Of a stretch of 64,000 nt of DNA, positions 1 to 64,000 are shown one piece after another; the first letter of the stretch is position 1; every line of letters begins with the position of its first letter. Origin of the DNA: Candidatus Zixiibacteriota bacterium (GTDB lineage Bacteria > Zixibacteria > MSB-5A5 > GN15 > JAAZOE01); NCBI GenBank assembly GCA_030668485.1, contig DAOUTW010000016.1:1-64000 (forward strand), read 5' to 3'. Below the pieces are notes generated by a model. That model worked only from the letters and a program-made list of their open reading frames with translations. It was not told the DNA's origin and made no database searches. Made by a program: the position numbers and the translations under genes.

Positions 1-1011
1 AGCTATAAAAGTATTGGTCTGGTACTCCATCCCCAGAATTCCGGAATAGGTATGGCCGTATCTTTCATCAATGAAAGGATATTCACCGAACAGATCGGCA
101 AAAAGACCGAGAGTATACGCCGTCACCGACAAAGTATCGAGAGAATTAGTATATTCGTCCGGAAAGACATAATTGTAAATCGGCATCGAGTCGGTTGGGG
201 AATAATGGTAATAATCTTCCCATACGGTATAATTACTGATTCCCAGGCAGACCAGATATGTAGTGATAGGGTAGCGGTGTTTCCAATGCATGGTATGAGT
301 CGCGTCGCCGTTGTCGGTATCCAACATCAACAATCCGTTGCTGGCGGCGGTCACCGAGGTGTCGATAGTAATCCGGATATCTATCGAATCGGCTTTATCC
401 TGCGGAATATCATTGCACGGCCACCATTGGCGCGAATGGTAAGGTTCGGATGAATTATAGACATAGAACGCGCCGCTTCGGCTGCCTATATATATTCCCT
501 CATGACCATCGGGCCCCGGTACCGGCTGGCCATGATATACAACCGTAAAACCGAACCGATCCGCCGGGGTATAGTCGGTGTCAAGATGAACCGTGATATG
601 ATGAGCGGTATGAGTGAAGGCAAGCAATCCTGCGGAGCTATAAATCGAATCGACGATCAGCGCATCGCTCAGATTGACCATGACACTGTCAAGCAAAGAG
701 ACCGTAGGGAAACCGTAGATACCGACTGCGCCATGAATCGTTTCGGTGGTGTCATTGAGCCGCCAGTCGATGTCATAATAACCGATATCGTATTCCTGCC
801 AGTTGGTTGCCACGGCAGGCAAGTAGAGTTTTTCATAGTCGAGGCGTCTTTCCAATTGCCGGGCTTTGGAGTCGGCCAGTTTCTGGATATGTTCCCGCGG
901 TGAAAATCCGAGGTCCGATTCCCTCTCAGGCATGATAATCTCCTGGGAAAACGCAGAAACGGTCAACATCAGGAGAATAACTACGGGAAAAATGATATTT
1001 AAAGTGCGCAT
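1..1011 (-). CDS. M1-family (aminopeptidase N-like) exported peptidase, N-terminal part
   Basis: The frame is open from an ATG at 1011 to the window edge, giving 337 codons without a stop, so the C-terminal part lies outside. The first 22 residues are a signal peptide (hydrophobic stretch ending SAFSQ). The rest matches the N-terminal beta domain of M1 metallopeptidases, with the typical block HSRQWWPCNDIP and, further on, FGEYPFIDERYG and GILGMEYQ just before the expected HExxH zinc site, which is not in the window. GGAAGG sits 9 bases upstream of the start. Expected role is periplasmic or surface peptide hydrolysis. A second, different M1 protein lies at 37487-39751. The family call is sound; catalytic competence cannot be judged from this fragment. 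Confidence 0.85.
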   Translation of the reverse strand, partial: MRTLNIIFPVVILLMLTVSAFSQEIIMPERESDLGFSPREHIQKLADSKARQLERRLDYEKLYLPAVATNWQEYDIGYYDIDWRLNDTTETIHGAVGIYGFPTVSLLDSVMVNLSDALIVDSIYSSAGLLAFTHTAHHITVHLDTDYTPADRFGFTVVYHGQPVPGPDGHEGIYIGSRSGAFYVYNSSEPYHSRQWWPCNDIPQDKADSIDIRITIDTSVTAASNGLLMLDTDNGDATHTMHWKHRYPITTYLVCLGISNYTVWEDYYHYSPTDSMPIYNYVFPDEYTNSLDTLSVTAYTLGLFADLFGEYPFIDERYGHTYSGILGMEYQTNTFIA

Positions 1012-1157
1012 TATGGACAACCTTCCCAATAAGGTAAACAGCATTTGAATGTACGTCATGTGAGGCGGGTTTTGACAGTAACCACGAGTAATTCCAAAAA
1101 GACGGCTACGATCAATATATGAAAATAGAAGGATATGTAAACACAATTTTATCGATG

Positions 1158-1718
1158 TCAGGTATTTCTGACCAGCATAACCGTCCAGTCCCGTTTGATT
1201 TTAGGATGATCGACGATTTCGAAACCCGCCTGTACGGCGGCCTTTTCGGTGGCGGCAAAGCCTTCGGGGGAGGCGTGTCCTTTTGGCTCGATAATGAGAA
1301 ATTTCGCACCCGGTTTTAAAGCGGAATATATTTCGGATATGAAATTCGAGGCATCAGGCACTTCATGGACAACATGGATAGCGACGGCAAAATCTATTTT
1401 CCCCGTGAGGTCGTTTATTTCAAGACTGTTTTGGTTGCAGGTCCGGGCCTCGATTATATCACTTACTCCGGCTTTCGCGGCTCGCCGTTTCAGAGATTTT
1501 ATCATTTTCTCCTGAAGATCGACGGCGTAGATTTTACCCTCTGGTCCAACCATCCTGGCCATAGCGAGGCTGAAGAAACCCATGGCACTTCCGGCATCGA
1601 GAATCGTCATTCCGGGTCGGACATAATCTCCGAGCATTTTTTCAGGATTTTCAAAAAGGCGCCTCAGTGGTGATGCCAGAAGATAACCGATCCATGGGGG
1701 GCAGATCCTTTCAGCCAT
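1158..1718 (-). CDS. Class I SAM-dependent methyltransferase
   Basis: 186 residues with a Rossmann-type methyltransferase fold. Motif I is LDAGSAMG (about residues 40-47), the acidic residue ending strand 2 is Asp67 in YAVD, and a post-motif with a KPGAKFLIIEP strand is present near residue 130. Family knowledge: this small type methylates varied small molecules, and the substrate is not predictable here. The start has AGAGGA 9 bases upstream. It stands alone between divergent-looking spacers, with no pathway partner next to it. Confidence 0.85.
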   Translation of the reverse strand: MAERICPPWIGYLLASPLRRLFENPEKMLGDYVRPGMTILDAGSAMGFFSLAMARMVGPEGKIYAVDLQEKMIKSLKRRAAKAGVSDIIEARTCNQNSLEINDLTGKIDFAVAIHVVHEVPDASNFISEIYSALKPGAKFLIIEPKGHASPEGFAATEKAAVQAGFEIVDHPKIKRDWTVMLVRNT

Positions 1719-1900
1719 GATATGTTGTCCTCTACTATTGAAAAACCGGTAGTCATATACTGGTTCGTATATTAATTACGAAGGTTGCCACGAAAATGCA
1801 ACTAACAACGATTGAGAGGAGGTTTCTCAAAGAAATATATTTAGGGCATAAATATCCCCTGAGATTTATCAACACCAATGACCTTCAACCACAATAAGCT

Positions 1901-2485
1901 TTATCGCATCCTCTGCCAGTCGGAATCGACCATATGGTCATCCAGTTTCTGCCACAACGCTTCCATGTCACAGCGCATGACAACCAGGTCGTGCTTGACA
2001 CCGTGGACGTCTTTGACATAATCATGAAAAGTCGTGTCTTTGTGAAATCCAAGTTTCTTGAAAATCGCCTTGGCTCTTTTCTGAGGTCCCATCATTTTGA
2101 CAATAATTTCTTCGACTTTTTTACTGACCGCCAGTAAGTAAAGCTCACGGGCCATAATTTTGCCCAGTCCCTGATGCTGATAAGGGCGGGCGACGATCAG
2201 TCTCAATTCGGCGATATGCTGCTTCCATCCTGCACCCTCGCTTTCCAGCGATCCGTCGGCCACGATCTCATCATCGACGATAGCTATCAGTCGTTTTACT
2301 CCGCTTTCCCATCCGGTGCGGATTCTTTGTTCGACAATATCCCGTTTGGTGACGTCGGTTCTAAGATATTCTCGGTCATCTTCCGGCAGCCCCCGGAAGA
2401 ACGAAATAGAGCGGTTTACATCATCCGATTTCAATTCACGAATGTGTACTTTACGGCCGTCTTTTAATGTTAATATTTTATCCAT
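1901..2485 (-). CDS. GNAT-family N-acetyltransferase
   Basis: 194 residues from the ATG at 2485. The longer reading from a TTG at 2509 would place the ribosome site AAGGAG inside the gene, so the shorter start is preferred. The acetyl-CoA binding motif A is seen as RPYQHQGLGKIMARELY (the R/Q-x-x-G-x-G/A pattern), after a strand IAELRLIVA. This family transfers an acetyl group from acetyl-CoA to an amine; the acceptor is unknown. Similar proteins in other bacteria are often annotated only as GNAT. A second GNAT gene is at 51848-52270. Confidence 0.85.
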   Translation of the reverse strand: MDKILTLKDGRKVHIRELKSDDVNRSISFFRGLPEDDREYLRTDVTKRDIVEQRIRTGWESGVKRLIAIVDDEIVADGSLESEGAGWKQHIAELRLIVARPYQHQGLGKIMARELYLLAVSKKVEEIIVKMMGPQKRAKAIFKKLGFHKDTTFHDYVKDVHGVKHDLVVMRCDMEALWQKLDDHMVDSDWQRMR

Positions 2486-2649
2486 GACAGGCAGACTCCT
2501 TGTTTTCAAATTATATAAAATTATAAATTATTTCTACTGGCGGCAAAAGCGGCGAGTTGTTGCCTGATTTACTCGCATCAAGTTGTCAGAATAATTGCTC
2601 TATCATATATACGTGTAGAGAGAGCATTATGACTGAAAAAATCGAATGG

Positions 2650-2675
2650 ATCGACAGGTGATTACACCTGTCGAT
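2650..2675 (-). terminator. Perfect 11-bp inverted repeat downstream of the DUF1761 gene
   Basis: ATCGACAGGTG and its exact complement are separated by four bases. On the minus strand it follows the DUF1761 gene at 2724-3131 and is followed after several bases by a short U run. It is probably a terminator or 3'-end stabiliser; the U run is not adjacent, so the terminator reading is weak. Confidence 0.4.
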
Positions 2676-2723
2676 ATCTCTGTCAACATTTTGTGGATGT
2701 TATCGTTATCGTAAATATTACGA

Positions 2724-3131
2724 TCACCAGGCGCCGACGATGACACCGATAACGATGAAGCCGACAATGTGATAGAGCACATTGATAGCCGTCAGGCTGC
2801 AGGGTCGTTTTTCAAAGGCATCATTGACGCCCATCGTGGCCAGAACAAAACATACCCCCGCCAAAAGTCCGATCACTATGCCGTCGGAGATCGAACCGCG
2901 GTTGGTCCAGATCATAATCCGGGCGATACCGTAGGCGGCAATGAAGGAGAAAATCAAACCCAGAACATAATTGACCGGCGAGGCGCCGGCCGTGACCTGT
3001 TCCCTGGTTTTTCCGATTCCCTTCATCCAGGCGTTACCGAAGAGCATCGGCGAATACCAGAGAGCGCCGAGTGTCATGTACGCCACCGCGGCGACGATGA
3101 TACTGAGAAAATTTACGCTACCCATTTCCAT
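2724..3131 (-). CDS. DUF1761 family small membrane protein
   Basis: 135 residues with four predicted membrane helices (about 5-27, 52-72, 83-104, 114-134). The N-terminal block GALWYSPMLFGNAWM is characteristic of the DUF1761 family, whose function is unknown. GGAGG lies 7 bases before the ATG. No neighbour suggests a role: the gene sits alone between the acetyltransferase and the kinase. Confidence 0.8.
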   Translation of the reverse strand: MEMGSVNFLSIIVAAVAYMTLGALWYSPMLFGNAWMKGIGKTREQVTAGASPVNYVLGLIFSFIAAYGIARIMIWTNRGSISDGIVIGLLAGVCFVLATMGVNDAFEKRPCSLTAINVLYHIVGFIVIGVIVGAW

Positions 3132-3315
3132 GGTTATACCTCCACGTTTAGATGTGGATTGATATCCGATTTTAGCAATTTATATATTGGCAAAGCAACA
3201 AAAATATTAATAAAGATTATCTTGGGTCGGGATCGGTGTTTTGGACTCGAGGCGTCAGAGATGTCTTCGGTAAGCGGCGCTTGGTTCACGCATGGCGACT
3301 ATACTACAATTAAAA

Positions 3316-4698
3316 TCAGACAGTCGAGCGTGCAGTCGTTGCCAGAGAGGTGAGAGTATCGGAAACCTCGGTCATGCTTTGAAGGCGGGAATCGGGATCT
3401 TTGATCAGCATTTTAAGGGTCAAATCATCAAGTCCTCGCGGGATATCAGGAGAGTATTGGCGAGGAGGAGGTGGGGCCTGGGTTAGGTGCTGTGCAAGAA
3501 TCTGTGATGTATCGCCGTTGAATGGTGTCTCTCCGGTTACCATTTCGTAAAGCATAATTCCGAGAGAATAAATATCGGACCGGTGATCGACATCCTTGCC
3601 GGCAGCCTGTTCCGGGCTCATGTAACGGGGCGACCCGAGGATAGATCCCTCCCGAGTCAGATCGCTCGAAACCGGCATCTTGGCCAGCCCGAAGTCCGAT
3701 ATCTTTGGTTCAGCATTTTTGGTCAATAGGATATTCCCCGGTTTCAGATCCCGGTGGATGATCTTTTCCTGGTGAGCGTAGGCCATACCATCGGCTATCT
3801 TCTGCACGAGGTCAGCGGCATCGATGGCCGAGAAGGTGTCGTGTTCTATAAGATAAGCTGCCAGATCGCCACCCTCGATATACTCAAGGGCCATCCAAAA
3901 CTCGCCGCGATCATTGATCAGGTCGAAAATTTGAAGGATTGACGGGTGGGTCAGCCGGGCCAGGGTTTTGGCCTCACGTTCAAACCGGGCCAGGTACTCT
4001 TTGTCTTCGGTCAGGGAACGGGGGAGTTTTTTCAGGGCGACCTGTCTGTCGAGGACGTTATCCCTTGCCTCATAGACGATGCCCATACCACCACGGCCAA
4101 GTTCTTCTCCCAGTGTATATCGGTCGTTTGGGCCGACAGGCTCGTGCTGGGAAGATGATCCTGCAATCCTTGTTACATTGGATGATTTTCCCTCTGGGAG
4201 TCCATCATCACTACTTTCTGGAATCCGGGCACGAGAAAGAGCCCTCTCGTAACCTTTAGGAATATGAAGCCAGACGAGGAGAACGGTCTCTCCAACGGTG
4301 ATCATCCAGAGGAAGAACAAGATCCGGTCATGGGCTGCTTTTCGGGCCGGGTTTTGTTTCTTTTGTTTAACCAGGCCAAAAAGTTTATTCGAGGTTTTCT
4401 CAGGGTAGACCAATTTGAGGGTGGAGTCCAACAGGGGTGAAACCAGGAACAGGAGGGCAAGTACCGCCGCGGTAAGAAATATCTGTGCACGGTGGGCGGT
4501 CAGCAGGACATAACCCAATATTGCCGGTTCTTTGATTGCTTTGCCGGCCACCGGCGCCGCTTCTCGAATTCTATTTAAGACTGAACTCAGCCTATGTATA
4601 ATCCAACTTATTATTTTCCACAATTTTTCCATTATTATAGATAGATCGGTATAAACCGTTGATTTATTCAGGGGAAAAGGTCTTGGAATTGTGGCCAC
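3316..4698 (-). CDS. Membrane-anchored PknB-type Ser/Thr protein kinase
   Basis: 460 residues from an ATG at 4698; an ATG at 4632 (residue 23) is equally possible because neither has a clear ribosome site. The C-terminal two thirds is a complete Hanks-type kinase: glycine loop GEELGRGGMGIVYEA, invariant Lys in VALKKLP, catalytic HRDLKPGN (Asp317), DFGLAK and SPEQAAG. The N-terminal part carries two hydrophobic helices (about 58-90 and 125-147) and a charged linker. No large extracytoplasmic sensor is present, unlike classical PknB where the single helix follows the kinase. The likely role is regulatory phosphorylation of cytoplasmic proteins; the substrate is unknown and no phosphatase is adjacent. 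Confidence 0.9.
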   Translation of the reverse strand: MATIPRPFPLNKSTVYTDLSIIMEKLWKIISWIIHRLSSVLNRIREAAPVAGKAIKEPAILGYVLLTAHRAQIFLTAAVLALLFLVSPLLDSTLKLVYPEKTSNKLFGLVKQKKQNPARKAAHDRILFFLWMITVGETVLLVWLHIPKGYERALSRARIPESSDDGLPEGKSSNVTRIAGSSSQHEPVGPNDRYTLGEELGRGGMGIVYEARDNVLDRQVALKKLPRSLTEDKEYLARFEREAKTLARLTHPSILQIFDLINDRGEFWMALEYIEGGDLAAYLIEHDTFSAIDAADLVQKIADGMAYAHQEKIIHRDLKPGNILLTKNAEPKISDFGLAKMPVSSDLTREGSILGSPRYMSPEQAAGKDVDHRSDIYSLGIMLYEMVTGETPFNGDTSQILAQHLTQAPPPPRQYSPDIPRGLDDLTLKMLIKDPDSRLQSMTEVSDTLTSLATTARSTV

Positions 4699-4710
4699 AG
4701 ACGGATTACA

Positions 4711-4855
4711 TGAGAAATCATGAGGTCATCTAAGCGACAGCCAAAAAGCGGCCCCTGCCATCGAGTTCTGCGCTGCCTCTTGACAATGGGAATTTGAGTT
4801 TATTGCCTGAGAAATGAGGTCATCTAAGCGACAGCCAAAAAATGGCCCCTGCCAT
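4711..4855. repeat. Pair of direct repeats of a dispersed intergenic element
   Basis: Two 41-base copies, 4721-4761 and 4815-4855, differ at only two positions; both are preceded by TGAGAAA. The core AGCGACAGCC followed by an A run and GGCCCCTGCC recurs in related form at 22778-22805 and 25251-25284. They lie between the kinase start and the terminator of the small membrane gene. They look like copies of a short, non-coding, genome-dispersed element. Confidence 0.7.
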
Positions 4856-4886
4856 AAAAAAGGCCGGGTATTCACAACCCGGCCTT
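4856..4886 (-). terminator. Rho-independent terminator of the 5556-4959 transcript
   Basis: A ten-base perfect stem AAGGCCGGGT/ACCCGGCCTT with a seven-base loop is followed on the minus strand by a U tract. It lies about 70 bases after the stop of the small membrane protein gene. Confidence 0.85.
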
Positions 4887-4958
4887 CTATCGCACAGGGG
4901 GGCTAGGAGGGGTTATTTTTGATACCTAAAAACTTTACCACTCCTTCCTATGTCCAGA

Positions 4959-5297
4959 CTATCCTTTGGAGAAAGCGACACTCCTCAGTACAAGCCCCAG
5001 GGTAAAAACGGCTACTGTCGCCGGCAGCATATAAACAAAAGTGTAAGGCAGGAAGAAAGTCATCACGAAGGCCGACAGCAACGATGGCAACACTACAAAA
5101 AACACCAGTTGAAATGAAAACTTGACCAGCTTGTAAACCAGAAGCAGGACGATGGCTGCTGCCAGCATATAGGCGGCATAAAGCCCGGTTTGGCCGAAGT
5201 GGTTTAAAATGTATTGCCTGATCGGGTCCAGGTTCTGGGCCTGGGCGGCCACCGTCTGGGCAATCTCTCCGGTTGGAATTTGGGCCAATAAACTCAT
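4959..5297 (-). CDS. Small hypothetical membrane protein
   Basis: 112 residues. After a hydrophilic N-terminus with the segment LDPIRQYILNHFG there are two or three membrane helices (about 38-60 and 62-105). AGGTGA lies 5 bases before the ATG. It follows the 70-residue hypothetical gene after 46 bases and ends before a strong terminator, so the two are probably co-transcribed. I do not recognise a family. Confidence 0.65.
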   Translation of the reverse strand: MSLLAQIPTGEIAQTVAAQAQNLDPIRQYILNHFGQTGLYAAYMLAAAIVLLLVYKLVKFSFQLVFFVVLPSLLSAFVMTFFLPYTFVYMLPATVAVFTLGLVLRSVAFSKG

Positions 5298-5343
5298 AGC
5301 ATCACCTGCATAGTTTCAATCATTTGACAGTTCATGTTAACCA

Positions 5344-5556
5344 TCAATCCACCGGCTCGATAGTCAAGCTTGATTCACCGACATGAGTCAGACCAACCAT
5401 TCTGGTCGTCAAGAAGTTTTTAGACGTAATCCATTTCTGAGACAGCTCCATCACCTGTTCCTGGTCGACTTCTTCTTCCCAGTCAAGAATGATGTTATCG
5501 AGACGCTGGCTGTTGATGACCACATCGTCCATGGTGAGAGTAAACTTGACCTTCAT
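5344..5556 (-). CDS. Small hypothetical protein
   Basis: 70 residues, acidic and without a signal peptide or membrane helix. The N-terminal part MKVKFTLTMDD suggests a beta strand, followed by a helix-rich acidic middle. AGGCGG lies 9 bases upstream of the ATG. First gene of a probable two-gene unit with the membrane protein at 4959-5297. Not recognised; the ribosome site and downstream terminator support that it is real. Confidence 0.55.
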   Translation of the reverse strand: MKVKFTLTMDDVVINSQRLDNIILDWEEEVDQEQVMELSQKWITSKNFLTTRMVGLTHVGESSLTIEPVD

Positions 5557-5788
5557 AGTTTATATCCGCCTGTCGTTTCAAAGTTTCACATTTCCTGAAA
5601 GTGGTTCTTTGCAAGGCGGATGCCAATGTCCGTGAAGATTTTTGAAATTTGTAAAGTGTTGAATTGCAACCAGATATGTATGGGGGAAAACCTATACTTG
5701 ATCGGTGAGTAATTTATGGTAATTTCGGTGGATACAAATTATGGGAGGTTTCCCATTGTCTGTTGGAGGTCTGCGAGACCGATATATT

Positions 5789-5822
5789 AAAAAAACCTTC
5801 CCCCGATCGGATCGGGAGAAGG
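5789..5822 (-). terminator. Strong Rho-independent terminator closing the gene-poor locus
   Basis: A 13-bp stem (CCTTCTCCCGATC against GATCGGGGGAAGG as read on the minus strand) is followed by seven U. No convincing protein gene lies upstream on this strand up to the promoter at 6472-6500, so it ends a non-coding or unrecognised transcript. Confidence 0.8.
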
Positions 5823-6026
5823 GTGTTAACAGGCCCTCAGCCAGGGCCAGCTCCCTTGCCCTGACGGAAAAGAAGCTTAATGATGCCCGGCTCGGAGATT
5901 AACCGAAAAATCGGCCTCCCCCTCCTACCAGGTCGTCCCCCTCTTGGAAGGCATCAATCCGGCGAGCACAGTATCTCCGGGCTGAGGGTGGTATAGCAGC
6001 CCCCCGTCTTTTCCTACATCCACGGT
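5796..6026 (-). ncRNA. Candidate structured RNA segment (second module of the locus)
   Basis: Between two terminators, 230 bases hold several possible helices on the minus strand: GGGCTG with CAGCCC, CGGAGAT with ATCTCCG, TGATGCC with GGCATCA, and GGCCCT with AGGGCC. The motif pairs CTCCGAGCCG and CGGAGATAC also occur in the upstream module at 6031-6250. It could be a read-through extension of the RNA starting near 6465 or a second RNA. No protein gene is convincing here. Confidence 0.3.
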
Positions 6027-6106
6027 AAAAAAAAAATAAGGCGCACCGGAGAATTTTTCTTCCGAATATCCTGGTATTAAAGGATACCCGGTATCTCCGG
6101 CGTGCC
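6027..6106 (-). terminator. Terminator with 13-bp stem and U10 tract
   Basis: Read on the minus strand, GGCACGCCGGAGA pairs with TCTCCGGTGCGCC (one wobble, one mismatch); a second hairpin GTATCCT/AGGATAT is nested inside. Ten consecutive U follow shortly after the stem. Confidence 0.75.
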
Positions 6107-6465
6107 TTTCCCATAAAGAACGTCCAAGGCCATCCATGGCCGATTCGTGATTACCTTGCTGAGGTTTCCGTAGCCGTTTCCATGACATAAAGCTGCCATG
6201 ACTGGGATCGGCTCGGAGAATCGGCCTTCTTCCGGTTCCGTCCGCTAAGAGGCCGGAAACAGACAGCGCCGTTCTCTCAGGATACTGTGGATCCTCTCCC
6301 TGAATTTTATCAGAGTCCATCCTGTTTCCACTTAATATTCCAAACGGTAAAAAGGACCATATACAATCAATGCCCAAGTTGCATATGGTGGGGAATTGCG
6401 ATTGAAACCGAATCACTGGTGGGGGAGAAGAGACCGAGTGAGGTGATCATCTCCTGAAGCGATTC
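6027..6465 (-). ncRNA. Candidate ~440-nt structured non-coding RNA
   Basis: A near-consensus promoter at 6472-6500 and a long hairpin with a ten-U tract at 6027-6106 delimit a transcript of about 440 bases. Inside are long complementary arms, for example GGCCGATTC with GAATCGGCC, and GGAAACAG with CTGTTTCC. The only long frame (a GTG start at 6416, 163 codons) lacks a ribosome site and runs through the terminator hairpin. I looked for the hallmarks of tmRNA, RNase P RNA, SRP RNA and common riboswitches and did not find them. It may be a new RNA class or an uncommon known one. Confidence 0.45.
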
Positions 6466-6471
6466 AACAAA

Positions 6472-6500
6472 AATATAAGCTTTGTCCCATTATTTGTCAA
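6472..6500 (-). promoter_or_regulatory. Near-consensus sigma70-type promoter for the RNA-like locus
   Basis: TTGACA (6495-6500) and TATATT (6472-6477) are separated by exactly 17 bases on the minus strand; the start of transcription would be near 6465. It is one of the best promoters in the window, yet no clear protein gene follows. Confidence 0.8.
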
Positions 6501-6669
6501 CCTTTTTTTTAATAAAAGCAAAAATGGTCGGTATCCTGTGGAATGATAGGAGGCCAGCGGCATGCAACTATTGACCCTTTTTTTCCATCTAAGGAATGGA
6601 ACCGTTTACGGATTGAGAGGTATAAAAAATCCGGAACAGATAATAAACTTTGCCGCCAGGAGGAGCAAA

Positions 6670-7647
6670 ATGAAGAAAACGACAAAATTAAGCGCACTGG
6701 CTGGAGTGTTGATTTTTCTGGTCCTGGTGGTCTTCGGGCCCGCCATGGCCAAAAAATATGATTCAGGCAAGGCCTGGATTGGAGTGTATACTCAGACCAT
6801 CGATGATGATCTGGAAGAGGCTTTTGATCTTGACCGAAGTGAGGGAGTGGTGATTGTCGATGTGGTTGACGATTCGCCCGCGGACGACGCCGGGTTGCGC
6901 CGCAAAGATATAATTGTTGAAATCAACGGCAAATCGCTGGAAGATAGCGATGATCTGGTTGATTTTGTCAGCGATCTCAATGCCGGTGACGAGGCCAATC
7001 TGGTGATAATAAGAAAAGGCGAAAAGCAGACTATTGAAATAGAAGTCGGCGAAAGACCAAAATACGAATGGTTCGGTTCCCGCTCCGGCACCTCCTACAA
7101 AATGCCCAAAATCATCACCCGCGATTTCAATTTTTCGTTTGAATCCGGCGGTTATATGGGGGTGGCAATCCAGAACCTGTCGGATCAACTGGGCGAATAT
7201 TTCGGCGTTGAGGACGGTGAAGGGATTCTGGTAACTGAAGTGTTTGAAGATTCACCGGCCGAGGAAGCCGGTCTCAAAGCCGGCGACGTGATCATAGCGA
7301 TTGATGACGAAGATGTGGCCGAGACCGATGAATTGCAGGAAATTATCGCCGAAAAAGAAGAAGGGGACGAAGTTACCGTTGAGTTTTTCCGCAACGGAAA
7401 TAAACAAACGGCAACCGTCGAGATCGTCGAAGATGAGCATGGTCTTCACGGTTTCAGTATTCCCGATATTGATATCGATATCCCGAACATTCCGAATTTG
7501 AAGCATCTCGACCATTTTTATTTCAGCGATGACGATGATCATGAGTATTTCGAAGTGAAAGAATATAGGCAGGAGATGGAACAGCTCAAGCAAGAGCTGA
7601 AGGCCATGAGCCGGGAGTTAAAGGAAATAAAGAAAAAGCTCGACTGA
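6670..7647 (+). CDS. Exported protein with two PDZ domains
   Basis: 325 residues from the ATG at 6670, which has AGGAGG 5 to 6 bases upstream; the longer open frame from 6562 has no such site. Residues 1-24 form a signal peptide ending AMAKK. Two PDZ domains follow: the first around GVVIVDVVDDSPADDAGLRR, the second around GILVTEVFEDSPAEEAGL, both of the type seen after the protease domain in HtrA and in carboxyl-terminal proteases. No protease domain is present. The tail is very acidic and ends in a Lys/Glu-rich coiled coil (about 290-325). It probably acts in the periplasm as an adaptor or chaperone-like binder. Confidence 0.85.
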   Translation: MKKTTKLSALAGVLIFLVLVVFGPAMAKKYDSGKAWIGVYTQTIDDDLEEAFDLDRSEGVVIVDVVDDSPADDAGLRRKDIIVEINGKSLEDSDDLVDFVSDLNAGDEANLVIIRKGEKQTIEIEVGERPKYEWFGSRSGTSYKMPKIITRDFNFSFESGGYMGVAIQNLSDQLGEYFGVEDGEGILVTEVFEDSPAEEAGLKAGDVIIAIDDEDVAETDELQEIIAEKEEGDEVTVEFFRNGNKQTATVEIVEDEHGLHGFSIPDIDIDIPNIPNLKHLDHFYFSDDDDHEYFEVKEYRQEMEQLKQELKAMSRELKEIKKKLD

Positions 7648-7721
7648 TTTGTTATCAGATCGATGACCAAGATGGCCTGTTTTCTGGGCCGTTAAGACAA
7701 CCTCCCATATCGTATCGTACC

Positions 7722-7752
7722 CACCCCCCGGGAGCCCCCTTCCCGGGGGGTG
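7722..7752 (+). terminator. GC-rich terminator hairpin after the PDZ gene
   Basis: CACCCCCCGGGA pairs perfectly with TCCCGGGGGGTG over a seven-base loop, followed by ACTTATTTTC. It lies 75 bases after the stop of the PDZ protein. Confidence 0.7.
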
Positions 7753-7894
7753 ACTTATTTTCAAATGAAAATCAGGGCATAAAAAGCAATTGTGATCGGC
7801 GAAAAGTATGAAAAAACTGTTAATTCCGCCATTTTTAGCACAAGCACAAGTGTCTTTATGGGGGGAATTATATCATATAAACACCTTTTTTAAC

Positions 7895-7923
7895 TTGACA
7901 GATTGACGTTTATTAAATACTAT
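7895..7923 (+). promoter_or_regulatory. Consensus-like promoter of the peptide/regulator region
   Basis: TTGACA at 7895-7900 and TACTAT at 7918-7923 are 17 bases apart. Transcription would begin near 7930, giving an untranslated leader of about 500 bases before the small peptide gene at 8433. Confidence 0.7.
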
Positions 7924-7929
7924 TAGTAT

Positions 7930-8432
7930 ATATGGGAGGTGAGTGGGGCTGGAAATAAAGGCCCGTGCATCACTCGCCTGTTGATTTAGTGTACATCGTA
8001 ATGGCTGGGAATTACCATATGGATGTCGACGTTTATGCCACAAGGCATTATATATCTGTGTTTATGTTTGGGCCTTTAACCATGTTGAAGGGGGAATGCC
8101 TGGGTTTTGATTTGCCGGGATTAGGACGTGTTTAATCCTTTTAGGCCTTTTGGTACGCAACCTCAAATCGAATTTCAATGGATTATTTGAGTTTGCGGAC
8201 GATAAACCTTAACGAGAATTGAATTTTCAACAAACGGTGGAAAACCCTCTCTCGCGGAAAAAAAGTGCGAGGGAAACGATTCATTCTAGTCAGGTTCTAA
8301 AAGCGGTTATAGTCGATTTTCCTCAATTGTAGTTCGGGGATGGACGATAACTAGAGAACTGGACGATGATTCAGATTCTACCAGCGCGATAATTGCGCAC
8401 ATTCATAACACCATTCTCGAAGGAGGTTTGTC
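7930..8432 (+). other. Long untranslated leader, possibly regulatory
   Basis: About 500 bases lie between the promoter and the peptide start. A stable helix can form at 7934-7980 (GGTGAGTG with CACTCGCC, and GGGCT with GGCCC). Only very short frames occur: 8 codons at the 5' end and 44 codons at 8001-8135, neither with a ribosome site. The length is unusual for this window, where most leaders are under 80 bases. It could contain an attenuator, a riboswitch or an independent small RNA; nothing known was recognised. Confidence 0.35.
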
Positions 8433-8657
8433 ATGAAGAGGTTAATCGCGTCGGCATTGACCGTCCTTTTTTGTGTCATTTTATTTGCCGTAATTCTGGC
8501 CGATGATCCGCCCGAAAACAATTATCCGCCGCCGCCAGACGGTTATGAGGGAATTTGGCCGCCGCCCGAAGGTTATTATATCGATGGCGGTGACACCATT
8601 TATGTCCCCACCGATACGACCGCAGAAGGCTGGCCGTGGACTGAGCCGGGCCAATGA
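8433..8657 (+). CDS. Small secreted Pro/Gly/Tyr-rich peptide precursor
   Basis: 74 residues with a clear signal peptide (residues 1-23, MKRLIASALT then a hydrophobic core and ADD) and a mature part of about 50 residues rich in Pro, Tyr, Gly, Asp and Trp, including NYPPPPDGYEGIWPPPEGYY. AAGGAGG lies 6 bases before the ATG. The mature part has no Cys. It precedes the TPR/AAA+ regulator by 142 bases on the same strand. I do not recognise a family. The clean signal peptide and ribosome site support a real gene; a role as an envelope peptide or signal is conjecture. Confidence 0.65.
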   Translation: MKRLIASALTVLFCVILFAVILADDPPENNYPPPPDGYEGIWPPPEGYYIDGGDTIYVPTDTTAEGWPWTEPGQ

Positions 8658-8799
8658 GCTAAATTCTGAGGCCTGGAGGCAACTATTTATTCAAGGTTTC
8701 TTGAGAAGGGAAATATGCCGGTTTGAAAGAAATTCAGACTTGAAATAGCATCCGCTGTTCGAGGATTGGATCAATCTTCTGGCCGGGCTTGGATAAGAA

Positions 8800-10938
8800 A
8801 TGTATAGAACAACTACAGATAGTCTCAATGCGGCCTCAGAACTTCTTGGTGAAAAGAAGTTCAAAGAAGCCATCAAAGCTCTGGGAGAAATCGATGTAAA
8901 TTCGATTTCTCCTACTGAAAAGGCATTTCACAATCTCACCTATGTCGAGGCCTGCCTATATTTATCCAACTATGAAGTTGAGGATAAATTGAATGAGGCT
9001 CTCGATTTCTATAGAAGCAGCGATGATATCGCCCGTTTTGCCTTGGCCAAGTATTTGCAAGGGTGGATGCTGAGTGATCAGGGTCGCCACTTTGATGCCC
9101 GTGAAATCCTGATTGAGGCTCATTTAATCTATAAACGAAACGATCTGGATAAACTGAGAGCCAGGGTTCTGAACAAGCTTGGTTTTTTGTGCTTTGAATT
9201 GGGCGATATGCAATCGGCGGAGAAGTACGTCGAGAAAAGTATAGAATTATATAGAGCCAATGATGATCAGGTTAATGAATTTATTGTCGCGGCCAACCTT
9301 GGTACCGTCTACTTCTATACCGGTCAACTCAACAAGGCTATTTCAAAATATTCACAAATCATTCCGCAGATTTCAACCTGGGACGGGAAAAACGCCGCGC
9401 GATATTATATCCAATATTCAATCCCCCTTGCCTCGTGGGGAGATATTGATTTGGCGAAGAGTGTCCTCGAAAAAGCATATCCTAACCTCAATGATTTTGA
9501 TCATGACCGGGCTATCTATTTTCGTTTTTTGGGATGGATTTACCTCATTGAAGGTCGATTTGCCGAAGCCAGGGATTGTTTTCTCGATGCCATGAATATC
9601 TTGCGCGAGAGCATGCGGGACAAAGTACTTATCTCATCTATCAAAAGGCAACTGGGCGAGGCTCTGATCGGACTTAAAGAATACCACAAAGCCCGAATCT
9701 ACACCGATGAAGCAATGGTGTTAGCCGAAGATTGCAAGGAACAAGTTGGAATTGCCGGATGCTACCGTAATCTTGGCGAATTGCATGCGCTAACGGGCAA
9801 CAGCGAAAAAGGCCGCGAGAAGTTCCGAAAAGCAATCGACCTTTTCAGCCTGATTAATGCCCGTTATGAGTTGGCATTGACACGTTATAAAGCGGCTATG
9901 TCGGGAGCCTATAAAGACGGCGAACGGCAGGCATTACTCTATATGGCATGCGAGTATTTCAAAAAAGAGAACATCGAAAAGTATGTCCATATAGTGGAGC
10001 GTGAAATGACCGGCTTCCCGGTCAAGACACCACCTCCCGCGATCCGTAAAAAAGGAATGGTGCCGCAGATAGTCACAGTTGATGACACCATGAAACAATT
10101 GGTTTCCATGGCCGAAAATGTCGCCGAATCGGATATGTCGGTTCTTCTGACGGGAGCAACCGGAACCGGAAAAGACCTTTTCGCCCGGTATATACACAAT
10201 TACTCAAGACGTGCCGGCAAGTTTGTCTCGGTCAATGCTGCGGCGATTCCCGACAGCATGATCGAATCGGAGCTGTTTGGTCATAGCAAGGGCGCTTTCA
10301 CCAATGCCGATCGCGACAAGGTCGGGTTGATTGAAGTAGCTCACAACGGCACTTTGTATCTCAATGAAATCGCCGATGCCTCGAAGGAGTTGCAGGCTAA
10401 ATTGCTCGATGTCCTGGAAAACCATAATATCCGCCGGTTGGGTGAAACCAAGGAACGCCGAGTCTCATTCCGGCTCATTGCGGCCACCAATCATGATCTC
10501 AATCAACTTATTGAGGCTGGAAAATTCCGCATTGATCTATATCATCGTCTTGGCGAGGTTCCGATGGTGCTGCCGCAACTCAATGAGCGCGAGGGAGATA
10601 TTCAGGTTATGTTCCTGCATTTTCTGGCCTTGGCCGGAGTAACCGTGGATGAGGACAGCCCCGAATTCACCCGCCTGATTAAATTGTTGAATCGTCGAAA
10701 TTGGCCGGGCAATGTGCGTCAACTGGAGGCGGAAGCCAAGAGAATGGCGCTATTATCCAAAGGCAGCCTGAAGAGGATGATAGAGTTATCATCCCGGAAC
10801 ACACTGAACGAGCGCGATCAGCTATTCGATCTTCTGCGACAGCATGACTGGAACCGCCGAGAGGTGGCCCGGAAGCTGAATGTCAGTGATACGACTATTC
10901 GCCGCAAAATAAAGAAATTTAGGCTCAACGAGAATTAA
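8800..10938 (+). CDS. TPR - AAA+ (NtrC-like) - Fis-HTH transcriptional regulator with altered motifs
   Basis: 712 residues. Residues 1 to about 390 are tandem TPR-like helices, a sensory or peptide/protein-binding region in place of the usual receiver or GAF domain. The AAA+ domain of bacterial enhancer-binding proteins follows: Walker A GATGTGKD (452-459), the GAFTGA loop changed to GAFTNA (498-503), Walker B changed to LYLNE so that Asn522 replaces Asp, then FRIDLYHRL and WPGNVRQLE. The last 45 residues are a Fis-type helix-turn-helix (NRREVARKLNVSDTTIRRKIK). Classical relatives activate sigma54 promoters; the changes make that doubtful here. The weak ribosome site precedes an ATG at 8800. 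The small secreted peptide gene just upstream is the obvious partner candidate. Confidence 0.85.
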   Translation: MYRTTTDSLNAASELLGEKKFKEAIKALGEIDVNSISPTEKAFHNLTYVEACLYLSNYEVEDKLNEALDFYRSSDDIARFALAKYLQGWMLSDQGRHFDAREILIEAHLIYKRNDLDKLRARVLNKLGFLCFELGDMQSAEKYVEKSIELYRANDDQVNEFIVAANLGTVYFYTGQLNKAISKYSQIIPQISTWDGKNAARYYIQYSIPLASWGDIDLAKSVLEKAYPNLNDFDHDRAIYFRFLGWIYLIEGRFAEARDCFLDAMNILRESMRDKVLISSIKRQLGEALIGLKEYHKARIYTDEAMVLAEDCKEQVGIAGCYRNLGELHALTGNSEKGREKFRKAIDLFSLINARYELALTRYKAAMSGAYKDGERQALLYMACEYFKKENIEKYVHIVEREMTGFPVKTPPPAIRKKGMVPQIVTVDDTMKQLVSMAENVAESDMSVLLTGATGTGKDLFARYIHNYSRRAGKFVSVNAAAIPDSMIESELFGHSKGAFTNADRDKVGLIEVAHNGTLYLNEIADASKELQAKLLDVLENHNIRRLGETKERRVSFRLIAATNHDLNQLIEAGKFRIDLYHRLGEVPMVLPQLNEREGDIQVMFLHFLALAGVTVDEDSPEFTRLIKLLNRRNWPGNVRQLEAEAKRMALLSKGSLKRMIELSSRNTLNERDQLFDLLRQHDWNRREVARKLNVSDTTIRRKIKKFRLNEN

Positions 10939-11148
10939 ATCGCCTTGCGACTTCTGCAACCCCCCCCGTTGCAATCAGTGGTCTTATCGTAATATTTTAC
11001 TTCACAACTTCTTATGATCTCGCAGCCGATGCTGCGCAATATTAATGCGACATATATCAATCGATTTATGTTGTGTTAAATATCTCCGGATGATTGATCC
11101 CTTTCTATCTTTGTGGTATACAGCCGTTTGCGAATTAGGGTCGAGTTG

Positions 11149-11178
11149 TTGATGGACTTGGCATAATACTTGTTATAC
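11149..11178 (+). promoter_or_regulatory. Possible promoter of a small RNA
   Basis: TTGATG at 11149-11154 and TTATAC at 11173-11178 are 18 bases apart, with TG directly before the -10 hexamer. It points into a stretch without a protein gene that ends in a strong terminator. Confidence 0.35.
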
Positions 11179-11184
11179 CGAAAG

Positions 11185-11402
11185 CAGATAAGAATATATC
11201 CTTCACAAATCGGCAGATTCTTGTGATTGGAAGGAAGAGCTTAAGCACCTCACTCCTCTCAAAAAAAATCACATGGCTGCTGGATGCTTATCTATCTGGG
11301 CTGGCGTGTAATTTAAGTATTTCACGTACAGCATATAACCGCCGGGCAGAGTGACGAAACTTATGGCAGGTACTGTCTGACTCACCCGGCGGTATTTTTT
11401 AT
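11185..11402 (+). ncRNA. Candidate ~215-nt small RNA
   Basis: The stretch 10939-11507 has no protein gene. A possible promoter at 11149-11178 and a terminator at 11338-11402 would give an RNA of about 215 bases. Distant complementary segments AGATAAG and CTTATCT could close an internal domain. The size is that of 6S RNA, but I cannot see the 6S central-bubble signature, so no family is assigned. Confidence 0.3.
11338..11402 (+). terminator. Terminator hairpin with U6
   Basis: ACCGCCGGG pairs with CCCGGCGGT, with an inner GAGT/ACTC extension, followed by A and TTTTTT. It is 400 bases beyond the regulator stop, too far to be its simple terminator. Confidence 0.7.
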
Positions 11403-11507
11403 CCTACAAGAAAACGGCCCCCAGGCATAAGAAAGTCCCCGGTTTACAAGTAACACGACAATTATATCGGGGAAAATATTTGTTTTCGGGCTGGTCTGCT
11501 GTTGGCT

Positions 11508-13994
11508 TTAGTTTTCGGTTGAAATTGGTTGTATGTTTTTCAGACGTAATGAGTTGGCAACAACAAAAATCGAGGATAAAGCCATTGCGGCAGCGGCTAT
11601 GACCGGGGAAAGAGTTATCCCGAATATCGGATAAAGCGCTCCGGCAGCAACCGGGATCATGATAACATTATAGAAAAATGCCCAGAAGAGGTTCTGTTTG
11701 ATAGTCTTTAGGGTTACTCTCGAAACTTCAATTGCCGTAAGGATGGCATCAAGAGACTTTCCGGTAATCGTTATGTCAGATGCCTTGATGGCGATATCGG
11801 TTCCGGTACCGAGGGAAAATCCGATATCGGCCGCTGTCAAAGCAGCGGCATCGTTAACTCCGTCACCGACCATCGCCGTCACGCGACCGGTGCGGCTCAA
11901 AGATTGGATTGTCAGTAGTTTTTTCTCCGGCAAAGCCTCAGCCTCGAAATTCTTGATTCCCAAGCGGGCGGCTGCTGCTGCGGCTGAGTAATTATTGTCG
12001 CCGGTCAGCATCATGGTTTCATATCCCATTTCTTTCAGATGTCTTAATGTCTCCGCAGCCCCGCTTTTCATGGTATCGTTAAAAGTTATCGTGCCCAGAT
12101 AATTGTTATCGAGGGCGACATGAACTATTGCCGATTTTCGGTCTTTCTCGATATTTCTCATAATCGCCAGTTGTTCCGGGGGGATGGAGGCCTCGGCCAT
12201 AAAGGATCGGCGTCCCATGACAATATTCCGTCCTTCGATTTCCGCCTTCAATCCCTGCCCGGGAATAATTTCATGCTTGCTTACCTTCAGAAGGCCGATC
12301 TGGTCGTGGTTTGCTTTTTCACGTAAGGCGAGACCAAAAGGATGCTCCGAGAACTGTTCGGCTGAAGCGGCGAATTGCATCAAAGTTTCTGCCGTCGTGC
12401 CATCGGAAGGGAGCACGGCATCCACGCTCGGCCGCCCCTCAGTAAGTGTGCCGGTTTTATCGAAGATGAAGGTATCGGTGGCCGCTAATCGTTCCAAAAT
12501 TACCCCGTTGCGGAAGAGTATTCCAAGGCGTGAGGCGCGACCGGTACCAACCAGGATTGCGGTGGGCGTAGCCAGTCCCATGGCGCATGGACAGGCAACC
12601 AGAAGAACCGCTACCGGAGCGATTAAAGCCATTTTCGAACCGGGGCTGATCAGCAGCCATACCACGAGGGTTATAAGGGCGATTACAATCACGATCGGGA
12701 CAAACACCGCCGCAACCCGATCGGCAACTCGCTGGATCGGAGCCTTGTCGTCCTGGGCGTCGCGAACCATGCGGATCATTCGCGCCAGGACCGTCCCGCG
12801 ACCGACCTGGGTAACTCTTATTTTGACGCCGTTACCGATATTGAGAGTGCCGCTCGTAACCTTATCGGCTAATCCCTTAACCACCGGCATTGCCTCCCCG
12901 GTGATCATCGATTCGTCGGCCGTGGTCTGACCCTCCACAACGATACCATCGGCTGGGATTGACTGTCCCGGGCGAACTAGAATGGTGTCTGAAATGGCGA
13001 GCTGACCGATGTCTATTTGCTCCTCATTACCGTCTGCGTCAAGACGCCAAACCATCTGGGGAATAAGCGATGACATCCCCTCCGCAGCATCGCGAGCTTC
13101 GCGAGTAGCCTTATGTTCAAGGTAACGACCGATCAGAATAAAGGCGATAATCATCGCTGTCGTATCGTAATAAATCGCTGTCCCACCGGCACTTGTACCA
13201 AATATTAGATTGCCGGTTATGACCACGGAATAGAGCCAGGCACTGCCCGATCCCAGCGCGATCAGGCTGTTCATATTGGCTCGAAAATGGCGGAGTTGAA
13301 CCAGTGCGTCGATGAAAAACAGCCTTCCGGAATAGAGAACAGGCAGGGTCAGAAGCAGTTGAAGTAGGGCCGAAACGACAGGCCGAAGGGTAAATAATCC
13401 GACAATATGCTGACCAAAATGCAAGCTGAAAATTGCTATCGCGCAGGTAAGTGAGACAATTAAATCGCGCTTTAGTTGTCCATTACGATTAGTTTCGACC
13501 CGGTCATCGACATGAAAATCGGCATCGTAGCCGATATTTTTAATGTCGTTGATCAATTTTCGGCGATCATAAACGCCATCGATTAGATCAATTCGGCCGG
13601 TTTGAGTGGCGAAATTTACCCTGGCATTGGATATACCGGGGATCTTTTTTAGGCCGTTTTCAAGGGTGTTGACACAGGCGGCGCAGCGAAGATTGAAGAT
13701 ATCAATCACTTCACTTTGTACAGGAATCTCGATCCCCGTCTTCCGTATTTCATCCAAAGCCCGCTCAATTTGCCCGTTAGAACCGCCGGGATCGGTCAGG
13801 CAAAACCGGATTATTTCGGATTCGAGATCAATATTAATTTCGGTCAGGCCGTCTATGTCACTGAGACGGTTCGACAGATCCCTCTTTAATCCCGGCCCGA
13901 CGAGGCCGACAACAGGGATATTCACTACCTGTGAGTCATCATTATTCATCGCATTTGCCGTGTCAAATCGATCAGATATTTTTCCGTTTATCAC
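11508..13994 (-). CDS. copA: Copper-transporting P1B-type ATPase
   Basis: 828 residues. Two HMA-type domains lie at the N-terminus: the first (about 20-95) has lost the metal-binding CxxC, the second carries CAAC in FNLRCAACVNTLE. Eight membrane helices, the ion site CPC (VACPCAMGLATP), phosphorylation site DKTGTLTEG (Asp512), HP motif in SEHPFGLAL, and MVGDGVNDAAAL follow. The last helices carry YN and MALSS, the pattern of the Cu(I)-exporting P1B-1 group. It pumps Cu(I) out of the cytoplasm at the expense of ATP. The start is a GTG at 13994; an ATG at 13949 is an alternative. No copper chaperone or CueR/CsoR-type regulator is adjacent. Confidence 0.92.
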   Translation of the reverse strand: MINGKISDRFDTANAMNNDDSQVVNIPVVGLVGPGLKRDLSNRLSDIDGLTEINIDLESEIIRFCLTDPGGSNGQIERALDEIRKTGIEIPVQSEVIDIFNLRCAACVNTLENGLKKIPGISNARVNFATQTGRIDLIDGVYDRRKLINDIKNIGYDADFHVDDRVETNRNGQLKRDLIVSLTCAIAIFSLHFGQHIVGLFTLRPVVSALLQLLLTLPVLYSGRLFFIDALVQLRHFRANMNSLIALGSGSAWLYSVVITGNLIFGTSAGGTAIYYDTTAMIIAFILIGRYLEHKATREARDAAEGMSSLIPQMVWRLDADGNEEQIDIGQLAISDTILVRPGQSIPADGIVVEGQTTADESMITGEAMPVVKGLADKVTSGTLNIGNGVKIRVTQVGRGTVLARMIRMVRDAQDDKAPIQRVADRVAAVFVPIVIVIALITLVVWLLISPGSKMALIAPVAVLLVACPCAMGLATPTAILVGTGRASRLGILFRNGVILERLAATDTFIFDKTGTLTEGRPSVDAVLPSDGTTAETLMQFAASAEQFSEHPFGLALREKANHDQIGLLKVSKHEIIPGQGLKAEIEGRNIVMGRRSFMAEASIPPEQLAIMRNIEKDRKSAIVHVALDNNYLGTITFNDTMKSGAAETLRHLKEMGYETMMLTGDNNYSAAAAAARLGIKNFEAEALPEKKLLTIQSLSRTGRVTAMVGDGVNDAAALTAADIGFSLGTGTDIAIKASDITITGKSLDAILTAIEVSRVTLKTIKQNLFWAFFYNVIMIPVAAGALYPIFGITLSPVIAAAAMALSSIFVVANSLRLKNIQPISTEN

Positions 13995-14073
13995 TCTATC
14001 CGGTTAAATATCCTAAATCAAAACCTGTTTTGCAATGACTTTTTATTCCATCCGGCAGACGACCAATAAGCCC

Positions 14074-14115
14074 AAAAAACAACCGCTCGGTTCCACATTA
14101 CGAGGACACGAGCGG
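14074..14115 (-). terminator. Terminator of the sigma factor gene
   Basis: CCGCTCG pairs with CGAGCGG across a 19-base loop; on the minus strand it is followed by TTGTTTTTTGGG. It lies 55 bases after the sigma factor stop. Confidence 0.7.
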
Positions 14116-14170
14116 CCATCTCAAGCTTTGATAGTGTTTCACCCAAAGGCAAACTGGTCGATTCACCGGT

Positions 14171-14812
14171 CTATTTGATACCGATCGCAATCAACAACCC
14201 GGGGCAACGCCTCAGGAGGTCTTTTCTTATTTTTTGCCGGGCTCGATGGAGGTACCAGCGAACCGTCGCTTCCGGCATTTCCATGATATTGGCCACATCA
14301 TCAATATGGCATCCTTCAATATCGCGGAGGACAAACGCCGATTTCTGTTTTCCGTTCAGTTTTTCGGTTGCGGCAGTTATATGCTCGCGCAATTGACTGG
14401 TGCGGAAATTATTCTCCGGATTATCGCGATGGTTCTCGGCGGTCTCATAAACATTTTCCAATGGTTCATGACGATGACGCCGGTGTTTACGCATATAATC
14501 TATTGAAGCATTTACGGTTATCCTGTAAAGCCAGGTGTAAAAACGTTTATTTTCATCGTATCGCCAGATGTTCTGCGATGTTTTTACGAAAACATTCTGG
14601 GTGATGTCGGCGGCTTCATCATAATCGCCCACCATTTTGTAGGCCAGGGCAGCGACCTGATTCCTATAGCGATCCACCAGTTCGGAAAATGCTCGATTGT
14701 CGCCTTCTTTAACTTTTCGAATAATAGCTTTGACTTCCTGCTCATCTTTTTCTTCGGCGACTGTCTTATTTCCGCTGGGGTTCTCCTTGTGATTTGTGGC
14801 GGTTTTATTCAC
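14171..14812 (-). CDS. ECF-type RNA polymerase sigma factor
   Basis: 213 residues with region 2 (FSELVDRYRNQVAALAYKMVGDYDEAADITQNVF, here quoted only by its ends: FSELVDRYRN and DITQNVFVK) and region 4 (LNGKQKSAFVLRDIEGCHID with the HTH MPEATVRWYLHRARQKIR). Region 3 is missing, as is normal for the extracytoplasmic-function group (RpoE-like). The N-terminal 40 residues are a charged, probably flexible extension. No anti-sigma factor is adjacent, which is unusual for the group. It starts at a GTG with AGGGA upstream and has a possible -10 TATAAT at 14873-14878. The regulon cannot be predicted. Confidence 0.9.
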   Translation of the reverse strand: MNKTATNHKENPSGNKTVAEEKDEQEVKAIIRKVKEGDNRAFSELVDRYRNQVAALAYKMVGDYDEAADITQNVFVKTSQNIWRYDENKRFYTWLYRITVNASIDYMRKHRRHRHEPLENVYETAENHRDNPENNFRTSQLREHITAATEKLNGKQKSAFVLRDIEGCHIDDVANIMEMPEATVRWYLHRARQKIRKDLLRRCPGLLIAIGIK

Positions 14813-15126
14813 AATAATATCCCTGTTTAAGATCAGCAGTCCATATGTTTACTTCATGGACATAAGAGGTTCATTATATCCTTTTAACCATAATCCAAGT
14901 TTTTGGTTCCCTTAATTTACCATATTCGCATCAATTAATGTGCTTTAAGCCCTTTTTATACGTTTAGCAAAATTCTAAGGCAAAAATCTAAGATCGAAAA
15001 ACAATGAAAATTGGCAGGTACTTATAAAATACCACATTATTGACAGGTAGTCAAGTAATTACTCTTAAAAAGGGAGATAAAAAAAGCCCGCCAAAAGGCG
15101 GGCTGAAATTTTGCAAACGGTGATAT
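14813..15126 (-). other. 314-base spacer upstream of the sigma factor gene
   Basis: AT-rich spacer holding the -10-like TATAAT (14873-14878, minus strand) for the sigma gene and, at its right end, the terminator of the M23 peptidase gene. Nothing else was recognised. Confidence 0.5.
15078..15104 (-). terminator. Terminator of the M23 peptidase gene
   Basis: AGCCCGCC/GGCGGGCT stem with AAAA loop, followed on the minus strand by seven U. It lies 23 bases after the stop codon. Confidence 0.9.
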
Positions 15127-16026
15127 CTATTTGTTAAGTATGTACTTATAGGGATTGACCGGTTTCCCGTTTTTTAGCACCTCATAATGCAAATGAGGGC
15201 CGGTGGAGTAGCCGGTATTGCCCATGTAGCCGATTATTTCGCCACGTTTGACCTTTTGTCCGACTTTAATATTGTATTTATCGAGATGGGCATAACGGGT
15301 CTTAAATCCGAATCCATGATTGATGGCAATCATTTTGCCGAGGCCGCCATTGACTCGGACCGAGACCACTTTGCCGTCGGCCGTGGCGTAGATCGGAGTT
15401 CCCTTTTTGTTGGCAATATCGAGTCCGGAATGGAATTGTTTGAAACCGGTGAAAGGATCCTGTTTGTAACCGAAGCCGCGCGACATATACCCCTTGGCAG
15501 GCATAATTGAGGGGGAATGGTCCAGGCGATCACGCTTTTTGGTCAGAAGTTCGTAAACTTCATGATATCGTTCCCGCTCGAACTTGGAGAGGCGCAACAG
15601 TTCATCGACATCGGCGGCAACTTCCATTGCTTCGGCCGTTGACGGAGTTATTGTTTGCATCTCGGGATCGGTCGGACCACCGACACCAAGCATACGGGCC
15701 TCGGGATTAATAGCCGGCAGATCAAAAATGGTCCTAATCGCCTCTTCCTTAGCGACCAGAACCCCGTAATCGGATTCCAGACTGGCGATCGATTGCTCCA
15801 TTTCGGCATACTGGTCAGAGAGCAACTGGTTTTCCCAGGTCAGCTTTTCCATGCGGGCCTGGTCGACGCGGGTGTCGAAATAATCGGCAAGCAGGAAGAG
15901 GTTGACCAGCACAAAGCATATACCAAAAATCCCCGCCGTCCATAACAGCCTGATAGGGATTGAATATTGTTTAACCTCGCCCCGATCCCGGGGTAACACC
16001 ATTACTGTAATTTTGTCTTTCCACAT
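15127..16026 (-). CDS. M23-family murein endopeptidase, membrane anchored
   Basis: 299 residues from the ATG at 16026 (MWKDKITVMV). A consensus promoter at 16076-16104 starts transcription near 16069, which excludes the longer frame from 16143. A membrane helix (about 27-50) is followed by a coiled coil (about 55-100) and a C-terminal LytM/M23 domain with HSGLDIAN (zinc His and Asp) and HLHYEV (catalytic and zinc His). All four key residues are present, so it should be an active D,D-endopeptidase or lytic enzyme acting on peptidoglycan, with the architecture of MepM or DipM-like proteins. It ends at a strong terminator and is monocistronic. Confidence 0.9.
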   Translation of the reverse strand: MWKDKITVMVLPRDRGEVKQYSIPIRLLWTAGIFGICFVLVNLFLLADYFDTRVDQARMEKLTWENQLLSDQYAEMEQSIASLESDYGVLVAKEEAIRTIFDLPAINPEARMLGVGGPTDPEMQTITPSTAEAMEVAADVDELLRLSKFERERYHEVYELLTKKRDRLDHSPSIMPAKGYMSRGFGYKQDPFTGFKQFHSGLDIANKKGTPIYATADGKVVSVRVNGGLGKMIAINHGFGFKTRYAHLDKYNIKVGQKVKRGEIIGYMGNTGYSTGPHLHYEVLKNGKPVNPYKYILNK

Positions 16027-16075
16027 AAGCAGTCGTCGAGAAAGGTATCTCTCCCTTATCCTAAAAAAGTGACCA

Positions 16076-16104
16076 ATTATACCGCCCCCAAGTTGCTGTG
16101 TCAA
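16076..16104 (-). promoter_or_regulatory. Consensus promoter of the M23 peptidase gene
   Basis: TTGACA at 16099-16104 and TATAAT at 16076-16081, exactly 17 bases apart on the minus strand. A perfect match to both sigma70 hexamers. Confidence 0.85.
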
Positions 16105-16156
16105 GGCAAAAAATTTTAATCTTTTTGGCGCACATTTCGGCATAACGATCAGCCTA

Positions 16157-16369
16157 TTACTTAATGACCATGAATTCCTGCCGAAGAATCTTGTCGATTA
16201 CCTTGATGAATTTCTCGGCATTCAAACCCTGCAGGCTGTATAGGTGCCAGCATATCTTCCTCGGCTTTTTGTACAACTCCTTTGTCTTCGGGGCCATTTC
16301 CACCTGCCTTGCTGCGATATCACAAAGAAGGATAGGCGTACCGATCCCTTCTTCATAATATCGACCCAA
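16157..16369 (-). CDS. Doubtful 70-residue hypothetical protein
   Basis: An open frame starting at a TTG without a ribosome site. The C-terminal half (residues 25-70) is basic and helix-prone and looks protein-like (GLNAEKFIKVIDKILRQEF), but no family is recognised. It may be a remnant of a longer gene. The 268-base spacer to its right contains a perfect 14-base palindrome TAGGCTGCAGCCTA at 16553-16566. Confidence 0.25.
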   Translation of the reverse strand: MGRYYEEGIGTPILLCDIAARQVEMAPKTKELYKKPRKICWHLYSLQGLNAEKFIKVIDKILRQEFMVIK

Positions 16370-16637
16370 AATTACCGTTCTTTATAGGGATTTCCATGCA
16401 AGAGTCATGCCTTAATAGGCTGCCGTAGTATGATTTGTAGGCCTTGATGTACGTACCTAATTATCAACAACTTATGAAAACGTCTCATTGTGCAACAATT
16501 GAACATTAGGCAGGCGATGTATAAAAAATTATTGTCTCTTTCCCATATTAGGTAGGCTGCAGCCTAATTGAAAGAGATTCGGACAAGGTCTGATATCGGA
16601 TAGCTGGGAGATATTCCGATCCGATCGACGCCCGGTT

Positions 16638-17270
16638 TCATTCGGAAGCCGGGAGATAATCGATCAATTCCCATATCTCATAGCTGTCGATGATCCGAAA
16701 TCCGCTATAGTATTCCATCCTGACCATGCCGACCCCGGGAGCGATCCAGACAGACGAACCCTCGATTGCATCCATGATCCTTGGAATCAATTCCGTATCG
16801 ATCCGAAAGGCATTGGACTCTTCGAAAGGTACCGATATCATTTCTTCGACCATGACCTGGCTTGTATCAATACCGACATCTTTGCTGAGGGTCCAGTTTT
16901 GGCCGACCTCAATGGGGAAGACCAGAATCCGCCAGGGTTCGGCCGAGCGATTACGATAAAATTTCGCGGTATCGCCGACGACACTGACAAAGTCAATATT
17001 CATGGTATAGCCGGTATCGGAATAGAGCCAGACATAGGCGAATTCATTATTGAACAGAGTTGTCGTATCAATAGCGAGAACCGATATGGTATCAACTTTG
17101 TCCAGGATCGTATCGGTGACGCTGTACACCCATTTATTGCCGACGGCCATAGGAAAAGCGTCCATGGCAAATGGGGCTTCCGATTGTACCGGGTTATCAT
17201 CGTCGCTGCAGCCGAGAGGCAGCCAGATAGCGACCAGGATTAGAATAATTATTTTGGAAAAAGTCTTCAT
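16638..17270 (-). CDS. Hypothetical exported lipoprotein
   Basis: 210 residues from the ATG at 17270, which has GGAGG 8 bases upstream and lies downstream of a promoter at 17333-17361. A lipoprotein signal peptide ends at the lipobox LPLGC. The mature part has a beta-rich pattern, with FPMAVGNKWVYSVTD near the start, a phrase common in secreted proteins of uncharacterised families of this phylum. No catalytic motif is visible. It is monocistronic and its role is unknown. Confidence 0.75.
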   Translation of the reverse strand: MKTFSKIIILILVAIWLPLGCSDDDNPVQSEAPFAMDAFPMAVGNKWVYSVTDTILDKVDTISVLAIDTTTLFNNEFAYVWLYSDTGYTMNIDFVSVVGDTAKFYRNRSAEPWRILVFPIEVGQNWTLSKDVGIDTSQVMVEEMISVPFEESNAFRIDTELIPRIMDAIEGSSVWIAPGVGMVRMEYYSGFRIIDSYEIWELIDYLPASE

Positions 17271-17332
17271 GATTTTATCCTCCGCCCGAACATGAACCGG
17301 TCTTGATTTGAGATCCTTTGCAATACCGGCAG

Positions 17333-17361
17333 CATATATGATACGAATCAAAATATGTCAA
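17333..17361 (-). promoter_or_regulatory. Promoter of the lipoprotein gene
   Basis: TTGACA (17356-17361), 17 bases, TATATG (17333-17338) on the minus strand. Confidence 0.65.
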
Positions 17362-17415
17362 AGTCAATAATTATGGCCGGTCCTATGCCAATGATATGGT
17401 GTCTAATCCGCCTTT

Positions 17416-18423
17416 TCAAAGCCGCCGTGGCTTTTTCATGACCGTCACTTCACCGGCATTAAAAGTCTGAATGCCGCCGGGAGTTTCCATAACCAGGCCG
17501 CCGTTTTGATCGATGTCAATGGCCCGGCCGGAAATGATATTTCCCGACATATCAAGATTAACCTTTTTGCCGATAAGATTCGAGTATTGGAGGAATTGCT
17601 TTCGGAGATTTTTGAGCCCGGATTTTTTAAACCGGCGATAATCTTTTTCAAAATTGGTCAGAAACTTCTGCAGGAATTCCACGCGGTGAATTTCCTGCCT
17701 CAATTCAGCTCGAAGCGATGTTGCCCTCCGGGATATTTCTTTCGGAAAATCGCGGCGCCGCTGATTGACATTGATCCCGACTCCGACGACCACATAATTG
17801 GTATGCCCGATTTCGGCCGAAAGTTCGGTGAGTATACCGGCCACCTTGCGGCCGTTGACCAGGCAATCGTTGGGCCATTTGATATGGACTGTTTTCGGTT
17901 TATAAGCGGCAATTGTCTCGGCCAGCGATACGGCTGTCATGACAGAAAGCCCAGGCGCTTTTACCGGATCGATTTTGGGATAGAGAATGATGGAAAGGTA
18001 AATGCCGGTGCCGACGGGAGAGTGCCATTCCCGACCCAGCCGGCCACGACCCTTGGTCTGCGATTCGGCCACCACAATCGATCCCTCCGGCGCTTTTGCG
18101 TCCGCCAATTGTGAGGCGATGGTATTGGTTGACTGAACCGATTTATAAGCATAGACTTTACGCCCGATGACTTTGGTCTTGAGGCGGTTCGTGATTTCGG
18201 CGGCGAGGAGCAGATCCGGCGCTGAGACAAACCGGATTCGACCCTCCTTGTCAGATTCGATCTCATAACCGGCTTGTCGCAGAAGGTCGACGGCAAAGAT
18301 AATATCCGATTTTTCGCATCGGTTCTTTCGGGCCAACTTGTCGATTGCAAAATGGCTGGAAGGGCGACGGCGAATCGCCTCGAGGATTTGGTCCGAAAGT
18401 GTATTGAGAGAAGTGCTATTCAT
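17416..18423 (-). CDS. birA: Bifunctional biotin-protein ligase / biotin repressor-type protein
   Basis: 335 residues. Residues 1-65 form a winged helix (ILEAIRRRPSSHFAIDKLA), then the ligase domain with the biotinoyl-AMP loop GRGRLGREWHSP, the KWPNDCLVNGRKVAGIL strand and the C-terminal SH3-like cap ending GEVTVMKK. It attaches biotin to the carboxyl carrier protein of acetyl-CoA carboxylase and, with the HTH domain, may repress biotin genes. The start overlaps the end of nadC by 8 bases, so the two are translationally coupled. Confidence 0.92.
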   Translation of the reverse strand: MNSTSLNTLSDQILEAIRRRPSSHFAIDKLARKNRCEKSDIIFAVDLLRQAGYEIESDKEGRIRFVSAPDLLLAAEITNRLKTKVIGRKVYAYKSVQSTNTIASQLADAKAPEGSIVVAESQTKGRGRLGREWHSPVGTGIYLSIILYPKIDPVKAPGLSVMTAVSLAETIAAYKPKTVHIKWPNDCLVNGRKVAGILTELSAEIGHTNYVVVGVGINVNQRRRDFPKEISRRATSLRAELRQEIHRVEFLQKFLTNFEKDYRRFKKSGLKNLRKQFLQYSNLIGKKVNLDMSGNIISGRAIDIDQNGGLVMETPGGIQTFNAGEVTVMKKPRRL

Positions 18424-19312
18424 CGTCGAGCAGTTTTAACGAGAAATCGGAGGCCGGCGCCGAATGAGTCAGGGATCCAACGGAAATATAATCAACTCCT
18501 GTCGCCGCAATTTCCCGGACCGTCTCAAGGGTGACATTGCCGGAAGCCTCCAGCTTGACATCCGATCCTTCCGGATGTTCCCTGGTAAGGCGAACCATGT
18601 CGGTGATATGTTCGGAGGATTTATTATCCAGTAGAATCCGTTTGACTCCGCAATCAAGAGCTTCTTTCAATTGATCGGTATCCTCGACTTCCACTTCGAT
18701 ATCGCAACTGGCCGGATCGGTATGGAATATTTTGAGATATTTTTCCGAGGCCAGAAAATCACGCACTCGCTTGACCGCTTCGGTAATCGATCCGACGGCG
18801 TCGATATGGTTATCCTTGATCAACACCATATCATAGAGACCGTAGCGGTGATTCTCGCCGCCGCCGGTTGCCACGGCATATTTTTCGATATAGCGCATGC
18901 CGGGTGTGGTCTTGCGGGTGTCGAGGATCTTGACTTTGTCATTACCGGCCGCCTCAACCATTTTGTGCGTCATGGTTGAGATGCCCGATAAATGCATGAG
19001 GAGATTGAGGGCCGTCCGCTCGGCGATCATGATTGACCGATATCCGCCGGAGACCAGCGCTACCCGGTCACCCGGTACAAAAGGCTGACCATCACCGATC
19101 AGCATCTGAAATTCAATTTTGGGATCGACGGTGAGAAAAGTGACTTCGCAAAGAGGCAGACCGCAGATGATCCCTTCCGATTTGGCGATAATTTCGGCTA
19201 CCCCGGTAAGATCATCGGGGATAGTGGCTAGACTGGTTACATCGCCGGCGCCGACATCTTCCTGCAGAGCGCCGGTAACCTGCTGTCGTAAAATCTTTTC
19301 TCTGCTTGGCAT
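18416..19312 (-). CDS. nadC: Nicotinate-nucleotide pyrophosphorylase (carboxylating)
   Basis: 298 residues, the usual length. Recognisable blocks are EDVGAGDVTS, NLLMHLSGIST, DTRKTTPGMRYIEKYA, GGGENHRYGLYDMVLIKDNH, and SGNVTLETVREIAATGVDYI. It makes nicotinate mononucleotide from quinolinate and PRPP in de novo NAD synthesis. The ATG at 19312 is chosen over an upstream in-frame start because the promoter -35 and -10 boxes (19320-19348) overlap that upstream stretch. The predicted transcript begins at or within a few bases of the ATG, so translation may be leaderless. It is followed directly by birA; nadA and nadB are not nearby. Confidence 0.94.
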   Translation of the reverse strand: MPSREKILRQQVTGALQEDVGAGDVTSLATIPDDLTGVAEIIAKSEGIICGLPLCEVTFLTVDPKIEFQMLIGDGQPFVPGDRVALVSGGYRSIMIAERTALNLLMHLSGISTMTHKMVEAAGNDKVKILDTRKTTPGMRYIEKYAVATGGGENHRYGLYDMVLIKDNHIDAVGSITEAVKRVRDFLASEKYLKIFHTDPASCDIEVEVEDTDQLKEALDCGVKRILLDNKSSEHITDMVRLTREHPEGSDVKLEASGNVTLETVREIAATGVDYISVGSLTHSAPASDFSLKLLDDE

Positions 19313-19319
19313 AATATCT

Positions 19320-19348
19320 TTGATACCTATTGTTGAACGGTATGTCAA
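19320..19348 (-). promoter_or_regulatory. Promoter of nadC-birA
   Basis: TTGACA (19343-19348), 17 bases, TATCAA (19320-19325), minus strand. The -10 box ends eight bases before the nadC ATG. Confidence 0.6.
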
Positions 19349-19375
19349 TTTTAATTGGTTGGCCCAAAAATGAAT

Positions 19376-19403
19376 TTGGTCCGGCCCGCTTTATCCCTAT
19401 ATT
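19376..19403 (+). promoter_or_regulatory. Promoter of the reductoisomerase-like operon
   Basis: TTGGTC (19376-19381), 16 bases, TATATT (19398-19403), back to back with the nadC promoter. Confidence 0.5.
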
Positions 19404-19424
19404 GGAAAAATCAATGAGGTGATT

Positions 19425-20351
19425 ATGATAAAAAACGAATGCATTACAATTTTGGGTTATGGATCGCAGGGGAGAGCGATGGCGCTGAACCTGCGGGACT
19501 CCGGTTATGATGTTGTTGTCGGACTGCGCCGGGGATCGAAGTCGCTGAAAACCGCGCGTCAGGACCGGATAAAAACCGGGCTGATAAAAGAGGTCGTAGC
19601 CAAGGCAGACATAATAATAATAGCCATCCCCGACCACCGCCAGAAGGCGGTTTTAGGCGCAGGATTGCTAGGTAGCCTGAATCGAAGACCCTCTCTGATT
19701 TTTCTTCATGGTTCATCCATACATTTCGGGCTCGTCACGCCGCCGAAAGATTTTCCGGTGTTGCTTCTCGCGCCGCACGCCCCGGGTTTGGCGGTCCGGG
19801 CAAATTATCTCGACAAAACGCCGTACTCGGCCTTTTATTCTGTCTATCAGGGTAACAGAAAACATGGCTATCAAGTCCTGGCCAAATTGGCCGCGGCGGT
19901 AGGCATACCCAAGACACATCTGATCAGAACGACCTTTGCCGACGAGGCGGTCGGTGACCTGTTCGGTGAACAGGCGGTTTTGTGTGGCGGTCTGGCGCGA
20001 TTGCTCAAGCATGGTTTCGAGACATTGGTTGAAGCCGGCTTATCGCCGCAGAATGCGTATCTCGAAGTTGCCTTCCAGATTGATCTCCTTGTGGAACTGG
20101 TCAAAAAGTACGGCCTGGCTGGAATGTTTGACCGCATCTCGCCATTGGCGCGGTATGGTTCGGCAGTCAATGGCCCCCGGGTTATTCCCGATAGCGTTAA
20201 GGCCAATATGAAAAAGGTCTTGGCTGAGATTGAATCCGGAGCGTTTATCCGGTCGGCGGATAAAACCGGAATGAAGACGAATAAGAAGCAAATGGAAAAG
20301 CTGACCAATGTCGCCTTCGACCGGCAGGCAAAGAAATTCAACCGGGAATAG
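19425..20351 (+). CDS. Divergent ketol-acid reductoisomerase (IlvC) homologue
   Basis: 308 residues from the ATG at 19425 with GAGGT just upstream. The N-terminal Rossmann domain has GYGSQGRAMALNLRDSG and the KARI-type VGLRRGS loop; the C-terminal knotted domain retains DLFGEQAVLCGG with metal ligands Asp178 and Glu182. The catalytic-site HGSSIHFG (His100) is kept. Two residues conserved in true KARI are changed: the Lys of PKGPG is His118 (APHAPG) and the second Glu of the ExxxE metal site is Gln218 (Glu214 kept). No ilvB/ilvN/ilvD or leu genes are adjacent. Probably an NAD(P)-binding paralogue with another substrate, rather than the branched-chain amino acid enzyme. It forms a unit with nth and the ferredoxin gene. 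Confidence 0.8.
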   Translation: MIKNECITILGYGSQGRAMALNLRDSGYDVVVGLRRGSKSLKTARQDRIKTGLIKEVVAKADIIIIAIPDHRQKAVLGAGLLGSLNRRPSLIFLHGSSIHFGLVTPPKDFPVLLLAPHAPGLAVRANYLDKTPYSAFYSVYQGNRKHGYQVLAKLAAAVGIPKTHLIRTTFADEAVGDLFGEQAVLCGGLARLLKHGFETLVEAGLSPQNAYLEVAFQIDLLVELVKKYGLAGMFDRISPLARYGSAVNGPRVIPDSVKANMKKVLAEIESGAFIRSADKTGMKTNKKQMEKLTNVAFDRQAKKFNRE

Positions 20352-20359
20352 CCGGGTCT

Positions 20360-21001
20360 ATGATAAAAGATAAAAAGAGACGTACGGCGCGAATTGTGGC
20401 TCTTCTCAAGAAAGAATATCCCGATTCGGGCTGTTCGCTGAAATTCAAATCGGCTCATCAACTGCTGGTCTCGACTATCCTCTCGGCCCAGACCACCGAC
20501 GAGGCGGTCAACAAAGTCACGCCGGGGTTATTCAAAAAGTATAAATCGATCGAAGATTTTGCCGCTGCCGACATCTCCGAACTGGAAAAAGATATTGCCA
20601 CCGTCGGTTTGTTCAGAAATAAGGCAAAGGGGATTAAGCTAACCTCCGTAGAACTATTACACAGGTACGGCGGCGTGGTACCTGACAGTCTCGATGAAAT
20701 CATCACTTTACCCGGTGTCGGGCGCAAAACCGGTTCGGTGGTTCTGGGAACCTGGTTTGGCAAGGCCGAGGGAATTGTGGTCGACACTCATGTCAAACGG
20801 ATTTCCCGGCTGTTGGGGTTGACCGAACATACCGACGCCGACAAAATCGAACAAGACCTGATGAAACTGGTGGTCAAAACCGATTGGATCATTTTTACTC
20901 ACCTTATAATCGATCATGGCCGCGCAGTTTGTATCGCCCGCCGTCCCCGTTGTGACAGTTGTGTTCTCAATAGGTTGTGTCCTTCAGCCGAAAGGATCTG
21001 A
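20360..21001 (+). CDS. nth: Endonuclease III
   Basis: 213 residues, standard length. The helix-hairpin-helix LPGVGRKTG provides the catalytic Lys, VDTHVKR the catalytic Asp, and CIARRPRCDSCVLNRLC is the 4Fe-4S cluster loop (C-x6-C-x2-C-x5-C). It removes oxidised pyrimidines and cleaves at abasic sites in base excision repair. It begins 8 bases after the reductoisomerase-like gene and is followed at once by the ferredoxin gene, so the three are probably one transcript ending at the terminator at 21323. Confidence 0.94.
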   Translation: MIKDKKRRTARIVALLKKEYPDSGCSLKFKSAHQLLVSTILSAQTTDEAVNKVTPGLFKKYKSIEDFAAADISELEKDIATVGLFRNKAKGIKLTSVELLHRYGGVVPDSLDEIITLPGVGRKTGSVVLGTWFGKAEGIVVDTHVKRISRLLGLTEHTDADKIEQDLMKLVVKTDWIIFTHLIIDHGRAVCIARRPRCDSCVLNRLCPSAERI

Positions 21002-21003
21002 TT

Positions 21004-21291
21004 ATGCACAAGGTTAAATTTATTCCATCGGGAAAGTCGGTCGATATCAAACCGGGTGAAACGATTTATAATGCCGCCGTGAGGGCGGGCATGGTTTTTT
21101 ATGATGGCTGCGACGGCAAGAAATGTTGCGGCAGTTGCCGGGTCAAGGTTCTGCATGGCCAGAACACGGTAAACAAGCCTTCGGAGCAAGAGAAGACGAC
21201 GATAGAGAAGTATCATTTTCAGAAGGATGAGCGGGTGGCTTGCCTGACATATCCCAAAGGTGACATCCAGATCACGACCTCGTATTGGTGA
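21004..21291 (+). CDS. 2Fe-2S ferredoxin
   Basis: 95 residues from the ATG at 21004, two bases after the nth stop. The plant/adrenodoxin-like beta-grasp fold has the cluster motif CDGKKCCGSC (Cys at positions 1, 7, 10, with an extra Cys at 6) and the fourth ligand in RVACLTYP. It carries one electron at low potential. Coupling to nth suggests co-expression, perhaps for cluster-related redox chemistry, but no reductase is adjacent. Confidence 0.88.
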   Translation: MHKVKFIPSGKSVDIKPGETIYNAAVRAGMVFYDGCDGKKCCGSCRVKVLHGQNTVNKPSEQEKTTIEKYHFQKDERVACLTYPKGDIQITTSYW

Positions 21292-21322
21292 TCGGATTTA
21301 CATAGAGTAGTATGTTTTGGAA

Positions 21323-21350
21323 GGGCGCCGAATTTTCGGCGTCCTTTTTT
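21323..21350 (+). terminator. Terminator of the nth-ferredoxin operon
   Basis: GGGCGCCGAA pairs with TTCGGCGTCC (one wobble) and is followed by six T. Confidence 0.85.
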
Positions 21351-21464
21351 GTGCATCTGATTCATCGCGGCTGGTATTTTCGATTGTAATATGGACTGAG
21401 AATAAGTATACTTAAAAACTAACCGTGATCGTAAAACATTAGCGCTCTGCAGGGGAGGTCTCTT

Positions 21465-22628
21465 ATGACAAGACATCAGATTTCAATGACGAGTCTGGCG
21501 TGTGCTGGGCTTATTGTCGGCCTGTTGATTTGTGGTTGTTCGGATGGCAGTTCGACCAATTCTTCAGGGGAAAAGACCTGGGCATGGGGACCGATGGGGA
21601 CGGGCGCCAATAATTACGTCTGGGCAAGCGGAATATACAACGATAAGTTGGTTGTCTCAGGTGAGTTCGATTCCTGCGGCGGCATAAGTGCCAGCCATAT
21701 CGCCGCCTGGAACGGATCAGATTGGGAACCACTGGGGAGTGGATTGAATGCAACCGCAATGGCATTTTGTGAATATAACGACAAATTATATACCGGGGGA
21801 TACATGACCGAGGCTGGCGGAGTGAGCGCCCCATATATCGCATCCTGGGATGGCGCCTCCTGGTCAGCTTTGGGAGATGGTGGTATGAATAATTCCGTTT
21901 TTGCTTTATGCACCTTTAAGCATCCATCTTACTTTGAACCCTTTATTATTATTGGGGGGCAGTTTACCCATGCAGGGATCTACGACGACGTCGACTACCC
22001 TTATATCGCTGCGACGCACGGTGGTAATTTTCTGCGTCCGGGATCGGGCATGAATCGGGCGGTCCATTCGCTGGTCGAATATGATAGCAAATTGATTGCC
22101 GGCGGCTGGTTTACGACCGCAGGCGGTGTTGCCTCAAATTATATTGCAGACTTTGACGGATTACATGGGATGTCGACCTCAGAATGGTCGCCGCTTGGTA
22201 CCGGGATGGCGGGAGGAACCAATACCGGTGTGTATTCTCTGGCTGTGTACGATGGCAAACTGATTGCCGGAGGTAATTTCACCAGCGCCGGCGGTGTGAG
22301 CGCCAATCATATTGCCGCCTGGGATGGTTCAACCTGGTCGGCATTGGGCACTGGTATGGGCGGCACTTTTGGAGGGAATCCGGCGGTTGTCGATTTAGAG
22401 GTATTTGACGGCAAGCTTATTGCCTGCGGCAATTTTGTTACGGCGGGTGATATCGGCGTCAATGGCATTGCCTCCTGGGACGGTACGGAATGGGCGCCGA
22501 TAGGCTCGGGTATGAACGCCATGGTCGAGTCGGTTACATCTATGGGTGATCGGCTTATCGCAACAGGCACGTTTACCAAAGCCGGTGGTGTGGATGCCAA
22601 TTATGTGGCCGAATGGAAACTGAGATAA
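21465..22628 (+). CDS. Exported lipoprotein with beta-propeller-like repeats
   Basis: 387 residues. A lipoprotein signal peptide ends at LLICGC. The mature part is built from about eight repeats of roughly 40-48 residues with the consensus KLIAGGxFTxAGGVxANxIAxWDG then WSALGTGM, a pattern of predicted blades. Such proteins occur as surface-exposed lipoproteins in several FCB-group phyla; the ligand is unknown. GGGAGG lies 6 bases before the ATG. It is monocistronic. Repeats are irregular in length and are interrupted near residue 150 by a hydrophobic insertion. Confidence 0.75.
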   Translation: MTRHQISMTSLACAGLIVGLLICGCSDGSSTNSSGEKTWAWGPMGTGANNYVWASGIYNDKLVVSGEFDSCGGISASHIAAWNGSDWEPLGSGLNATAMAFCEYNDKLYTGGYMTEAGGVSAPYIASWDGASWSALGDGGMNNSVFALCTFKHPSYFEPFIIIGGQFTHAGIYDDVDYPYIAATHGGNFLRPGSGMNRAVHSLVEYDSKLIAGGWFTTAGGVASNYIADFDGLHGMSTSEWSPLGTGMAGGTNTGVYSLAVYDGKLIAGGNFTSAGGVSANHIAAWDGSTWSALGTGMGGTFGGNPAVVDLEVFDGKLIACGNFVTAGDIGVNGIASWDGTEWAPIGSGMNAMVESVTSMGDRLIATGTFTKAGGVDANYVAEWKLR

Positions 22629-22804
22629 GCGTCACGCATCAATCCCAACCGGTATCGGAGGGGATTTATCAATTCCAATGTTTCGCAGGGTCCTTTCCGC
22701 AAGGATTCGCCACCGGCGAATGACCCTGCGATCTATCCAACGACCATCCTTGCATCAGCCCAAAACCGGCGTGAGGGGGTAATGCCAAAACCCGGCCCCT
22801 GCCG

Positions 22805-22905
22805 GTCATTGCGAGGAGCCCCGATATTTTTATTTCATGCGCCCAACCTGGATCATTTTGGCGACAGCATGAATCAGGCCTTTGCCTGGCCGACGAAGCA
22901 ATCTA
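22805..22905 (+). repeat. Left copy of an inverted repeat pair flanking the 566-residue gene
   Basis: The terminal 18 bases (22888-22905) match 24710-24727 exactly in inverted orientation; the beginning (22805-22822) matches 24753-24770 in 16 of 18 positions with orientation reversed. The middle parts differ. Confidence 0.75.
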
Positions 22906-22914
22906 TGAATTGTA

Positions 22915-22943
22915 TTGACTCGATATGAATATTTACTGATATT
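22915..22943 (+). promoter_or_regulatory. Promoter of the 566-residue gene
   Basis: TTGACT (22915-22920), 17 bases, GATATT (22938-22943), starting 10 bases after the left repeat. The gene therefore carries its own promoter between the two repeats. Confidence 0.45.
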
Positions 22944-22980
22944 TGATCATATAATCCAATGTTAATCAGAGGGCATCAAA

Positions 22981-24681
22981 ATGGGTAACGCATCCAAATT
23001 AATCGAACTGGCAAAAAAGAAATTCGGCGAGCTGACGGAGGCCGATAAAAAACTATTTACAGCCGTTGCAAATGGTGAGGTTGCGGATTTTAGTTCAAAG
23101 ATTGAAGAAGAAAACAATCCCGCGGAAGCGGATAAATGGGGTGAGAAGCGGCTTTTAAGTGCCGACCGTTTGGAATGGTTATGCACTGACAAACTAGTGA
23201 TCTCCGAAGTATCCCGACGAGGTATCCAAGTAACTGGTATACGTATTATGGAGCAATTAAATCTCAGTTTCCTTGCGATACCCTTTCCGTTGGCATTTGC
23301 AAGATGTAATTTTACACATTTCTTAATGCTTAGAAATTCAGAGCTTTTCACATTGAATTTGACTGGCTCATACGTGAAGGGAATTCTGGCAAATGGAATG
23401 AGTACGAAAAAGGGTCTCTACCTAAGGTGTGGTTTTGCAGCTGAAGAAAATATTGACTTAAAAATGGCCCATATTGCTGATACCTTGGATTGTCAAGGTG
23501 CCATATTTGGACTTTGTCGAGATATAAAAACTTGTTCATCTGATACAGGGGGAATAGCCGCAACATTCGATGCTGATGGAATAACCGTTGATGGTCCAGT
23601 TTTCTTCCATGAAGGTAGTACCGTATTCGGCGGGGTCAGATTTGTTGGAGCGAAGATAGGGTCACAGTTTGTATGTACCGATTCAGATTTTTTGAATGCC
23701 TCCAAAGATGCGCTCTGTTTGTCGAGCGCAAGTATAGAAGGCCAATTGAATTTGACAAATGTCACCATCGAAGGGATTCTAAATTTGGCCTCGGCAAATA
23801 TTCGGGGTAATTTAGAACTGGAAAAGGGTATTTTTAAAAATCCGGATGGTTTTTCTATAATTGGCGATTTTGTTAATGTATCAAAAAACGTCTATCTGCG
23901 GGGCGAAGCCAGACCTGAGGGGGGGGTTGATTTTACAGGAGCTAAAATTGGTGGCGCACTTGTCCTAAAAAATATTTCTAATAATTCAAAGTATGCACTT
24001 AAACTCAAGTTTGCTCATTGTATGATCCTAAGTGACGAGGAATCCAGTTGGCCAGAGTATGATAGACTAATTTTGAATGGTTTTATCTATGATATAATCG
24101 ATCGTGACGCACCGCAATCAGTTGAGAAGAGGCTAAAATGGCTTCAGCTTCAAAAAGATGATGTCTTTTCACTCCAGCCCTACCGCCAGGTAGCAAAGAT
24201 GTTTAATAATGATGGGCGAAAGGAAGATGCAGAAAAGATATTGACAGCAATGAATTGGGATGAACGGCGTGTAGTTAAACGCTCAAAGCGGTCGAAATTT
24301 AAGGCACTTCTTTTTGGTGGGCTTCTAGGTTTTGGGTATAAACCATTGCGCATACTTTGGCTGGGTTTGCTACTTCTTCTCCTGGGGACTGGACTCTTTG
24401 AACTCGCTTGCTGTAAAGGGCAGATATATCCTACAAAGTTAAATGAATATAATCAGGTGAACTTACAGAAAAACGCGCAGATAAACATCGAGTATCCAAG
24501 ATTTTACTCACTTGTGTACTCAGCCGATTTATTTATTCCTCTGATAGATTTGCACCAGGCACGTTACTATGCGCCGAAGAATAATCTATTTTTTCAAAGT
24601 TGCATGTGGATTCAGATATTGCTCGGATGGGTGATTACCACTTTACTTATTGTAGGATTGACAGGGAAACTGCGATCTTGA
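22981..24681 (+). CDS. Accessory protein: beta-helix-like repeats with C-terminal membrane domain
   Basis: 566 residues. After a charged N-terminus (1-60) comes a long region (about 65-350) of short repeats such as GVRFVGAKIGSQFVC, ASIEGQLNLTN and ANIRGNLELEKG, resembling a right-handed beta-helix with pentapeptide-like rungs. A linker follows (about 370-440), then two membrane helices near 455-475 and 535-560 with the block YSLVYSADLFIPLIDLHQARYYAP between them. That C-terminal block is shared by large uncharacterised membrane proteins in actinobacteria and proteobacteria; no activity is established. Codon use is visibly more AT-rich than the neighbours, and inverted repeats flank the gene, suggesting acquisition by transfer. 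Confidence 0.75.
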   Translation: MGNASKLIELAKKKFGELTEADKKLFTAVANGEVADFSSKIEEENNPAEADKWGEKRLLSADRLEWLCTDKLVISEVSRRGIQVTGIRIMEQLNLSFLAIPFPLAFARCNFTHFLMLRNSELFTLNLTGSYVKGILANGMSTKKGLYLRCGFAAEENIDLKMAHIADTLDCQGAIFGLCRDIKTCSSDTGGIAATFDADGITVDGPVFFHEGSTVFGGVRFVGAKIGSQFVCTDSDFLNASKDALCLSSASIEGQLNLTNVTIEGILNLASANIRGNLELEKGIFKNPDGFSIIGDFVNVSKNVYLRGEARPEGGVDFTGAKIGGALVLKNISNNSKYALKLKFAHCMILSDEESSWPEYDRLILNGFIYDIIDRDAPQSVEKRLKWLQLQKDDVFSLQPYRQVAKMFNNDGRKEDAEKILTAMNWDERRVVKRSKRSKFKALLFGGLLGFGYKPLRILWLGLLLLLLGTGLFELACCKGQIYPTKLNEYNQVNLQKNAQINIEYPRFYSLVYSADLFIPLIDLHQARYYAPKNNLFFQSCMWIQILLGWVITTLLIVGLTGKLRS

Positions 24682-24709
24682 TTTAGAACGCCGAGTGGAT
24701 TCCTGACGG

Positions 24710-24770
24710 TAGATTGCTTCGTCGGCCCCATCTTCGCTCTGCTCAGTTTTATGGGCCTCCCCGCAATGAC
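24710..24770 (-). repeat. Right copy of the inverted repeat pair
   Basis: TAGATTGCTTCGTCGGCC (24710-24727) is the exact complement of 22888-22905. The unit is shorter than the left copy (61 against 101 bases). Confidence 0.75.
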
Positions 24771-25291
24771 GCGGTTTTGTGAAATTGTTTCATAACCATT
24801 GCCGGCATCAGCGGAATTCCGGCCACAGTCGGACTTAAATCCGCAATTTCACCACAACATCGCTGTTGATTCCGGCAAAAACCTGTAATGTGAAAGATTC
24901 AATTTAAGTTCAAGGAGGCTTCATGTCGTTGATTGATCCATCCAAGCGCTTGCCCGCCTCTGGAGGGCCTGTCCGCCTTTGGTGGAACAGCCACAAAAAT
25001 CAAGTTTTTGTTGGTGCACTTGGACATATACCAACCACAGAAATGCCCCGCAAGGAGGAAAAATCCGACAACTATGCAAAAATGAGCAAACAAAGCCACG
25101 TTGTCGTTGTGCGGCAACAACATCGCTTTTTTATCATAGCTATTCTAAGCCATTATAAGCCACTTTTTCGGCCTAAAAGGGGTTTTTTGGTCTAAAAATG
25201 GGGTGTTTCCGGCTCATATTCTGGTCATCCGCGCGCCTGTCCGCCCGTGGAGCGACAGCCAAAATCCGGCTATTGCCGGCCGGTTTTTAGA

Positions 25292-25321
25292 TTGAATAAA
25301 CGGCAACAATCTGGGTATATT
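25292..25321 (+). promoter_or_regulatory. Promoter of the NfeD-SPFH operon
   Basis: TTGAAT (25292-25297), 18 bases, TATATT (25316-25321). Confidence 0.55.
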
Positions 25322-25389
25322 CTTCGAAAGGTAAAGTAAATCCAGAAAAAACGCATGAACCTTTCAATACCGAAGTGACGGAGGTTGTT

Positions 25390-25809
25390 ATGGATAAGGT
25401 AGTTTGGGTCTGGCTGGCGGCAGCGGTGATTTTCATCGTGGTCGAAATCTTTGCCCCCGGTTTTGTTTTTGCCTGCTTTGTCGTGGGCGCAATTGCCGCC
25501 GGGATTACCGCCCTTTTCACTGATTCACTGGTTATTCAGGGTGCGGTTTTTGCCGTGGTGTCGCTGATCCTGATTCCATTGACCCGCCCGCTGGCCAATA
25601 AGATCACCAAGCCTTCGCCGGTGCTGAGTAATGTCGATGGTTTGATCGACAAGATCGGCGTTGTCAAGAAAGAGGTCTCCGAAACCGCCGGGCAGATACT
25701 GGTCGACGGACAGGTCTGGCAGGCTCGCGCTGAAACGACTATCGCCGTTGACGAAAAAGTGAAGGTACTCAGCGTCGAGGGAAATAAACTGAATGTCGAG
25801 AAGGCTTAA
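25390..25809 (+). CDS. NfeD-like short membrane protein with OB-fold tail
   Basis: 139 residues from the ATG at 25390 with GGAGG 5 bases upstream. Three membrane helices (about 4-70) precede a C-terminal soluble OB-fold domain (about 85-139, with GQILVDGQVWQARAE). This is the short NfeD1b form that always pairs with an SPFH protein, which indeed follows after 26 bases. The pair is thought to organise membrane domains or quality control. The matching serine protease part of long NfeD is absent. Confidence 0.88.
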   Translation: MDKVVWVWLAAAVIFIVVEIFAPGFVFACFVVGAIAAGITALFTDSLVIQGAVFAVVSLILIPLTRPLANKITKPSPVLSNVDGLIDKIGVVKKEVSETAGQILVDGQVWQARAETTIAVDEKVKVLSVEGNKLNVEKA

Positions 25810-25835
25810 ACGATAGATTAACGCGGAGGACAATC

Positions 25836-26804
25836 ATGCAAGGAACTATCATATTTGTAGGTGTGCTGGTATTTTTCGTCTTCGTCCTGGCCGGGATGTC
25901 ATTCAAGGTTATCCGGCCTTACGAGAAAGGGCTGGTCGAAAGACTCGGTAAGTACCAGCGGATTCTCGATTCGGGGCTGAACGTTATCATCCCCATTTTC
26001 GACAGGATTATCAAAGTGGATATGCGGGAATTTGTTCTCGATGTCCCCTCGCAGATGGTTATCACCAAGGATAATGTCGGGGTGGAAGTCGATGCGGTGA
26101 TTTATGCTCAGGTCACCGACCCGGTCAAATCGAAATATGAAATCGGAAACTATATTCTGGCGGCGACCAAGCTGGCTCAGACCAACCTGCGTAATATCGT
26201 CGGCGAACTGGAACTTGATCAAACGCTGACCTCACGAGACCTAATCAATACCCAATTGCGCGATGTCCTTGATGCGGCCACCGATAAATGGGGAGCCAGG
26301 GTAAATCGGGTCGAATTACAAAGAATTGACCCCCCGGGGGATATCACGGCGGCGATGAGCCGTCAGATGAAGGCGGAGCGTGAAAAGCGAGCCGCGATCC
26401 TTGAGGCCGAAGGTTTCAAACAGGCGGAAATCCTGAAGGCTGAAGGTGAAAAGCGGGCGGCAATTCTTGAGGCCGAGGGTAGGGCCGAAGCGATCAAGCG
26501 TGTCGCGGAAGCTGACAAGTTCAGGGAAATCACCGTCGCTGAAGGTGAAGCCAAGGCAATTATCAATGTCTACACCGCTATCCATGACGGCAGAGCGACC
26601 GAGGATGTCGTGACGATTAAATATCTCGAAGCGCTGGCGCATATAGCCGACGGCAAAGCCTCAAAGGTATTCCTGCCGATTGAAGCGTCAGGAATATTGG
26701 CCTCGCTGGGCGCGGCTGTGGAGACGATTGCCACCGGTAAGGGATTCGGCAAGGGGCTTCAGGCGCAGCAGAGCGGAGGTGGCGCCGGAAGTACCGAAGC
26801 GTAA
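25836..26804 (+). CDS. qmcA: SPFH/stomatin-family membrane protein (QmcA-like)
   Basis: 322 residues. One N-terminal membrane helix (about 5-27), then the PHB/SPFH domain beginning RPYEKGLVERLGKYQRIL, with SRDLINTQLRDVLDAATDKWG, and a helical region with the repeated AEREKRAAILEAEG and KAEGEKRAAILEAEGRAEA that forms a long coiled coil. Stomatins of this type oligomerise into large membrane cages. GGAGG lies upstream and the NfeD partner ends 26 bases before. A terminator follows at 26861. Confidence 0.9.
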   Translation: MQGTIIFVGVLVFFVFVLAGMSFKVIRPYEKGLVERLGKYQRILDSGLNVIIPIFDRIIKVDMREFVLDVPSQMVITKDNVGVEVDAVIYAQVTDPVKSKYEIGNYILAATKLAQTNLRNIVGELELDQTLTSRDLINTQLRDVLDAATDKWGARVNRVELQRIDPPGDITAAMSRQMKAEREKRAAILEAEGFKQAEILKAEGEKRAAILEAEGRAEAIKRVAEADKFREITVAEGEAKAIINVYTAIHDGRATEDVVTIKYLEALAHIADGKASKVFLPIEASGILASLGAAVETIATGKGFGKGLQAQQSGGGAGSTEA

Positions 26805-26860
26805 AGAATTTATTCCTGCCAATGCCCTACGTGGGCATTGTGAAATACTTCCTGTAAAAA

Positions 26861-26890
26861 AACGGTCGATATAGTCATCGGCCGTTTTCT
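26861..26890 (+). terminator. Terminator of the NfeD-SPFH operon
   Basis: AACGGTCGAT pairs with ATCGGCCGTT, followed by TTCT. A second small hairpin, AATGCCC/GGGCATT, is just upstream at 26821-26839. Confidence 0.7.
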
Positions 26891-26917
26891 ATTAGCGGAA
26901 ATGGCCGGCCAAAATGT

Positions 26918-26946
26918 TTGAAAACGTCAAAAAAATTTGCTATATT
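26918..26946 (+). promoter_or_regulatory. Promoter of the phosphoesterase-CBM9 gene
   Basis: TTGAAA (26918-26923), 17 bases, TATATT (26941-26946). Confidence 0.7.
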
Positions 26947-27020
26947 TTCCTGCCTGTAAGATATCAGGCAGATATAATAATCAGTTTTATACAATGCGGA
27001 GAAATGCGAGGGGTGCCATA

Positions 27021-28778
27021 ATGAAATTTAGGGAAATAATCATTTTCGGCGGCGCGTTGCTTCTGATGTTCGCCTCTTTTATCCCGGCTGCCGCTTACGA
27101 TTCGACCGAAACCGATAATCTACCGGTCCGTTTTGCCATCCTCGGTGATCGAACCGGAGGTCACCTGCCCGGTATATATATCCAGGTGGTCGAGGAAATC
27201 CAACGGATGCGACCCGATTTTGTGATGACAGTTGGGGATCAAATAGAGGGTTATCATGATAATGTCGGGAGGCTGAATGCCGAATGGGACGAATATAAAA
27301 AGCTGATCGCGCCTCTGACGATGCCGATTCATTTCACTCCGGGCAATCATGATATTTTAAGCGATGTTCAGGAAGAGGTCTACAGGAGCCAGATTGGGGA
27401 GCCGTATTACTCGTTCGAATATTGCGGCGTTCATATAGTTGTCCTCAACAACGGTCGCTGGGAAAGCAGTGAAGAGTTGCCAGCCGAACAGATAAACTGG
27501 CTGATTAATAATCTTGATACTTTTCGCAATGCCAAATACACTTTGGCTTTTATGCATAAGCCATTCTGGTATAACACCACTGCGGCCGGCAAGCCGGATA
27601 CACTCCATAGTATTTTCCGCAACTTCGGTGTCGATGCTGTTTTCACCGGGCATTTTCATCAGTATTTTGTCGGCGAGTATGACGGTATTAAATATACCAG
27701 CCTGGGGAGTTCCGGGGCTGAAATAGAAGATGGCCCGACCGGACTTAGTTACCATTTTGGATGGGTGACGGTTGATGAATCGGGGATAAATATCACCCCG
27801 ATCGAATACCAGTCGGTTATGCCGTGGAAGGAACTCACCGCTGATGAGCTTTTAGTGATAAACAAGATGAACCGGTCCGGACTTTCCTTTGAGCCGTTAA
27901 CGATTGGCGAACAGTTACAGCCGGTTAACGGTCGGGTAACTTTGACTATCCACAATTATATTGCCGGTATCGAGTTGGAAGATACTCTCAGATGGGAAAT
28001 CCCCGAAGGCTGGACTGTGACGCCGGAGGCGATACCGGTCAAAGTTTCGCCGGATGGAGTTCAGTCGGCAGAATTTCAGGCTTCATACCGAGGGGCGCTT
28101 TATCCCGTGCCGACGGCCAAGCTTCCATTCTCCTTTGCCGAGGGGAAAAGCACGACGATCAATGCTCCCCTGCGAGTAGCGCGGACTATCACCTGCAACC
28201 GGGCTTCGATGCCGCCGATGGTGGATGGCAATATAGCCGAGCCGATCTGGAAAAACCCGGAAAGAGAGTTTTTTGCCGCGGATGGCGGTGCCATGAATAT
28301 CGACCCGGTCGATTTCTATTTCAGTTATGACGAGGATTACCTTTACGTTTCGGCCAGGTGTACCGAGACCGTGATGGATTCGATGGCCGCCTCGGTGGTC
28401 GATCATGATGGCCCTATTTATGCCGAGGATTGTATCGGTCTTTTCCTTCAGCCAGATATGGGGAAAGAAATCGCTTACCAGATATATTTTAATCCCCTGG
28501 GCCGGGCCTTCGATCAGAAGTTGGTTAAGAACGAACATGGCTATATGGATGCCGACCGGGGCTGGGACGGCCAATATGACGTGAAAGCGATACACGGCGC
28601 CGATTTTTGGATCGTCGAGGCGGCGATACCTTTGAGTCAATTCGGCACCAAAGGCCGGGCGGGAAAAAAGATGGGACTGAATTTCCGGCGCAAGCAGGCT
28701 CGACTGGGCGCCTCGGCCGACTGGCAGGTACCGATCGATTATAATCCGAACAGTTTCGGAATTTTAATAATGAAATAA
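27021..28778 (+). CDS. Exported calcineurin-type metallophosphoesterase fused to a CBM9-like domain
   Basis: 585 residues from the ATG at 27021 with GAGGGG upstream, after a promoter at 26918. A signal peptide ends near residue 24 (AAAYD). The catalytic domain (about 35-260) has the full metallophosphoesterase set: LGDRTGG, VGDQIEG, GNHD, FMHKPFW and GHFHQY. A beta-sandwich linker follows, then a C-terminal domain (about 400-585) with MVDGNIAEPIW and DEDYLYVSA, the pattern of carbohydrate-binding family 9-like domains. It likely hydrolyses phosphoesters outside the cytoplasm while bound to glycans. No pathway partner is adjacent. Confidence 0.85.
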   Translation: MKFREIIIFGGALLLMFASFIPAAAYDSTETDNLPVRFAILGDRTGGHLPGIYIQVVEEIQRMRPDFVMTVGDQIEGYHDNVGRLNAEWDEYKKLIAPLTMPIHFTPGNHDILSDVQEEVYRSQIGEPYYSFEYCGVHIVVLNNGRWESSEELPAEQINWLINNLDTFRNAKYTLAFMHKPFWYNTTAAGKPDTLHSIFRNFGVDAVFTGHFHQYFVGEYDGIKYTSLGSSGAEIEDGPTGLSYHFGWVTVDESGINITPIEYQSVMPWKELTADELLVINKMNRSGLSFEPLTIGEQLQPVNGRVTLTIHNYIAGIELEDTLRWEIPEGWTVTPEAIPVKVSPDGVQSAEFQASYRGALYPVPTAKLPFSFAEGKSTTINAPLRVARTITCNRASMPPMVDGNIAEPIWKNPEREFFAADGGAMNIDPVDFYFSYDEDYLYVSARCTETVMDSMAASVVDHDGPIYAEDCIGLFLQPDMGKEIAYQIYFNPLGRAFDQKLVKNEHGYMDADRGWDGQYDVKAIHGADFWIVEAAIPLSQFGTKGRAGKKMGLNFRRKQARLGASADWQVPIDYNPNSFGILIMK

Positions 28779-28837
28779 ATAGGCTGGGCCGCGATTACGT
28801 ATATATTAATGGCTGAACAATAGCAGCGGAGACATTG

Positions 28838-29203
28838 ATGTACAACAGGACTATAATGGACCATTTCCAGAACCCTCGCAATGCCGGGGATATGGAAAAT
28901 CCTGATGGCGAGGGGACTGTCGGTAATCCCTCCTGCGGGGATGTCATGACATTATATATAAGGGTCGAGGACGACATCATAACCGATGTCAGGTTCAAGA
29001 CCTTCGGATGCGGCGCAGCGATTGCCTCGAGTTCGTATACCACCGAACTGGTCAAGGGAAAGACGATAGACGAAGCGCTGGCTTATACTCGCCAGGATGT
29101 GTCCGACGGCCTCGGCGGGTTGCCGCCGATAAAGATGCATTGTTCCAACCTGGCCCTGGATGCCCTCAGGGAAGCGATCAAGAATTATCGTTTGAAAGAA
29201 TAG
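28838..29203 (+). CDS. NifU/IscU-type iron-sulfur cluster scaffold
   Basis: 121 residues from the ATG at 28838 (GGAG upstream). It has the three cluster-binding cysteines in NPSCGDVM, TFGCGAAIASSS and MHCSNLA, and the conserved Asp after the first Cys. The IscU LPPVK-type loop appears as LPPIK. It assembles 2Fe-2S clusters received from a cysteine desulfurase. No iscS, nifS, suf or hsc gene is in the window, so the partner is elsewhere. Confidence 0.92.
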   Translation: MYNRTIMDHFQNPRNAGDMENPDGEGTVGNPSCGDVMTLYIRVEDDIITDVRFKTFGCGAAIASSSYTTELVKGKTIDEALAYTRQDVSDGLGGLPPIKMHCSNLALDALREAIKNYRLKE

Positions 29204-29331
29204 AATACTGTGCGTATCAAACCATAAAGCCTGCCGGGGAAAGCCGGACCTCTCGCAATCGCCCTCAATCACCGCTTGCGCAACGTTTTACATTTGAAAT
29301 AAGTCAGCCTCCCCCCAGTGAAAAGCTCAAC

Positions 29332-29359
29332 TTGCTTTCTGGCCAGTTTCTATTATATT
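29332..29359 (+). promoter_or_regulatory. Promoter of the caspase-like dockerin protein gene
   Basis: TTGCTT (29332-29337), 16 bases, TATATT (29354-29359). Confidence 0.55.
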
Positions 29360-29417
29360 TCTAATGTTGACGAATTGTGATAAAGATACTCCCAATTACT
29401 GCGGAGATAAAAACGAC

Positions 29418-32096
29418 ATGAAAAAGATTGCTCAGCTAACTGCGGTTTTTATGGTGCTGGCTTTTGCTGTCGGGGCGACATCCAGCGAAAAGATCACCAC
29501 CCCTGCCATCCCACAAAAACAGGACGGCCGAGAGATTAAGAAACTCGAATGGCATGCTCCCGAAGGCATTCTCCCCGGTCAATACGCCGAGTATCTACAG
29601 ATGCATCCGCTTGAAACCCCTCAATTTACAGCAGTCCTGACGGATAAGAGTCGACTCGATGCCGACATCTCTGTTTTGGTCGATCTGTCCCTGTATTCGC
29701 AGATTACGGCCAACCTGAATCAGTACATAGCTGATCTTGAGTCCGAGGGCTACACCGTGTATGTAAGTACCATATCAGGCGGTACTCCTCAATCCATCAA
29801 GGACTGGGTGACGAGTAGATACACTGCGGGAAGCGAAGGATTTGTCTTTGTCGGTGATATCACTGCCGCCTGGGCCGAAGTCTCCGGCTCGCAGTTTCCT
29901 TGCGATCTATTCTATATGGATCTCGATGGCAACTGGCAGGACAATAATTCAGACGGCGTTTACGAGGTTCACACGGCCGGAACCGGTGATATGGCTCCAG
30001 AGGTTTACATCGGCAGGCTTTATGCGCATTCGCTTTCCTATGACACCGAAGCCAACATGGTCAACGACTATTTCTCCAAAGCCCACGCTTATCGGCTTGG
30101 TCAGTTGACCCAACCCTGGCGCGGCCTGGAGTATGTTGAAGAGGACTGGTATGACATGGCTGTCAATCTCGATCTGGTGTATGAGGACAGCGTAGTTCGG
30201 TACGACTATGGTTACTTTACAACCGGCGCAGATTACCTTGACCAGATGGACCTCGGCCAGCATTTCGTGACCGTTTGCGCCCACAGCTATTCCGGTGGCC
30301 ATCATTTTGGCACCCGCCCCACGGAATCGGCAGCCTATGCCCACGTTTATGTCTATAGCCCAACCGCGCGGGCAGCCAAACTTCTTCTGGGAAGTGACGA
30401 TGGTATCAGGGTCTTGCTAAATGGTTCCCTCGTATATTCCAACGACCGCTATGGGGGTTGGACCGAAGACGAATTTGAAGTCGACGTCTCTCTACTAGAG
30501 GGCTGGAATCGACTTCTTTGCAAAGTCAGTCAGGGCGGCGGAAGTTTTCGTTTCTCTGCACGATTCAGCGATCTTGCCTATGCATCATTCCCTGATCTTG
30601 AGTACCAGGTCGACGATCCGGCAACACACCCCATGGAGGAGGAGGCTGAGTTTATCCGGGATTGGCTGTTGAACGGTTTCCATGAAGATATCTCCGATAA
30701 TTTTTGGAATTATCTTACCACCAATTATCTCGGCTATCCCGAGAGCACTATCAATCCCAGCGAAGGACAGGTAATGGGTGGTCACACCTGGACAACCGCA
30801 GGTTCGAGTACTCCTTATGTAGACCTCTCAGCCTACGACGACCATGACTTTGGTGCCTGCTATGCCTTTGTAAGGGTATACTCCACGACCGAGCAAACCT
30901 GTCAACTCTGGCTGGGTTATGACGATGGCGCCCGGGTCTGGCTCAATGGTATTGAGATTTTATATGACAATGTTTATGGTGGCTATGAAGCTGACGTCTC
31001 CAAGGTTGACGTAAATTTGAATGCCGGTGAAAATCGACTGCTGGTGAAAGTATCCGAATGGATGGGCGGTCATGGATTCAGCGCCCGGTTCAGTCAAACC
31101 GATGGCAGCCCGGTGAGTGGTCTGTCATATGATCCGCTGCCTACGCCGATTGCGCACATCGGTTCCTGGCTGATTAATGGACCATATCCCAATCAGGATA
31201 TCGGTACCCGTCTGGTCATCGATTATCTTGAGGGAGAAGATGTGATCGTCCCCAGTGAAGGGGAGGCCGCTCCCCTGGGTACCTGGGAGGCGAGCTTGAA
31301 TACAGGGCGTCCCTTCGACTTAGTTACATATTTCGATACAGGCGGCGATTGGGTGTATTCCTCGACTGTTCAGGAACGTGATCCGCCGGTGTTGTTTTAC
31401 AACCTTTTCTCCTGCGGCCCCGGCCGTTTCACCGACGACGACTACCTGGCGGGTGCTTACATATTCAACACCACAACCGCTCTGATAACAATCGCATCGT
31501 CTAAAAGCGGCAGTATGCTCAATTTCCACGACTTCAGCGGTCCGCTTTCAGAGGACAATAAAACCATCGGTCAAGCTATGCTTGACTGGTTTCAGGCCCA
31601 GGCCCCATTCGATCTTTGGGAAAAGGAATGGTATTATGGCATGGTGCTCAATGGAGACCCCACCTTGCAGTTGCTTTTCTGCGTCGATGGCGACGGTGAC
31701 GGTTATGGAGATCCGGGATATTCGGAAAACACCTGTATGACTGACAACTGTCCTGCTGCTTTCAATCCGATGCAGGAAGATTACGATCAGGACGGCATCG
31801 GTGATTCATGTGATAACTGCATTGATGTTCATAATTCTGACCAGTTGGATAGCGATGGAGACGGCATTGGCGATGCCTGCGCATATGTTTGCGGAGATGC
31901 TAATAACGACGAGGGTGTCAATGTCGCCGACGCGGTCTTTACCATTAATTATGTCTTTAAGGGCGGTCCTGCTCCCGATCCGGATTGTATCGGTGATGCC
32001 AACGGAGACGGCAGCACCAATGTTGCGGATGCGGTATATCTAATCGCCTATGTTTTCAGCGGCGGTTTACCGCCTTTGGAAGAATGTTGTCCATGA
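29418..32096 (+). CDS. Secreted C25 (gingipain)-like protein with TSP3 and dockerin-like repeats
   Basis: 892 residues from the ATG at 29418 (signal peptide [10 protein letters not shown], cut near residue 25). A caspase-like peptidase fold is suggested by [11 protein letters not shown] and EVYIGRLYA, a candidate catalytic His in [12 protein letters not shown] (His289) and a Cys in [10 protein letters not shown] (Cys666). Between them lie two copies of a module of about 100 residues, each with [12 protein letters not shown] or [12 protein letters not shown] and ending in FSARF. The C-terminus has calcium-binding thrombospondin type 3 repeats ([20 protein letters not shown]) and two dockerin-like loops with tail LEECCP. 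The peptidase call is moderate because the dyad is widely split. Confidence 0.75.
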
Positions 32097-32178
32097 GATC
32101 GGGTACTCTCAGCGTATCAAAAGGATAAACAACCGAGGACAAGGATTGAGTCCAAAGGGATTTGACTGAATATAGATT

Positions 32179-33012
32179 ATGCCGGAACTGCCTGAAGTAG
32201 AAACTGTGGTACGCGCTCTTCGCCAGACCATAATCGGCCAGACGATAACCGGCGTAGATATAAACAACTCCGATCGGATTTTTCCTGACAAAAATGAATT
32301 TGCCGCGCTTTTGCATGGGAAGAAATTCGAAGGTGTCAAAAGGCGGGGCAAAAATATCCTGATCGACCTCTCCGGCGGCCACACCCTCTGGGTGCACCTG
32401 AAAATGACCGGCCATTTTTATTATCTCCCTATCACCGATCCGATTGCCAAACATGACCATATCGTCTTTCACCTCAATAACAACGGTCATAATTTACGTT
32501 TCAACGATTATCGCCGCTTCGGGCGTCTGCGGATATACCGAACCGATGAGATTATGCAACAGAAGGGTTTGGTCGAGTTGGGGCCCGAGCCACTGGAGAT
32601 AACTTCAGAAGAATTTGTAAATCTGCTCAGCTCACGCCGGCGGATGATCAAGCCGGCCTTGATGGATCAATATTTTATTGTCGGGATCGGTAATATTTAT
32701 GCAGACGAATCGTTGTACCGCACCAGGATTCATCCCCGGAGGTTGACCAATTCGGTTTCGAAACCGAAACTCCGGGAACTGCACGGTCATATTCAGAAGA
32801 TATTGAAGCGAGCGATTAAGATGATGGGGACTTCGGTTGATACGTTTGCCGGGGTTAATGGTCAGCCGGGCAAGTATCAGAAATATCTACAGGTTTACGG
32901 CCGGGAAGGTGAGCCGTGTGCGAAATGCGGCCAAGCTGTGCGCCGAGAAAAAATCGGCAGCCGGTCGGCGCATTATTGTCCCCGGTGCCAGAAAGAACCG
33001 AGAAATTGGTGA
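32179..33012 (+). CDS. mutM: Formamidopyrimidine-DNA glycosylase
   Basis: 277 residues, normal length. The N-terminal MPELPEVE gives the catalytic Pro2 and Glu3, GIGNIYADE the DNA-binding Asn, and the C-terminal zinc finger CAKCG ... CPRCQ is intact (C-x2-C-x16-C-x2-C). It excises 8-oxoguanine and formamidopyrimidines. It is the second base excision repair gene in the window besides nth. No ribosome site is evident before the ATG. Confidence 0.95.
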   Translation: MPELPEVETVVRALRQTIIGQTITGVDINNSDRIFPDKNEFAALLHGKKFEGVKRRGKNILIDLSGGHTLWVHLKMTGHFYYLPITDPIAKHDHIVFHLNNNGHNLRFNDYRRFGRLRIYRTDEIMQQKGLVELGPEPLEITSEEFVNLLSSRRRMIKPALMDQYFIVGIGNIYADESLYRTRIHPRRLTNSVSKPKLRELHGHIQKILKRAIKMMGTSVDTFAGVNGQPGKYQKYLQVYGREGEPCAKCGQAVRREKIGSRSAHYCPRCQKEPRNW

Positions 33013-33130
33013 TATTCGTCCCTTTTTCTTGCCGCACTATTGACATCAGGCGCTAATCTGTTAGTTTATAAAATCTACCAACACGACAAGCAGGAATTTC
33101 TATTTAATAGATATTGGTAAGGAGCAAAGT

Positions 33131-33985
33131 ATGATACAGAAACTGGGAATTGTCGGATGCGGACAGATGGGTAGCGGAATAGCCCAGGTCGCAGCGCAGG
33201 CGGGAATAAAGGTCGTCGCCCGCGAAGTGACCGAGGAGTTGTGGAAGAAAGGTTTCGCCCGTATCGAAAAGAACCTCGCCAAAGCTCTCGATAAGGGCAA
33301 AATCGACGAGGCTTTCAAAGATAAAACGCTCGGCAACCTGACCGGCACAACCGAATTGAAAGACCTTGCCGACTGCGACCTGGTGGTCGAGGCGATTATC
33401 GAAGATATGGATACGAAGGTAAAAATCTTCAAGGAACTGGATCAGATATGCAAGCCGGAGACGATTCTGGCCACCAATACTTCATCGCTGCCGGTAGGCG
33501 ATATGGCGGCTGCGACCAACCGTCGCGACAAATTCTGCGGGCTGCACTTTTTCAACCCGGTCCATATCATGAAGCTGTGCGAACTGGTCAGCACCCTCGA
33601 TACCTCCGAGGCGACTCTCGCCATCGCGAGGGAATTCGCCGAAGGGGTTGGCAAGGTGGTGGTTGCGGCCAAAGACAAGCCGGGCTTTATTGTCAATGCT
33701 TTACTGGTGCCGTATCTGCTCGATGCCATCAGGATGCTGGAAAACGAGACGGCCAGCCGCGAAGATATCGATAGCGGTATGATGATGGGTTGCGGTCATC
33801 CGATGGGGCCGTTGACGCTGAATGACTTTATCGGTCTCGACACCATGCTCCATATTGCCGACATTATGTTCGAAGAATACAAGGACAAGCATTATGCCGC
33901 GCCGCCGCTGCTGCGCCGGATGGTCAACGCCGGTTACCTGGGCAAGAAATCGGGTCGCGGATTTTTTGATTACACCAAGAGGTAG
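33131..33985 (+). CDS. hbd: 3-hydroxybutyryl-CoA dehydrogenase
   Basis: 284 residues. The NAD-binding motif GCGQMGSGIAQVAAQAG is at residues 8-24, the catalytic His is in GLHFFNPVHIMKLCELV, and the C-terminal helical domain has KPGFIVNALLVPYL and GCGHPMGPLTLNDFIGLDT. It interconverts 3-hydroxybutyryl-CoA and acetoacetyl-CoA in beta-oxidation or butyrate-type metabolism. AAGGAG lies upstream. The crotonase gene follows after 14 bases, forming a two-gene operon; thiolase and acyl-CoA dehydrogenase are not nearby. Confidence 0.93.
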   Translation: MIQKLGIVGCGQMGSGIAQVAAQAGIKVVAREVTEELWKKGFARIEKNLAKALDKGKIDEAFKDKTLGNLTGTTELKDLADCDLVVEAIIEDMDTKVKIFKELDQICKPETILATNTSSLPVGDMAAATNRRDKFCGLHFFNPVHIMKLCELVSTLDTSEATLAIAREFAEGVGKVVVAAKDKPGFIVNALLVPYLLDAIRMLENETASREDIDSGMMMGCGHPMGPLTLNDFIGLDTMLHIADIMFEEYKDKHYAAPPLLRRMVNAGYLGKKSGRGFFDYTKR

Positions 33986-33999
33986 AAAGAGGATTGACG

Positions 34000-34779
34000 A
34001 TGGATTATAAAAATATTTCGGTTGAAATCAAAGACGCCGTGGCGGTGATTACGATCAACCGTGAGAAGGCGCTCAATGCGCTCAATGCTGAATTGATTGG
34101 CGAACTTCAGAGCTTTCTAGCGCACAACTGGATCAAACGCGATTTTCGCTGCGTGGTAATTACCGGCGCGGGCAAGGCGTTTATCGCCGGGGCCGATATC
34201 GGCGAACTGGCGGCGCTGGATGTCAAGGGTGCGGCTCACACGGCAATGATTGGCCAGTACTTGATGAGAAGCATCGAGAATATTCCATGCCCGGTGATTG
34301 CCGCCATCAACGGCTTCGCCCTCGGCGGCGGATGTGAACTGGCGATGGCCTGCGATATCCGCCTGGCCTCGGAAAAGGCCAAACTGGGGCAGCCCGAAGT
34401 CAATCTCGGTATTATCCCCGGATACGGCGGCACTCAAAGGCTGGCTCGCCTGGTTGGCCGCGGCAAGGCGAAAGAACTGATTTTCACCGGCGACATGATT
34501 CCGGCTGCGGAGGCGCATCGGATCGGTTTGGTCGATGAGGTTTATCCTCCCGAAGAGTTGATGGATAAGGCGATGGCGATGGCCAAAAAGATCGCAGCCA
34601 AAAGCGCGCCGTCAATCGGCGCCGCCAAGGAATTGATCAACCGCGGATTGGATGTCAACCTTTCGGCCGGCATCGATTTTGAAAAGACACAATTCGCCAC
34701 CTGTTATGGATGCGCCGATACCAAAGAGGGTCTCAAGGCGTTTCTCGAAAAACGCCCGCCCGAATTCAAGCATGAGTAA
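34000..34779 (+). CDS. crt: Enoyl-CoA hydratase / crotonase
   Basis: 259 residues from the ATG at 34000 (AGAGGA upstream; the in-frame TTG at 33994 is less likely). The oxyanion-hole motifs AFIAGADIGEL and GFALGGGCELAMACD are present, as is the catalytic pair of Glu in QPEVNLGIIPGYGGTQRL. It hydrates crotonyl-CoA to 3-hydroxybutyryl-CoA, the substrate of the preceding enzyme. The operon with hbd fits that reaction order. Confidence 0.93.
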   Translation: MDYKNISVEIKDAVAVITINREKALNALNAELIGELQSFLAHNWIKRDFRCVVITGAGKAFIAGADIGELAALDVKGAAHTAMIGQYLMRSIENIPCPVIAAINGFALGGGCELAMACDIRLASEKAKLGQPEVNLGIIPGYGGTQRLARLVGRGKAKELIFTGDMIPAAEAHRIGLVDEVYPPEELMDKAMAMAKKIAAKSAPSIGAAKELINRGLDVNLSAGIDFEKTQFATCYGCADTKEGLKAFLEKRPPEFKHE

Positions 34780-34789
34780 ATTGACATAT

Positions 34790-34819
34790 CCGGGTGCGGA
34801 TGATAATATCCGCACCCGG
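34790..34819 (+). terminator. Perfect 12-bp hairpin after the hbd-crt operon
   Basis: CCGGGTGCGGAT and its exact complement are separated by six bases, 10 bases after the crt stop. There is no U tract, so it could be an intrinsic terminator of poor strength or an RNA-stabilising end. Confidence 0.5.
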
Positions 34820-34849
34820 CATTAACCCGATAGCTTACAGGGGGATGTT

Positions 34850-35371
34850 ATGAATAAGCCAACTTGGGTGAAAGTCATAGGTATTCTCGGCATTATTTTC
34901 GGTTGCACCGGCATCCTGGGATCATTTCAGTTGATGGTAATGCCCAAGGTATTTGAATTCCAGCAAAAGATTGTCGGAGTTGCGATGGATGAAGCGCGGC
35001 ACGATGCGGATTTCCCGGTCGGGTTGCGCGAGGTTCTGGAAGGATTTTGGGATCTCCCCGAATGGTTTGGAGTCTGGGCGATTGTTTTCGGGCTCGCCGG
35101 TCTGATCGTGGCTGCTTTTTATCTGTTTTCAGCGATTCAGCTTTTGCAGGTGAAAACTTCCTCGGATAAAATGATGATCGGGGCTTTGCTGGCCAGCATC
35201 ATTCTGGCCGCAATACAGGCTCTGACCATAATCACATCGGGAAGTTTTATGTCGATTATGTTTGTCATGGGGGCCGGTTTCAGTCTCGTGATCGACCTGG
35301 TCCTGCTGATCGTGATTCTGACTTCGGACCGGAGTATGTTTAAGCAAACGGCAGGGATGCCTCAGCCGTAG
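34850..35371 (+). CDS. Hypothetical membrane protein
   Basis: 173 residues with four membrane helices (about 8-30, 70-97, 103-127, 132-157) and a soluble acidic loop between the first two (DEARHDADFPVGLREVLEGF). AGGGGG lies upstream. No family is recognised. It is followed by a strong bidirectional terminator at 35441, so it is probably transcribed alone or with the hbd-crt operon. Confidence 0.65.
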   Translation: MNKPTWVKVIGILGIIFGCTGILGSFQLMVMPKVFEFQQKIVGVAMDEARHDADFPVGLREVLEGFWDLPEWFGVWAIVFGLAGLIVAAFYLFSAIQLLQVKTSSDKMMIGALLASIILAAIQALTIITSGSFMSIMFVMGAGFSLVIDLVLLIVILTSDRSMFKQTAGMPQP

Positions 35372-35440
35372 CCTTAATAAGATTAAGTTTCAAGGCCTTT
35401 TGGCTTTGAGCACAGGTAGGAAGTGCTCACCTACTTGCGT

Positions 35441-35474
35441 AAAAACCCCGCCGAAGGATCGTCGGGGTTTTTTT
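35441..35474 (+). terminator. Strong, probably bidirectional terminator
   Basis: AAAAACCCCG/CGGGGTTTTT-type stem with A tract on the left and seven T on the right. Confidence 0.85.
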
Positions 35475-35512
35475 ATTGAAAAGGCCGACGTTTTTGTAAC
35501 AACCATAACCCC

Positions 35513-35541
35513 TTGCATCGCCTGCCGAAATTGGTTATACT
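35513..35541 (+). promoter_or_regulatory. Promoter of the small His-containing membrane protein gene
   Basis: TTGCAT (35513-35518), 17 bases, TATACT (35536-35541). Confidence 0.6.
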
Positions 35542-35588
35542 AAAATATTCGATTATTTATGGGGGCATCGAATATTGGAGGCTTATCG

Positions 35589-36095
35589 ATGAATGCCGTT
35601 CACATGCATCTGATATTAAATCATATCCCGGTTATGGGAACCTTATTCGGAATAATTTTTCTCTTACTTGCGCTCGCGGGACGAAACAAGGCGATAATCA
35701 AGGCGTCTTTATGGATACTGGTATTTGTCGCGATCCTGACCATACCGGCTTACTTCACCGGCGGATCGGCGGAGGAGATGGTCGAAAATTTGCCGGGAAT
35801 ATCCGAAGATATTATTCATGAGCATGAAGAGTCGGCGGAGAAGGCGTTTATTGCCGCGCTTATTCTTGGTCTGCTGGCAGCCGTTCGACTGTTGCGTTAT
35901 CGGACAAGGAGCCGTGTCTCGGGTATGTTTCTGGCGACGTTGACTTTATTCGCGATTATTACCGGGGTTCTAATGGCCAGCGCCGCCAACGAGGGGGGCA
36001 ATATCCGCCATCCGGAAATACAAAGCGGTTGGACCGCTCCGGGTAATACCGACCATGATACCCTTCCGGATACCGAATTTGAAGATGAATCTTAA
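35589..36095 (+). CDS. Four-helix membrane protein with N-terminal HLILNHIPV motif
   Basis: 168 residues from the ATG at 35589 with GGAGG 7 bases upstream. Four membrane helices are predicted (about 10-30, 38-58, 85-103, 112-134). The start MNAVHMHLILNHIPVMGT, with several His at the membrane edge, is shared by a widespread group of small bacterial membrane proteins annotated as DUF2231-like or hypothetical; haem binding has been suggested by the His pattern but is unproven. The acidic C-terminus is soluble. Not in an operon. Confidence 0.7.
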   Translation: MNAVHMHLILNHIPVMGTLFGIIFLLLALAGRNKAIIKASLWILVFVAILTIPAYFTGGSAEEMVENLPGISEDIIHEHEESAEKAFIAALILGLLAAVRLLRYRTRSRVSGMFLATLTLFAIITGVLMASAANEGGNIRHPEIQSGWTAPGNTDHDTLPDTEFEDES

Positions 36096-36138
36096 ATAAT
36101 ACCCAAATTGGTGATTATCTTCCTGCAAAACCGGGATA

Positions 36139-36546
36139 TCATTCAGCCGATAAAACTTCTGCCTGCGGCACATTGTCAGTGGTGAATTTTGCGATCATAT
36201 TCTTGATAATTTCCGTATGGATGCTGGAGATGGTCACAAATTCAAAACCGGTATAATAGCATTCCGGTTCTTCCTGTTTTTTGGCCCAGACACCTCTGGC
36301 GTCGATTGTCAGCCAGCCGCTCCCATTTATCTTCTCCGGTAATGCGATGCGAAGTTTCTGGGTAACCCCTTTTTTGACCTCCTCCCGACTGATCATCATC
36401 ATACCTTCAGGGGAGATGTCCATCAGGTGACCCACCAAACGATTGTCGGCTCGGTCGAAAATCGCGAAAAACTGCTTGAAGTATTTCCTGTTTTTCTTGA
36501 AATAATCGGCGACGTTGAGACGTTTACTTTTTCGCTTCTTAGGCAT
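36139..36546 (-). CDS. PilZ-domain protein
   Basis: 135 residues. After a strongly basic N-terminus (MPKKRKSKRLN) comes a six-stranded beta pattern with DISPEGMMMIS, the second half of the PilZ cyclic-di-GMP motif (D/N-x-S-x-x-G). The RxxxR half is not clear; DRADNR sits about 10 residues before. If it binds c-di-GMP it is a small single-domain effector. No diguanylate cyclase is in the window. Its 3' end converges with the membrane protein gene at 35589-36095. Confidence 0.7.
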   Translation of the reverse strand: MPKKRKSKRLNVADYFKKNRKYFKQFFAIFDRADNRLVGHLMDISPEGMMMISREEVKKGVTQKLRIALPEKINGSGWLTIDARGVWAKKQEEPECYYTGFEFVTISSIHTEIIKNMIAKFTTDNVPQAEVLSAE

Positions 36547-36772
36547 AGCTGCACCCTTTTTCTAATGGTTGCCGATACGATTCAATTATGATAACTCTGG
36601 TTGAAAGTCAAAGCCTGAGCTGGCCTAATCTGAATGTCCCTGTTGCTTATTCTATATCGGTAAATGTGATTGAAGATTAACAACTGACTCTATTTTATTA
36701 TCAGCCCTCAGTATATACAAAATCGAGATTTTTTCCTGACAGGTGGGCGTGAAATATTCGTATATTTCTATT

Positions 36773-37396
36773 ATGTCGTTACTGGCTTTGTTTTTCATGT
36801 CGTTCTGGGTCGGCTTTTCCGGCGCCCTGATGCCGGGGCCGCTGTTGACGGTCGATATCGCCGAGTCGACTCGCAGAGGTTTTTGGACCGGTCCGATCAT
36901 TACCGGCGGACACGCCATTGCCGAACTGTTCGTGGTGATCGCTCTGGCTTTCGGGTTGTCAACTTTACTGGCCTCGAAAACCGCCCTGACCATTATCGGT
37001 TTGCTGGGCGGAATCGCCCTGATCCTGATGGGCGGAGCGATGCTCCATGATATTATTCGAAAAAAAATAACATTCGATCCCGATCAACCAGGGTCAAGTT
37101 CCGGTTTGCTGGTCGGCAAGGGTATTACCGCCTCGCTTTCCAATCCTTACTGGTTTGTCTGGTGGGCTACGGTCGGGTCGGCTTTTTTATCCGATTCTCT
37201 TTCGCACGGACCGATCGGTCCGGTCGTCTTTTATTTTGGGCACATTATGTCGGATCTGGTCTGGTATACGTTTGTTTCTTTTATGATCGCCAGCGGGAAG
37301 AAAATTCTGGCCGGTAAACCTTACTATGTTTTGATAAGCATCTGTGCCTTATTTTTACTGTTTATCGGCGCCCGATTCATAATCGAGGCGATCTGA
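36773..37396 (+). CDS. LysE/RhtB-family amino-acid exporter
   Basis: 207 residues from the ATG at 36773; earlier in-frame GTG codons at 36743 and 36749 are less likely. Six membrane helices and the family signature GFSGALMPGPLLTVDIAESTRRG-type N-terminus (seen as SGALMPGPLLT), plus SNPYWFVWWATVG in the middle. The family exports amino acids or similar solutes in exchange for protons. The substrate is not predictable and the gene has no partner. Confidence 0.85.
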   Translation: MSLLALFFMSFWVGFSGALMPGPLLTVDIAESTRRGFWTGPIITGGHAIAELFVVIALAFGLSTLLASKTALTIIGLLGGIALILMGGAMLHDIIRKKITFDPDQPGSSSGLLVGKGITASLSNPYWFVWWATVGSAFLSDSLSHGPIGPVVFYFGHIMSDLVWYTFVSFMIASGKKILAGKPYYVLISICALFLLFIGARFIIEAI

Positions 37397-37486
37397 TATT
37401 GTTGCAATAGAGTTTCATTGATTACGGCTTTATATAAAGTTGCCTGACGAGTTGCGATTGGAACGAGGCAATGGAGGAGGGGTCCC

Positions 37487-39751
37487 ATGAATCAGATGTT
37501 GTTTATTCGCAGAAGCATTGATCGATTACGAATGAAATTTCTTATCGTTTTGGTATTTGCGGTATTAGTCCTCACTGTCGATCTGGCAGCCGGCCAGGTC
37601 GATGACCCGTTCCCGGAGATAAAAACTAAATTCGGCTCCACTGCCGAAAGCTACCGGATGCAGGGTGAGGTTGTCGATTATTTCGGCAAGGTACAGGTTG
37701 TTATGGATGAGGGAGACTTATATCGTCGCCCGGAAGATGTCGGATATGATTTCTATTTCCTCGGTTCCGGTCGACTGGAGGTCATCGACACCTCGGCCCT
37801 TGGCATAAGCTGGAAAGGTCGTTTTGGGAAGAAACGGAGTATCAAATTCGTGTCGGCGTATATATGCGGACGACGATTTCCGGAAATGTTGATGCTTGAT
37901 CCGAACCACTGGAGCGAAGCAAAACTGAAGCGTGAAGATTGGCAAAAACTGCTATTCAAACTGACTACGCCGGATCGATTTTATTGGATCAGCCTGTCGG
38001 GTGAACTGGGCGTCTGGCCGGAATACGATGTCAGTTTGCCGCCGGTCTGGATCGACCTCGAACTTGCGGACGGCAACCGGATGATGGTTCACTTGTCTCC
38101 GGATATTACCGAGCAATTAAATATTTACTATTACGGAATGGAATATAAAAGGCCGTTCCTGCTGGCCGGGTTTGAAGTAAATGATAGGCTCCAACTGGCT
38201 CCGATAGTTCTCGATTCCTCAATAATATCGGTCAGACTGAAGGAGACCGGGGATTTTGATGGAGAATGCTCGATCTATTTTGCCGCCGGATCGGACCGCC
38301 GGGGGATTAAATTGAATTTACCGCGGCTATTTAAGGTCGATTCAATAATGAATGCCGACGGCATAGATATTCCCTATATCAAGAAAAAGGAAAGGTCGAC
38401 CCTTTACCTGGGACCGCGCTCGGAAATGGAGGAACAGCCGGATGTGATTTCAATTTACTACCGGGGGAAATTCACCCTGACCCGTTTTGCCGGAGTCGAT
38501 TTTCCGATCAATCTTACCCGGTGGTTTCCTCATCTGCAATATCGCAATCTGGGCCAATACCGGATCAATTACACTCAGCATAAAGATCTGACGCTGATAT
38601 CGGTCGGCGATAAGATCGATGAATGGATTGAGGGTGAAGACAAAACGGTCTCCTATACCACCGATAATATCTCTTATATCAGCTTCGCCACCGGTTTATA
38701 TGATACGCTCAGCGCAGTTTCTCATGATATCCCGATTAATTTCTACATCCGTCAGGAACATAACCGGGGTTTGTTCAATCGCAGTATTCCGGAAAAGGTG
38801 ATGAACGACCTGGTCGGTGCTTTTTCCACCTTCCATGACTGGTTCGGGCCGCCGCAGGTGCAATCTCTTGAAATGGTCGACCAGCCGATGTCGAGTGGTC
38901 AAAGTAGCCCCGGATTGATTCATCTCTCGACCAATACTCTTTTGATGGGCAGGAATCAATCTCGTTTCCGGGCCCATGAGATGGCCCATCAATGGTGGGG
39001 CCATACGGTGGTGCCGAAAACCTTCAAGGATGCCTGGCTTTCGGAAGGACTCGCAGAAATCTCCGCCGCCATGTACCTGATCGAAGTCAAACATGATACC
39101 ACCGAATATCAGGAATTGATCGATTACTGGCGAAGGCAGGTTGTTCAGGAGGGGAAAATAGATGGGTTGTATTCGCGGGGATATCGCGCCGGATCAATCA
39201 TTTTGGGCTATAAATTCTTGCAAACCTACTCGCCGGGCGATTATATCGCCCTGGTCTATTTCAAATCGGCCTATATGCTGGAAATGCTTCGCTTTGAGAT
39301 GGACGGCCCCGATTACCGTACCGATTTTTTCCAGCAGATGCTGGGTCAGTTTTGCGGTGAGTATGCAGGTAAACAAGCGACAAGTATGGATTTTATTCGA
39401 GTCGTTGCCAGGTATATCGGAGATCAACGGGCGGCGGCGTTTTTCAAGCAATGGCTTTTCCGCTGGCGAGTGCCCGATTTTGAGGGTAGCTATTCGATAA
39501 AACCGGACAAGAAGGGCCGCCCGATGTTGTATATCAATATTGAGGCGTATGCTGTCGATACAGATTTTGCGACGCCTTACCCGGTGGAAATCGAATTTGT
39601 CGACGGGACCCGCAGGCTGTTTCGAATTGACGGCATCGGTCAGAAAAAGGAACATATGCTGGGGCCGTTCCCGGAGGAAATCAAAAAAGTCCGTTTCGAT
39701 CCCGATCACATTATCCTCAGCCGGGACACAAAGATGACAAAATCGCAGTAA
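37487..39751 (+). CDS. Exported M1-family zinc metallopeptidase
   Basis: 754 residues with a strong ribosome site (GGAGGAGGGG) before the ATG and a signal peptide up to about residue 38 (DLAAGQ). The gluzincin catalytic motif is HEMAHQWWG (His497, Glu498, His501) with the third ligand Glu520 in WLSEGLAE, spaced as in M1 aminopeptidases. The N-terminal 350 residues are beta-rich and unlike classical aminopeptidase N, and the usual GAMEN motif is not seen (SPGLIHLSTNTLLM occupies that place). Thus it may be a peptidase with different substrate recognition. It is monocistronic. Confidence 0.85.
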   Translation: MNQMLFIRRSIDRLRMKFLIVLVFAVLVLTVDLAAGQVDDPFPEIKTKFGSTAESYRMQGEVVDYFGKVQVVMDEGDLYRRPEDVGYDFYFLGSGRLEVIDTSALGISWKGRFGKKRSIKFVSAYICGRRFPEMLMLDPNHWSEAKLKREDWQKLLFKLTTPDRFYWISLSGELGVWPEYDVSLPPVWIDLELADGNRMMVHLSPDITEQLNIYYYGMEYKRPFLLAGFEVNDRLQLAPIVLDSSIISVRLKETGDFDGECSIYFAAGSDRRGIKLNLPRLFKVDSIMNADGIDIPYIKKKERSTLYLGPRSEMEEQPDVISIYYRGKFTLTRFAGVDFPINLTRWFPHLQYRNLGQYRINYTQHKDLTLISVGDKIDEWIEGEDKTVSYTTDNISYISFATGLYDTLSAVSHDIPINFYIRQEHNRGLFNRSIPEKVMNDLVGAFSTFHDWFGPPQVQSLEMVDQPMSSGQSSPGLIHLSTNTLLMGRNQSRFRAHEMAHQWWGHTVVPKTFKDAWLSEGLAEISAAMYLIEVKHDTTEYQELIDYWRRQVVQEGKIDGLYSRGYRAGSIILGYKFLQTYSPGDYIALVYFKSAYMLEMLRFEMDGPDYRTDFFQQMLGQFCGEYAGKQATSMDFIRVVARYIGDQRAAAFFKQWLFRWRVPDFEGSYSIKPDKKGRPMLYINIEAYAVDTDFATPYPVEIEFVDGTRRLFRIDGIGQKKEHMLGPFPEEIKKVRFDPDHIILSRDTKMTKSQ

Positions 39752-39775
39752 AACTCTCGCCGACCAATTTAAACC

Positions 39776-39803
39776 TTGACCGGGGCCGTATTTCTAATAC
39801 CAT
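39776..39803 (+). promoter_or_regulatory. Promoter of dnaE
   Basis: TTGACC (39776-39781), 16 bases, TACCAT (39798-39803); transcription would start about 25 bases before the ATG. Confidence 0.5.
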
Positions 39804-39834
39804 AAGGAATGGACACCTTAGATAGAGATTTTTT

Positions 39835-42800
39835 ATGAAACACAGCGGTTTTATACATCTGCATAATCACACCCAGTACTCGCTACTCGACGGCGCCAGC
39901 CGGATTGATGATCTGGTAGTTGCCGCCAAGAATATGAATATGCCTGCCCTGGCGATTACAGACCACGGTAACATGTTCGGGGCCATTCAGTTCTACAAAA
40001 AAGCCAGTAGCGCCGGGATCAAACCGATTATAGGAATGGAAGCTTATGTGGCGGGGACATCGCGGACCGACCATTTCCGGGTCGCGGGATATCCCGACGG
40101 CGGCTTCCATATGGTTTTACTGGTCAAGAACCAGGCCGGATACAAGAATCTGATGAAACTCTCATCGGCGGCATATCTTGAGGGTTTCTATCATCGCCCA
40201 CGTGTCGACCGTGAACTTTTGACACAGCATCATGACGGTTTGATCGCCCTGACTGCCTGTATGAAGGGGGAGGTCCCGTATTGGCTGCTGCGGGGCAAGG
40301 TTGAAAAGGCGGAGGAGGCGGCCCGATTCTATTCTGAACTGTTCGGCGAAGATAATTTCTATATGGAGCTGCAGAATCACAACCTGCCGCAGGAACTGGA
40401 ACTGATACCGCAGATGGCCGACCTTGCTTCGAGGCTGAATTTGCCGCTGGTATGCACCAACGATTGTCATTATTTGAAACAGGAAGACTACGAGGCTCAC
40501 GACGCCCTGCTTTGTATTCAGACCGGCAAGCTGGTGGAAGACACCGACCGGATGCGATATAATACCGACCAGATTTATTTCAAGTCGGCTGAGGAGATGC
40601 AGGAGATTTTTGCCGATTATCCGGATGCGGTCGAGAACACTATCAAAATCGCTGAACGGTGCAATCTGGAGATCAAGCTTGGTGATTTTTTATTACCCGC
40701 CTTTCCGATTCCCGACAAGACCAAAACGCCGGATGAGTACCTGGAAGAATTGAGTTGGGAGGGGCTTAAAAAGCTTTACGATGAAATCACCCCGGAGCTG
40801 GAAGAGCGCCTGAAGTACGAATTAGGCGTAATCAAAAGCATGGGATGGGCCGGGTATTTTCTCATCACCAAGGATTTTATCGATCATGCCCGCAAAAACG
40901 ATATTCCGGTTGGGCCGGGGCGAGGTTCCGCGGCCGGATCGCTGGTATCCTACAGCCTGAGCATTACCACCGTCGATCCGATCAAGTACGAACTTCTTTT
41001 TGAACGATTCCTCAATCCCGAGCGGATTTCGATGCCTGATATCGATATTGATTTCGGCGACCGAAAGCGGGATCAGATCATAGAATATGTAATTGATAAA
41101 TACACCCGCCCCAACGTAACGCAAATTATCACTTTCGGAACGATGGCGGCGCGGGCGGTGGTTCGCGATGTCGGGCGGGTGTTGGCAATGCCGTATTCAG
41201 ATGTCGACAAGATCGCCAAATTAATTCCGGCCGTTCCCGATATGACCCTGAGCAGGGCTGTCAAGCAGACAGCGGAATTGAGACAGTTGATCGAGTCGGA
41301 TAAACGAGTCGAAAAACTGATCCAGCTTTCAAAAACGCTCGAGGGATTGACGCGTCATGCCTCGACTCACGCCGCCGGAGTCGTTATTGCTCCCGCGGAT
41401 CTAACCGACTATGTGCCGCTGTTCAAGGCTACCAAAGGTGAGACGACGACGCAGTACGATATGAAATGCGTCGAACAGATCGGTCTGTTGAAAATGGACT
41501 TCCTCGGTTTGCGGACCCTGACGGTCATTGACGATGCCGTCAAGATGATCGCGGCTAACCGGGGCGAGAAGATTGATCTGGAAACGGTCAATCTGGAGGA
41601 GAAGGAGATTTACAGTCTCTTCGGCAACGGCCGCACCATCGGTATTTTTCAGTTTGAATCGGGCGGAATGCGCGATTATCTCAGTAAGCTGAAACCGACC
41701 TACCTGACCGATCTGATCGCCATGAACGCCCTATACCGTCCCGGACCGCTCGACTCCGGCATGATCGATATTTATATCAACCGCAAACATGGCCGGGAAA
41801 AGGTTGTCTACGATCATCCTATCCTGGAGGAAATTCTGAATGATACTTATGGTGTCATCGTTTTCCAGGAACAGGTGCTCAAAATCGCCAACCTTTTGGC
41901 CGGTTATACTCTGGGGCAGGCCGATTTGCTGCGCAAGGCGATGGGCAAAAAAGATCCTGAGATCATGCGAGCCCAGAAAAAGCGGTTTGTCGAGGGAGCG
42001 GTAAAAAACAAGGTCGCCAACAAGGTAGCCGAAAAGATATTCGACCTGATTGAAACCTTCGCTCGCTATGGGTTTAACCGTGCTCATTCGACCTGTTATG
42101 CCTTGCTTGCCTACCGAACGGCTTGGCTCAAGGTCCATTACCCGCATGAATTCATGGCTGCTCTGCTGACTTCAGAAATGGGCGATTCCGACCGGGTTGT
42201 GATCCTGATGGAAGAATGCCGCAATATGGGTATCGAGGTAATGCCGCCCGATGTCAACGAATCGCAAGGATATTTCACGGTGGTCGATGATAAAATCAGA
42301 TTCGGGCTGCTGGCGATAAAAAATGTCGGCACGGGGCCGGTGGAGCAGATTATCAAGGCCCGCGAAGAGGGCGATAGGTTCGAAGTGCTAGCCGATTTTG
42401 TCGCCCGGGTCGACCTTCATTCCCTCAACAAAAGAGCTTTGGAATCGATGATTGCGGCCGGAGCTTTCGATTCGGTGCACGACAATCGCCGCGCGATGAG
42501 TGAGGTTTTGGAAGCGATGATCGCCTATGGCCATACTGTCCAGGAAGAATCGCATACCGTCGATATGTTCGGCGGAGGGACAGAAGACGCCACTCGCAAG
42601 GCGCCCGATTTACCGGCTGTGGAAGACTGGCCGGTGTCGCAAAAGCTAAACAGCGAAAAGGAAATTCTCGGTTTCTACGTTTCGGGACATCCTCTGGCCC
42701 GATATCGCCGGGAATTGAGCCATTTTGCCAGCGTTTCAACTGCCAAAATCGAATCTACCGACGATGGACGGGAAGTGCGGATTGGCGGAATTGTCCAGAC

Positions 42801-43272
42801 GATCAAAGTGATGCTCGACAAACGGGGCAACAGCATGGCCTTTGTCACCATTGAGGATTTTGCCGGGAGCGTGGAACTTATCGTCTTCTCCGATTGTTAT
42901 GAAAAGGCAAAGGATTTTCTGAAGGTCGACGGCGTAATTCTGGCCTCTGGTCGGATTTCGACCCGAGAAGGTCAGGCGGCTAAGTTGATAATTTCCAACC
43001 TCTTGCCGCTGGACCGCCTCAGTGATTTTGTCAATTGCCGGCTGGTATTGGCAGTCGATAGAAAAGATTATGGTCGGTCTTCGAAATGGTGGAAGTTATT
43101 GGAGGCCAATCGCGGAGACAGAGAAATAGTCGTGCTGGCGCGAAACAACGGAGAAGAATTGCAGATCAGGCCCAAAAATTTGCGAGTTAAACTTGATGCC
43201 AAAATGATAGAATCCCTCAAGGAAATGCTCGGTGAATCAAGCGCCTACCTGGCTCCGGCCGGGAACGGCTGA
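39835..43272 (+). CDS. dnaE: DNA polymerase III subunit alpha
   Basis: 1145 residues, the normal length. The PHP domain begins FIHLHNHTQYSLLDGASRI with an intact metal-site HxH; the palm carries PDIDIDF with catalytic Asp402 and Asp404; then tandem HhH (FNRAHSTCYALLAYRTAWLK), beta-clamp region and an OB fold (GGIVQTIKVMLDKRGNSMAF). It is the replicative polymerase, adding nucleotides on both strands. There is no intein. The type is DnaE1 by length and domain order. It is monocistronic with a weak ribosome site. Confidence 0.96.
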   Translation: MKHSGFIHLHNHTQYSLLDGASRIDDLVVAAKNMNMPALAITDHGNMFGAIQFYKKASSAGIKPIIGMEAYVAGTSRTDHFRVAGYPDGGFHMVLLVKNQAGYKNLMKLSSAAYLEGFYHRPRVDRELLTQHHDGLIALTACMKGEVPYWLLRGKVEKAEEAARFYSELFGEDNFYMELQNHNLPQELELIPQMADLASRLNLPLVCTNDCHYLKQEDYEAHDALLCIQTGKLVEDTDRMRYNTDQIYFKSAEEMQEIFADYPDAVENTIKIAERCNLEIKLGDFLLPAFPIPDKTKTPDEYLEELSWEGLKKLYDEITPELEERLKYELGVIKSMGWAGYFLITKDFIDHARKNDIPVGPGRGSAAGSLVSYSLSITTVDPIKYELLFERFLNPERISMPDIDIDFGDRKRDQIIEYVIDKYTRPNVTQIITFGTMAARAVVRDVGRVLAMPYSDVDKIAKLIPAVPDMTLSRAVKQTAELRQLIESDKRVEKLIQLSKTLEGLTRHASTHAAGVVIAPADLTDYVPLFKATKGETTTQYDMKCVEQIGLLKMDFLGLRTLTVIDDAVKMIAANRGEKIDLETVNLEEKEIYSLFGNGRTIGIFQFESGGMRDYLSKLKPTYLTDLIAMNALYRPGPLDSGMIDIYINRKHGREKVVYDHPILEEILNDTYGVIVFQEQVLKIANLLAGYTLGQADLLRKAMGKKDPEIMRAQKKRFVEGAVKNKVANKVAEKIFDLIETFARYGFNRAHSTCYALLAYRTAWLKVHYPHEFMAALLTSEMGDSDRVVILMEECRNMGIEVMPPDVNESQGYFTVVDDKIRFGLLAIKNVGTGPVEQIIKAREEGDRFEVLADFVARVDLHSLNKRALESMIAAGAFDSVHDNRRAMSEVLEAMIAYGHTVQEESHTVDMFGGGTEDATRKAPDLPAVEDWPVSQKLNSEKEILGFYVSGHPLARYRRELSHFASVSTAKIESTDDGREVRIGGIVQTIKVMLDKRGNSMAFVTIEDFAGSVELIVFSDCYEKAKDFLKVDGVILASGRISTREGQAAKLIISNLLPLDRLSDFVNCRLVLAVDRKDYGRSSKWWKLLEANRGDREIVVLARNNGEELQIRPKNLRVKLDAKMIESLKEMLGESSAYLAPAGNG

Positions 43273-43284
43273 CCCTGAAAAGGC

Positions 43285-43312
43285 TTGATTTTTCACGATT
43301 TTTTCGTAAACT
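43285..43312 (+). promoter_or_regulatory. Promoter of the exported thioredoxin-like gene
   Basis: TTGATT (43285-43290), 16 bases, TAAACT (43307-43312). Confidence 0.45.
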
Positions 43313-43382
43313 ATTAAGGCCTTGAGACATATAAACACTTAAATAGGCGATTTAGATAGTCTGCGTTCGAGACTGGAGTGGT

Positions 43383-43940
43383 ATGAAAATAAGAGTAAGC
43401 TTCCTGGTTGTACTTTCTGCTTTTTTCCTGCTGGGAATTGTCTGGGCCGATTCGGCCCCTTCCAAAGACAAGACAGAGGGCGAAAAGGGAACATCCCAAA
43501 AAGAATCGAAGGCTGCCGCCATTAAATGGCTGAAATACGACGAAGGGATCAAGCTGGCCAAAGAAGAAGGCAAAAAGGTATTTGTCGAATTTACCGCCAA
43601 ATGGTGCGGTTGGTGCAAGAAGATGCATGCGACGACCTTTATCGAGCCTGAAATTGTCGCCATGATGAATGACAATTATGTAGCCGTCAGCGTCGACGGT
43701 GATTCCCGGGATACTCTCAATATTGACGGCTGGATAACCTCGGAAAAAGGCCTGGCACGTGAATACAAGGTTACCAGCTATCCGACCTACTGGTTTTTGA
43801 CCGCGGAAGCGGAACCGATTGCTCCGATCAAAGGATACCGGGACAAAGCTGCTCTGGGAAATATCCTCGATTACCTCAAAGATGATTCATACAAGAACCT
43901 CAGCTTCACGGATTTCATTGAGAACAAGAAAAAGAAATAG
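43383..43940 (+). CDS. Exported thioredoxin-fold protein (DsbD-gamma/Thioredoxin_7-like)
   Basis: 185 residues with a signal peptide (1-20, ending VWADS), a charged Lys/Glu linker and a thioredoxin fold with active-site CGWC (Cys75, Cys78) in TAKWCGWCKKMHATTF and the cis-Pro in TSYPTYWF. It should reduce or isomerise disulfides in the periplasm. It is followed after 60 bases by a second thioredoxin-fold lipoprotein, so the two probably form an operon for envelope redox work. Confidence 0.88.
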   Translation: MKIRVSFLVVLSAFFLLGIVWADSAPSKDKTEGEKGTSQKESKAAAIKWLKYDEGIKLAKEEGKKVFVEFTAKWCGWCKKMHATTFIEPEIVAMMNDNYVAVSVDGDSRDTLNIDGWITSEKGLAREYKVTSYPTYWFLTAEAEPIAPIKGYRDKAALGNILDYLKDDSYKNLSFTDFIENKKKK

Positions 43941-44000
43941 CCTCATTCGAGGTATTTGCGAAAAGGTAAACGGATGCTCTTGAAATAGGACTTTTCTCTG

Positions 44001-44564
44001 ATGATATCATTGATGAAATATAGATCGGTTTTGGTCCTGATTATTCTGGCGGTTTTTTCGATCACTGTTCCGGTCGGATGTGGTAGCAGCGAATCGTCCA
44101 GTAAAAAGCCGGAGGCGGATCTGTCGGCGCAAGACAATATCCCGGAGCGATTCAATCTGAAAAACATCTACGGCAAGAGATACCAGTGGTCCCAGTTTGC
44201 CGGCAAGCCGCTTATTATCAATTTCTGGGCGACATGGTGCGGGCCGTGCCGGGCGGAAATTCCGGCCATGAAGAAGTTGTATTCCGAGTTCCATCCGCAG
44301 GGCCTGGAGATAGTGGCTATTTCTCTGGATCAGAAGCGGACCATTGAGCAGGTGGTGCCGTTTATCGACAAGTATCAGATTCCCTGGGTTGTTCTCTATG
44401 CCGACCAAAAGACGGTCGATGAATTCAGCCTGGGTGCGAGCATTCCGGAAACGATATTTTTCGATGCCAACGGCAACGAAACCGCTCGCTTGATTGGCGC
44501 ACAGCCAGAATCAAGATTCCGGCGCGAAATTGAGAAACTGTTTCCCCCGCAAGCCGTGAAATAG
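44001..44564 (+). CDS. TlpA/ResA-like thiol-disulfide lipoprotein
   Basis: 187 residues. A lipoprotein signal peptide ends at TVPVGC. The redoxin domain has WCGPC (Cys80, Cys83) in NFWATWCGPCRAEIPAMKK and the cis-Pro loop GASIPETIF. Family members keep cytochrome c apoproteins reduced or serve other thiol reductions. Cytochrome c motifs are present in the oxidase subunit at 50299-51792, so a maturation role is possible but only inferred. An ATG at 44013 is an alternative start. A terminator follows at 44589. Confidence 0.9.
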   Translation: MISLMKYRSVLVLIILAVFSITVPVGCGSSESSSKKPEADLSAQDNIPERFNLKNIYGKRYQWSQFAGKPLIINFWATWCGPCRAEIPAMKKLYSEFHPQGLEIVAISLDQKRTIEQVVPFIDKYQIPWVVLYADQKTVDEFSLGASIPETIFFDANGNETARLIGAQPESRFRREIEKLFPPQAVK

Positions 44565-44588
44565 CGGATAATCATAGAAAGATTTTGG

Positions 44589-44619
44589 CCCGACTCTCTA
44601 TGGAGAGCCGGGTTTTTTT
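44589..44619 (+). terminator. Terminator of the thioredoxin-fold pair
   Basis: CCCGACTCTC pairs with GAGAGCCGGG (one mismatch) over TATG, followed by seven T. Confidence 0.85.
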
Positions 44620-44631
44620 GTTTCCATCCGC

Positions 44632-44660
44632 TTGACAGAAGGGGAGCCCTATCCTATATT
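44632..44660 (+). promoter_or_regulatory. Consensus promoter of the FG-GAP lipoprotein gene
   Basis: TTGACA (44632-44637), 17 bases, TATATT (44655-44660), directly after the preceding terminator. Confidence 0.8.
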
Positions 44661-44698
44661 ATGACTATAGACTTCATTCAATTCCCTGGGAGTGTATT

Positions 44699-46162
44699 AT
44701 GCTCAGAATTATATCTAAGCTCTTGATCATGTTAGCCGGAATCGTTGCTATGATTTGTTCATGTGTCGACAACGATCAATTAATAAATCCTTATGGCCCA
44801 TCACCGGAGCAGGTCACCGATCTGGCCGTCGTTGATTCCAGTCCGTTTTCAATTACCCTATCGTGGACCGCTCCAGGGGCTGACGGCAGTTCCGGCAAGG
44901 CTCAGGTTTATGATATTAGATATGCCGCCGTTTCACCGGCAGAATTCGACTGGGATTCTGCAATTGAGTGCGCCGATGAACCGGTTCCGCAGTTGGCGGG
45001 AACGGTGCAATCTTTTGAGGTGGCGGGTCTTTCCCAGTCTATGTCTTATACCTTTTCGATCCGGGCGGCTAATGAGTCGAATAATTGGTCCTATCCTTCA
45101 TCTCCTGTCACGGCAGAGACCCGGCCATTTTTTGTGGCGTCAGATACCATTGGATCATTTATGTGGGCCAGAGATATCTGTGCCGCCGATCTCAATGGCG
45201 ACAATAACGTCGATCTGGCGGTGGCGCATGGGAATGGAGTCACCGTATTCATCAATACCGGCAGCGGATTTAGTACGGAGGGTGTAAATTATCTTGCCGG
45301 ATCCCAGCCCTATTCACTTGCAGCGGTCGATCTGGATGGCGACAATGATCTTGACCTGGCCTGTGCCAATGCAGAGTCGAAAAATGTTTCAATTCTAATT
45401 AACAACGGCGACGGATCATTTCAGAGTTCTGTGAATTATGATGTCGGATACTATCCTGTCTCAATAACGGCGAATGATTTCGATGGCGACGATGATATCG
45501 ACCTGGCCGTGTCGATTTATCAAAATGGTGGCCTGCAGGTATCGGTAATTTTTAATCAAGGCAACGGTACCTATTCGGGATATACACCTTACTCTACCGG
45601 AGGAGTAGCGACTCACAACATCTGTTCCTCCGATTTTGATAATGACGGCGATTGTGATCTGGCCGTTTCTAACGCTTTCACCCATAATATAGCTATTCTA
45701 CCTAACGAAGGTACTGGTATTTTCGCCGGGGCGATTAAGTATTCGATGAATGGTACACCAACATATATTGCAACCGCCGATTTTAATATGGATGGCAACA
45801 ACGATCTCGTGGTGGGGATGCTTTGCGATAGTATCTATTTATACCTGAATAATGGTGCTGGTGCGTTTGAAAGGGTCTCAGGTTGTCCGACCGGGGACGA
45901 CCCCGTCAATATAACGATTAACGATTTCAACGGAGATGGCTTGATGGATCTGGCAACGGCTAATGAGGTCCCCGGTGATCTTTTCGTTTTACTCAATTCA
46001 GGCAACATGGCAATGGTTCCGGCGGCCGCCATGAGCGTATCGGGAAGACGGCAGTCTATTACTTCCGCCGATTTTGATAACGACGGCGATGCCGATTTGG
46101 CCTTGGTAATTTATGATTATGGGAATGGCATCGTTATTTATGAAAATCTAATGATCGATTGA
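44699..46162 (+). CDS. Lipoprotein with fibronectin type III domain and FG-GAP/VCBS repeats
   Basis: 487 residues. The lipobox is MICSC. A fibronectin type III domain (about 38-142, VTDLAVVDSSPFSITLSW to VTAETRP) is followed by about seven repeats of 45-50 residues carrying calcium-type loops such as DLNGDNNVDLAVAH, DLDGDNDLDLACAN and DFDNDGDCDLAVSN, forming an integrin-alpha-like propeller. It is expected at the cell surface or outer membrane; ligand unknown. GGGAG lies 7 bases before the ATG. Confidence 0.85.
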   Translation: MLRIISKLLIMLAGIVAMICSCVDNDQLINPYGPSPEQVTDLAVVDSSPFSITLSWTAPGADGSSGKAQVYDIRYAAVSPAEFDWDSAIECADEPVPQLAGTVQSFEVAGLSQSMSYTFSIRAANESNNWSYPSSPVTAETRPFFVASDTIGSFMWARDICAADLNGDNNVDLAVAHGNGVTVFINTGSGFSTEGVNYLAGSQPYSLAAVDLDGDNDLDLACANAESKNVSILINNGDGSFQSSVNYDVGYYPVSITANDFDGDDDIDLAVSIYQNGGLQVSVIFNQGNGTYSGYTPYSTGGVATHNICSSDFDNDGDCDLAVSNAFTHNIAILPNEGTGIFAGAIKYSMNGTPTYIATADFNMDGNNDLVVGMLCDSIYLYLNNGAGAFERVSGCPTGDDPVNITINDFNGDGLMDLATANEVPGDLFVLLNSGNMAMVPAAAMSVSGRRQSITSADFDNDGDADLALVIYDYGNGIVIYENLMID

Positions 46163-46230
46163 GGATTATCCTTTCAGCGGATTTGAATCCGGATTATCGA
46201 TATCACAGTTGATCTCATTTGAAATATGGC

Positions 46231-46269
46231 AAAAGGCACTGATAAGCTTCCGTCTATCGTGCCTTTTTT
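46231..46269. terminator. Bidirectional terminator between convergent genes
   Basis: AAAAGGCAC pairs with GTGCCTTTT, T tracts at both ends as read on each strand, between the FG-GAP lipoprotein (plus) and the dockerin propeller protein (minus). Confidence 0.75.
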
Positions 46270-46313
46270 GTCAAGCCATTCGTTGTCTGAAGATCCGGAG
46301 ATTCAACGTCGGA

Positions 46314-48956
46314 TCAGGGGCAGCTTGCGCACGGTTCGGGGCCGCCGCTGAAAACATAATTGATCTGGTAAACAGCATCGCCGACATTGACATTAAGGTC
46401 GCAATTGGCATCTCCCGATTCCTCAGGATCGGGGGCCGCGCCGCCCTTGAAGATATAGTTGATCAAAAACACGGCATCGGCGACATTGGCTTGATCGTCG
46501 CCGTTGGAATCGCCGCAAAGATACGCCGCAACCAGACTGAATGATGCCAGGTCGCTCCACTGACCCGCTTCAAATCCATCATCGGCTTTCACACGCCAAA
46601 AATAATCATGGTCGATTTCCAGTGATTCTCCGGGAGGCCATGATGTCGTGGGGGCAGTTCCTGCCGCATGGCCTGAAACTCCGGTAACGAAGGTTGTCAT
46701 CGGTTCGTCATCGTAGACTTCATAGGTATAGGTAATGGCATCATCCTCGTTATCGGGCAAATTGCTATGTGTCAGGGCAACTTCTCCCTCAGTTGCCTCC
46801 TGTAAATTGTCAGGTGTAAGATCGGTCGGGGTAGGGATCGAATTCATGCGGATCTCCAGCGACTGCCATTGAGACCAGAGGGTTCCGTTTGAGGCCCTCA
46901 CTCTTAGATAGTAATTGACTCCATCCTCCAGCGGGCTTCCCATATAGGTGCCCTGCGGTGAGGAACTCGATACCGGACCGGTGTCCCACATCTCGGCATA
47001 ACTCCAGTCATTGTCGGCTCCGGCCTGGACCTGATAAAATTCCTGCGTCCCGGTTCCGGCATCGGAAAACGACCAGGATATTTCAGGGGAATGTTCAACG
47101 ATATGCAGCAGGTCCTCACCGGCAATGCTCAAATCGGCAATCGTGGGAGATACTCCCGGTCGTGAGAATTCAAAAAAATCAAGAATTCTGGAAAAGATAG
47201 TATATCTCTCGGTCCAGCGGGTGCTGCCGTTTATTATCGCCTCAAATCCAAAACCGAAGAAGAGGAGTTTATAGTCGCCCGAATATGAAACCGCCCCGAG
47301 ATCGGAGCTTCCGATATAGACCATTTCCCCGATGCCACCGTTGACAGCATTGAAATGGTCGGGATCGGTTTGATTGGAAGCTCCCTCCGATCCGGATATC
47401 CACACCGTATCGGAATTCTCAAAAACCTGCGTTCCTGGGAAGTTGGCCAGCGCCTGAACCAGCAAAGTACCGGTATAATCGGCCTTGAGGTAATTGTTGA
47501 GAAAAGCTGGGTTGGTCATGTCGAGCATGGCGGCAATTCCCTGACCGGTTAGGAACAGGTTTCCGCCACCATCGAGATACTCCTGTATCGCTGTTATATC
47601 ATCGCCATCGACAGGAAGTTGGTAATCGCCGGTGAACCAAATGACCAGTTCATAATCGTTAAGATCGGTAACCGTCGGTGCCGGCGGGGTCGACCAGATA
47701 TCCCAGGGGATTCGCTCCGCCATCAAACACTCAGTGTAAAAATCTTCGATGTTATCAAAATTGTCGTCATCGACCAGCAGGATATTCGGTTTTCCCAGAC
47801 CCTGCTCGACGAGAAAGGTATCTATTTCACTTCCGCCGTTATAGCTCATTTCCAGAAAAAGTGAATCGATTCGGGGATTGTAATCGGCCGGAATTGTGAA
47901 TTGCAGAGGATCACCGGTATTGTCGGTCGTATCTAAAGAGGTCAGGTCACCTAAGAAGGTATTACCATCGACAACTGATATGGTGGCATCATCGAATGAG
48001 AGGTTAACTGTCAAATCAGTGACCGGCACGCTCCTATAATTAATCACATTGATTGTCATCTCCACCGTTTCACCGGCCTCAAAAACGCCGTTGCCGTCAC
48101 CCCCGGCAGTATCATCGAAATCGTAGCTGTCCATCTCGGGGGAGAATGATAAAGGAATAAAATCGACGGTGTGCCGGCCGAAATTGGGGACCGCCAGGAC
48201 GTTGTCCCGTATATTGTAGTCCAGGCCCGCCGGTTGATCATGACCGCTTGATATCAATTCCGGAGGATTGGTGAAGTTTTTGTCGTACCGGTAAACACGG
48301 CCGCCGGTCGAATTGGAGAGATACACATTGCCGATATGGTCAATAGTAATTCCATCCATAAACCCAAAAGGTGTGGAGACAAGGTTGGTCAGGGAAGTGC
48401 CGACCAGATCAATCGCCTGAATCGGCGCTCCCGCAGAATAGCCTGCGACCAGCAGACGGTTGTTTCTCGCATCGAAGACGATATCTTGTGGAGAAGGGGC
48501 CAACCCGGCAAAGGCATAGAGGGAATATGTCTGAAGGGCGATTGAAATTTGGTAAATCATACCGCCGGTATATACGACATATAGGTTTCCCGAGGTATCG
48601 GTGGTCAACCCGTCATAAGATCGCGCTCCAACAGGCATCTCGACATCCATAAAAATCTCCTCGGTGGTCAGGTTGATACCGTAAACATTGATTCCATTGG
48701 AGACGTAAAGCGAATCGCCGCTGATACAATTGCCGAAGCAGGCTCCAAAGCCGATCATGAATGTATCCACAACGCCCCCAGTATCGATGGCAATTATTGC
48801 TCCGTCACCGATATTCGACACCAGATAACGATTCCGAAGCGAATCGAAGGCGACGCTTTCAGGCTTATAAATAGAATTCTGAGCTTCGGCAATAATTGGC
48901 AGGGCGAAAAGAAAAAGGCAAATTGTGAGGATGAAATATTGAAATCTTCCAGGCAT
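46314..48956 (-). CDS. Secreted NHL/SMP-30-like propeller protein with dockerin-like tail
   Basis: 880 residues; strong ribosome site GGGGAGG before the ATG and a signal peptide up to AEAQN (about residue 26). Residues 30-275 are a propeller with SIYKPESVAFDSLRNRYLVS-type blades. A beta-sandwich (EAGETVEMTINVINYRSVPV) follows, then a Rossmann-like ThuA/glutamine-amidotransferase-like stretch beginning PNILLVDDDNFD with YLDGGGNLFLTGQG, then fibronectin-like domains (about 640-800). The end has two dockerin-like calcium loops, GDSNGDDQANVADAV and GDANCDLNVNVGDAV, and the tail EPCASCP. Function is unknown; it is probably cell-surface or extracellular. Confidence 0.8.
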   Translation of the reverse strand: MPGRFQYFILTICLFLFALPIIAEAQNSIYKPESVAFDSLRNRYLVSNIGDGAIIAIDTGGVVDTFMIGFGACFGNCISGDSLYVSNGINVYGINLTTEEIFMDVEMPVGARSYDGLTTDTSGNLYVVYTGGMIYQISIALQTYSLYAFAGLAPSPQDIVFDARNNRLLVAGYSAGAPIQAIDLVGTSLTNLVSTPFGFMDGITIDHIGNVYLSNSTGGRVYRYDKNFTNPPELISSGHDQPAGLDYNIRDNVLAVPNFGRHTVDFIPLSFSPEMDSYDFDDTAGGDGNGVFEAGETVEMTINVINYRSVPVTDLTVNLSFDDATISVVDGNTFLGDLTSLDTTDNTGDPLQFTIPADYNPRIDSLFLEMSYNGGSEIDTFLVEQGLGKPNILLVDDDNFDNIEDFYTECLMAERIPWDIWSTPPAPTVTDLNDYELVIWFTGDYQLPVDGDDITAIQEYLDGGGNLFLTGQGIAAMLDMTNPAFLNNYLKADYTGTLLVQALANFPGTQVFENSDTVWISGSEGASNQTDPDHFNAVNGGIGEMVYIGSSDLGAVSYSGDYKLLFFGFGFEAIINGSTRWTERYTIFSRILDFFEFSRPGVSPTIADLSIAGEDLLHIVEHSPEISWSFSDAGTGTQEFYQVQAGADNDWSYAEMWDTGPVSSSSPQGTYMGSPLEDGVNYYLRVRASNGTLWSQWQSLEIRMNSIPTPTDLTPDNLQEATEGEVALTHSNLPDNEDDAITYTYEVYDDEPMTTFVTGVSGHAAGTAPTTSWPPGESLEIDHDYFWRVKADDGFEAGQWSDLASFSLVAAYLCGDSNGDDQANVADAVFLINYIFKGGAAPDPEESGDANCDLNVNVGDAVYQINYVFSGGPEPCASCP

Positions 48957-49201
48957 GATTCCTCCCCTAACTATGTTGTCACAAAATTGTTTTCATATAA
49001 ATAGTCCCCTGAGATGCGAATTCTTTCGAAAAGAGAATTCAAAAGACTGCCTTTTATAAATTATATGAGGATAAAATGAAAAAAACATGGCCAGGGGTCG
49101 CCTTGAAATCCCAGATTCAGCAGCCGAGACATATCGAGCCAGGCGAAAAAGCTATATAGGTATAGTTTTAAACGAGTACTGTGGTATTCTTTGGGATCGG
49201 C

Positions 49202-50302
49202 TTAACCGGTTTGGCTGCGGGCCATATAGAATTTGCGCAGCATCCAATATAGCGCCACCAACCCGGCGGTAAACAATAACAGAAACAGGGCAAAGATCGA
49301 CCATTGCGGATCGGTCGGAAGCTTAGATGGGTCGAAATGGCCCTTTAGAAAAACCAGCCGAAGCGAATGGCGCGCGACAACCATGCAGAAAACTCCGGCA
49401 AATACCATGACTGCCGAGGTCCATATTTTCATATGGGGTTGTTCAATTTTGGCTGCCCGGAAATTCAGAATCAGGGCGACTATATTTAATACTATCCCGG
49501 TTATCAGAGCATGAAGACCGGGTGAAGCGAGGAAATTTTTGATAATAGCGGTTTCGAGAGTGAATAGATAAATAAGCCCGAACACAGAGCCGATAATGAC
49601 GCCGTGCATAAACATCCGGCCACCCAGCTTCATGATCTCATCATTGCCTTTGAGTTTGCTATGATATAATGATAATAGTTGTGTGAAAATACCTGCCACC
49701 GCCAGGGCGCCGACAATAGTATGAAGCCAGCGGAAGATTGTCTCTCCGAATTCAGGATTAAAGCTGGCTCCTGCCGGTGAAGACTGATAAAGACCGGCCC
49801 AGATTTCCGGTTTTTCGGCCAGGTCCGAAATCATGGTAAAGGTGAAGGAAATATATACAAATCCGATCGCCGCCAGAATCAATAGCTTGACTGATGTAGC
49901 CGTTGACATGCTTTTACTCATCGAGACCATGTAGAGCAGATAGTACACGACGATAACGACCGGGATCAGCACAAACCAGTTCCAACCGGAAATAATCGAG
50001 GCGGCATAGAATACGCGGCCGTAGATTACCTGAAGAAAAAGCAGGGGAGCTACGCCAAGGGTGATGGTCGTCGCCATTACGGTTGGGAAGAATTTTGTCA
50101 TGGCCGGCAATAACTGTTCACGGACTGTTTTCGATCGGAACATAAGCAGAAGCAGGACTCCGCCGAAGAGAATGTTCATCGCTATCAGGTGTAGCGAAAA
50201 GGTCAGCCAATGGAGGACTGTGAAAAGCCAGTATGGTCCCGGAATCGCCATCGACGGTCCTCCCGCCGTGGCCAAAATCGGAAATATGACAAAACCGTTC
50301 AT
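49202..50302 (-). CDS. Polytopic membrane subunit paired with a cytochrome bd-like oxidase subunit
   Basis: 366 residues with about nine membrane helices. His residues lie in the first helix region (LHWLTFSLHLIAMNILFGG) and in the middle (WLHTIVG, FMHGVIIG), as in membrane haem proteins. Its ATG overlaps the stop of the upstream gene by four bases (ATGA), so the two are translationally coupled and very likely form one complex. It does not look like a usual CydB. Its best reading is the second subunit of a divergent cytochrome bd-type enzyme. Confidence 0.65.
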   Translation of the reverse strand: MNGFVIFPILATAGGPSMAIPGPYWLFTVLHWLTFSLHLIAMNILFGGVLLLLMFRSKTVREQLLPAMTKFFPTVMATTITLGVAPLLFLQVIYGRVFYAASIISGWNWFVLIPVVIVVYYLLYMVSMSKSMSTATSVKLLILAAIGFVYISFTFTMISDLAEKPEIWAGLYQSSPAGASFNPEFGETIFRWLHTIVGALAVAGIFTQLLSLYHSKLKGNDEIMKLGGRMFMHGVIIGSVFGLIYLFTLETAIIKNFLASPGLHALITGIVLNIVALILNFRAAKIEQPHMKIWTSAVMVFAGVFCMVVARHSLRLVFLKGHFDPSKLPTDPQWSIFALFLLLFTAGLVALYWMLRKFYMARSQTG

Positions 50303-51792
50303 TGTCTCTCTCCAGTCAAGTATTTAACAAGCAAACCCAACTCTTCGTCCGACCCGGTGAATGGCGGCATCTCGTCGGTAAAATCTTCGAGCATGGAAAT
50401 GATATCTTCCACTTCTTCCGTATCCATCCCGGTGAAACTCTCCCCGATAGGCCGTATGCCTGTCATGGTGTGGCATCCGCCGCAACGGCGGATGAAAACG
50501 ATCTCCGATTTTTCATTATCGGAAAGGCCGATGTCGATACTTATTGGATCGGCAGTCGCGATGGTTTTTAAATAGCGGCTCAGCTCGGCGGCGTCATTTT
50601 CATTTCCGGCAAAAGGCGGCATTCGGCCGATAAAATGCTGCAAACGGGGGATAATATTGACAATATGTTCCTCTTCCAGCCCGGCCAGTCTGTCAGACAG
50701 GGACATATATCCGGATAAGGTATGGCAGGAGCGGCAATTATGAAGATAAAGATCGCGCCCCCGGTCGCCGGTGGAGTAGACGATAGTCATCGGTTCGGTG
50801 GCGGGCAATTTTTCGGTGTCGGTCGCCAGCAACCCGTTACTGTACAGAAAGCCATGAATTACAAACGGTTTGCGGGCCGCTTCGCGGGCCCATTCAAAGC
50901 CGCCCATCGACATCAGGGCGATAAACAGGAGGATTATCGCCGAGATATAGCCGGAATGGCGGGGAAAGACGATGGTTCCCAGAAATGTGAGCAGGAACAG
51001 CAAAGCGGCGCAGAAGATGGTAACCTGAATCGCGATCATTCCGATCGAGCCGGGAACGAAAGCAGATGAAACAGTTTCCGGCAGGGCATTGAAGTACCAG
51101 AGACCGAAGGGAACGGCCAGAATCAATGAAAGCAGCACCATCACGCCGTTTTGCCTCATGATTCGGGTTTTCAGGGTAAGATTTTTTTCATGGGCGACAG
51201 TGAAGGTGGCATACAACCCGGCCAGTATCAGGCAGATAAAGGTTCGGAAAAAGGTCGAGGGCCATAAGGTGGGATTGAAAAAAGCGTCCCAGAAATTTCC
51301 GCTGACAACCCATTCGCCGGGGGTCAGCATAAATGACAGGATTCCGTTGATAATAAACAGAGACATCCAGGCGGCGATAAAATATATCCATCCTATAGCC
51401 ATATGAGTCGAGGCCGACATCCGTTTCCAGCCATAATAGTAAATCAGGGCGGCGGCGATTTCGACAAAGAAGAAAACCCATTCCGAGGCCCAGCCCCAGA
51501 CGAAGTTTTTGATCAACCATTCCGTTCCGATCGGGTGGATCAGGCCGATCGTCACCCAGATACCGACACCGGTGACGGCGCCGAAAACCAGGGTAATGAG
51601 GACGAAGAATTTGGAATGTTTTTCGATATAGGCGAGATGTTCGAGATCGTTTTTGCGCCGTGCAATAGTTTCGGCCAGAATGAGGTACAAGCCTCCTCCG
51701 ATGGCGAAATGAGACACAAAAACATGTAAAACCGCCACCAGTGCGATCAATAGACTGTTGGCGACAAACGGTTCCCAAACCGGATAAGTCAT
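50299..51792 (-). CDS. Cytochrome bd-like (CydA-superfamily) subunit with two fused c-type haem sites
   Basis: 497 residues. The N-terminal 300 residues have about nine membrane helices with CydA-like marks: His near residues 22-28 (LHVFVSHFAIGG) and SEWVFFFVEIAAALIYYYGW, corresponding to the Glu-containing helix of CydA. The periplasmic C-terminus has two cytochrome c motifs, CRSCH (353-357) and CGGCH (437-441), each followed by a similar MPPF block, so it is a duplicated mono-haem domain. Established knowledge: the CydA superfamily contains quinol oxidases and divergent clades with fused haem c domains. The likely role is reduction of oxygen or another small molecule with electrons from a c-type cytochrome. 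Ribosome site GAGGAA. Confidence 0.8.
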   Translation of the reverse strand: MTYPVWEPFVANSLLIALVAVLHVFVSHFAIGGGLYLILAETIARRKNDLEHLAYIEKHSKFFVLITLVFGAVTGVGIWVTIGLIHPIGTEWLIKNFVWGWASEWVFFFVEIAAALIYYYGWKRMSASTHMAIGWIYFIAAWMSLFIINGILSFMLTPGEWVVSGNFWDAFFNPTLWPSTFFRTFICLILAGLYATFTVAHEKNLTLKTRIMRQNGVMVLLSLILAVPFGLWYFNALPETVSSAFVPGSIGMIAIQVTIFCAALLFLLTFLGTIVFPRHSGYISAIILLFIALMSMGGFEWAREAARKPFVIHGFLYSNGLLATDTEKLPATEPMTIVYSTGDRGRDLYLHNCRSCHTLSGYMSLSDRLAGLEEEHIVNIIPRLQHFIGRMPPFAGNENDAAELSRYLKTIATADPISIDIGLSDNEKSEIVFIRRCGGCHTMTGIRPIGESFTGMDTEEVEDIISMLEDFTDEMPPFTGSDEELGLLVKYLTGERQ

Positions 51793-51847
51793 AGTTCCTC
51801 GATACGATTATTTTCTGATTCCGGGGCAATCTATGCAAGTTGAAAAA

Positions 51848-52270
51848 TCATTTCAACTCTTTTCTGAAATAGACAATCTCTTCCCAGCCCTCATAGCCGC
51901 AATGTTTGAAGGCTGCCATCGAGGGGGTATTTTCCTCTTCAATCAAGGCCGCAATGACCTTCGCTCCCATTTCGGCCAGCAATTCCTCGACTTTTTCCAA
52001 CAGGCGTGCCGCCAGACGATGTCCCCGGTAATCGGGATCGATAGCGAGGCGATTGATCCATCCTTTACGGCCGTCATAGGAACCGACGACCGACCCGACC
52101 ATCTCGCCCTCATCGGTTTTGAGGGTCAGGATGACGACATAATCGTCATATATCTGCTCCTCGATCCTCTGGCGGCTGTCGCGGTCCTGTTCGTCATAAT
52201 ACAGCCCGCATCGGCCCCAAAGGGCCGTCAGATCGTTATATTCGTCAATATTGAAGAGACCGATATTCAT
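51848..52270 (-). CDS. GNAT-family N-acetyltransferase
   Basis: 140 residues. Acetyl-CoA motif A is RLAIDPDYRGHRLAARLLEKVEE (seen as DYRGHRLAARLL), preceded by VGSVVGSYDGRKGWINRLAI. The fold and length are standard for small GNAT enzymes that act on amino groups of small molecules or protein N-termini. AGGGA lies upstream. The gene is separate from the oxidase pair. Confidence 0.88.
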   Translation of the reverse strand: MNIGLFNIDEYNDLTALWGRCGLYYDEQDRDSRQRIEEQIYDDYVVILTLKTDEGEMVGSVVGSYDGRKGWINRLAIDPDYRGHRLAARLLEKVEELLAEMGAKVIAALIEEENTPSMAAFKHCGYEGWEEIVYFRKELK

Positions 52271-52344
52271 AATTTTACATCCCTGTAATATTTCCGGTCG
52301 AGATGAATTTAGTCAATCGTAGAGGATCAAGCAAGTCACCGGAA

Positions 52345-52383
52345 ATAAAAAAACCGGATAAAATTTCGATATTTTACCCGGCT
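52345..52383 (-). terminator. Terminator of the TPR lipoprotein gene
   Basis: On the minus strand CCGGGTAAAATATCG pairs with the complementary segment ending ATCCGG, followed by seven U. Confidence 0.8.
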
Positions 52384-52403
52384 GGTGCGCACGTCGGAAG
52401 AGG

Positions 52404-52943
52404 TTAAAAAGCCTTTTTGCCCTTCTTGGTTTTCTTCCTCGATTCCGCCTGAAGAATCTTGCTCTTAACCCGGTCGACGGCCACTCGGGCCTGAGTGTTT
52501 TTCGGGTTTAGTTTGCAAGCCCTTTTATATTTCTCGCCAGCTTTGATGTAATATCCTTCCGCTTCCCAACTGATACCGAGTGCGTAATTGATTTTGGCCC
52601 TGATTTCAGGATCATTGAGGGCGAATTTGAGACTATTGTTGAACGAACCGATTGCGCGGTCGAAACGTTTTTTCTTCTGCTGGGTAAGGCCGAGATAATA
52701 ATAAGCTTCCCAGTTTTTCCTGTTGTTGGCGATACTGCGGATGAAATGCTTGGTCGCCTGGTTGAACTTACCTTTGAAATAAAGGTGTTTGCCCTGATCC
52801 AGATGATTATCGGAAACAGACGCCTTGCTGTTTTTTATGGACTGGGGAGCATTATCTGCCGGATGAGATTTGATAACCACCGTTTTGGTGGCGCATCCGC
52901 TGACAAAAATCATGATGACGATGAGGACTGACAGTAAACGCAT
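52404..52943 (-). CDS. TPR-containing lipoprotein
   Basis: 179 residues from the ATG at 52943, which has GGAGG 6 bases upstream. The lipobox is FVSGC. Three to four TPR helix pairs follow (about 55-155: HLYFKGKFNQATKHFIRSI, AYYYLGLTQQKKKRFDRAI, YALGISWEAEGYYIKAGEKY). The C-terminus is very basic (RKKTKKGKKAF). Probably a protein-binding component of the outer or inner membrane. Monocistronic. Confidence 0.82.
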   Translation of the reverse strand: MRLLSVLIVIMIFVSGCATKTVVIKSHPADNAPQSIKNSKASVSDNHLDQGKHLYFKGKFNQATKHFIRSIANNRKNWEAYYYLGLTQQKKKRFDRAIGSFNNSLKFALNDPEIRAKINYALGISWEAEGYYIKAGEKYKRACKLNPKNTQARVAVDRVKSKILQAESRKKTKKGKKAF

Positions 52944-53372
52944 AGCTATCCTCCCGGATAAATTATCAGAGATTTTCAATTATTATATTATCGGCGCAAA
53001 AGGGAGTCATTATAAACCGCCCGCCCAACATTAGCCCATCTGGATGGTAATCATGTTCACTAATTGCACAATAGATGGGAAATGATTACCGGGAGATATG
53101 TAACTATTCCAAATCCAGAAAAATCAGACCGATCCCTCGGCAAGAATCTCGGATAATCGCTCGAAAACAGGCTCGGGGTCGATCCCCGAACGCAAGGCCG
53201 CCAGCCGAGCGCAATCGGTAATATCCGATTTGGTCAGGTTTATCCCCGAGGACGCCACCTGATAATGGCTCTCCGATATTATATCTCTCGTCCGGGTATA
53301 CAGCTCATAAACGAAATGAAGGGCCGGGAAGTGAGGATTCCCGGCCCAGATTGTGCTCTTTTGGTGGGAGGG
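52944..53372 (-). other. 429-base spacer holding a hairpin and a coding-like remnant
   Basis: A ten-base inverted repeat GGGCCGGGAA/TTCCCGGCCC (53321-53347) lies 50 bases after the stop of the large dockerin gene. On the minus strand the segment 53124-53320 reads as a protein-like frame without a start codon. Confidence 0.5.
53124..53320 (-). pseudogene. Possible remnant of a protein C-terminus, no start codon
   Basis: About 65 codons on the minus strand, ending in TGA at 53124, read as a plausible soluble helical protein end (for instance HFVYELYTRTRDIISESHYQ and LRSGIDPEPVFERLSEIL). There is no ATG or ribosome site, and the frame happens to be the same as that of the upstream dockerin gene, separated from it by the stop and a hairpin. 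It may be what is left of an older gene displaced by the large protein. No family is recognised. Confidence 0.35.
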
Positions 53373-56300
53373 TTATAGGCAGCAGTCCTCCACTGGGGGA
53401 GGGCCGCTGTTAAAGATGTAAGCTATCAGATACACGGCGTCACCGACATTGCAGGCGCCATCGCCGTTGGCGTCGCCGGTGCATAACGGATCGGGAGCAG
53501 GACCTCCCTTGAAGACATAGTTGATGACAAAAACGGCATCACCGACATTCACGCCGGCGTCCCCATTGGCATCCCCGCAGGAAATGATATAAACGATTCC
53601 GGTCAGGTCGGAAAACGAATTTAGCTCATCGAAAAGAACCACTCGAAACACAATTTCGCCGATATAATCATCGGATGTGATCCACGACACTGTATTTGAT
53701 ACCGGAACAAGATCGTGATATATTTCATCCGAGAATGTGATGCCGCCGTTTTTCGAAATAGATATCGATAGGCTTTCCGCCTCGGCTGCACCCGTCCACC
53801 CGATATTGATCGAATCTCCGACGGCATAATAGGTTCCAGGCATTGGGGAAACGATCGATATTGTAGCTGGGTCAGAGAGAGGTTCGGCGAGAACATAGAG
53901 TCCGCTTTTGGTAATTGTTGTATACCATCCGCCGAAACTGTAATCGAACTCGCATTCCACCGGCAGCCAGATCGAATCAAGCCAACGATATATTTCCACC
54001 CCCTGTGAGTCAGCAACTTCGCCTTGGGGGGCGATAGTCAGAACCCCGCTGTCAGGCCACATCTTGCTTTCAAGAAATGCTTCGACGGCCACCGGACTCG
54101 ATAACGGCCGAATACCGTCATTTGAAAAAATCCGAACATCTTTCAATGTTACCAGCAGCATATCGCCCATCGTTGAGAAACATGATGAGCTCATCCATAG
54201 GCGATATTCTTTTCCGATTTCAACTGTTCCGCCAATATATGGGTCACCGGTCGAAGTAGCGAATTCCCCAAAAGCTAGGATGGAATCTCCTTCAGGGAGC
54301 GGAACAGACAAGACATATTCATAGATGGCTTTGCTGCTGTCAGGCACAGTCAATTCGCCTGAAAAAGTGGAATCATCAATTTGGGAAAGAGTCATAATCT
54401 GAGATCCACCCCAAAGATCAGAAAGATAGAACTCAGGAAGTGTCTGGAGATCATGAGCGCTCCATGTAAATAATAATGACCGGTCGCCGCGATTCTGCGG
54501 GGCACTACGGGGTGCTAATCGGAGTCGGTCTGGTTGGGGTGTCAAGGATATCGTGGAAAGCCAGTCCATCAGCAGATCGGAAATCGAAACGACCTGCATT
54601 GTGACATGGATAACGTCGTCATTTTCAACAATGACCTCAAACTGCTCGGTGAAATACCCATTCATCTTAACGGTGATAATATCGCCAGGGCGAATATCAA
54701 CCCATTCTTGAGTGCTGGCCTGCACCAGGAATTCGCCGAAGCTAAAATTGCCGTTTATACCCAGTTTCACATCCCCCCTATTTATAGAAACGGTTCCGGT
54801 TTCGCTGGTAGTGCTACGTTCAACCGGACGATGAATTCTCAAATGTCGCACCATACCGCCATGATCATCTAAAACGTCATTATGAATACTACAGCGAGGG
54901 ACTATGGTAGTTATAGGGCCAAGAATTTCTTTGCTAGTATTAGCGACGGCATCAATCCAGAGGAAGGCAAATTCCATGGCTTCCCAACAGGAAAATTCCT
55001 TAGTCCACATGCTTCCGTGATGAGAGCAGTTAAACAGCCCTATTTTATGATTATCAGGATGGCAAAATTCCGTGATAATTCCGTCCGCAAGCTCCGATCC
55101 ATCCTCCGTGTATGTCATGATGGAAGCGTGATCGAGAGCGATATCGTCCGTGCAGACATACGGGCCGCATACAAAGGAGCTGCTGCTTTTTGTTTCATCA
55201 CCGAGCAAAAACAGATAATGCCCCAGTTCATGGGTCAGTGTTTTCCCGAGAGCAAAATTGCTGTTATCGTTCTCAAACATACTGCGACTATACTGAATTG
55301 CCTTGTTATGATAACGAAACGGTAATGTCTCATAAAAAATATCTTCGATTGAACTTTGTGAAAGTTCAGGTATCATTAAACCCCAATCGCTTTGATCCAT
55401 ACCAAGACTTTGCCCGCCTTGTTGGCCGACCGGGAATGAGAGGGGAATGTCGGTGGTCGGAACTCCTGCATTGCGAACGATTCGGAGATCCGTGCACTTA
55501 CGCAGCCATTCGTTTTCGGGATCTTCTAGGCAATCATAGATGGTAACATTATCTATCCAAAATTGTCCATTTGTGGCATCATAAAATCGATGCGCAGCGA
55601 CCGTCAGGCGGTCGACTAGGTCGGTTGCGTACGCAACCGTCACATCCCATGCAAAAGCAACTACAAGGTTCATGCGGGCCAGTCTATGATCGAGTATCAA
55701 CTCCGTCTGTCCGATAGTATATGTATCGTATTCCAGATCCGCATTGGTATTCTCATCATAGACGAGAAATGTGAACATTTCACCGCCTGATTCAATATGA
55801 TTTATCTTCTGCGTATGTCCGTCATTCGTTAAATCGGAAATAAGGCGCTTGGCATAAAATGCATCTCCGGGAAAAACAGCATTAAAGGTCACCTGTCCCG
55901 ATGCGTCGCTTATCTGGTAATCGATCTGAGTCCAATCTGTTTCGTCGGATCTATACTGGAAAACATCGGCATCGGAAGTAGTGATAGTAGCTCCCGCGGC
56001 GTCTTTGACGGTGAACATCACTTGCTGAGGCGCCAAACCGGAGGCCGTCATATATATTTCCGATTGACTGTCACGGTTATCTTGCCAGACTATCCACCAT
56101 TTGCCGGGCTCCGAAGTGTAGGTCGCGATGTCTGGACTGGTGGATGAACCGGGGTCATCGGTAATTCGGACGTCGGTGAATGGGTTGTTCCCATACGCCT
56201 GATCCATATATATATCGGTATGAGTATTACGTGAATCAGACCAGACCGTATATCCAAAATCAGGGTCATCGCCGACACGGGGCCGCCCCGCGGTGCCGGC

Positions 56301-57215
56301 TTGGTCGTTGATACGATAAATGCCGTTGTCACCATGCAAATTATAGACATTACCCGACATATAGGCCACGACCCAGGCCCAGGATCCCGACCATCCGGCA
56401 TCAGGGTAATTATATTCTCCCGACGCCTGAAACCGACTCAAGCCTGCCCCGCATGTCGATGTGACACTTTGATAGTAAATGCCGTCATACCACCAGGTAT
56501 CCATATCGCGCCAGAAAACATGCGCCGTTCCTTCCTCACTGGCTGCGACAGTGGGATGTTTGTCGAACTCAGGTAAGGTGCCTTTATTCAGAAGGCGCTG
56601 ACATGATTGGTTGAACTGATTATCGAATTTACGAACATATACATTCTGATCGGAAAGGGTACGGCGATGAAACACCACCCAAATGGTCCCATCGGAAAGA
56701 ACATCGATATCCGGGTCAAGGCATAGGTTAGACGAAATTGCAATCGATCCCGTTGTAATTGTGCCGCTACCGTCAATGACAGCACCATAGATTGTTCCAT
56801 ACGGAGTACCTTCCTGCCAAACGACATAGCTGTTGCCCGAACCATCTACGCCTACTGCAGGAACTACCGAATTACCTCCTGTTCCTGAGATATTGACCAC
56901 GCCAGTTACCGCATTGCCTGAACGATCGAATTTTCTCCAATAAACATCCTTGCTCCCACTTCTGGTATCCTCCCATACAACATAAAGATAAGTGGCGTCA
57001 ATTACCGTCCGAGGTCTTTCTGACGAAGCGCCATCGAACGTCAAACGGGTATTCATATAGTCGCCTCGACTACCGGAAGAAACGGGTTCGGCGGAATTCG
57101 AAACGACCGACACTGCCGCAGAACCGATTTGACACCATCCATCGGAAATATCGATTATGCCAGTGATTGCCAGCGCCATACCGACAGCCGCCAAAAAGAC
57201 CTTCCAACTATTCAT
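53373..57215 (-). CDS. Giant secreted metallopeptidase-like protein with dockerin-like tail
   Basis: 1280 residues, ribosome site GAGGAGG, signal peptide to about residue 28 (ISDGWCQIG). Residues 50-410 are propeller-like (VDATYLYVVWEDTRSG-type strands, repeated WVVFHRR, YTVWSDSRNTHTDIYMD). A putative zinc protease region has HELGHYLFLLGDE (His662 to Glu674), resembling the HExxHxxxGxxDE pattern of CLCA-type proteins, and SIMTYTEDG downstream as a Met-turn-like element. Beta-rich domains and two dockerin-like calcium loops (GDANGDAGVNVGDAV, GDANGDGACNVGDAV) end in EDCCL. The protease role is plausible but unproven. Confidence 0.8.
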   Translation of the reverse strand: MNSWKVFLAAVGMALAITGIIDISDGWCQIGSAAVSVVSNSAEPVSSGSRGDYMNTRLTFDGASSERPRTVIDATYLYVVWEDTRSGSKDVYWRKFDRSGNAVTGVVNISGTGGNSVVPAVGVDGSGNSYVVWQEGTPYGTIYGAVIDGSGTITTGSIAISSNLCLDPDIDVLSDGTIWVVFHRRTLSDQNVYVRKFDNQFNQSCQRLLNKGTLPEFDKHPTVAASEEGTAHVFWRDMDTWWYDGIYYQSVTSTCGAGLSRFQASGEYNYPDAGWSGSWAWVVAYMSGNVYNLHGDNGIYRINDQAGTAGRPRVGDDPDFGYTVWSDSRNTHTDIYMDQAYGNNPFTDVRITDDPGSSTSPDIATYTSEPGKWWIVWQDNRDSQSEIYMTASGLAPQQVMFTVKDAAGATITTSDADVFQYRSDETDWTQIDYQISDASGQVTFNAVFPGDAFYAKRLISDLTNDGHTQKINHIESGGEMFTFLVYDENTNADLEYDTYTIGQTELILDHRLARMNLVVAFAWDVTVAYATDLVDRLTVAAHRFYDATNGQFWIDNVTIYDCLEDPENEWLRKCTDLRIVRNAGVPTTDIPLSFPVGQQGGQSLGMDQSDWGLMIPELSQSSIEDIFYETLPFRYHNKAIQYSRSMFENDNSNFALGKTLTHELGHYLFLLGDETKSSSSFVCGPYVCTDDIALDHASIMTYTEDGSELADGIITEFCHPDNHKIGLFNCSHHGSMWTKEFSCWEAMEFAFLWIDAVANTSKEILGPITTIVPRCSIHNDVLDDHGGMVRHLRIHRPVERSTTSETGTVSINRGDVKLGINGNFSFGEFLVQASTQEWVDIRPGDIITVKMNGYFTEQFEVIVENDDVIHVTMQVVSISDLLMDWLSTISLTPQPDRLRLAPRSAPQNRGDRSLLFTWSAHDLQTLPEFYLSDLWGGSQIMTLSQIDDSTFSGELTVPDSSKAIYEYVLSVPLPEGDSILAFGEFATSTGDPYIGGTVEIGKEYRLWMSSSCFSTMGDMLLVTLKDVRIFSNDGIRPLSSPVAVEAFLESKMWPDSGVLTIAPQGEVADSQGVEIYRWLDSIWLPVECEFDYSFGGWYTTITKSGLYVLAEPLSDPATISIVSPMPGTYYAVGDSINIGWTGAAEAESLSISISKNGGITFSDEIYHDLVPVSNTVSWITSDDYIGEIVFRVVLFDELNSFSDLTGIVYIISCGDANGDAGVNVGDAVFVINYVFKGGPAPDPLCTGDANGDGACNVGDAVYLIAYIFNSGPPPVEDCCL

Positions 57216-57513
57216 TCAATCCTCCTCACGCAATTTGACGAAAGCACTTGTGAATCAAGTGCGATCTTTCAACATTGTCACATACTGCAATCAACACCCG
57301 AGCAACGCGGTACACATCAAAAAGGCGATGAATAAGAGGTCGTCTTGCTTATTAATATGAGTTTTCGGAATATGATATTATCCACCTGCAAGAAATCGGT
57401 TGTTATACAGTGAAAAGATTGTCACGACCGATCATTCGTAAGTACGTCACTACACCTATCTATATAAAATATATTGGTGCTACGCTGGTAAGTCAAGATA
57501 AATAAAGACAACT
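57216..57513. other. 298-base spacer
   Basis: AT-rich spacer between the large dockerin gene and the ATP-grasp gene. No repeat, terminator or gene was recognised with confidence. Confidence 0.4.
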
Positions 57514-58770
57514 CTAACCGCGGCCAAAGATCCGAGAAAAGAATTCGGCAATCATACGGCTGAAAGCATAGAACGTTCCGGGCCAGTCGGAACGATCAAT
57601 ATCATCAAGATATAGATTCTTGAATGAAAAATAATCCCGCAGGTTATAACCGACCCGCCGGTTTTTGAGAAGATTTAGAAGCAATGATAATGAATCTAAA
57701 AATAAAATGCGGGCGCGGATATTTTTGGAATTGACCACCGGCGGAATCTCCATACCCAGAGCCGCCCGGCAAAGAAGTACCGGAAAATTGACACCATTGG
57801 CCATCGCCAGCGGCACCGACCCCCAGAAGCGGGGATTGGCCTCAAGGAAACGATAGCTCTCCTGACCTTCATCTGAAACAATTTCCTTGAATTCAAACAT
57901 GACCACGCCGTGCCAGTCAATTTTGTTCAGAAATTCGGTCAGGCTATTGGCCAGGGCATGGTCGTCGCAGTCCCATGGCTCACGGCTGGTCGAGGCGCCG
58001 CCTGAAATCGGATATTCGCGCACCCGCTTATGCCCAAAATGATGAACCATGGCCGGATTATCCCATCGAACCGAAGATATCCCGACACCGCGGCCGATCA
58101 GATTTTCCTGAATGATAATATCAACGCCGCCCAATTTGCCGCAGGCCCCACGCAATTCCGATTCGCTCGTTATTCGATAAACTCCGACCGAAGATGTCGA
58201 CCGGCGGGTTTTGACAATCAGAGGATAGGTGATACCCGAATTGCCATCGATAAAATGATCGGCGGTAGAGTAGTTTTGCATCGGCTTTACCGGAATCGAA
58301 TCCATCCCCACTTTCGCCAGGATATCGGTAACAGGCGGGGTCTTATCGCCGATCGACCAGCTTTTGGGCAGCAAAAGATTATCGAAATTGCCGCTGAGAA
58401 GTTCAAAGAAATACTTTTTGTCATGAAGCAGGAGCAGCTTATAATAATTCTCGAAAGGGAAGTGAGCGTGCTTGATCACTTCATCACGATGCCGGGCCAG
58501 GGCCATCATCTCAGCGGCATTGACCGGCAGAATTATGTCGAATTTGTATTTTGAAATATGCTCGAGGACCGCCTCGACAAATTTCGCCTCATCCTTCTTG
58601 GGATTGGGGTAGATCAGGTTTTTCGATTTGTCGCCGACCCGGTTGGAGTGCAGTCCCGGAGCATCTGGGGTGTGATGCGCGCCGTTGACCTCAAAGCCGT
58701 CATCGGCCAGCCGTTTGAGAATGTTCCAGCCCTTGATAAAGGTATTAAGAACGAGAATCCTGCTGCTCAT
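57514..58770 (-). CDS. ATP-grasp family ligase
   Basis: 418 residues from the ATG at 58770 (GGAG 9 bases upstream). An N-terminal pre-ATP-grasp domain (SSRILVLNTFIKGWNILKRL) precedes the ATP-grasp domain with YPLIVKTRRSTSSVGVYRI and the ATP/metal block YRFLEANPRFWGSVPLAMANG, which contains the Glu-x-Asn-Pro-Arg signature of carbamoyl-phosphate synthetase-like ligases. The substrate is unknown; such enzymes occur in polysaccharide and peptide modification clusters. Its start lies inside the end of the deacetylase gene (26-base overlap). Confidence 0.85.
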   Translation of the reverse strand: MSSRILVLNTFIKGWNILKRLADDGFEVNGAHHTPDAPGLHSNRVGDKSKNLIYPNPKKDEAKFVEAVLEHISKYKFDIILPVNAAEMMALARHRDEVIKHAHFPFENYYKLLLLHDKKYFFELLSGNFDNLLLPKSWSIGDKTPPVTDILAKVGMDSIPVKPMQNYSTADHFIDGNSGITYPLIVKTRRSTSSVGVYRITSESELRGACGKLGGVDIIIQENLIGRGVGISSVRWDNPAMVHHFGHKRVREYPISGGASTSREPWDCDDHALANSLTEFLNKIDWHGVVMFEFKEIVSDEGQESYRFLEANPRFWGSVPLAMANGVNFPVLLCRAALGMEIPPVVNSKNIRARILFLDSLSLLLNLLKNRRVGYNLRDYFSFKNLYLDDIDRSDWPGTFYAFSRMIAEFFSRIFGRG

Positions 58771-59686
58771 CCGGCTTTTCTCCGATCGATTTGATAACGG
58801 CATCGTGATGTTTCTGAGCTTTGGCGCCGACCAGCTTGCCTGAATATCCCGATTTCCCCATAAACCGTTTGACGAAATTCTTGGCGGTATCGAAAGCAAA
58901 ATCGAACAGCCAGGTGGCAGCATCTCCCGACCAGCGGTCGGGGTGCATATTCATATAAATACGGCGATTGGAATCGTCGGCGAGAATCCGTTTGAAATCG
59001 TCGAGATTCGATAACCGGGCAATATCGCATTCGTCGATCCGGTCTTTGAGATTGTAGCGGGGATTGAAGCGGCCGGTATCGGGGATATAAAGGTCGAAAT
59101 CGTCGCCGGTGATATCGATTGAGGCGTCGCCGATCAACCGTTTCGAGACCTTTGTTTTGACTTCCTCCCGGTCATAAGTGAAAGCGAGTTTATCAAGGTA
59201 GTTTTCATCCCGAAGAAGATGCATTACCTGTCGGTTATCGACATCGGTCAATGGATTACCGTGAGCGCAGACGGATCTGATATGAAAACCAAGACGGTCG
59301 ATATCGAGTAGGGAGCCAATAAAAAAACCGACGGCATCGCGCCCGACCTGCATATTGGGGGCTTTCTGATGGGTATCGACCTCTTCGTAATGGTAACCGA
59401 TCTGATGGCCCATACCGCCGATTCTCTGGACCATATCTATATTTTCATCGAAAAATCGGCGACGAATATAATATGTCGTGGCGATTTTTCGCTCGGATTC
59501 GATTGTCGCCATGGTGAGGGCACGGCCGGGAAAATAATCGACATCGTGGCGGATTGCCACATATTTGCCTTTCGGAATTGTCCCGTCGCGGCGAGCCGCC
59601 AGTATTTCCTCGATTCCATAAATGGCAAACCCGTTTTCACGGATGCAGTCGAGGAGGCTTTTATATGAATTGAAAGTAAACAACAT
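58745..59686 (-). CDS. Polysaccharide deacetylase-like (NodB-type) protein
   Basis: 313 residues. Family marks are AIRHDVDYFPGRA (motif 1, Asp-Asp), GYHYEEVDTH (motif 2) and the late MHPDRW. The usual role is hydrolysis of N- or O-acetyl groups on glycans in the envelope or during surface-polymer synthesis, but no signal peptide is seen, so it may act in the cytoplasm. The stop overlaps the ATP-grasp start by 26 bases. With the FAD-oxidase gene upstream (116 bases away) this may be a small glycan-modification cluster. Confidence 0.85.
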   Translation of the reverse strand: MLFTFNSYKSLLDCIRENGFAIYGIEEILAARRDGTIPKGKYVAIRHDVDYFPGRALTMATIESERKIATTYYIRRRFFDENIDMVQRIGGMGHQIGYHYEEVDTHQKAPNMQVGRDAVGFFIGSLLDIDRLGFHIRSVCAHGNPLTDVDNRQVMHLLRDENYLDKLAFTYDREEVKTKVSKRLIGDASIDITGDDFDLYIPDTGRFNPRYNLKDRIDECDIARLSNLDDFKRILADDSNRRIYMNMHPDRWSGDAATWLFDFAFDTAKNFVKRFMGKSGYSGKLVGAKAQKHHDAVIKSIGEKPDEQQDSRS

Positions 59687-59802
59687 TATTATTCCGCGCC
59701 CTAATTATACGTTTCTGCGAATCGTGACGTTCCTTATGATTTCAACTCTGCACAGGTTATTATAATACTGATTTCTCAAGAAGATGTCAAAAACGATTTG
59801 GA

Positions 59803-60540
59803 TCAGGCTGTCTGCAAAAGGTGGCCGGGGTCATACTCGTTCCTGATCCGGCGACAGACTTCGGACAGGGTGGAATCGCCCTCAATATCCTCCTCGAAAG
59901 CCTTCTTATCGGGTCCCAGAAGGGCAAGATGAGGTGATTGATCCAGCTTTGAGAGGGGCAGGACCCGGAAAGTCAACTCGGTGACCAGCCCTACCGTCCC
60001 CCAGCTATTGAAGAAAATCCGGGATATATCATAGCCGGAAACCGACTTAAAGGTTTTGGCGCCGGGCGAAACAATCGAACCATCGGGAAGAACCGCCGTA
60101 ACCGAGAGCAGGTAACGGCTGAGGGGAACGGTGTGATCGCCGTCGTTGCCGGCCAGGCCGACGGCCAGAGCGCCGCCACATGATCCGGGATAATTGCTCC
60201 GACTGAAAGGAAACCAGAGGTTTTTTTCATCGATAACCTGATTGATCTCCTTCAGGGGATACCCGGCCCCGACCGTGATATAAAAATCGGGCGGTACGAT
60301 ATTTTTGATATCATTGAGACGGTCGGATTTTATCACCATCCAGTCGGCGAAACGGTCACCGACCGGGTCGATATTGTTGCCGAAACCGGAGATGAAAATT
60401 TTCTGGCCATACTTGCCGGACCGGCGAAAAATATCGGCCGCTTCCTCGGCCGATTCCGGATGGAAGGTCGGTATCGTTTTTTGCCAGGTGATACCTTCGG
60501 GATAGGCCTCCCGGATCTCATTTTCAAACTCGGCGATCAT
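59803..60540 (-). CDS. Short FAD-binding PCMH-type oxidoreductase
   Basis: 245 residues. The FAD-binding PCMH domain is clear: KIFISGFGNNIDP, then GAGYPLKEINQVIDEKNLWFP, SNYPGSCGGALAVGLAGND and WGTVGLVTELTFRVLPL. The C-terminal substrate domain of GlcD/DLD-type oxidases is almost absent, only a short tail NEYDPGHLLQTA remains, so the protein is about half the family's length. It resembles the GlcE subunit, but no GlcD/GlcF is nearby. The predicted promoter TTGACC-17-TTATAT (60556-60578) puts transcription start close to the ATG, with no ribosome site. Confidence 0.8.
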   Translation of the reverse strand: MIAEFENEIREAYPEGITWQKTIPTFHPESAEEAADIFRRSGKYGQKIFISGFGNNIDPVGDRFADWMVIKSDRLNDIKNIVPPDFYITVGAGYPLKEINQVIDEKNLWFPFSRSNYPGSCGGALAVGLAGNDGDHTVPLSRYLLSVTAVLPDGSIVSPGAKTFKSVSGYDISRIFFNSWGTVGLVTELTFRVLPLSKLDQSPHLALLGPDKKAFEEDIEGDSTLSEVCRRIRNEYDPGHLLQTA

Positions 60541-60738
60541 ATTGATAGTATATAATCATCGGGGATGCCGAAGGTCAAGTATTTATCGATATTTAAGCCC
60601 CGGCAGAGGTTTGGCAAATATGCTTCTCTGCCGAAAAAGGATAAAAGTATAAAACAGGAAGAAATTGCCCCAAAGCAGGTTTTCCGTTATAATGGAAACA
60701 ACTATTAAAAAAGGTATCAACATATCCGGGATGACCCT

Positions 60739-62781
60739 GTGAAGGAAACGGCTCCAAAAACCGACCCGCCATTCTCCTCGATCACGGCAATAGCTGTCAT
60801 TGCTTTTCTTTGGCTGCTGCATTTTCTTCCGTTCCTGATGCCGCAGGCGCGCATGTGGGGATTTAACCACCTGCTCTTTTTGTCTCCTGTATATCTCTAT
60901 ATCTATCTGGTTGGCGGAGTTGTGGCCTTGATGATGTTCTTCCCTCCAGTACGGAATATCGGCCAAAGATGGTATGACGCGGTGGCCGTCCTGTTCTTCG
61001 AAAGGCGAAACCGAGCCAGATGGATTATTGTCTCGATTGCATCGCTGGTCGTATTCTGGTTCGGACGAATACCGATCTATCTGCTCGGCGACAGTTATTC
61101 GATTATTGAAAATATAAGCAACGATCTTCCGGTGATATTCAAGTGGTCCGAAATCGGAGCGATCTACCTGGCTTATTTCGTTGCCAAACTTTTGCCGACC
61201 AGCGGCAGCCAACTGGGTGAATACGCCTATGGCATCATTGCCGTAGTCTCCGGAGCCGTGACCGTTTACCTGTTTTTTGCTCTCGCATGGGAACTCGGTA
61301 AAGATGCCGTCTCCAGGCTTTTTATCTTCTGCCTGTCCCTTTTTGCCGGATGGATCGTTCTTTTTCTCGGTTATGCCGAGAATTATCCGGTCTTGTGGCC
61401 GTTTATTACCGGTTATATCTATTTTTCCGTTCGGTATATAAACAAACGGTCGAGTCTGATCTGGCCGACGATCATGTTAGCACTGGCGTTGATTCTGCAC
61501 CTCCAGGTGCTTTTCTTCCTGATATCATATCCGGTATTGCTCATCGCACGGGGCAAACCGGCACATCTTTTTTATAGCCATAAAAAAACGGTTTTATCGC
61601 TCGCTGCTGTAATTGTGATAGCGGCTGCGATCGGTTTTTTTCAGATGTATCGCCATTCCCTGGAATTGCAGATGTATTTGATGCCTCTTTGGGAAGGCTG
61701 GCCGGCGACGCCATACTATTCGCTGTTTTCACCCGCTCATCTGCTGGATATCGCAAGCCAGCTTTTATTGGTGGTCCCTCTTTTGCCGGCGCTGATTGTG
61801 TTGGGATGGAAGGGATGGCGGTCGTTATTCGATGATAAGATAAATGCATTCCTGTTTACTTTTTCATTAGGCGGGGTTGTCTTCCTGTTTATTATCGATC
61901 CCAAGCTGGGACTGGCCCGCGATTGGGACCTTTTTGCCCTCTCCGGCCTGGCGCCGATGATCCTCTTGGCCAAAAACGCAACAGGCAAGGGCCTGTTTTC
62001 ATATAAGATTTTCCCGGCGTTGGTACTTATGTCGCTGTTAATGGTAATGCCGTTTGTGGCGACCAACCTGACCCGCCAGGCGGCTATCGATAATTATAAA
62101 TACCTGCTCAATCTTGATCTGCCCAAGAGCCGTACCGGGCTTACTATCCTGCGCCAGATGGCTTCCGATGCCGGCGATACCTTGCAATCTGATAGTATAA
62201 AAAACGTATTGATCAAAGCCTTGCCGGCCATTGAGCAGGTGTCGCGGGCATACCAGTTGATGGATTTGGGGAAACTCGCCGAGGCGATGATCCTGGTCGA
62301 TTCGATCGCTCGGGTCCATCCGACAACGGTCGAAACATATAATCTGCGCGGGAGTGTCTATCTCAAAATGGGACGATACGCGCAGGCGATCAAGGATCTG
62401 GAAATGGCGGCCAAACTCGGGCGCTATGATGCCCGTCCGCTGGCCAGCCTGGCCATGGCCTATCATCACCTCGGCCGGATGGACAGGATGATGGAGGCAC
62501 TGGAAAAGGGGCGCAAGCGCGATCCTAATTCATCCGAGATTATAGACGGCTTCATGACCGGATTTTATTCCATGAAACGGTATGATTCAGCCTATTACTA
62601 TGGCGAAAAGATGATCTCATTGTTGCCGTCGTATCCGAAGGCATACTGGGTGGCGGGTTATTCAGCCATGCAGATAGGGGATAAGGTCAGGGCGAAAACA
62701 TATATCACTCACTTTATAGAAATGACCCCGGACGAGAACAACCGCAAGATAGCACAGGAGATATTAAAGCAGTTGGAATAG
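60739..62781 (+). CDS. Polytopic membrane protein with C-terminal TPR domain
   Basis: 680 residues from a GTG at 60739. About twelve membrane helices (residues 15-440) are followed by a TPR domain (about 500-680: AYQLMDLGKLAEAMILVDSI, LRGSVYLKMGRYAQAIKDLE, SLAMAYHHLGRMDRMMEALE). The arrangement of a long helical bundle with YAENYPVLWPF in one loop resembles PMT/GT-C-type glycosyltransferases, but the DE/ExD catalytic motif is not obvious; GDSY at the end of the third helix may stand in for it. A tandem paralogue follows after 156 bases. Role in surface glycan work is suggested only by the neighbours. Confidence 0.75.
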   Translation: MKETAPKTDPPFSSITAIAVIAFLWLLHFLPFLMPQARMWGFNHLLFLSPVYLYIYLVGGVVALMMFFPPVRNIGQRWYDAVAVLFFERRNRARWIIVSIASLVVFWFGRIPIYLLGDSYSIIENISNDLPVIFKWSEIGAIYLAYFVAKLLPTSGSQLGEYAYGIIAVVSGAVTVYLFFALAWELGKDAVSRLFIFCLSLFAGWIVLFLGYAENYPVLWPFITGYIYFSVRYINKRSSLIWPTIMLALALILHLQVLFFLISYPVLLIARGKPAHLFYSHKKTVLSLAAVIVIAAAIGFFQMYRHSLELQMYLMPLWEGWPATPYYSLFSPAHLLDIASQLLLVVPLLPALIVLGWKGWRSLFDDKINAFLFTFSLGGVVFLFIIDPKLGLARDWDLFALSGLAPMILLAKNATGKGLFSYKIFPALVLMSLLMVMPFVATNLTRQAAIDNYKYLLNLDLPKSRTGLTILRQMASDAGDTLQSDSIKNVLIKALPAIEQVSRAYQLMDLGKLAEAMILVDSIARVHPTTVETYNLRGSVYLKMGRYAQAIKDLEMAAKLGRYDARPLASLAMAYHHLGRMDRMMEALEKGRKRDPNSSEIIDGFMTGFYSMKRYDSAYYYGEKMISLLPSYPKAYWVAGYSAMQIGDKVRAKTYITHFIEMTPDENNRKIAQEILKQLE

Positions 62782-62937
62782 CGGCGTGTTGAAGATCGGT
62801 AGACGGAAGCAGGCAATACCTATCGATTAGCAGCAATGAATCAGACGTTAGTGGTTGATAAAAAAATGGCGGGGTCGCAATTATTTGATTTTGTTGCTGG
62901 ATAAAAGCGCTAAATTGTAAGTGACCCAGGGAAAGAC

Positions 62938-64000
62938 ATGGCCGAAGAAAAAATATCAGCAATCTCCCGCTCTGCGATTTTTTATGCGATTGGCATATCC
63001 GTCATATTATTGCTTTTACGTCTATTGCCCTTCCTCTTACCCCATTCCCGGTTATGGGGCATTAATCACCTGTTGTTTCTATCGGAATATTTTACATATA
63101 TAACAATCGTCTTTGGAATTCTGGCGATCGCCTTGCTAATGCGACCTCTTCATAGAATTGGTGATTCGATTTTTGAATACATCAGCGGCATTTTGGAACA
63201 TCCTCGTTATATGTGGTGGATGGCAATCGCCTTCGGATCACTAATTCCCTTCTGGTTTCTTCGCATGCCCACCAACATGCTTGGCGATGGTTACACCTTC
63301 ATTAATAATATCGGCAATGATCTGCCGGTGATGGAGAAATGGTCGGAGGTGGGGGCAATAAAGCTGGTCCATGCTCTGTATCAACTTCTCCCGTATTCCG
63401 GGTTGAAGGGAGCTGAATACGCCTATGCTTTGGTTTCAGTTACTTCCGGGGGGGTGACCCTCTTCTTGTTTTTTCTGGTCGCCTATGAATTGGGCCGTGA
63501 CAAAACTGAACGTCTCTTTATTCTATGTCTTCAGATATTCTCTGGATGGTTACTCCTGTTTTTCGGATATGCGGAGAATTACCCGGTTCTCTGGCCATTT
63601 ATGGTTGGATACATTTATTTCTCCATTCGGTATATCAAAGGCCAAACCTCGCTGGTTCTTCCCACGCTTTTCCTGCTGATAGCATTGCTTCTTCATGTGC
63701 AAATAGTGTTTTTTCTTATTTCCTACCTGGTTCTAATAACAGCACACGGTTATGGGGCACGCTTCTTCCATAAAAACAAAGGACTTTCCAGGGGGATCCT
63801 GGGATTAATAGCGATAATCGGTGGAGTCTTATTTGTCTGGCGCTATCAAAATGTCCCTGATTTTCAATTTCATTTCATGCCGCTGATAAACGGCCGGTCG
63901 CCGGTTCCCGGATATACTCTTTTGTCAATCTCCCACCTTCTGGATATTGTAAACGAATTTCTCCTTATAATTCCGCTTCTGCCCTTGCTTATATTTATGG
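62938..64000 (+). CDS. Paralogous polytopic membrane protein, partial
   Basis: 354 codons from the ATG at 62938 to the window edge; AGGGAAAG lies upstream. The protein is clearly homologous to the preceding one over its whole visible length: LPFLLPHSRLWGINHLLFLS, LGDGYTFINNIGNDLPVMEK, EYAYALVSVTSGGVTLFLFF and YAENYPVLWPFMVGYIYFSIR. It has at least eight membrane helices before the cut. The pair arose by tandem duplication. Whether it also ends in TPRs cannot be seen. Confidence 0.8.
   Translation, partial: MAEEKISAISRSAIFYAIGISVILLLLRLLPFLLPHSRLWGINHLLFLSEYFTYITIVFGILAIALLMRPLHRIGDSIFEYISGILEHPRYMWWMAIAFGSLIPFWFLRMPTNMLGDGYTFINNIGNDLPVMEKWSEVGAIKLVHALYQLLPYSGLKGAEYAYALVSVTSGGVTLFLFFLVAYELGRDKTERLFILCLQIFSGWLLLFFGYAENYPVLWPFMVGYIYFSIRYIKGQTSLVLPTLFLLIALLLHVQIVFFLISYLVLITAHGYGARFFHKNKGLSRGILGLIAIIGGVLFVWRYQNVPDFQFHFMPLINGRSPVPGYTLLSISHLLDIVNEFLLIIPLLPLLIFM

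Follow-up and report, generated by a model that had tools for sequence, protein, structure and literature searches.

Is the segment at positions 6027-6500 of a Candidatus Zixiibacteriota contig (DAOUTW010000016.1) a gene for an unknown structured RNA and, if so, what kind of RNA does it encode? The window analysed here is the whole stretch of 64,000 nucleotides from which this segment comes. The first-pass annotation had described a TTGACA-17-TATATT promoter followed 440 bases later by a 13-bp hairpin and ten U, with long complementary arms in between, no frame with a ribosome site and no match to tmRNA, RNase P, SRP, 6S or the common riboswitches, and it had proposed a candidate new structured RNA. 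Its observation is confirmed by our analyses, with corrections to the 3' end. Its interpretation, an unannotated structured RNA gene, is supported, as it is what the evidence favours. It did not include the longer 3' end, or the RNA with a start-stop mini-ORF that occupies the same genomic slot across the order. In what follows, G000 is the genome of the window, G001 to G006 are the other genomes of its family, and G002 and G004 belong to two other genera of that family. All features of interest are on the minus strand.

6472-6500, minus strand: sigma70-type promoter TTGACA-17-TATATT (TTGACA at 6500-6495, TATATT at 6477-6472), conserved in G004 (TTGACA-17-TATAAT) and G002 (TTGACA-17-TATCTT)
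5789-6466, minus strand: probable full RNA of about 675 nt, its 5' end inferred from the -10 box and its 3' end from the compact terminator; a shorter form ending near 6027 (about 440 nt) is also possible
6410-6465, minus strand: P1 hairpin, with outer helix GAAUCGCU/AGUGAUUC, inner helix GGAGA/UCUCC and apical part GAUC-ACCUCACUC-GGUC
6438-6443, minus strand: CCUCAC motif in the apical loop of P1, invariant in the three family members
6356-6389, minus strand: P2 hairpin, in which ACCAUAUGCAA (6389-6379) pairs with UUGUAUAUGGU (6366-6356), preceded by CCCC; the same helix is found in G004, with about 50 nt more in its loop
6358-6360, minus strand: AUG in the 3' strand of P2, at the place and in the sequence context of the order-wide mini-ORF start, but without a Shine-Dalgarno (SD) and with 16 codons to the stop; probable eroded site
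6027-6108, minus strand: 15-nt inverted repeat with a 41-nt structured loop, followed by ten U; the terminator of the first-pass annotation, possibly internal or partial
5789-5822, minus strand: compact intrinsic terminator CCUUCUCCCGAUCCGAUCGGGGGAAGG-UUUUUUU
5610-5625, minus strand: sigma54-type promoter TGGCAT-N5-TTGCA of ORF70, separate from the RNA, also present in G004, G002 and G001
5344-5556, minus strand: ORF70, a 70-aa conserved protein of unknown function encoded downstream of the RNA
4959-5297, minus strand: ORF112, a 112-aa hydrophobic protein encoded next to ORF70 (56 of 60 relatives)

The promoter matches the consensus at 11 of 12 positions and is the best in a 4-kb scan, although sites with 9 of 12 matches occur there at the chance rate (5 found, 5.5 expected). 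The hairpin preceding the ten U is present, but its arms (6108-6094 and 6052-6038, 15 nt at 87% complementarity) enclose a 41-nt loop that itself folds and are followed by UUA and ten U (6036-6027). It is therefore not a compact terminator. A compact terminator (12 bp, 3-nt loop, seven U) lies at 5822-5796, 234 nt before ORF70. This is about where the homologous slot has its terminator in relatives (215-222 nt in the two measured), so the main 3' end is more likely near 5789 than at 6027; both ends of the RNA were deduced from sequence and not mapped. The RNA 6471-6021 folds at -160 kcal/mol, compared with -132.9 +/- 6.4 for shuffled sequences (z -4.22, 0 of 100 as good), and the longer form extending to 5785 gives z -3.7. 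The corresponding RNAs of G004 and G002 have z values of -4.7 and -2.5. Between the compact terminator and the sigma54-type promoter, at 5741-5756, lies a conserved short hairpin (ATGGGAAACCTCCCAT; TATCCC..TATGGGA in other families), which might be an activator site or the start of a second RNA. A direct repeat, GAGGTCATCTAAGCGACAGCCAAAAA, is found downstream of ORF112 in two copies 94 bp apart (4722-4747 and 4816-4841).

The comparison with Rfam suggested by the first-pass annotation gave no hit at gathering threshold for the whole window. At E values up to 10, only matches that we attribute to chance were obtained, including the Magnesium-II riboswitch (RF01056, 18.4 of 40 bits, E 0.7) and the PyrR element (RF00515, 20.3 of 54 bits, E 4.6); below-threshold hits to SAM-III, HOTTIP_3 and MIR8007 were likewise rejected. 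ARAGORN detected no tRNA or tmRNA in the window. The 163-codon GTG frame (6416-5925), whose match to a conserved protein had been named in advance as a refuting result, has no Pfam match, is not preceded by a ribosome site and has no counterpart in the homologues (tblastn E >= 0.09), although a frame of that length arises in only about 1% of dinucleotide shuffles.

We next searched for homologues. Blastn searches of the same genome, of 60 relatives and of phages and plasmids found none; a 30-nt hit in genome G029 was not followed. Synteny was more informative. ORF70, ORF112 and a PDZ protein are encoded next to each other in all seven genomes of the family. In G004 (locus L024) and G002 (locus L009), the gap holds the same kind of RNA in the same slot and on the same strand, with the promoter followed by a hairpin whose helices differ in sequence but keep pairing around a constant apical CRCCUCAC. 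In the three-row P1 alignment 92% of cells are paired and 11 of 17 pairs are changed on both sides. None of 500 shuffles reached these values, and sliding the partner strand reduced pairing to 32-45%. The alignment was trimmed by hand to the helix, which leans it towards the structure, but RNAfold predicts this hairpin in each sequence on its own. The other outcome named beforehand as a refutation, substitutions following codon rather than base-pair constraint, did not occur. G000 and G004 also share P2 (CCCCACCAUAURCAA...UUGUAUAUGGU). Downstream of P2, local alignments of the three RNA bodies do not score above shuffles. G001, G003, G005 and G006 have a gap of about 600 nt without the RNA. 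Beyond the PDZ gene of G002, a REP-type palindrome array is found with a REP-associated transposase-like frame (locus L026, about 1-970).

Covariance model R1 retrieved only its two seed genomes among 241 relatives, and model R2 retrieved only its seed genomes G000, G002 and G004 among 40 relatives at E<1e-5. Hits in other genomes to a pattern combining the promoter and CRCCTCAC proved on folding to be devoid of P1, and the P2 pattern was not found in viral contigs. However, weak R2 hits (E about 1) fell in the same slot at loci L099 and L097, from two genomes of one genus in f3, one of the other three families of the order (f2 to f4). Reading the slot in other families revealed a common layout upstream of the small sigma54-type operon. 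We therefore collected the slot from 40 more genomes of the order, and then from 60 more of the order and class.

In families f2 to f4, 55 genomes have a strong SD and ATG in the slot. In most, a TTGACA/TATATT promoter lies 145-226 nt before the ATG and an intrinsic terminator 153-308 nt after it, defining RNAs of 336-510 nt that mostly fold better than shuffles. Of the 55 ATGs, 34 meet a stop within three codons, against 18 and 6 in the other two frames and about 5 expected, while the remaining 21 mini-ORFs are longer. The genomes are related, so the P-value is only indicative, and as ATG was required by our search, its own conservation is not evidence; the early stop is. The consensus is GGAGGA-N3-GCCU-AUG-GAG-URA. 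In genome G016 the start seems to be AUA followed by UAG after GGAGG, at a contig edge (locus L103, about 1-30). CCTCAC occurs in 16 and CTCAC in 21 of 28 non-redundant 5' domains, where the best 6-mer of shuffles reached 9, and CTCAC lies mostly 98-114 nt before the ATG. A UCCGYAAWAC motif stands 12-17 nt before the terminator in about 20 RNAs. Averaged over 50 genomes, the 60 nt starting 6 nt after the A of ATG are far more stable than shuffles (z -16.8), whereas the 60 nt centred on the ATG are not structured (z +1.2), i.e. the ribosome site is open. Helices covary inside genera. Sequestration of the SD by segments 45 or 105 nt upstream looked attractive in the folds but is not above composition-preserving shuffles (z 0.8 and 1.4), and we make no claim of a switch.

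INDEPENDENCE. ORF70 occurs in 116 of 132 class genomes, but none of 40 slots from other orders has a promoter plus SD-ATG of this type, and outside the order the mini-ORF pattern is at control level. ORF70 and ORF112, neither of which has a Pfam match, have a conserved sigma54-type promoter (TGGCAy-N5-TTGCA) in the slots of many class genomes. Genome G014, whose slot at ORF70 is empty, carries the RNA (TTGACA-17-TATTTT, GGAGGATTTGCCTATGAAATGA, terminator at +241) at another locus, beside a 248-aa ORF that looks like an isochorismatase. It is thus an RNA gene, not simply a leader of its neighbour. In genomes G071 and G055, the same kind of site (GGAGGNNTGCCTATGGARTGA) stands roughly 100 nt before a porin-like gene downstream of mazG, with a shared GCGTAAGC stretch upstream and no Rfam match (locus L254, near 1512, plus strand, and locus L256, near 1512, minus strand). 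Start-stop mini-ORFs may also sit in ordinary leaders in this order.

How does the RNA of the window compare with the order-wide RNA? It has the slot and strand, the promoter type, CCUCAC in a hairpin loop of the 5' domain and the placement of the compact terminator. In contrast, it has no SD and no early stop. The best total scores for a ribosome site are 8.2 in G000, 8.9 in G004 and 4.7 in G002, with 10.7 as the lowest value among the 55 relatives. The best position in G004 and the second-best in G000 are the same, GATTGTAT|ATGG in the 3' strand of P2, which reads like GGAGGATTGTATATGGAGTAA of genome G038 with the SD gone; in G000 it scores 7.7 for the start context and -1.5 for the SD, 6.2 in total. 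This AUG-like site lies 140 nt after the promoter in G000, just below the order-wide range, and 194 nt after it in G004, so that promoter spacing does not tell for or against membership. No very stable hairpin follows the AUG (z -0.5 in G000, -0.3 in G004), and the best match to UCCGYAAWAC, 7 of 10, is misplaced. The link to the order-wide RNA therefore rests on slot, strand, promoter, the CCUCAC loop, the weak R2 hits in two f3 genomes of one genus and terminator spacing. The window's RNA does fit the family-level RNA of G000, G002 and G004, with the promoter plus P1 and apical CRCCUCAC. We therefore call it a probable divergent derivative of the order-wide RNA and do not file it as a member.

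Taken together, the best explanation is a non-coding RNA gene with its own sigma70 promoter and intrinsic terminator, placed upstream of but separate from a sigma54-type two-gene operon, and most likely the diverged, partly eroded version of an RNA gene that sits in this slot throughout the order. We give this reading a probability of about 0.6. The promoter, the fold, the covariation of P1, the synteny, the order-wide mini-ORF with its open ribosome site and following hairpin, and the relocation in one genome are computational results, whereas the transcript ends, the descent of the window's RNA from the order-wide one, ribosome docking and action in trans are inferences. Descent is somewhat more likely than not; docking and trans action are somewhat less likely than not. 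There are no expression data, and transcription, ribosome binding and targets were not shown. In the mechanism that we propose for the order-wide RNA, a strong SD and AUG would recruit a ribosome, and the stop after one or two codons would end translation at once. The ribosome would then sit at, but not unwind, the strong hairpin that starts about 10-18 nt after the AUG, where, by established ribosome geometry, the mRNA entry of the ribosome would lie. The stop would spare the folded RNA while the SD keeps ribosomes on it, and occupancy would gate or protect an abundant RNA whose activity reports initiation capacity. As no cistron follows, trans action or RNA protection is more likely than the cis effects of known minigenes, and the CCUCAC loop is a candidate seed for finding partners. 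In this view, the docking site has decayed in the window's family, where the RNA persists as a structure-only, probably regulatory RNA, already lost from the slot in four of seven genomes. A bolder reading, possible but less likely than not, is that an order of Zixiibacteriota uses an abundant, independently transcribed RNA that docks ribosomes on a start-stop mini-ORF at the foot of a strong hairpin, a ribosome-gated regulatory RNA of a new kind, and that the window holds a lineage in which the docking site was lost and the RNA is on its way out or repurposed.

Among the alternatives, the most serious is that the RNA of G000, G002 and G004 is an unrelated gene that happens to occupy the slot, the order-wide RNA having been lost in this family. 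The missing mini-ORF, hairpin and 3' motif, the lack of alignment between the bodies and the greater length of the family RNAs are consistent with it. Nevertheless, we consider it unlikely given the shared slot, strand, promoter type and position, the CCUCAC in a hairpin loop 26-28 nt after the -10 box, and the AUG context GATTGTATATGG shared with sites of the types of genomes G038, G046 and G030. It is also doubtful that the RNA is a long attenuator or riboswitch-like 5' leader, with transcription from 6466 reading through the terminator to express ORF70 and ORF112. The common strand, the position directly upstream and the neighbourhood conserved across the order agree with such a role, but ORF70 has its own conserved promoter, a compact terminator intervenes, G014 has the RNA next to unrelated genes, and ORF70 exists without the RNA in the 40 genomes of other orders and in G001, G003, G005 and G006.

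A protein-coding gene in the 163-codon frame is very unlikely: the frame is open, but it lacks an SD, a Pfam match and a homologous frame in G004 or G002, and the changes in P1 are compensatory. A divergent copy of a housekeeping RNA is hardly more likely. The size is in the range of tmRNA and RNase P, but these genes (RF00023 and RF00010) are found elsewhere in the genome, at C93 with 185 bits and at C96 with 278 bits, respectively, and neither model matches in the window. The 6S model (RF00013) finds nothing in any of the seven family genomes, which would leave room for a 6S-like RNA, yet it also misses most control genomes, and 6S is about 180 nt with a different fold; binding to RNA polymerase was not assayed.

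The new elements are the RNA family and its layout, not an established function; our literature searches for non-coding RNAs in Zixibacteria returned nothing relevant, and the start-stop design does not seem to have been described. The family has no known relatives and comes from an uncultured phylum, and it gives a natural case in which a ribosome is apparently invited to start and made to stop at once on a non-coding RNA. If docking is real, it offers a handle on how cells sense initiation capacity and on how non-coding RNAs can be guarded by ribosomes. The three genera without the mini-ORF provide a ready-made comparison of what the RNA does without it.

Like OLE, GOLLD, ROOL, HEARO and raiA, large structured bacterial RNAs of unknown or special function, the RNA is several hundred nucleotides long, with its own promoter, a complex fold and a patchy distribution, but it matches none of 4227 Rfam models. 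The order-wide RNA resembles tmRNA in being structured, about 400 nt long and endowed with an internal short reading frame, but it has no tRNA-like domain, and the genome has a separate tmRNA. The translation-aborting short ORF mgtQ of Salmonella, located between mgtC and mgtB, overlaps alternative stem-loops and also acts through the ribosome (PMC8092293); it controls the downstream gene in cis, whereas no downstream cistron is present on this RNA. Lastly, two-codon minigenes combine a strong SD and AUG with a stop after one more codon, such that ribosome binding itself matters and not the peptide. The lambda bar minigenes are of this type, as is the minigene of the axe-txe leader (PMC8708949), and such minigenes may protect the RNA from nucleases (PMC8708949). 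Those described are cis elements in mRNA leaders or toxic test constructs, whereas here the mini-ORF, in the relatives and not in the window, lies in a self-terminated structured RNA conserved across an order and is followed by a strong hairpin.
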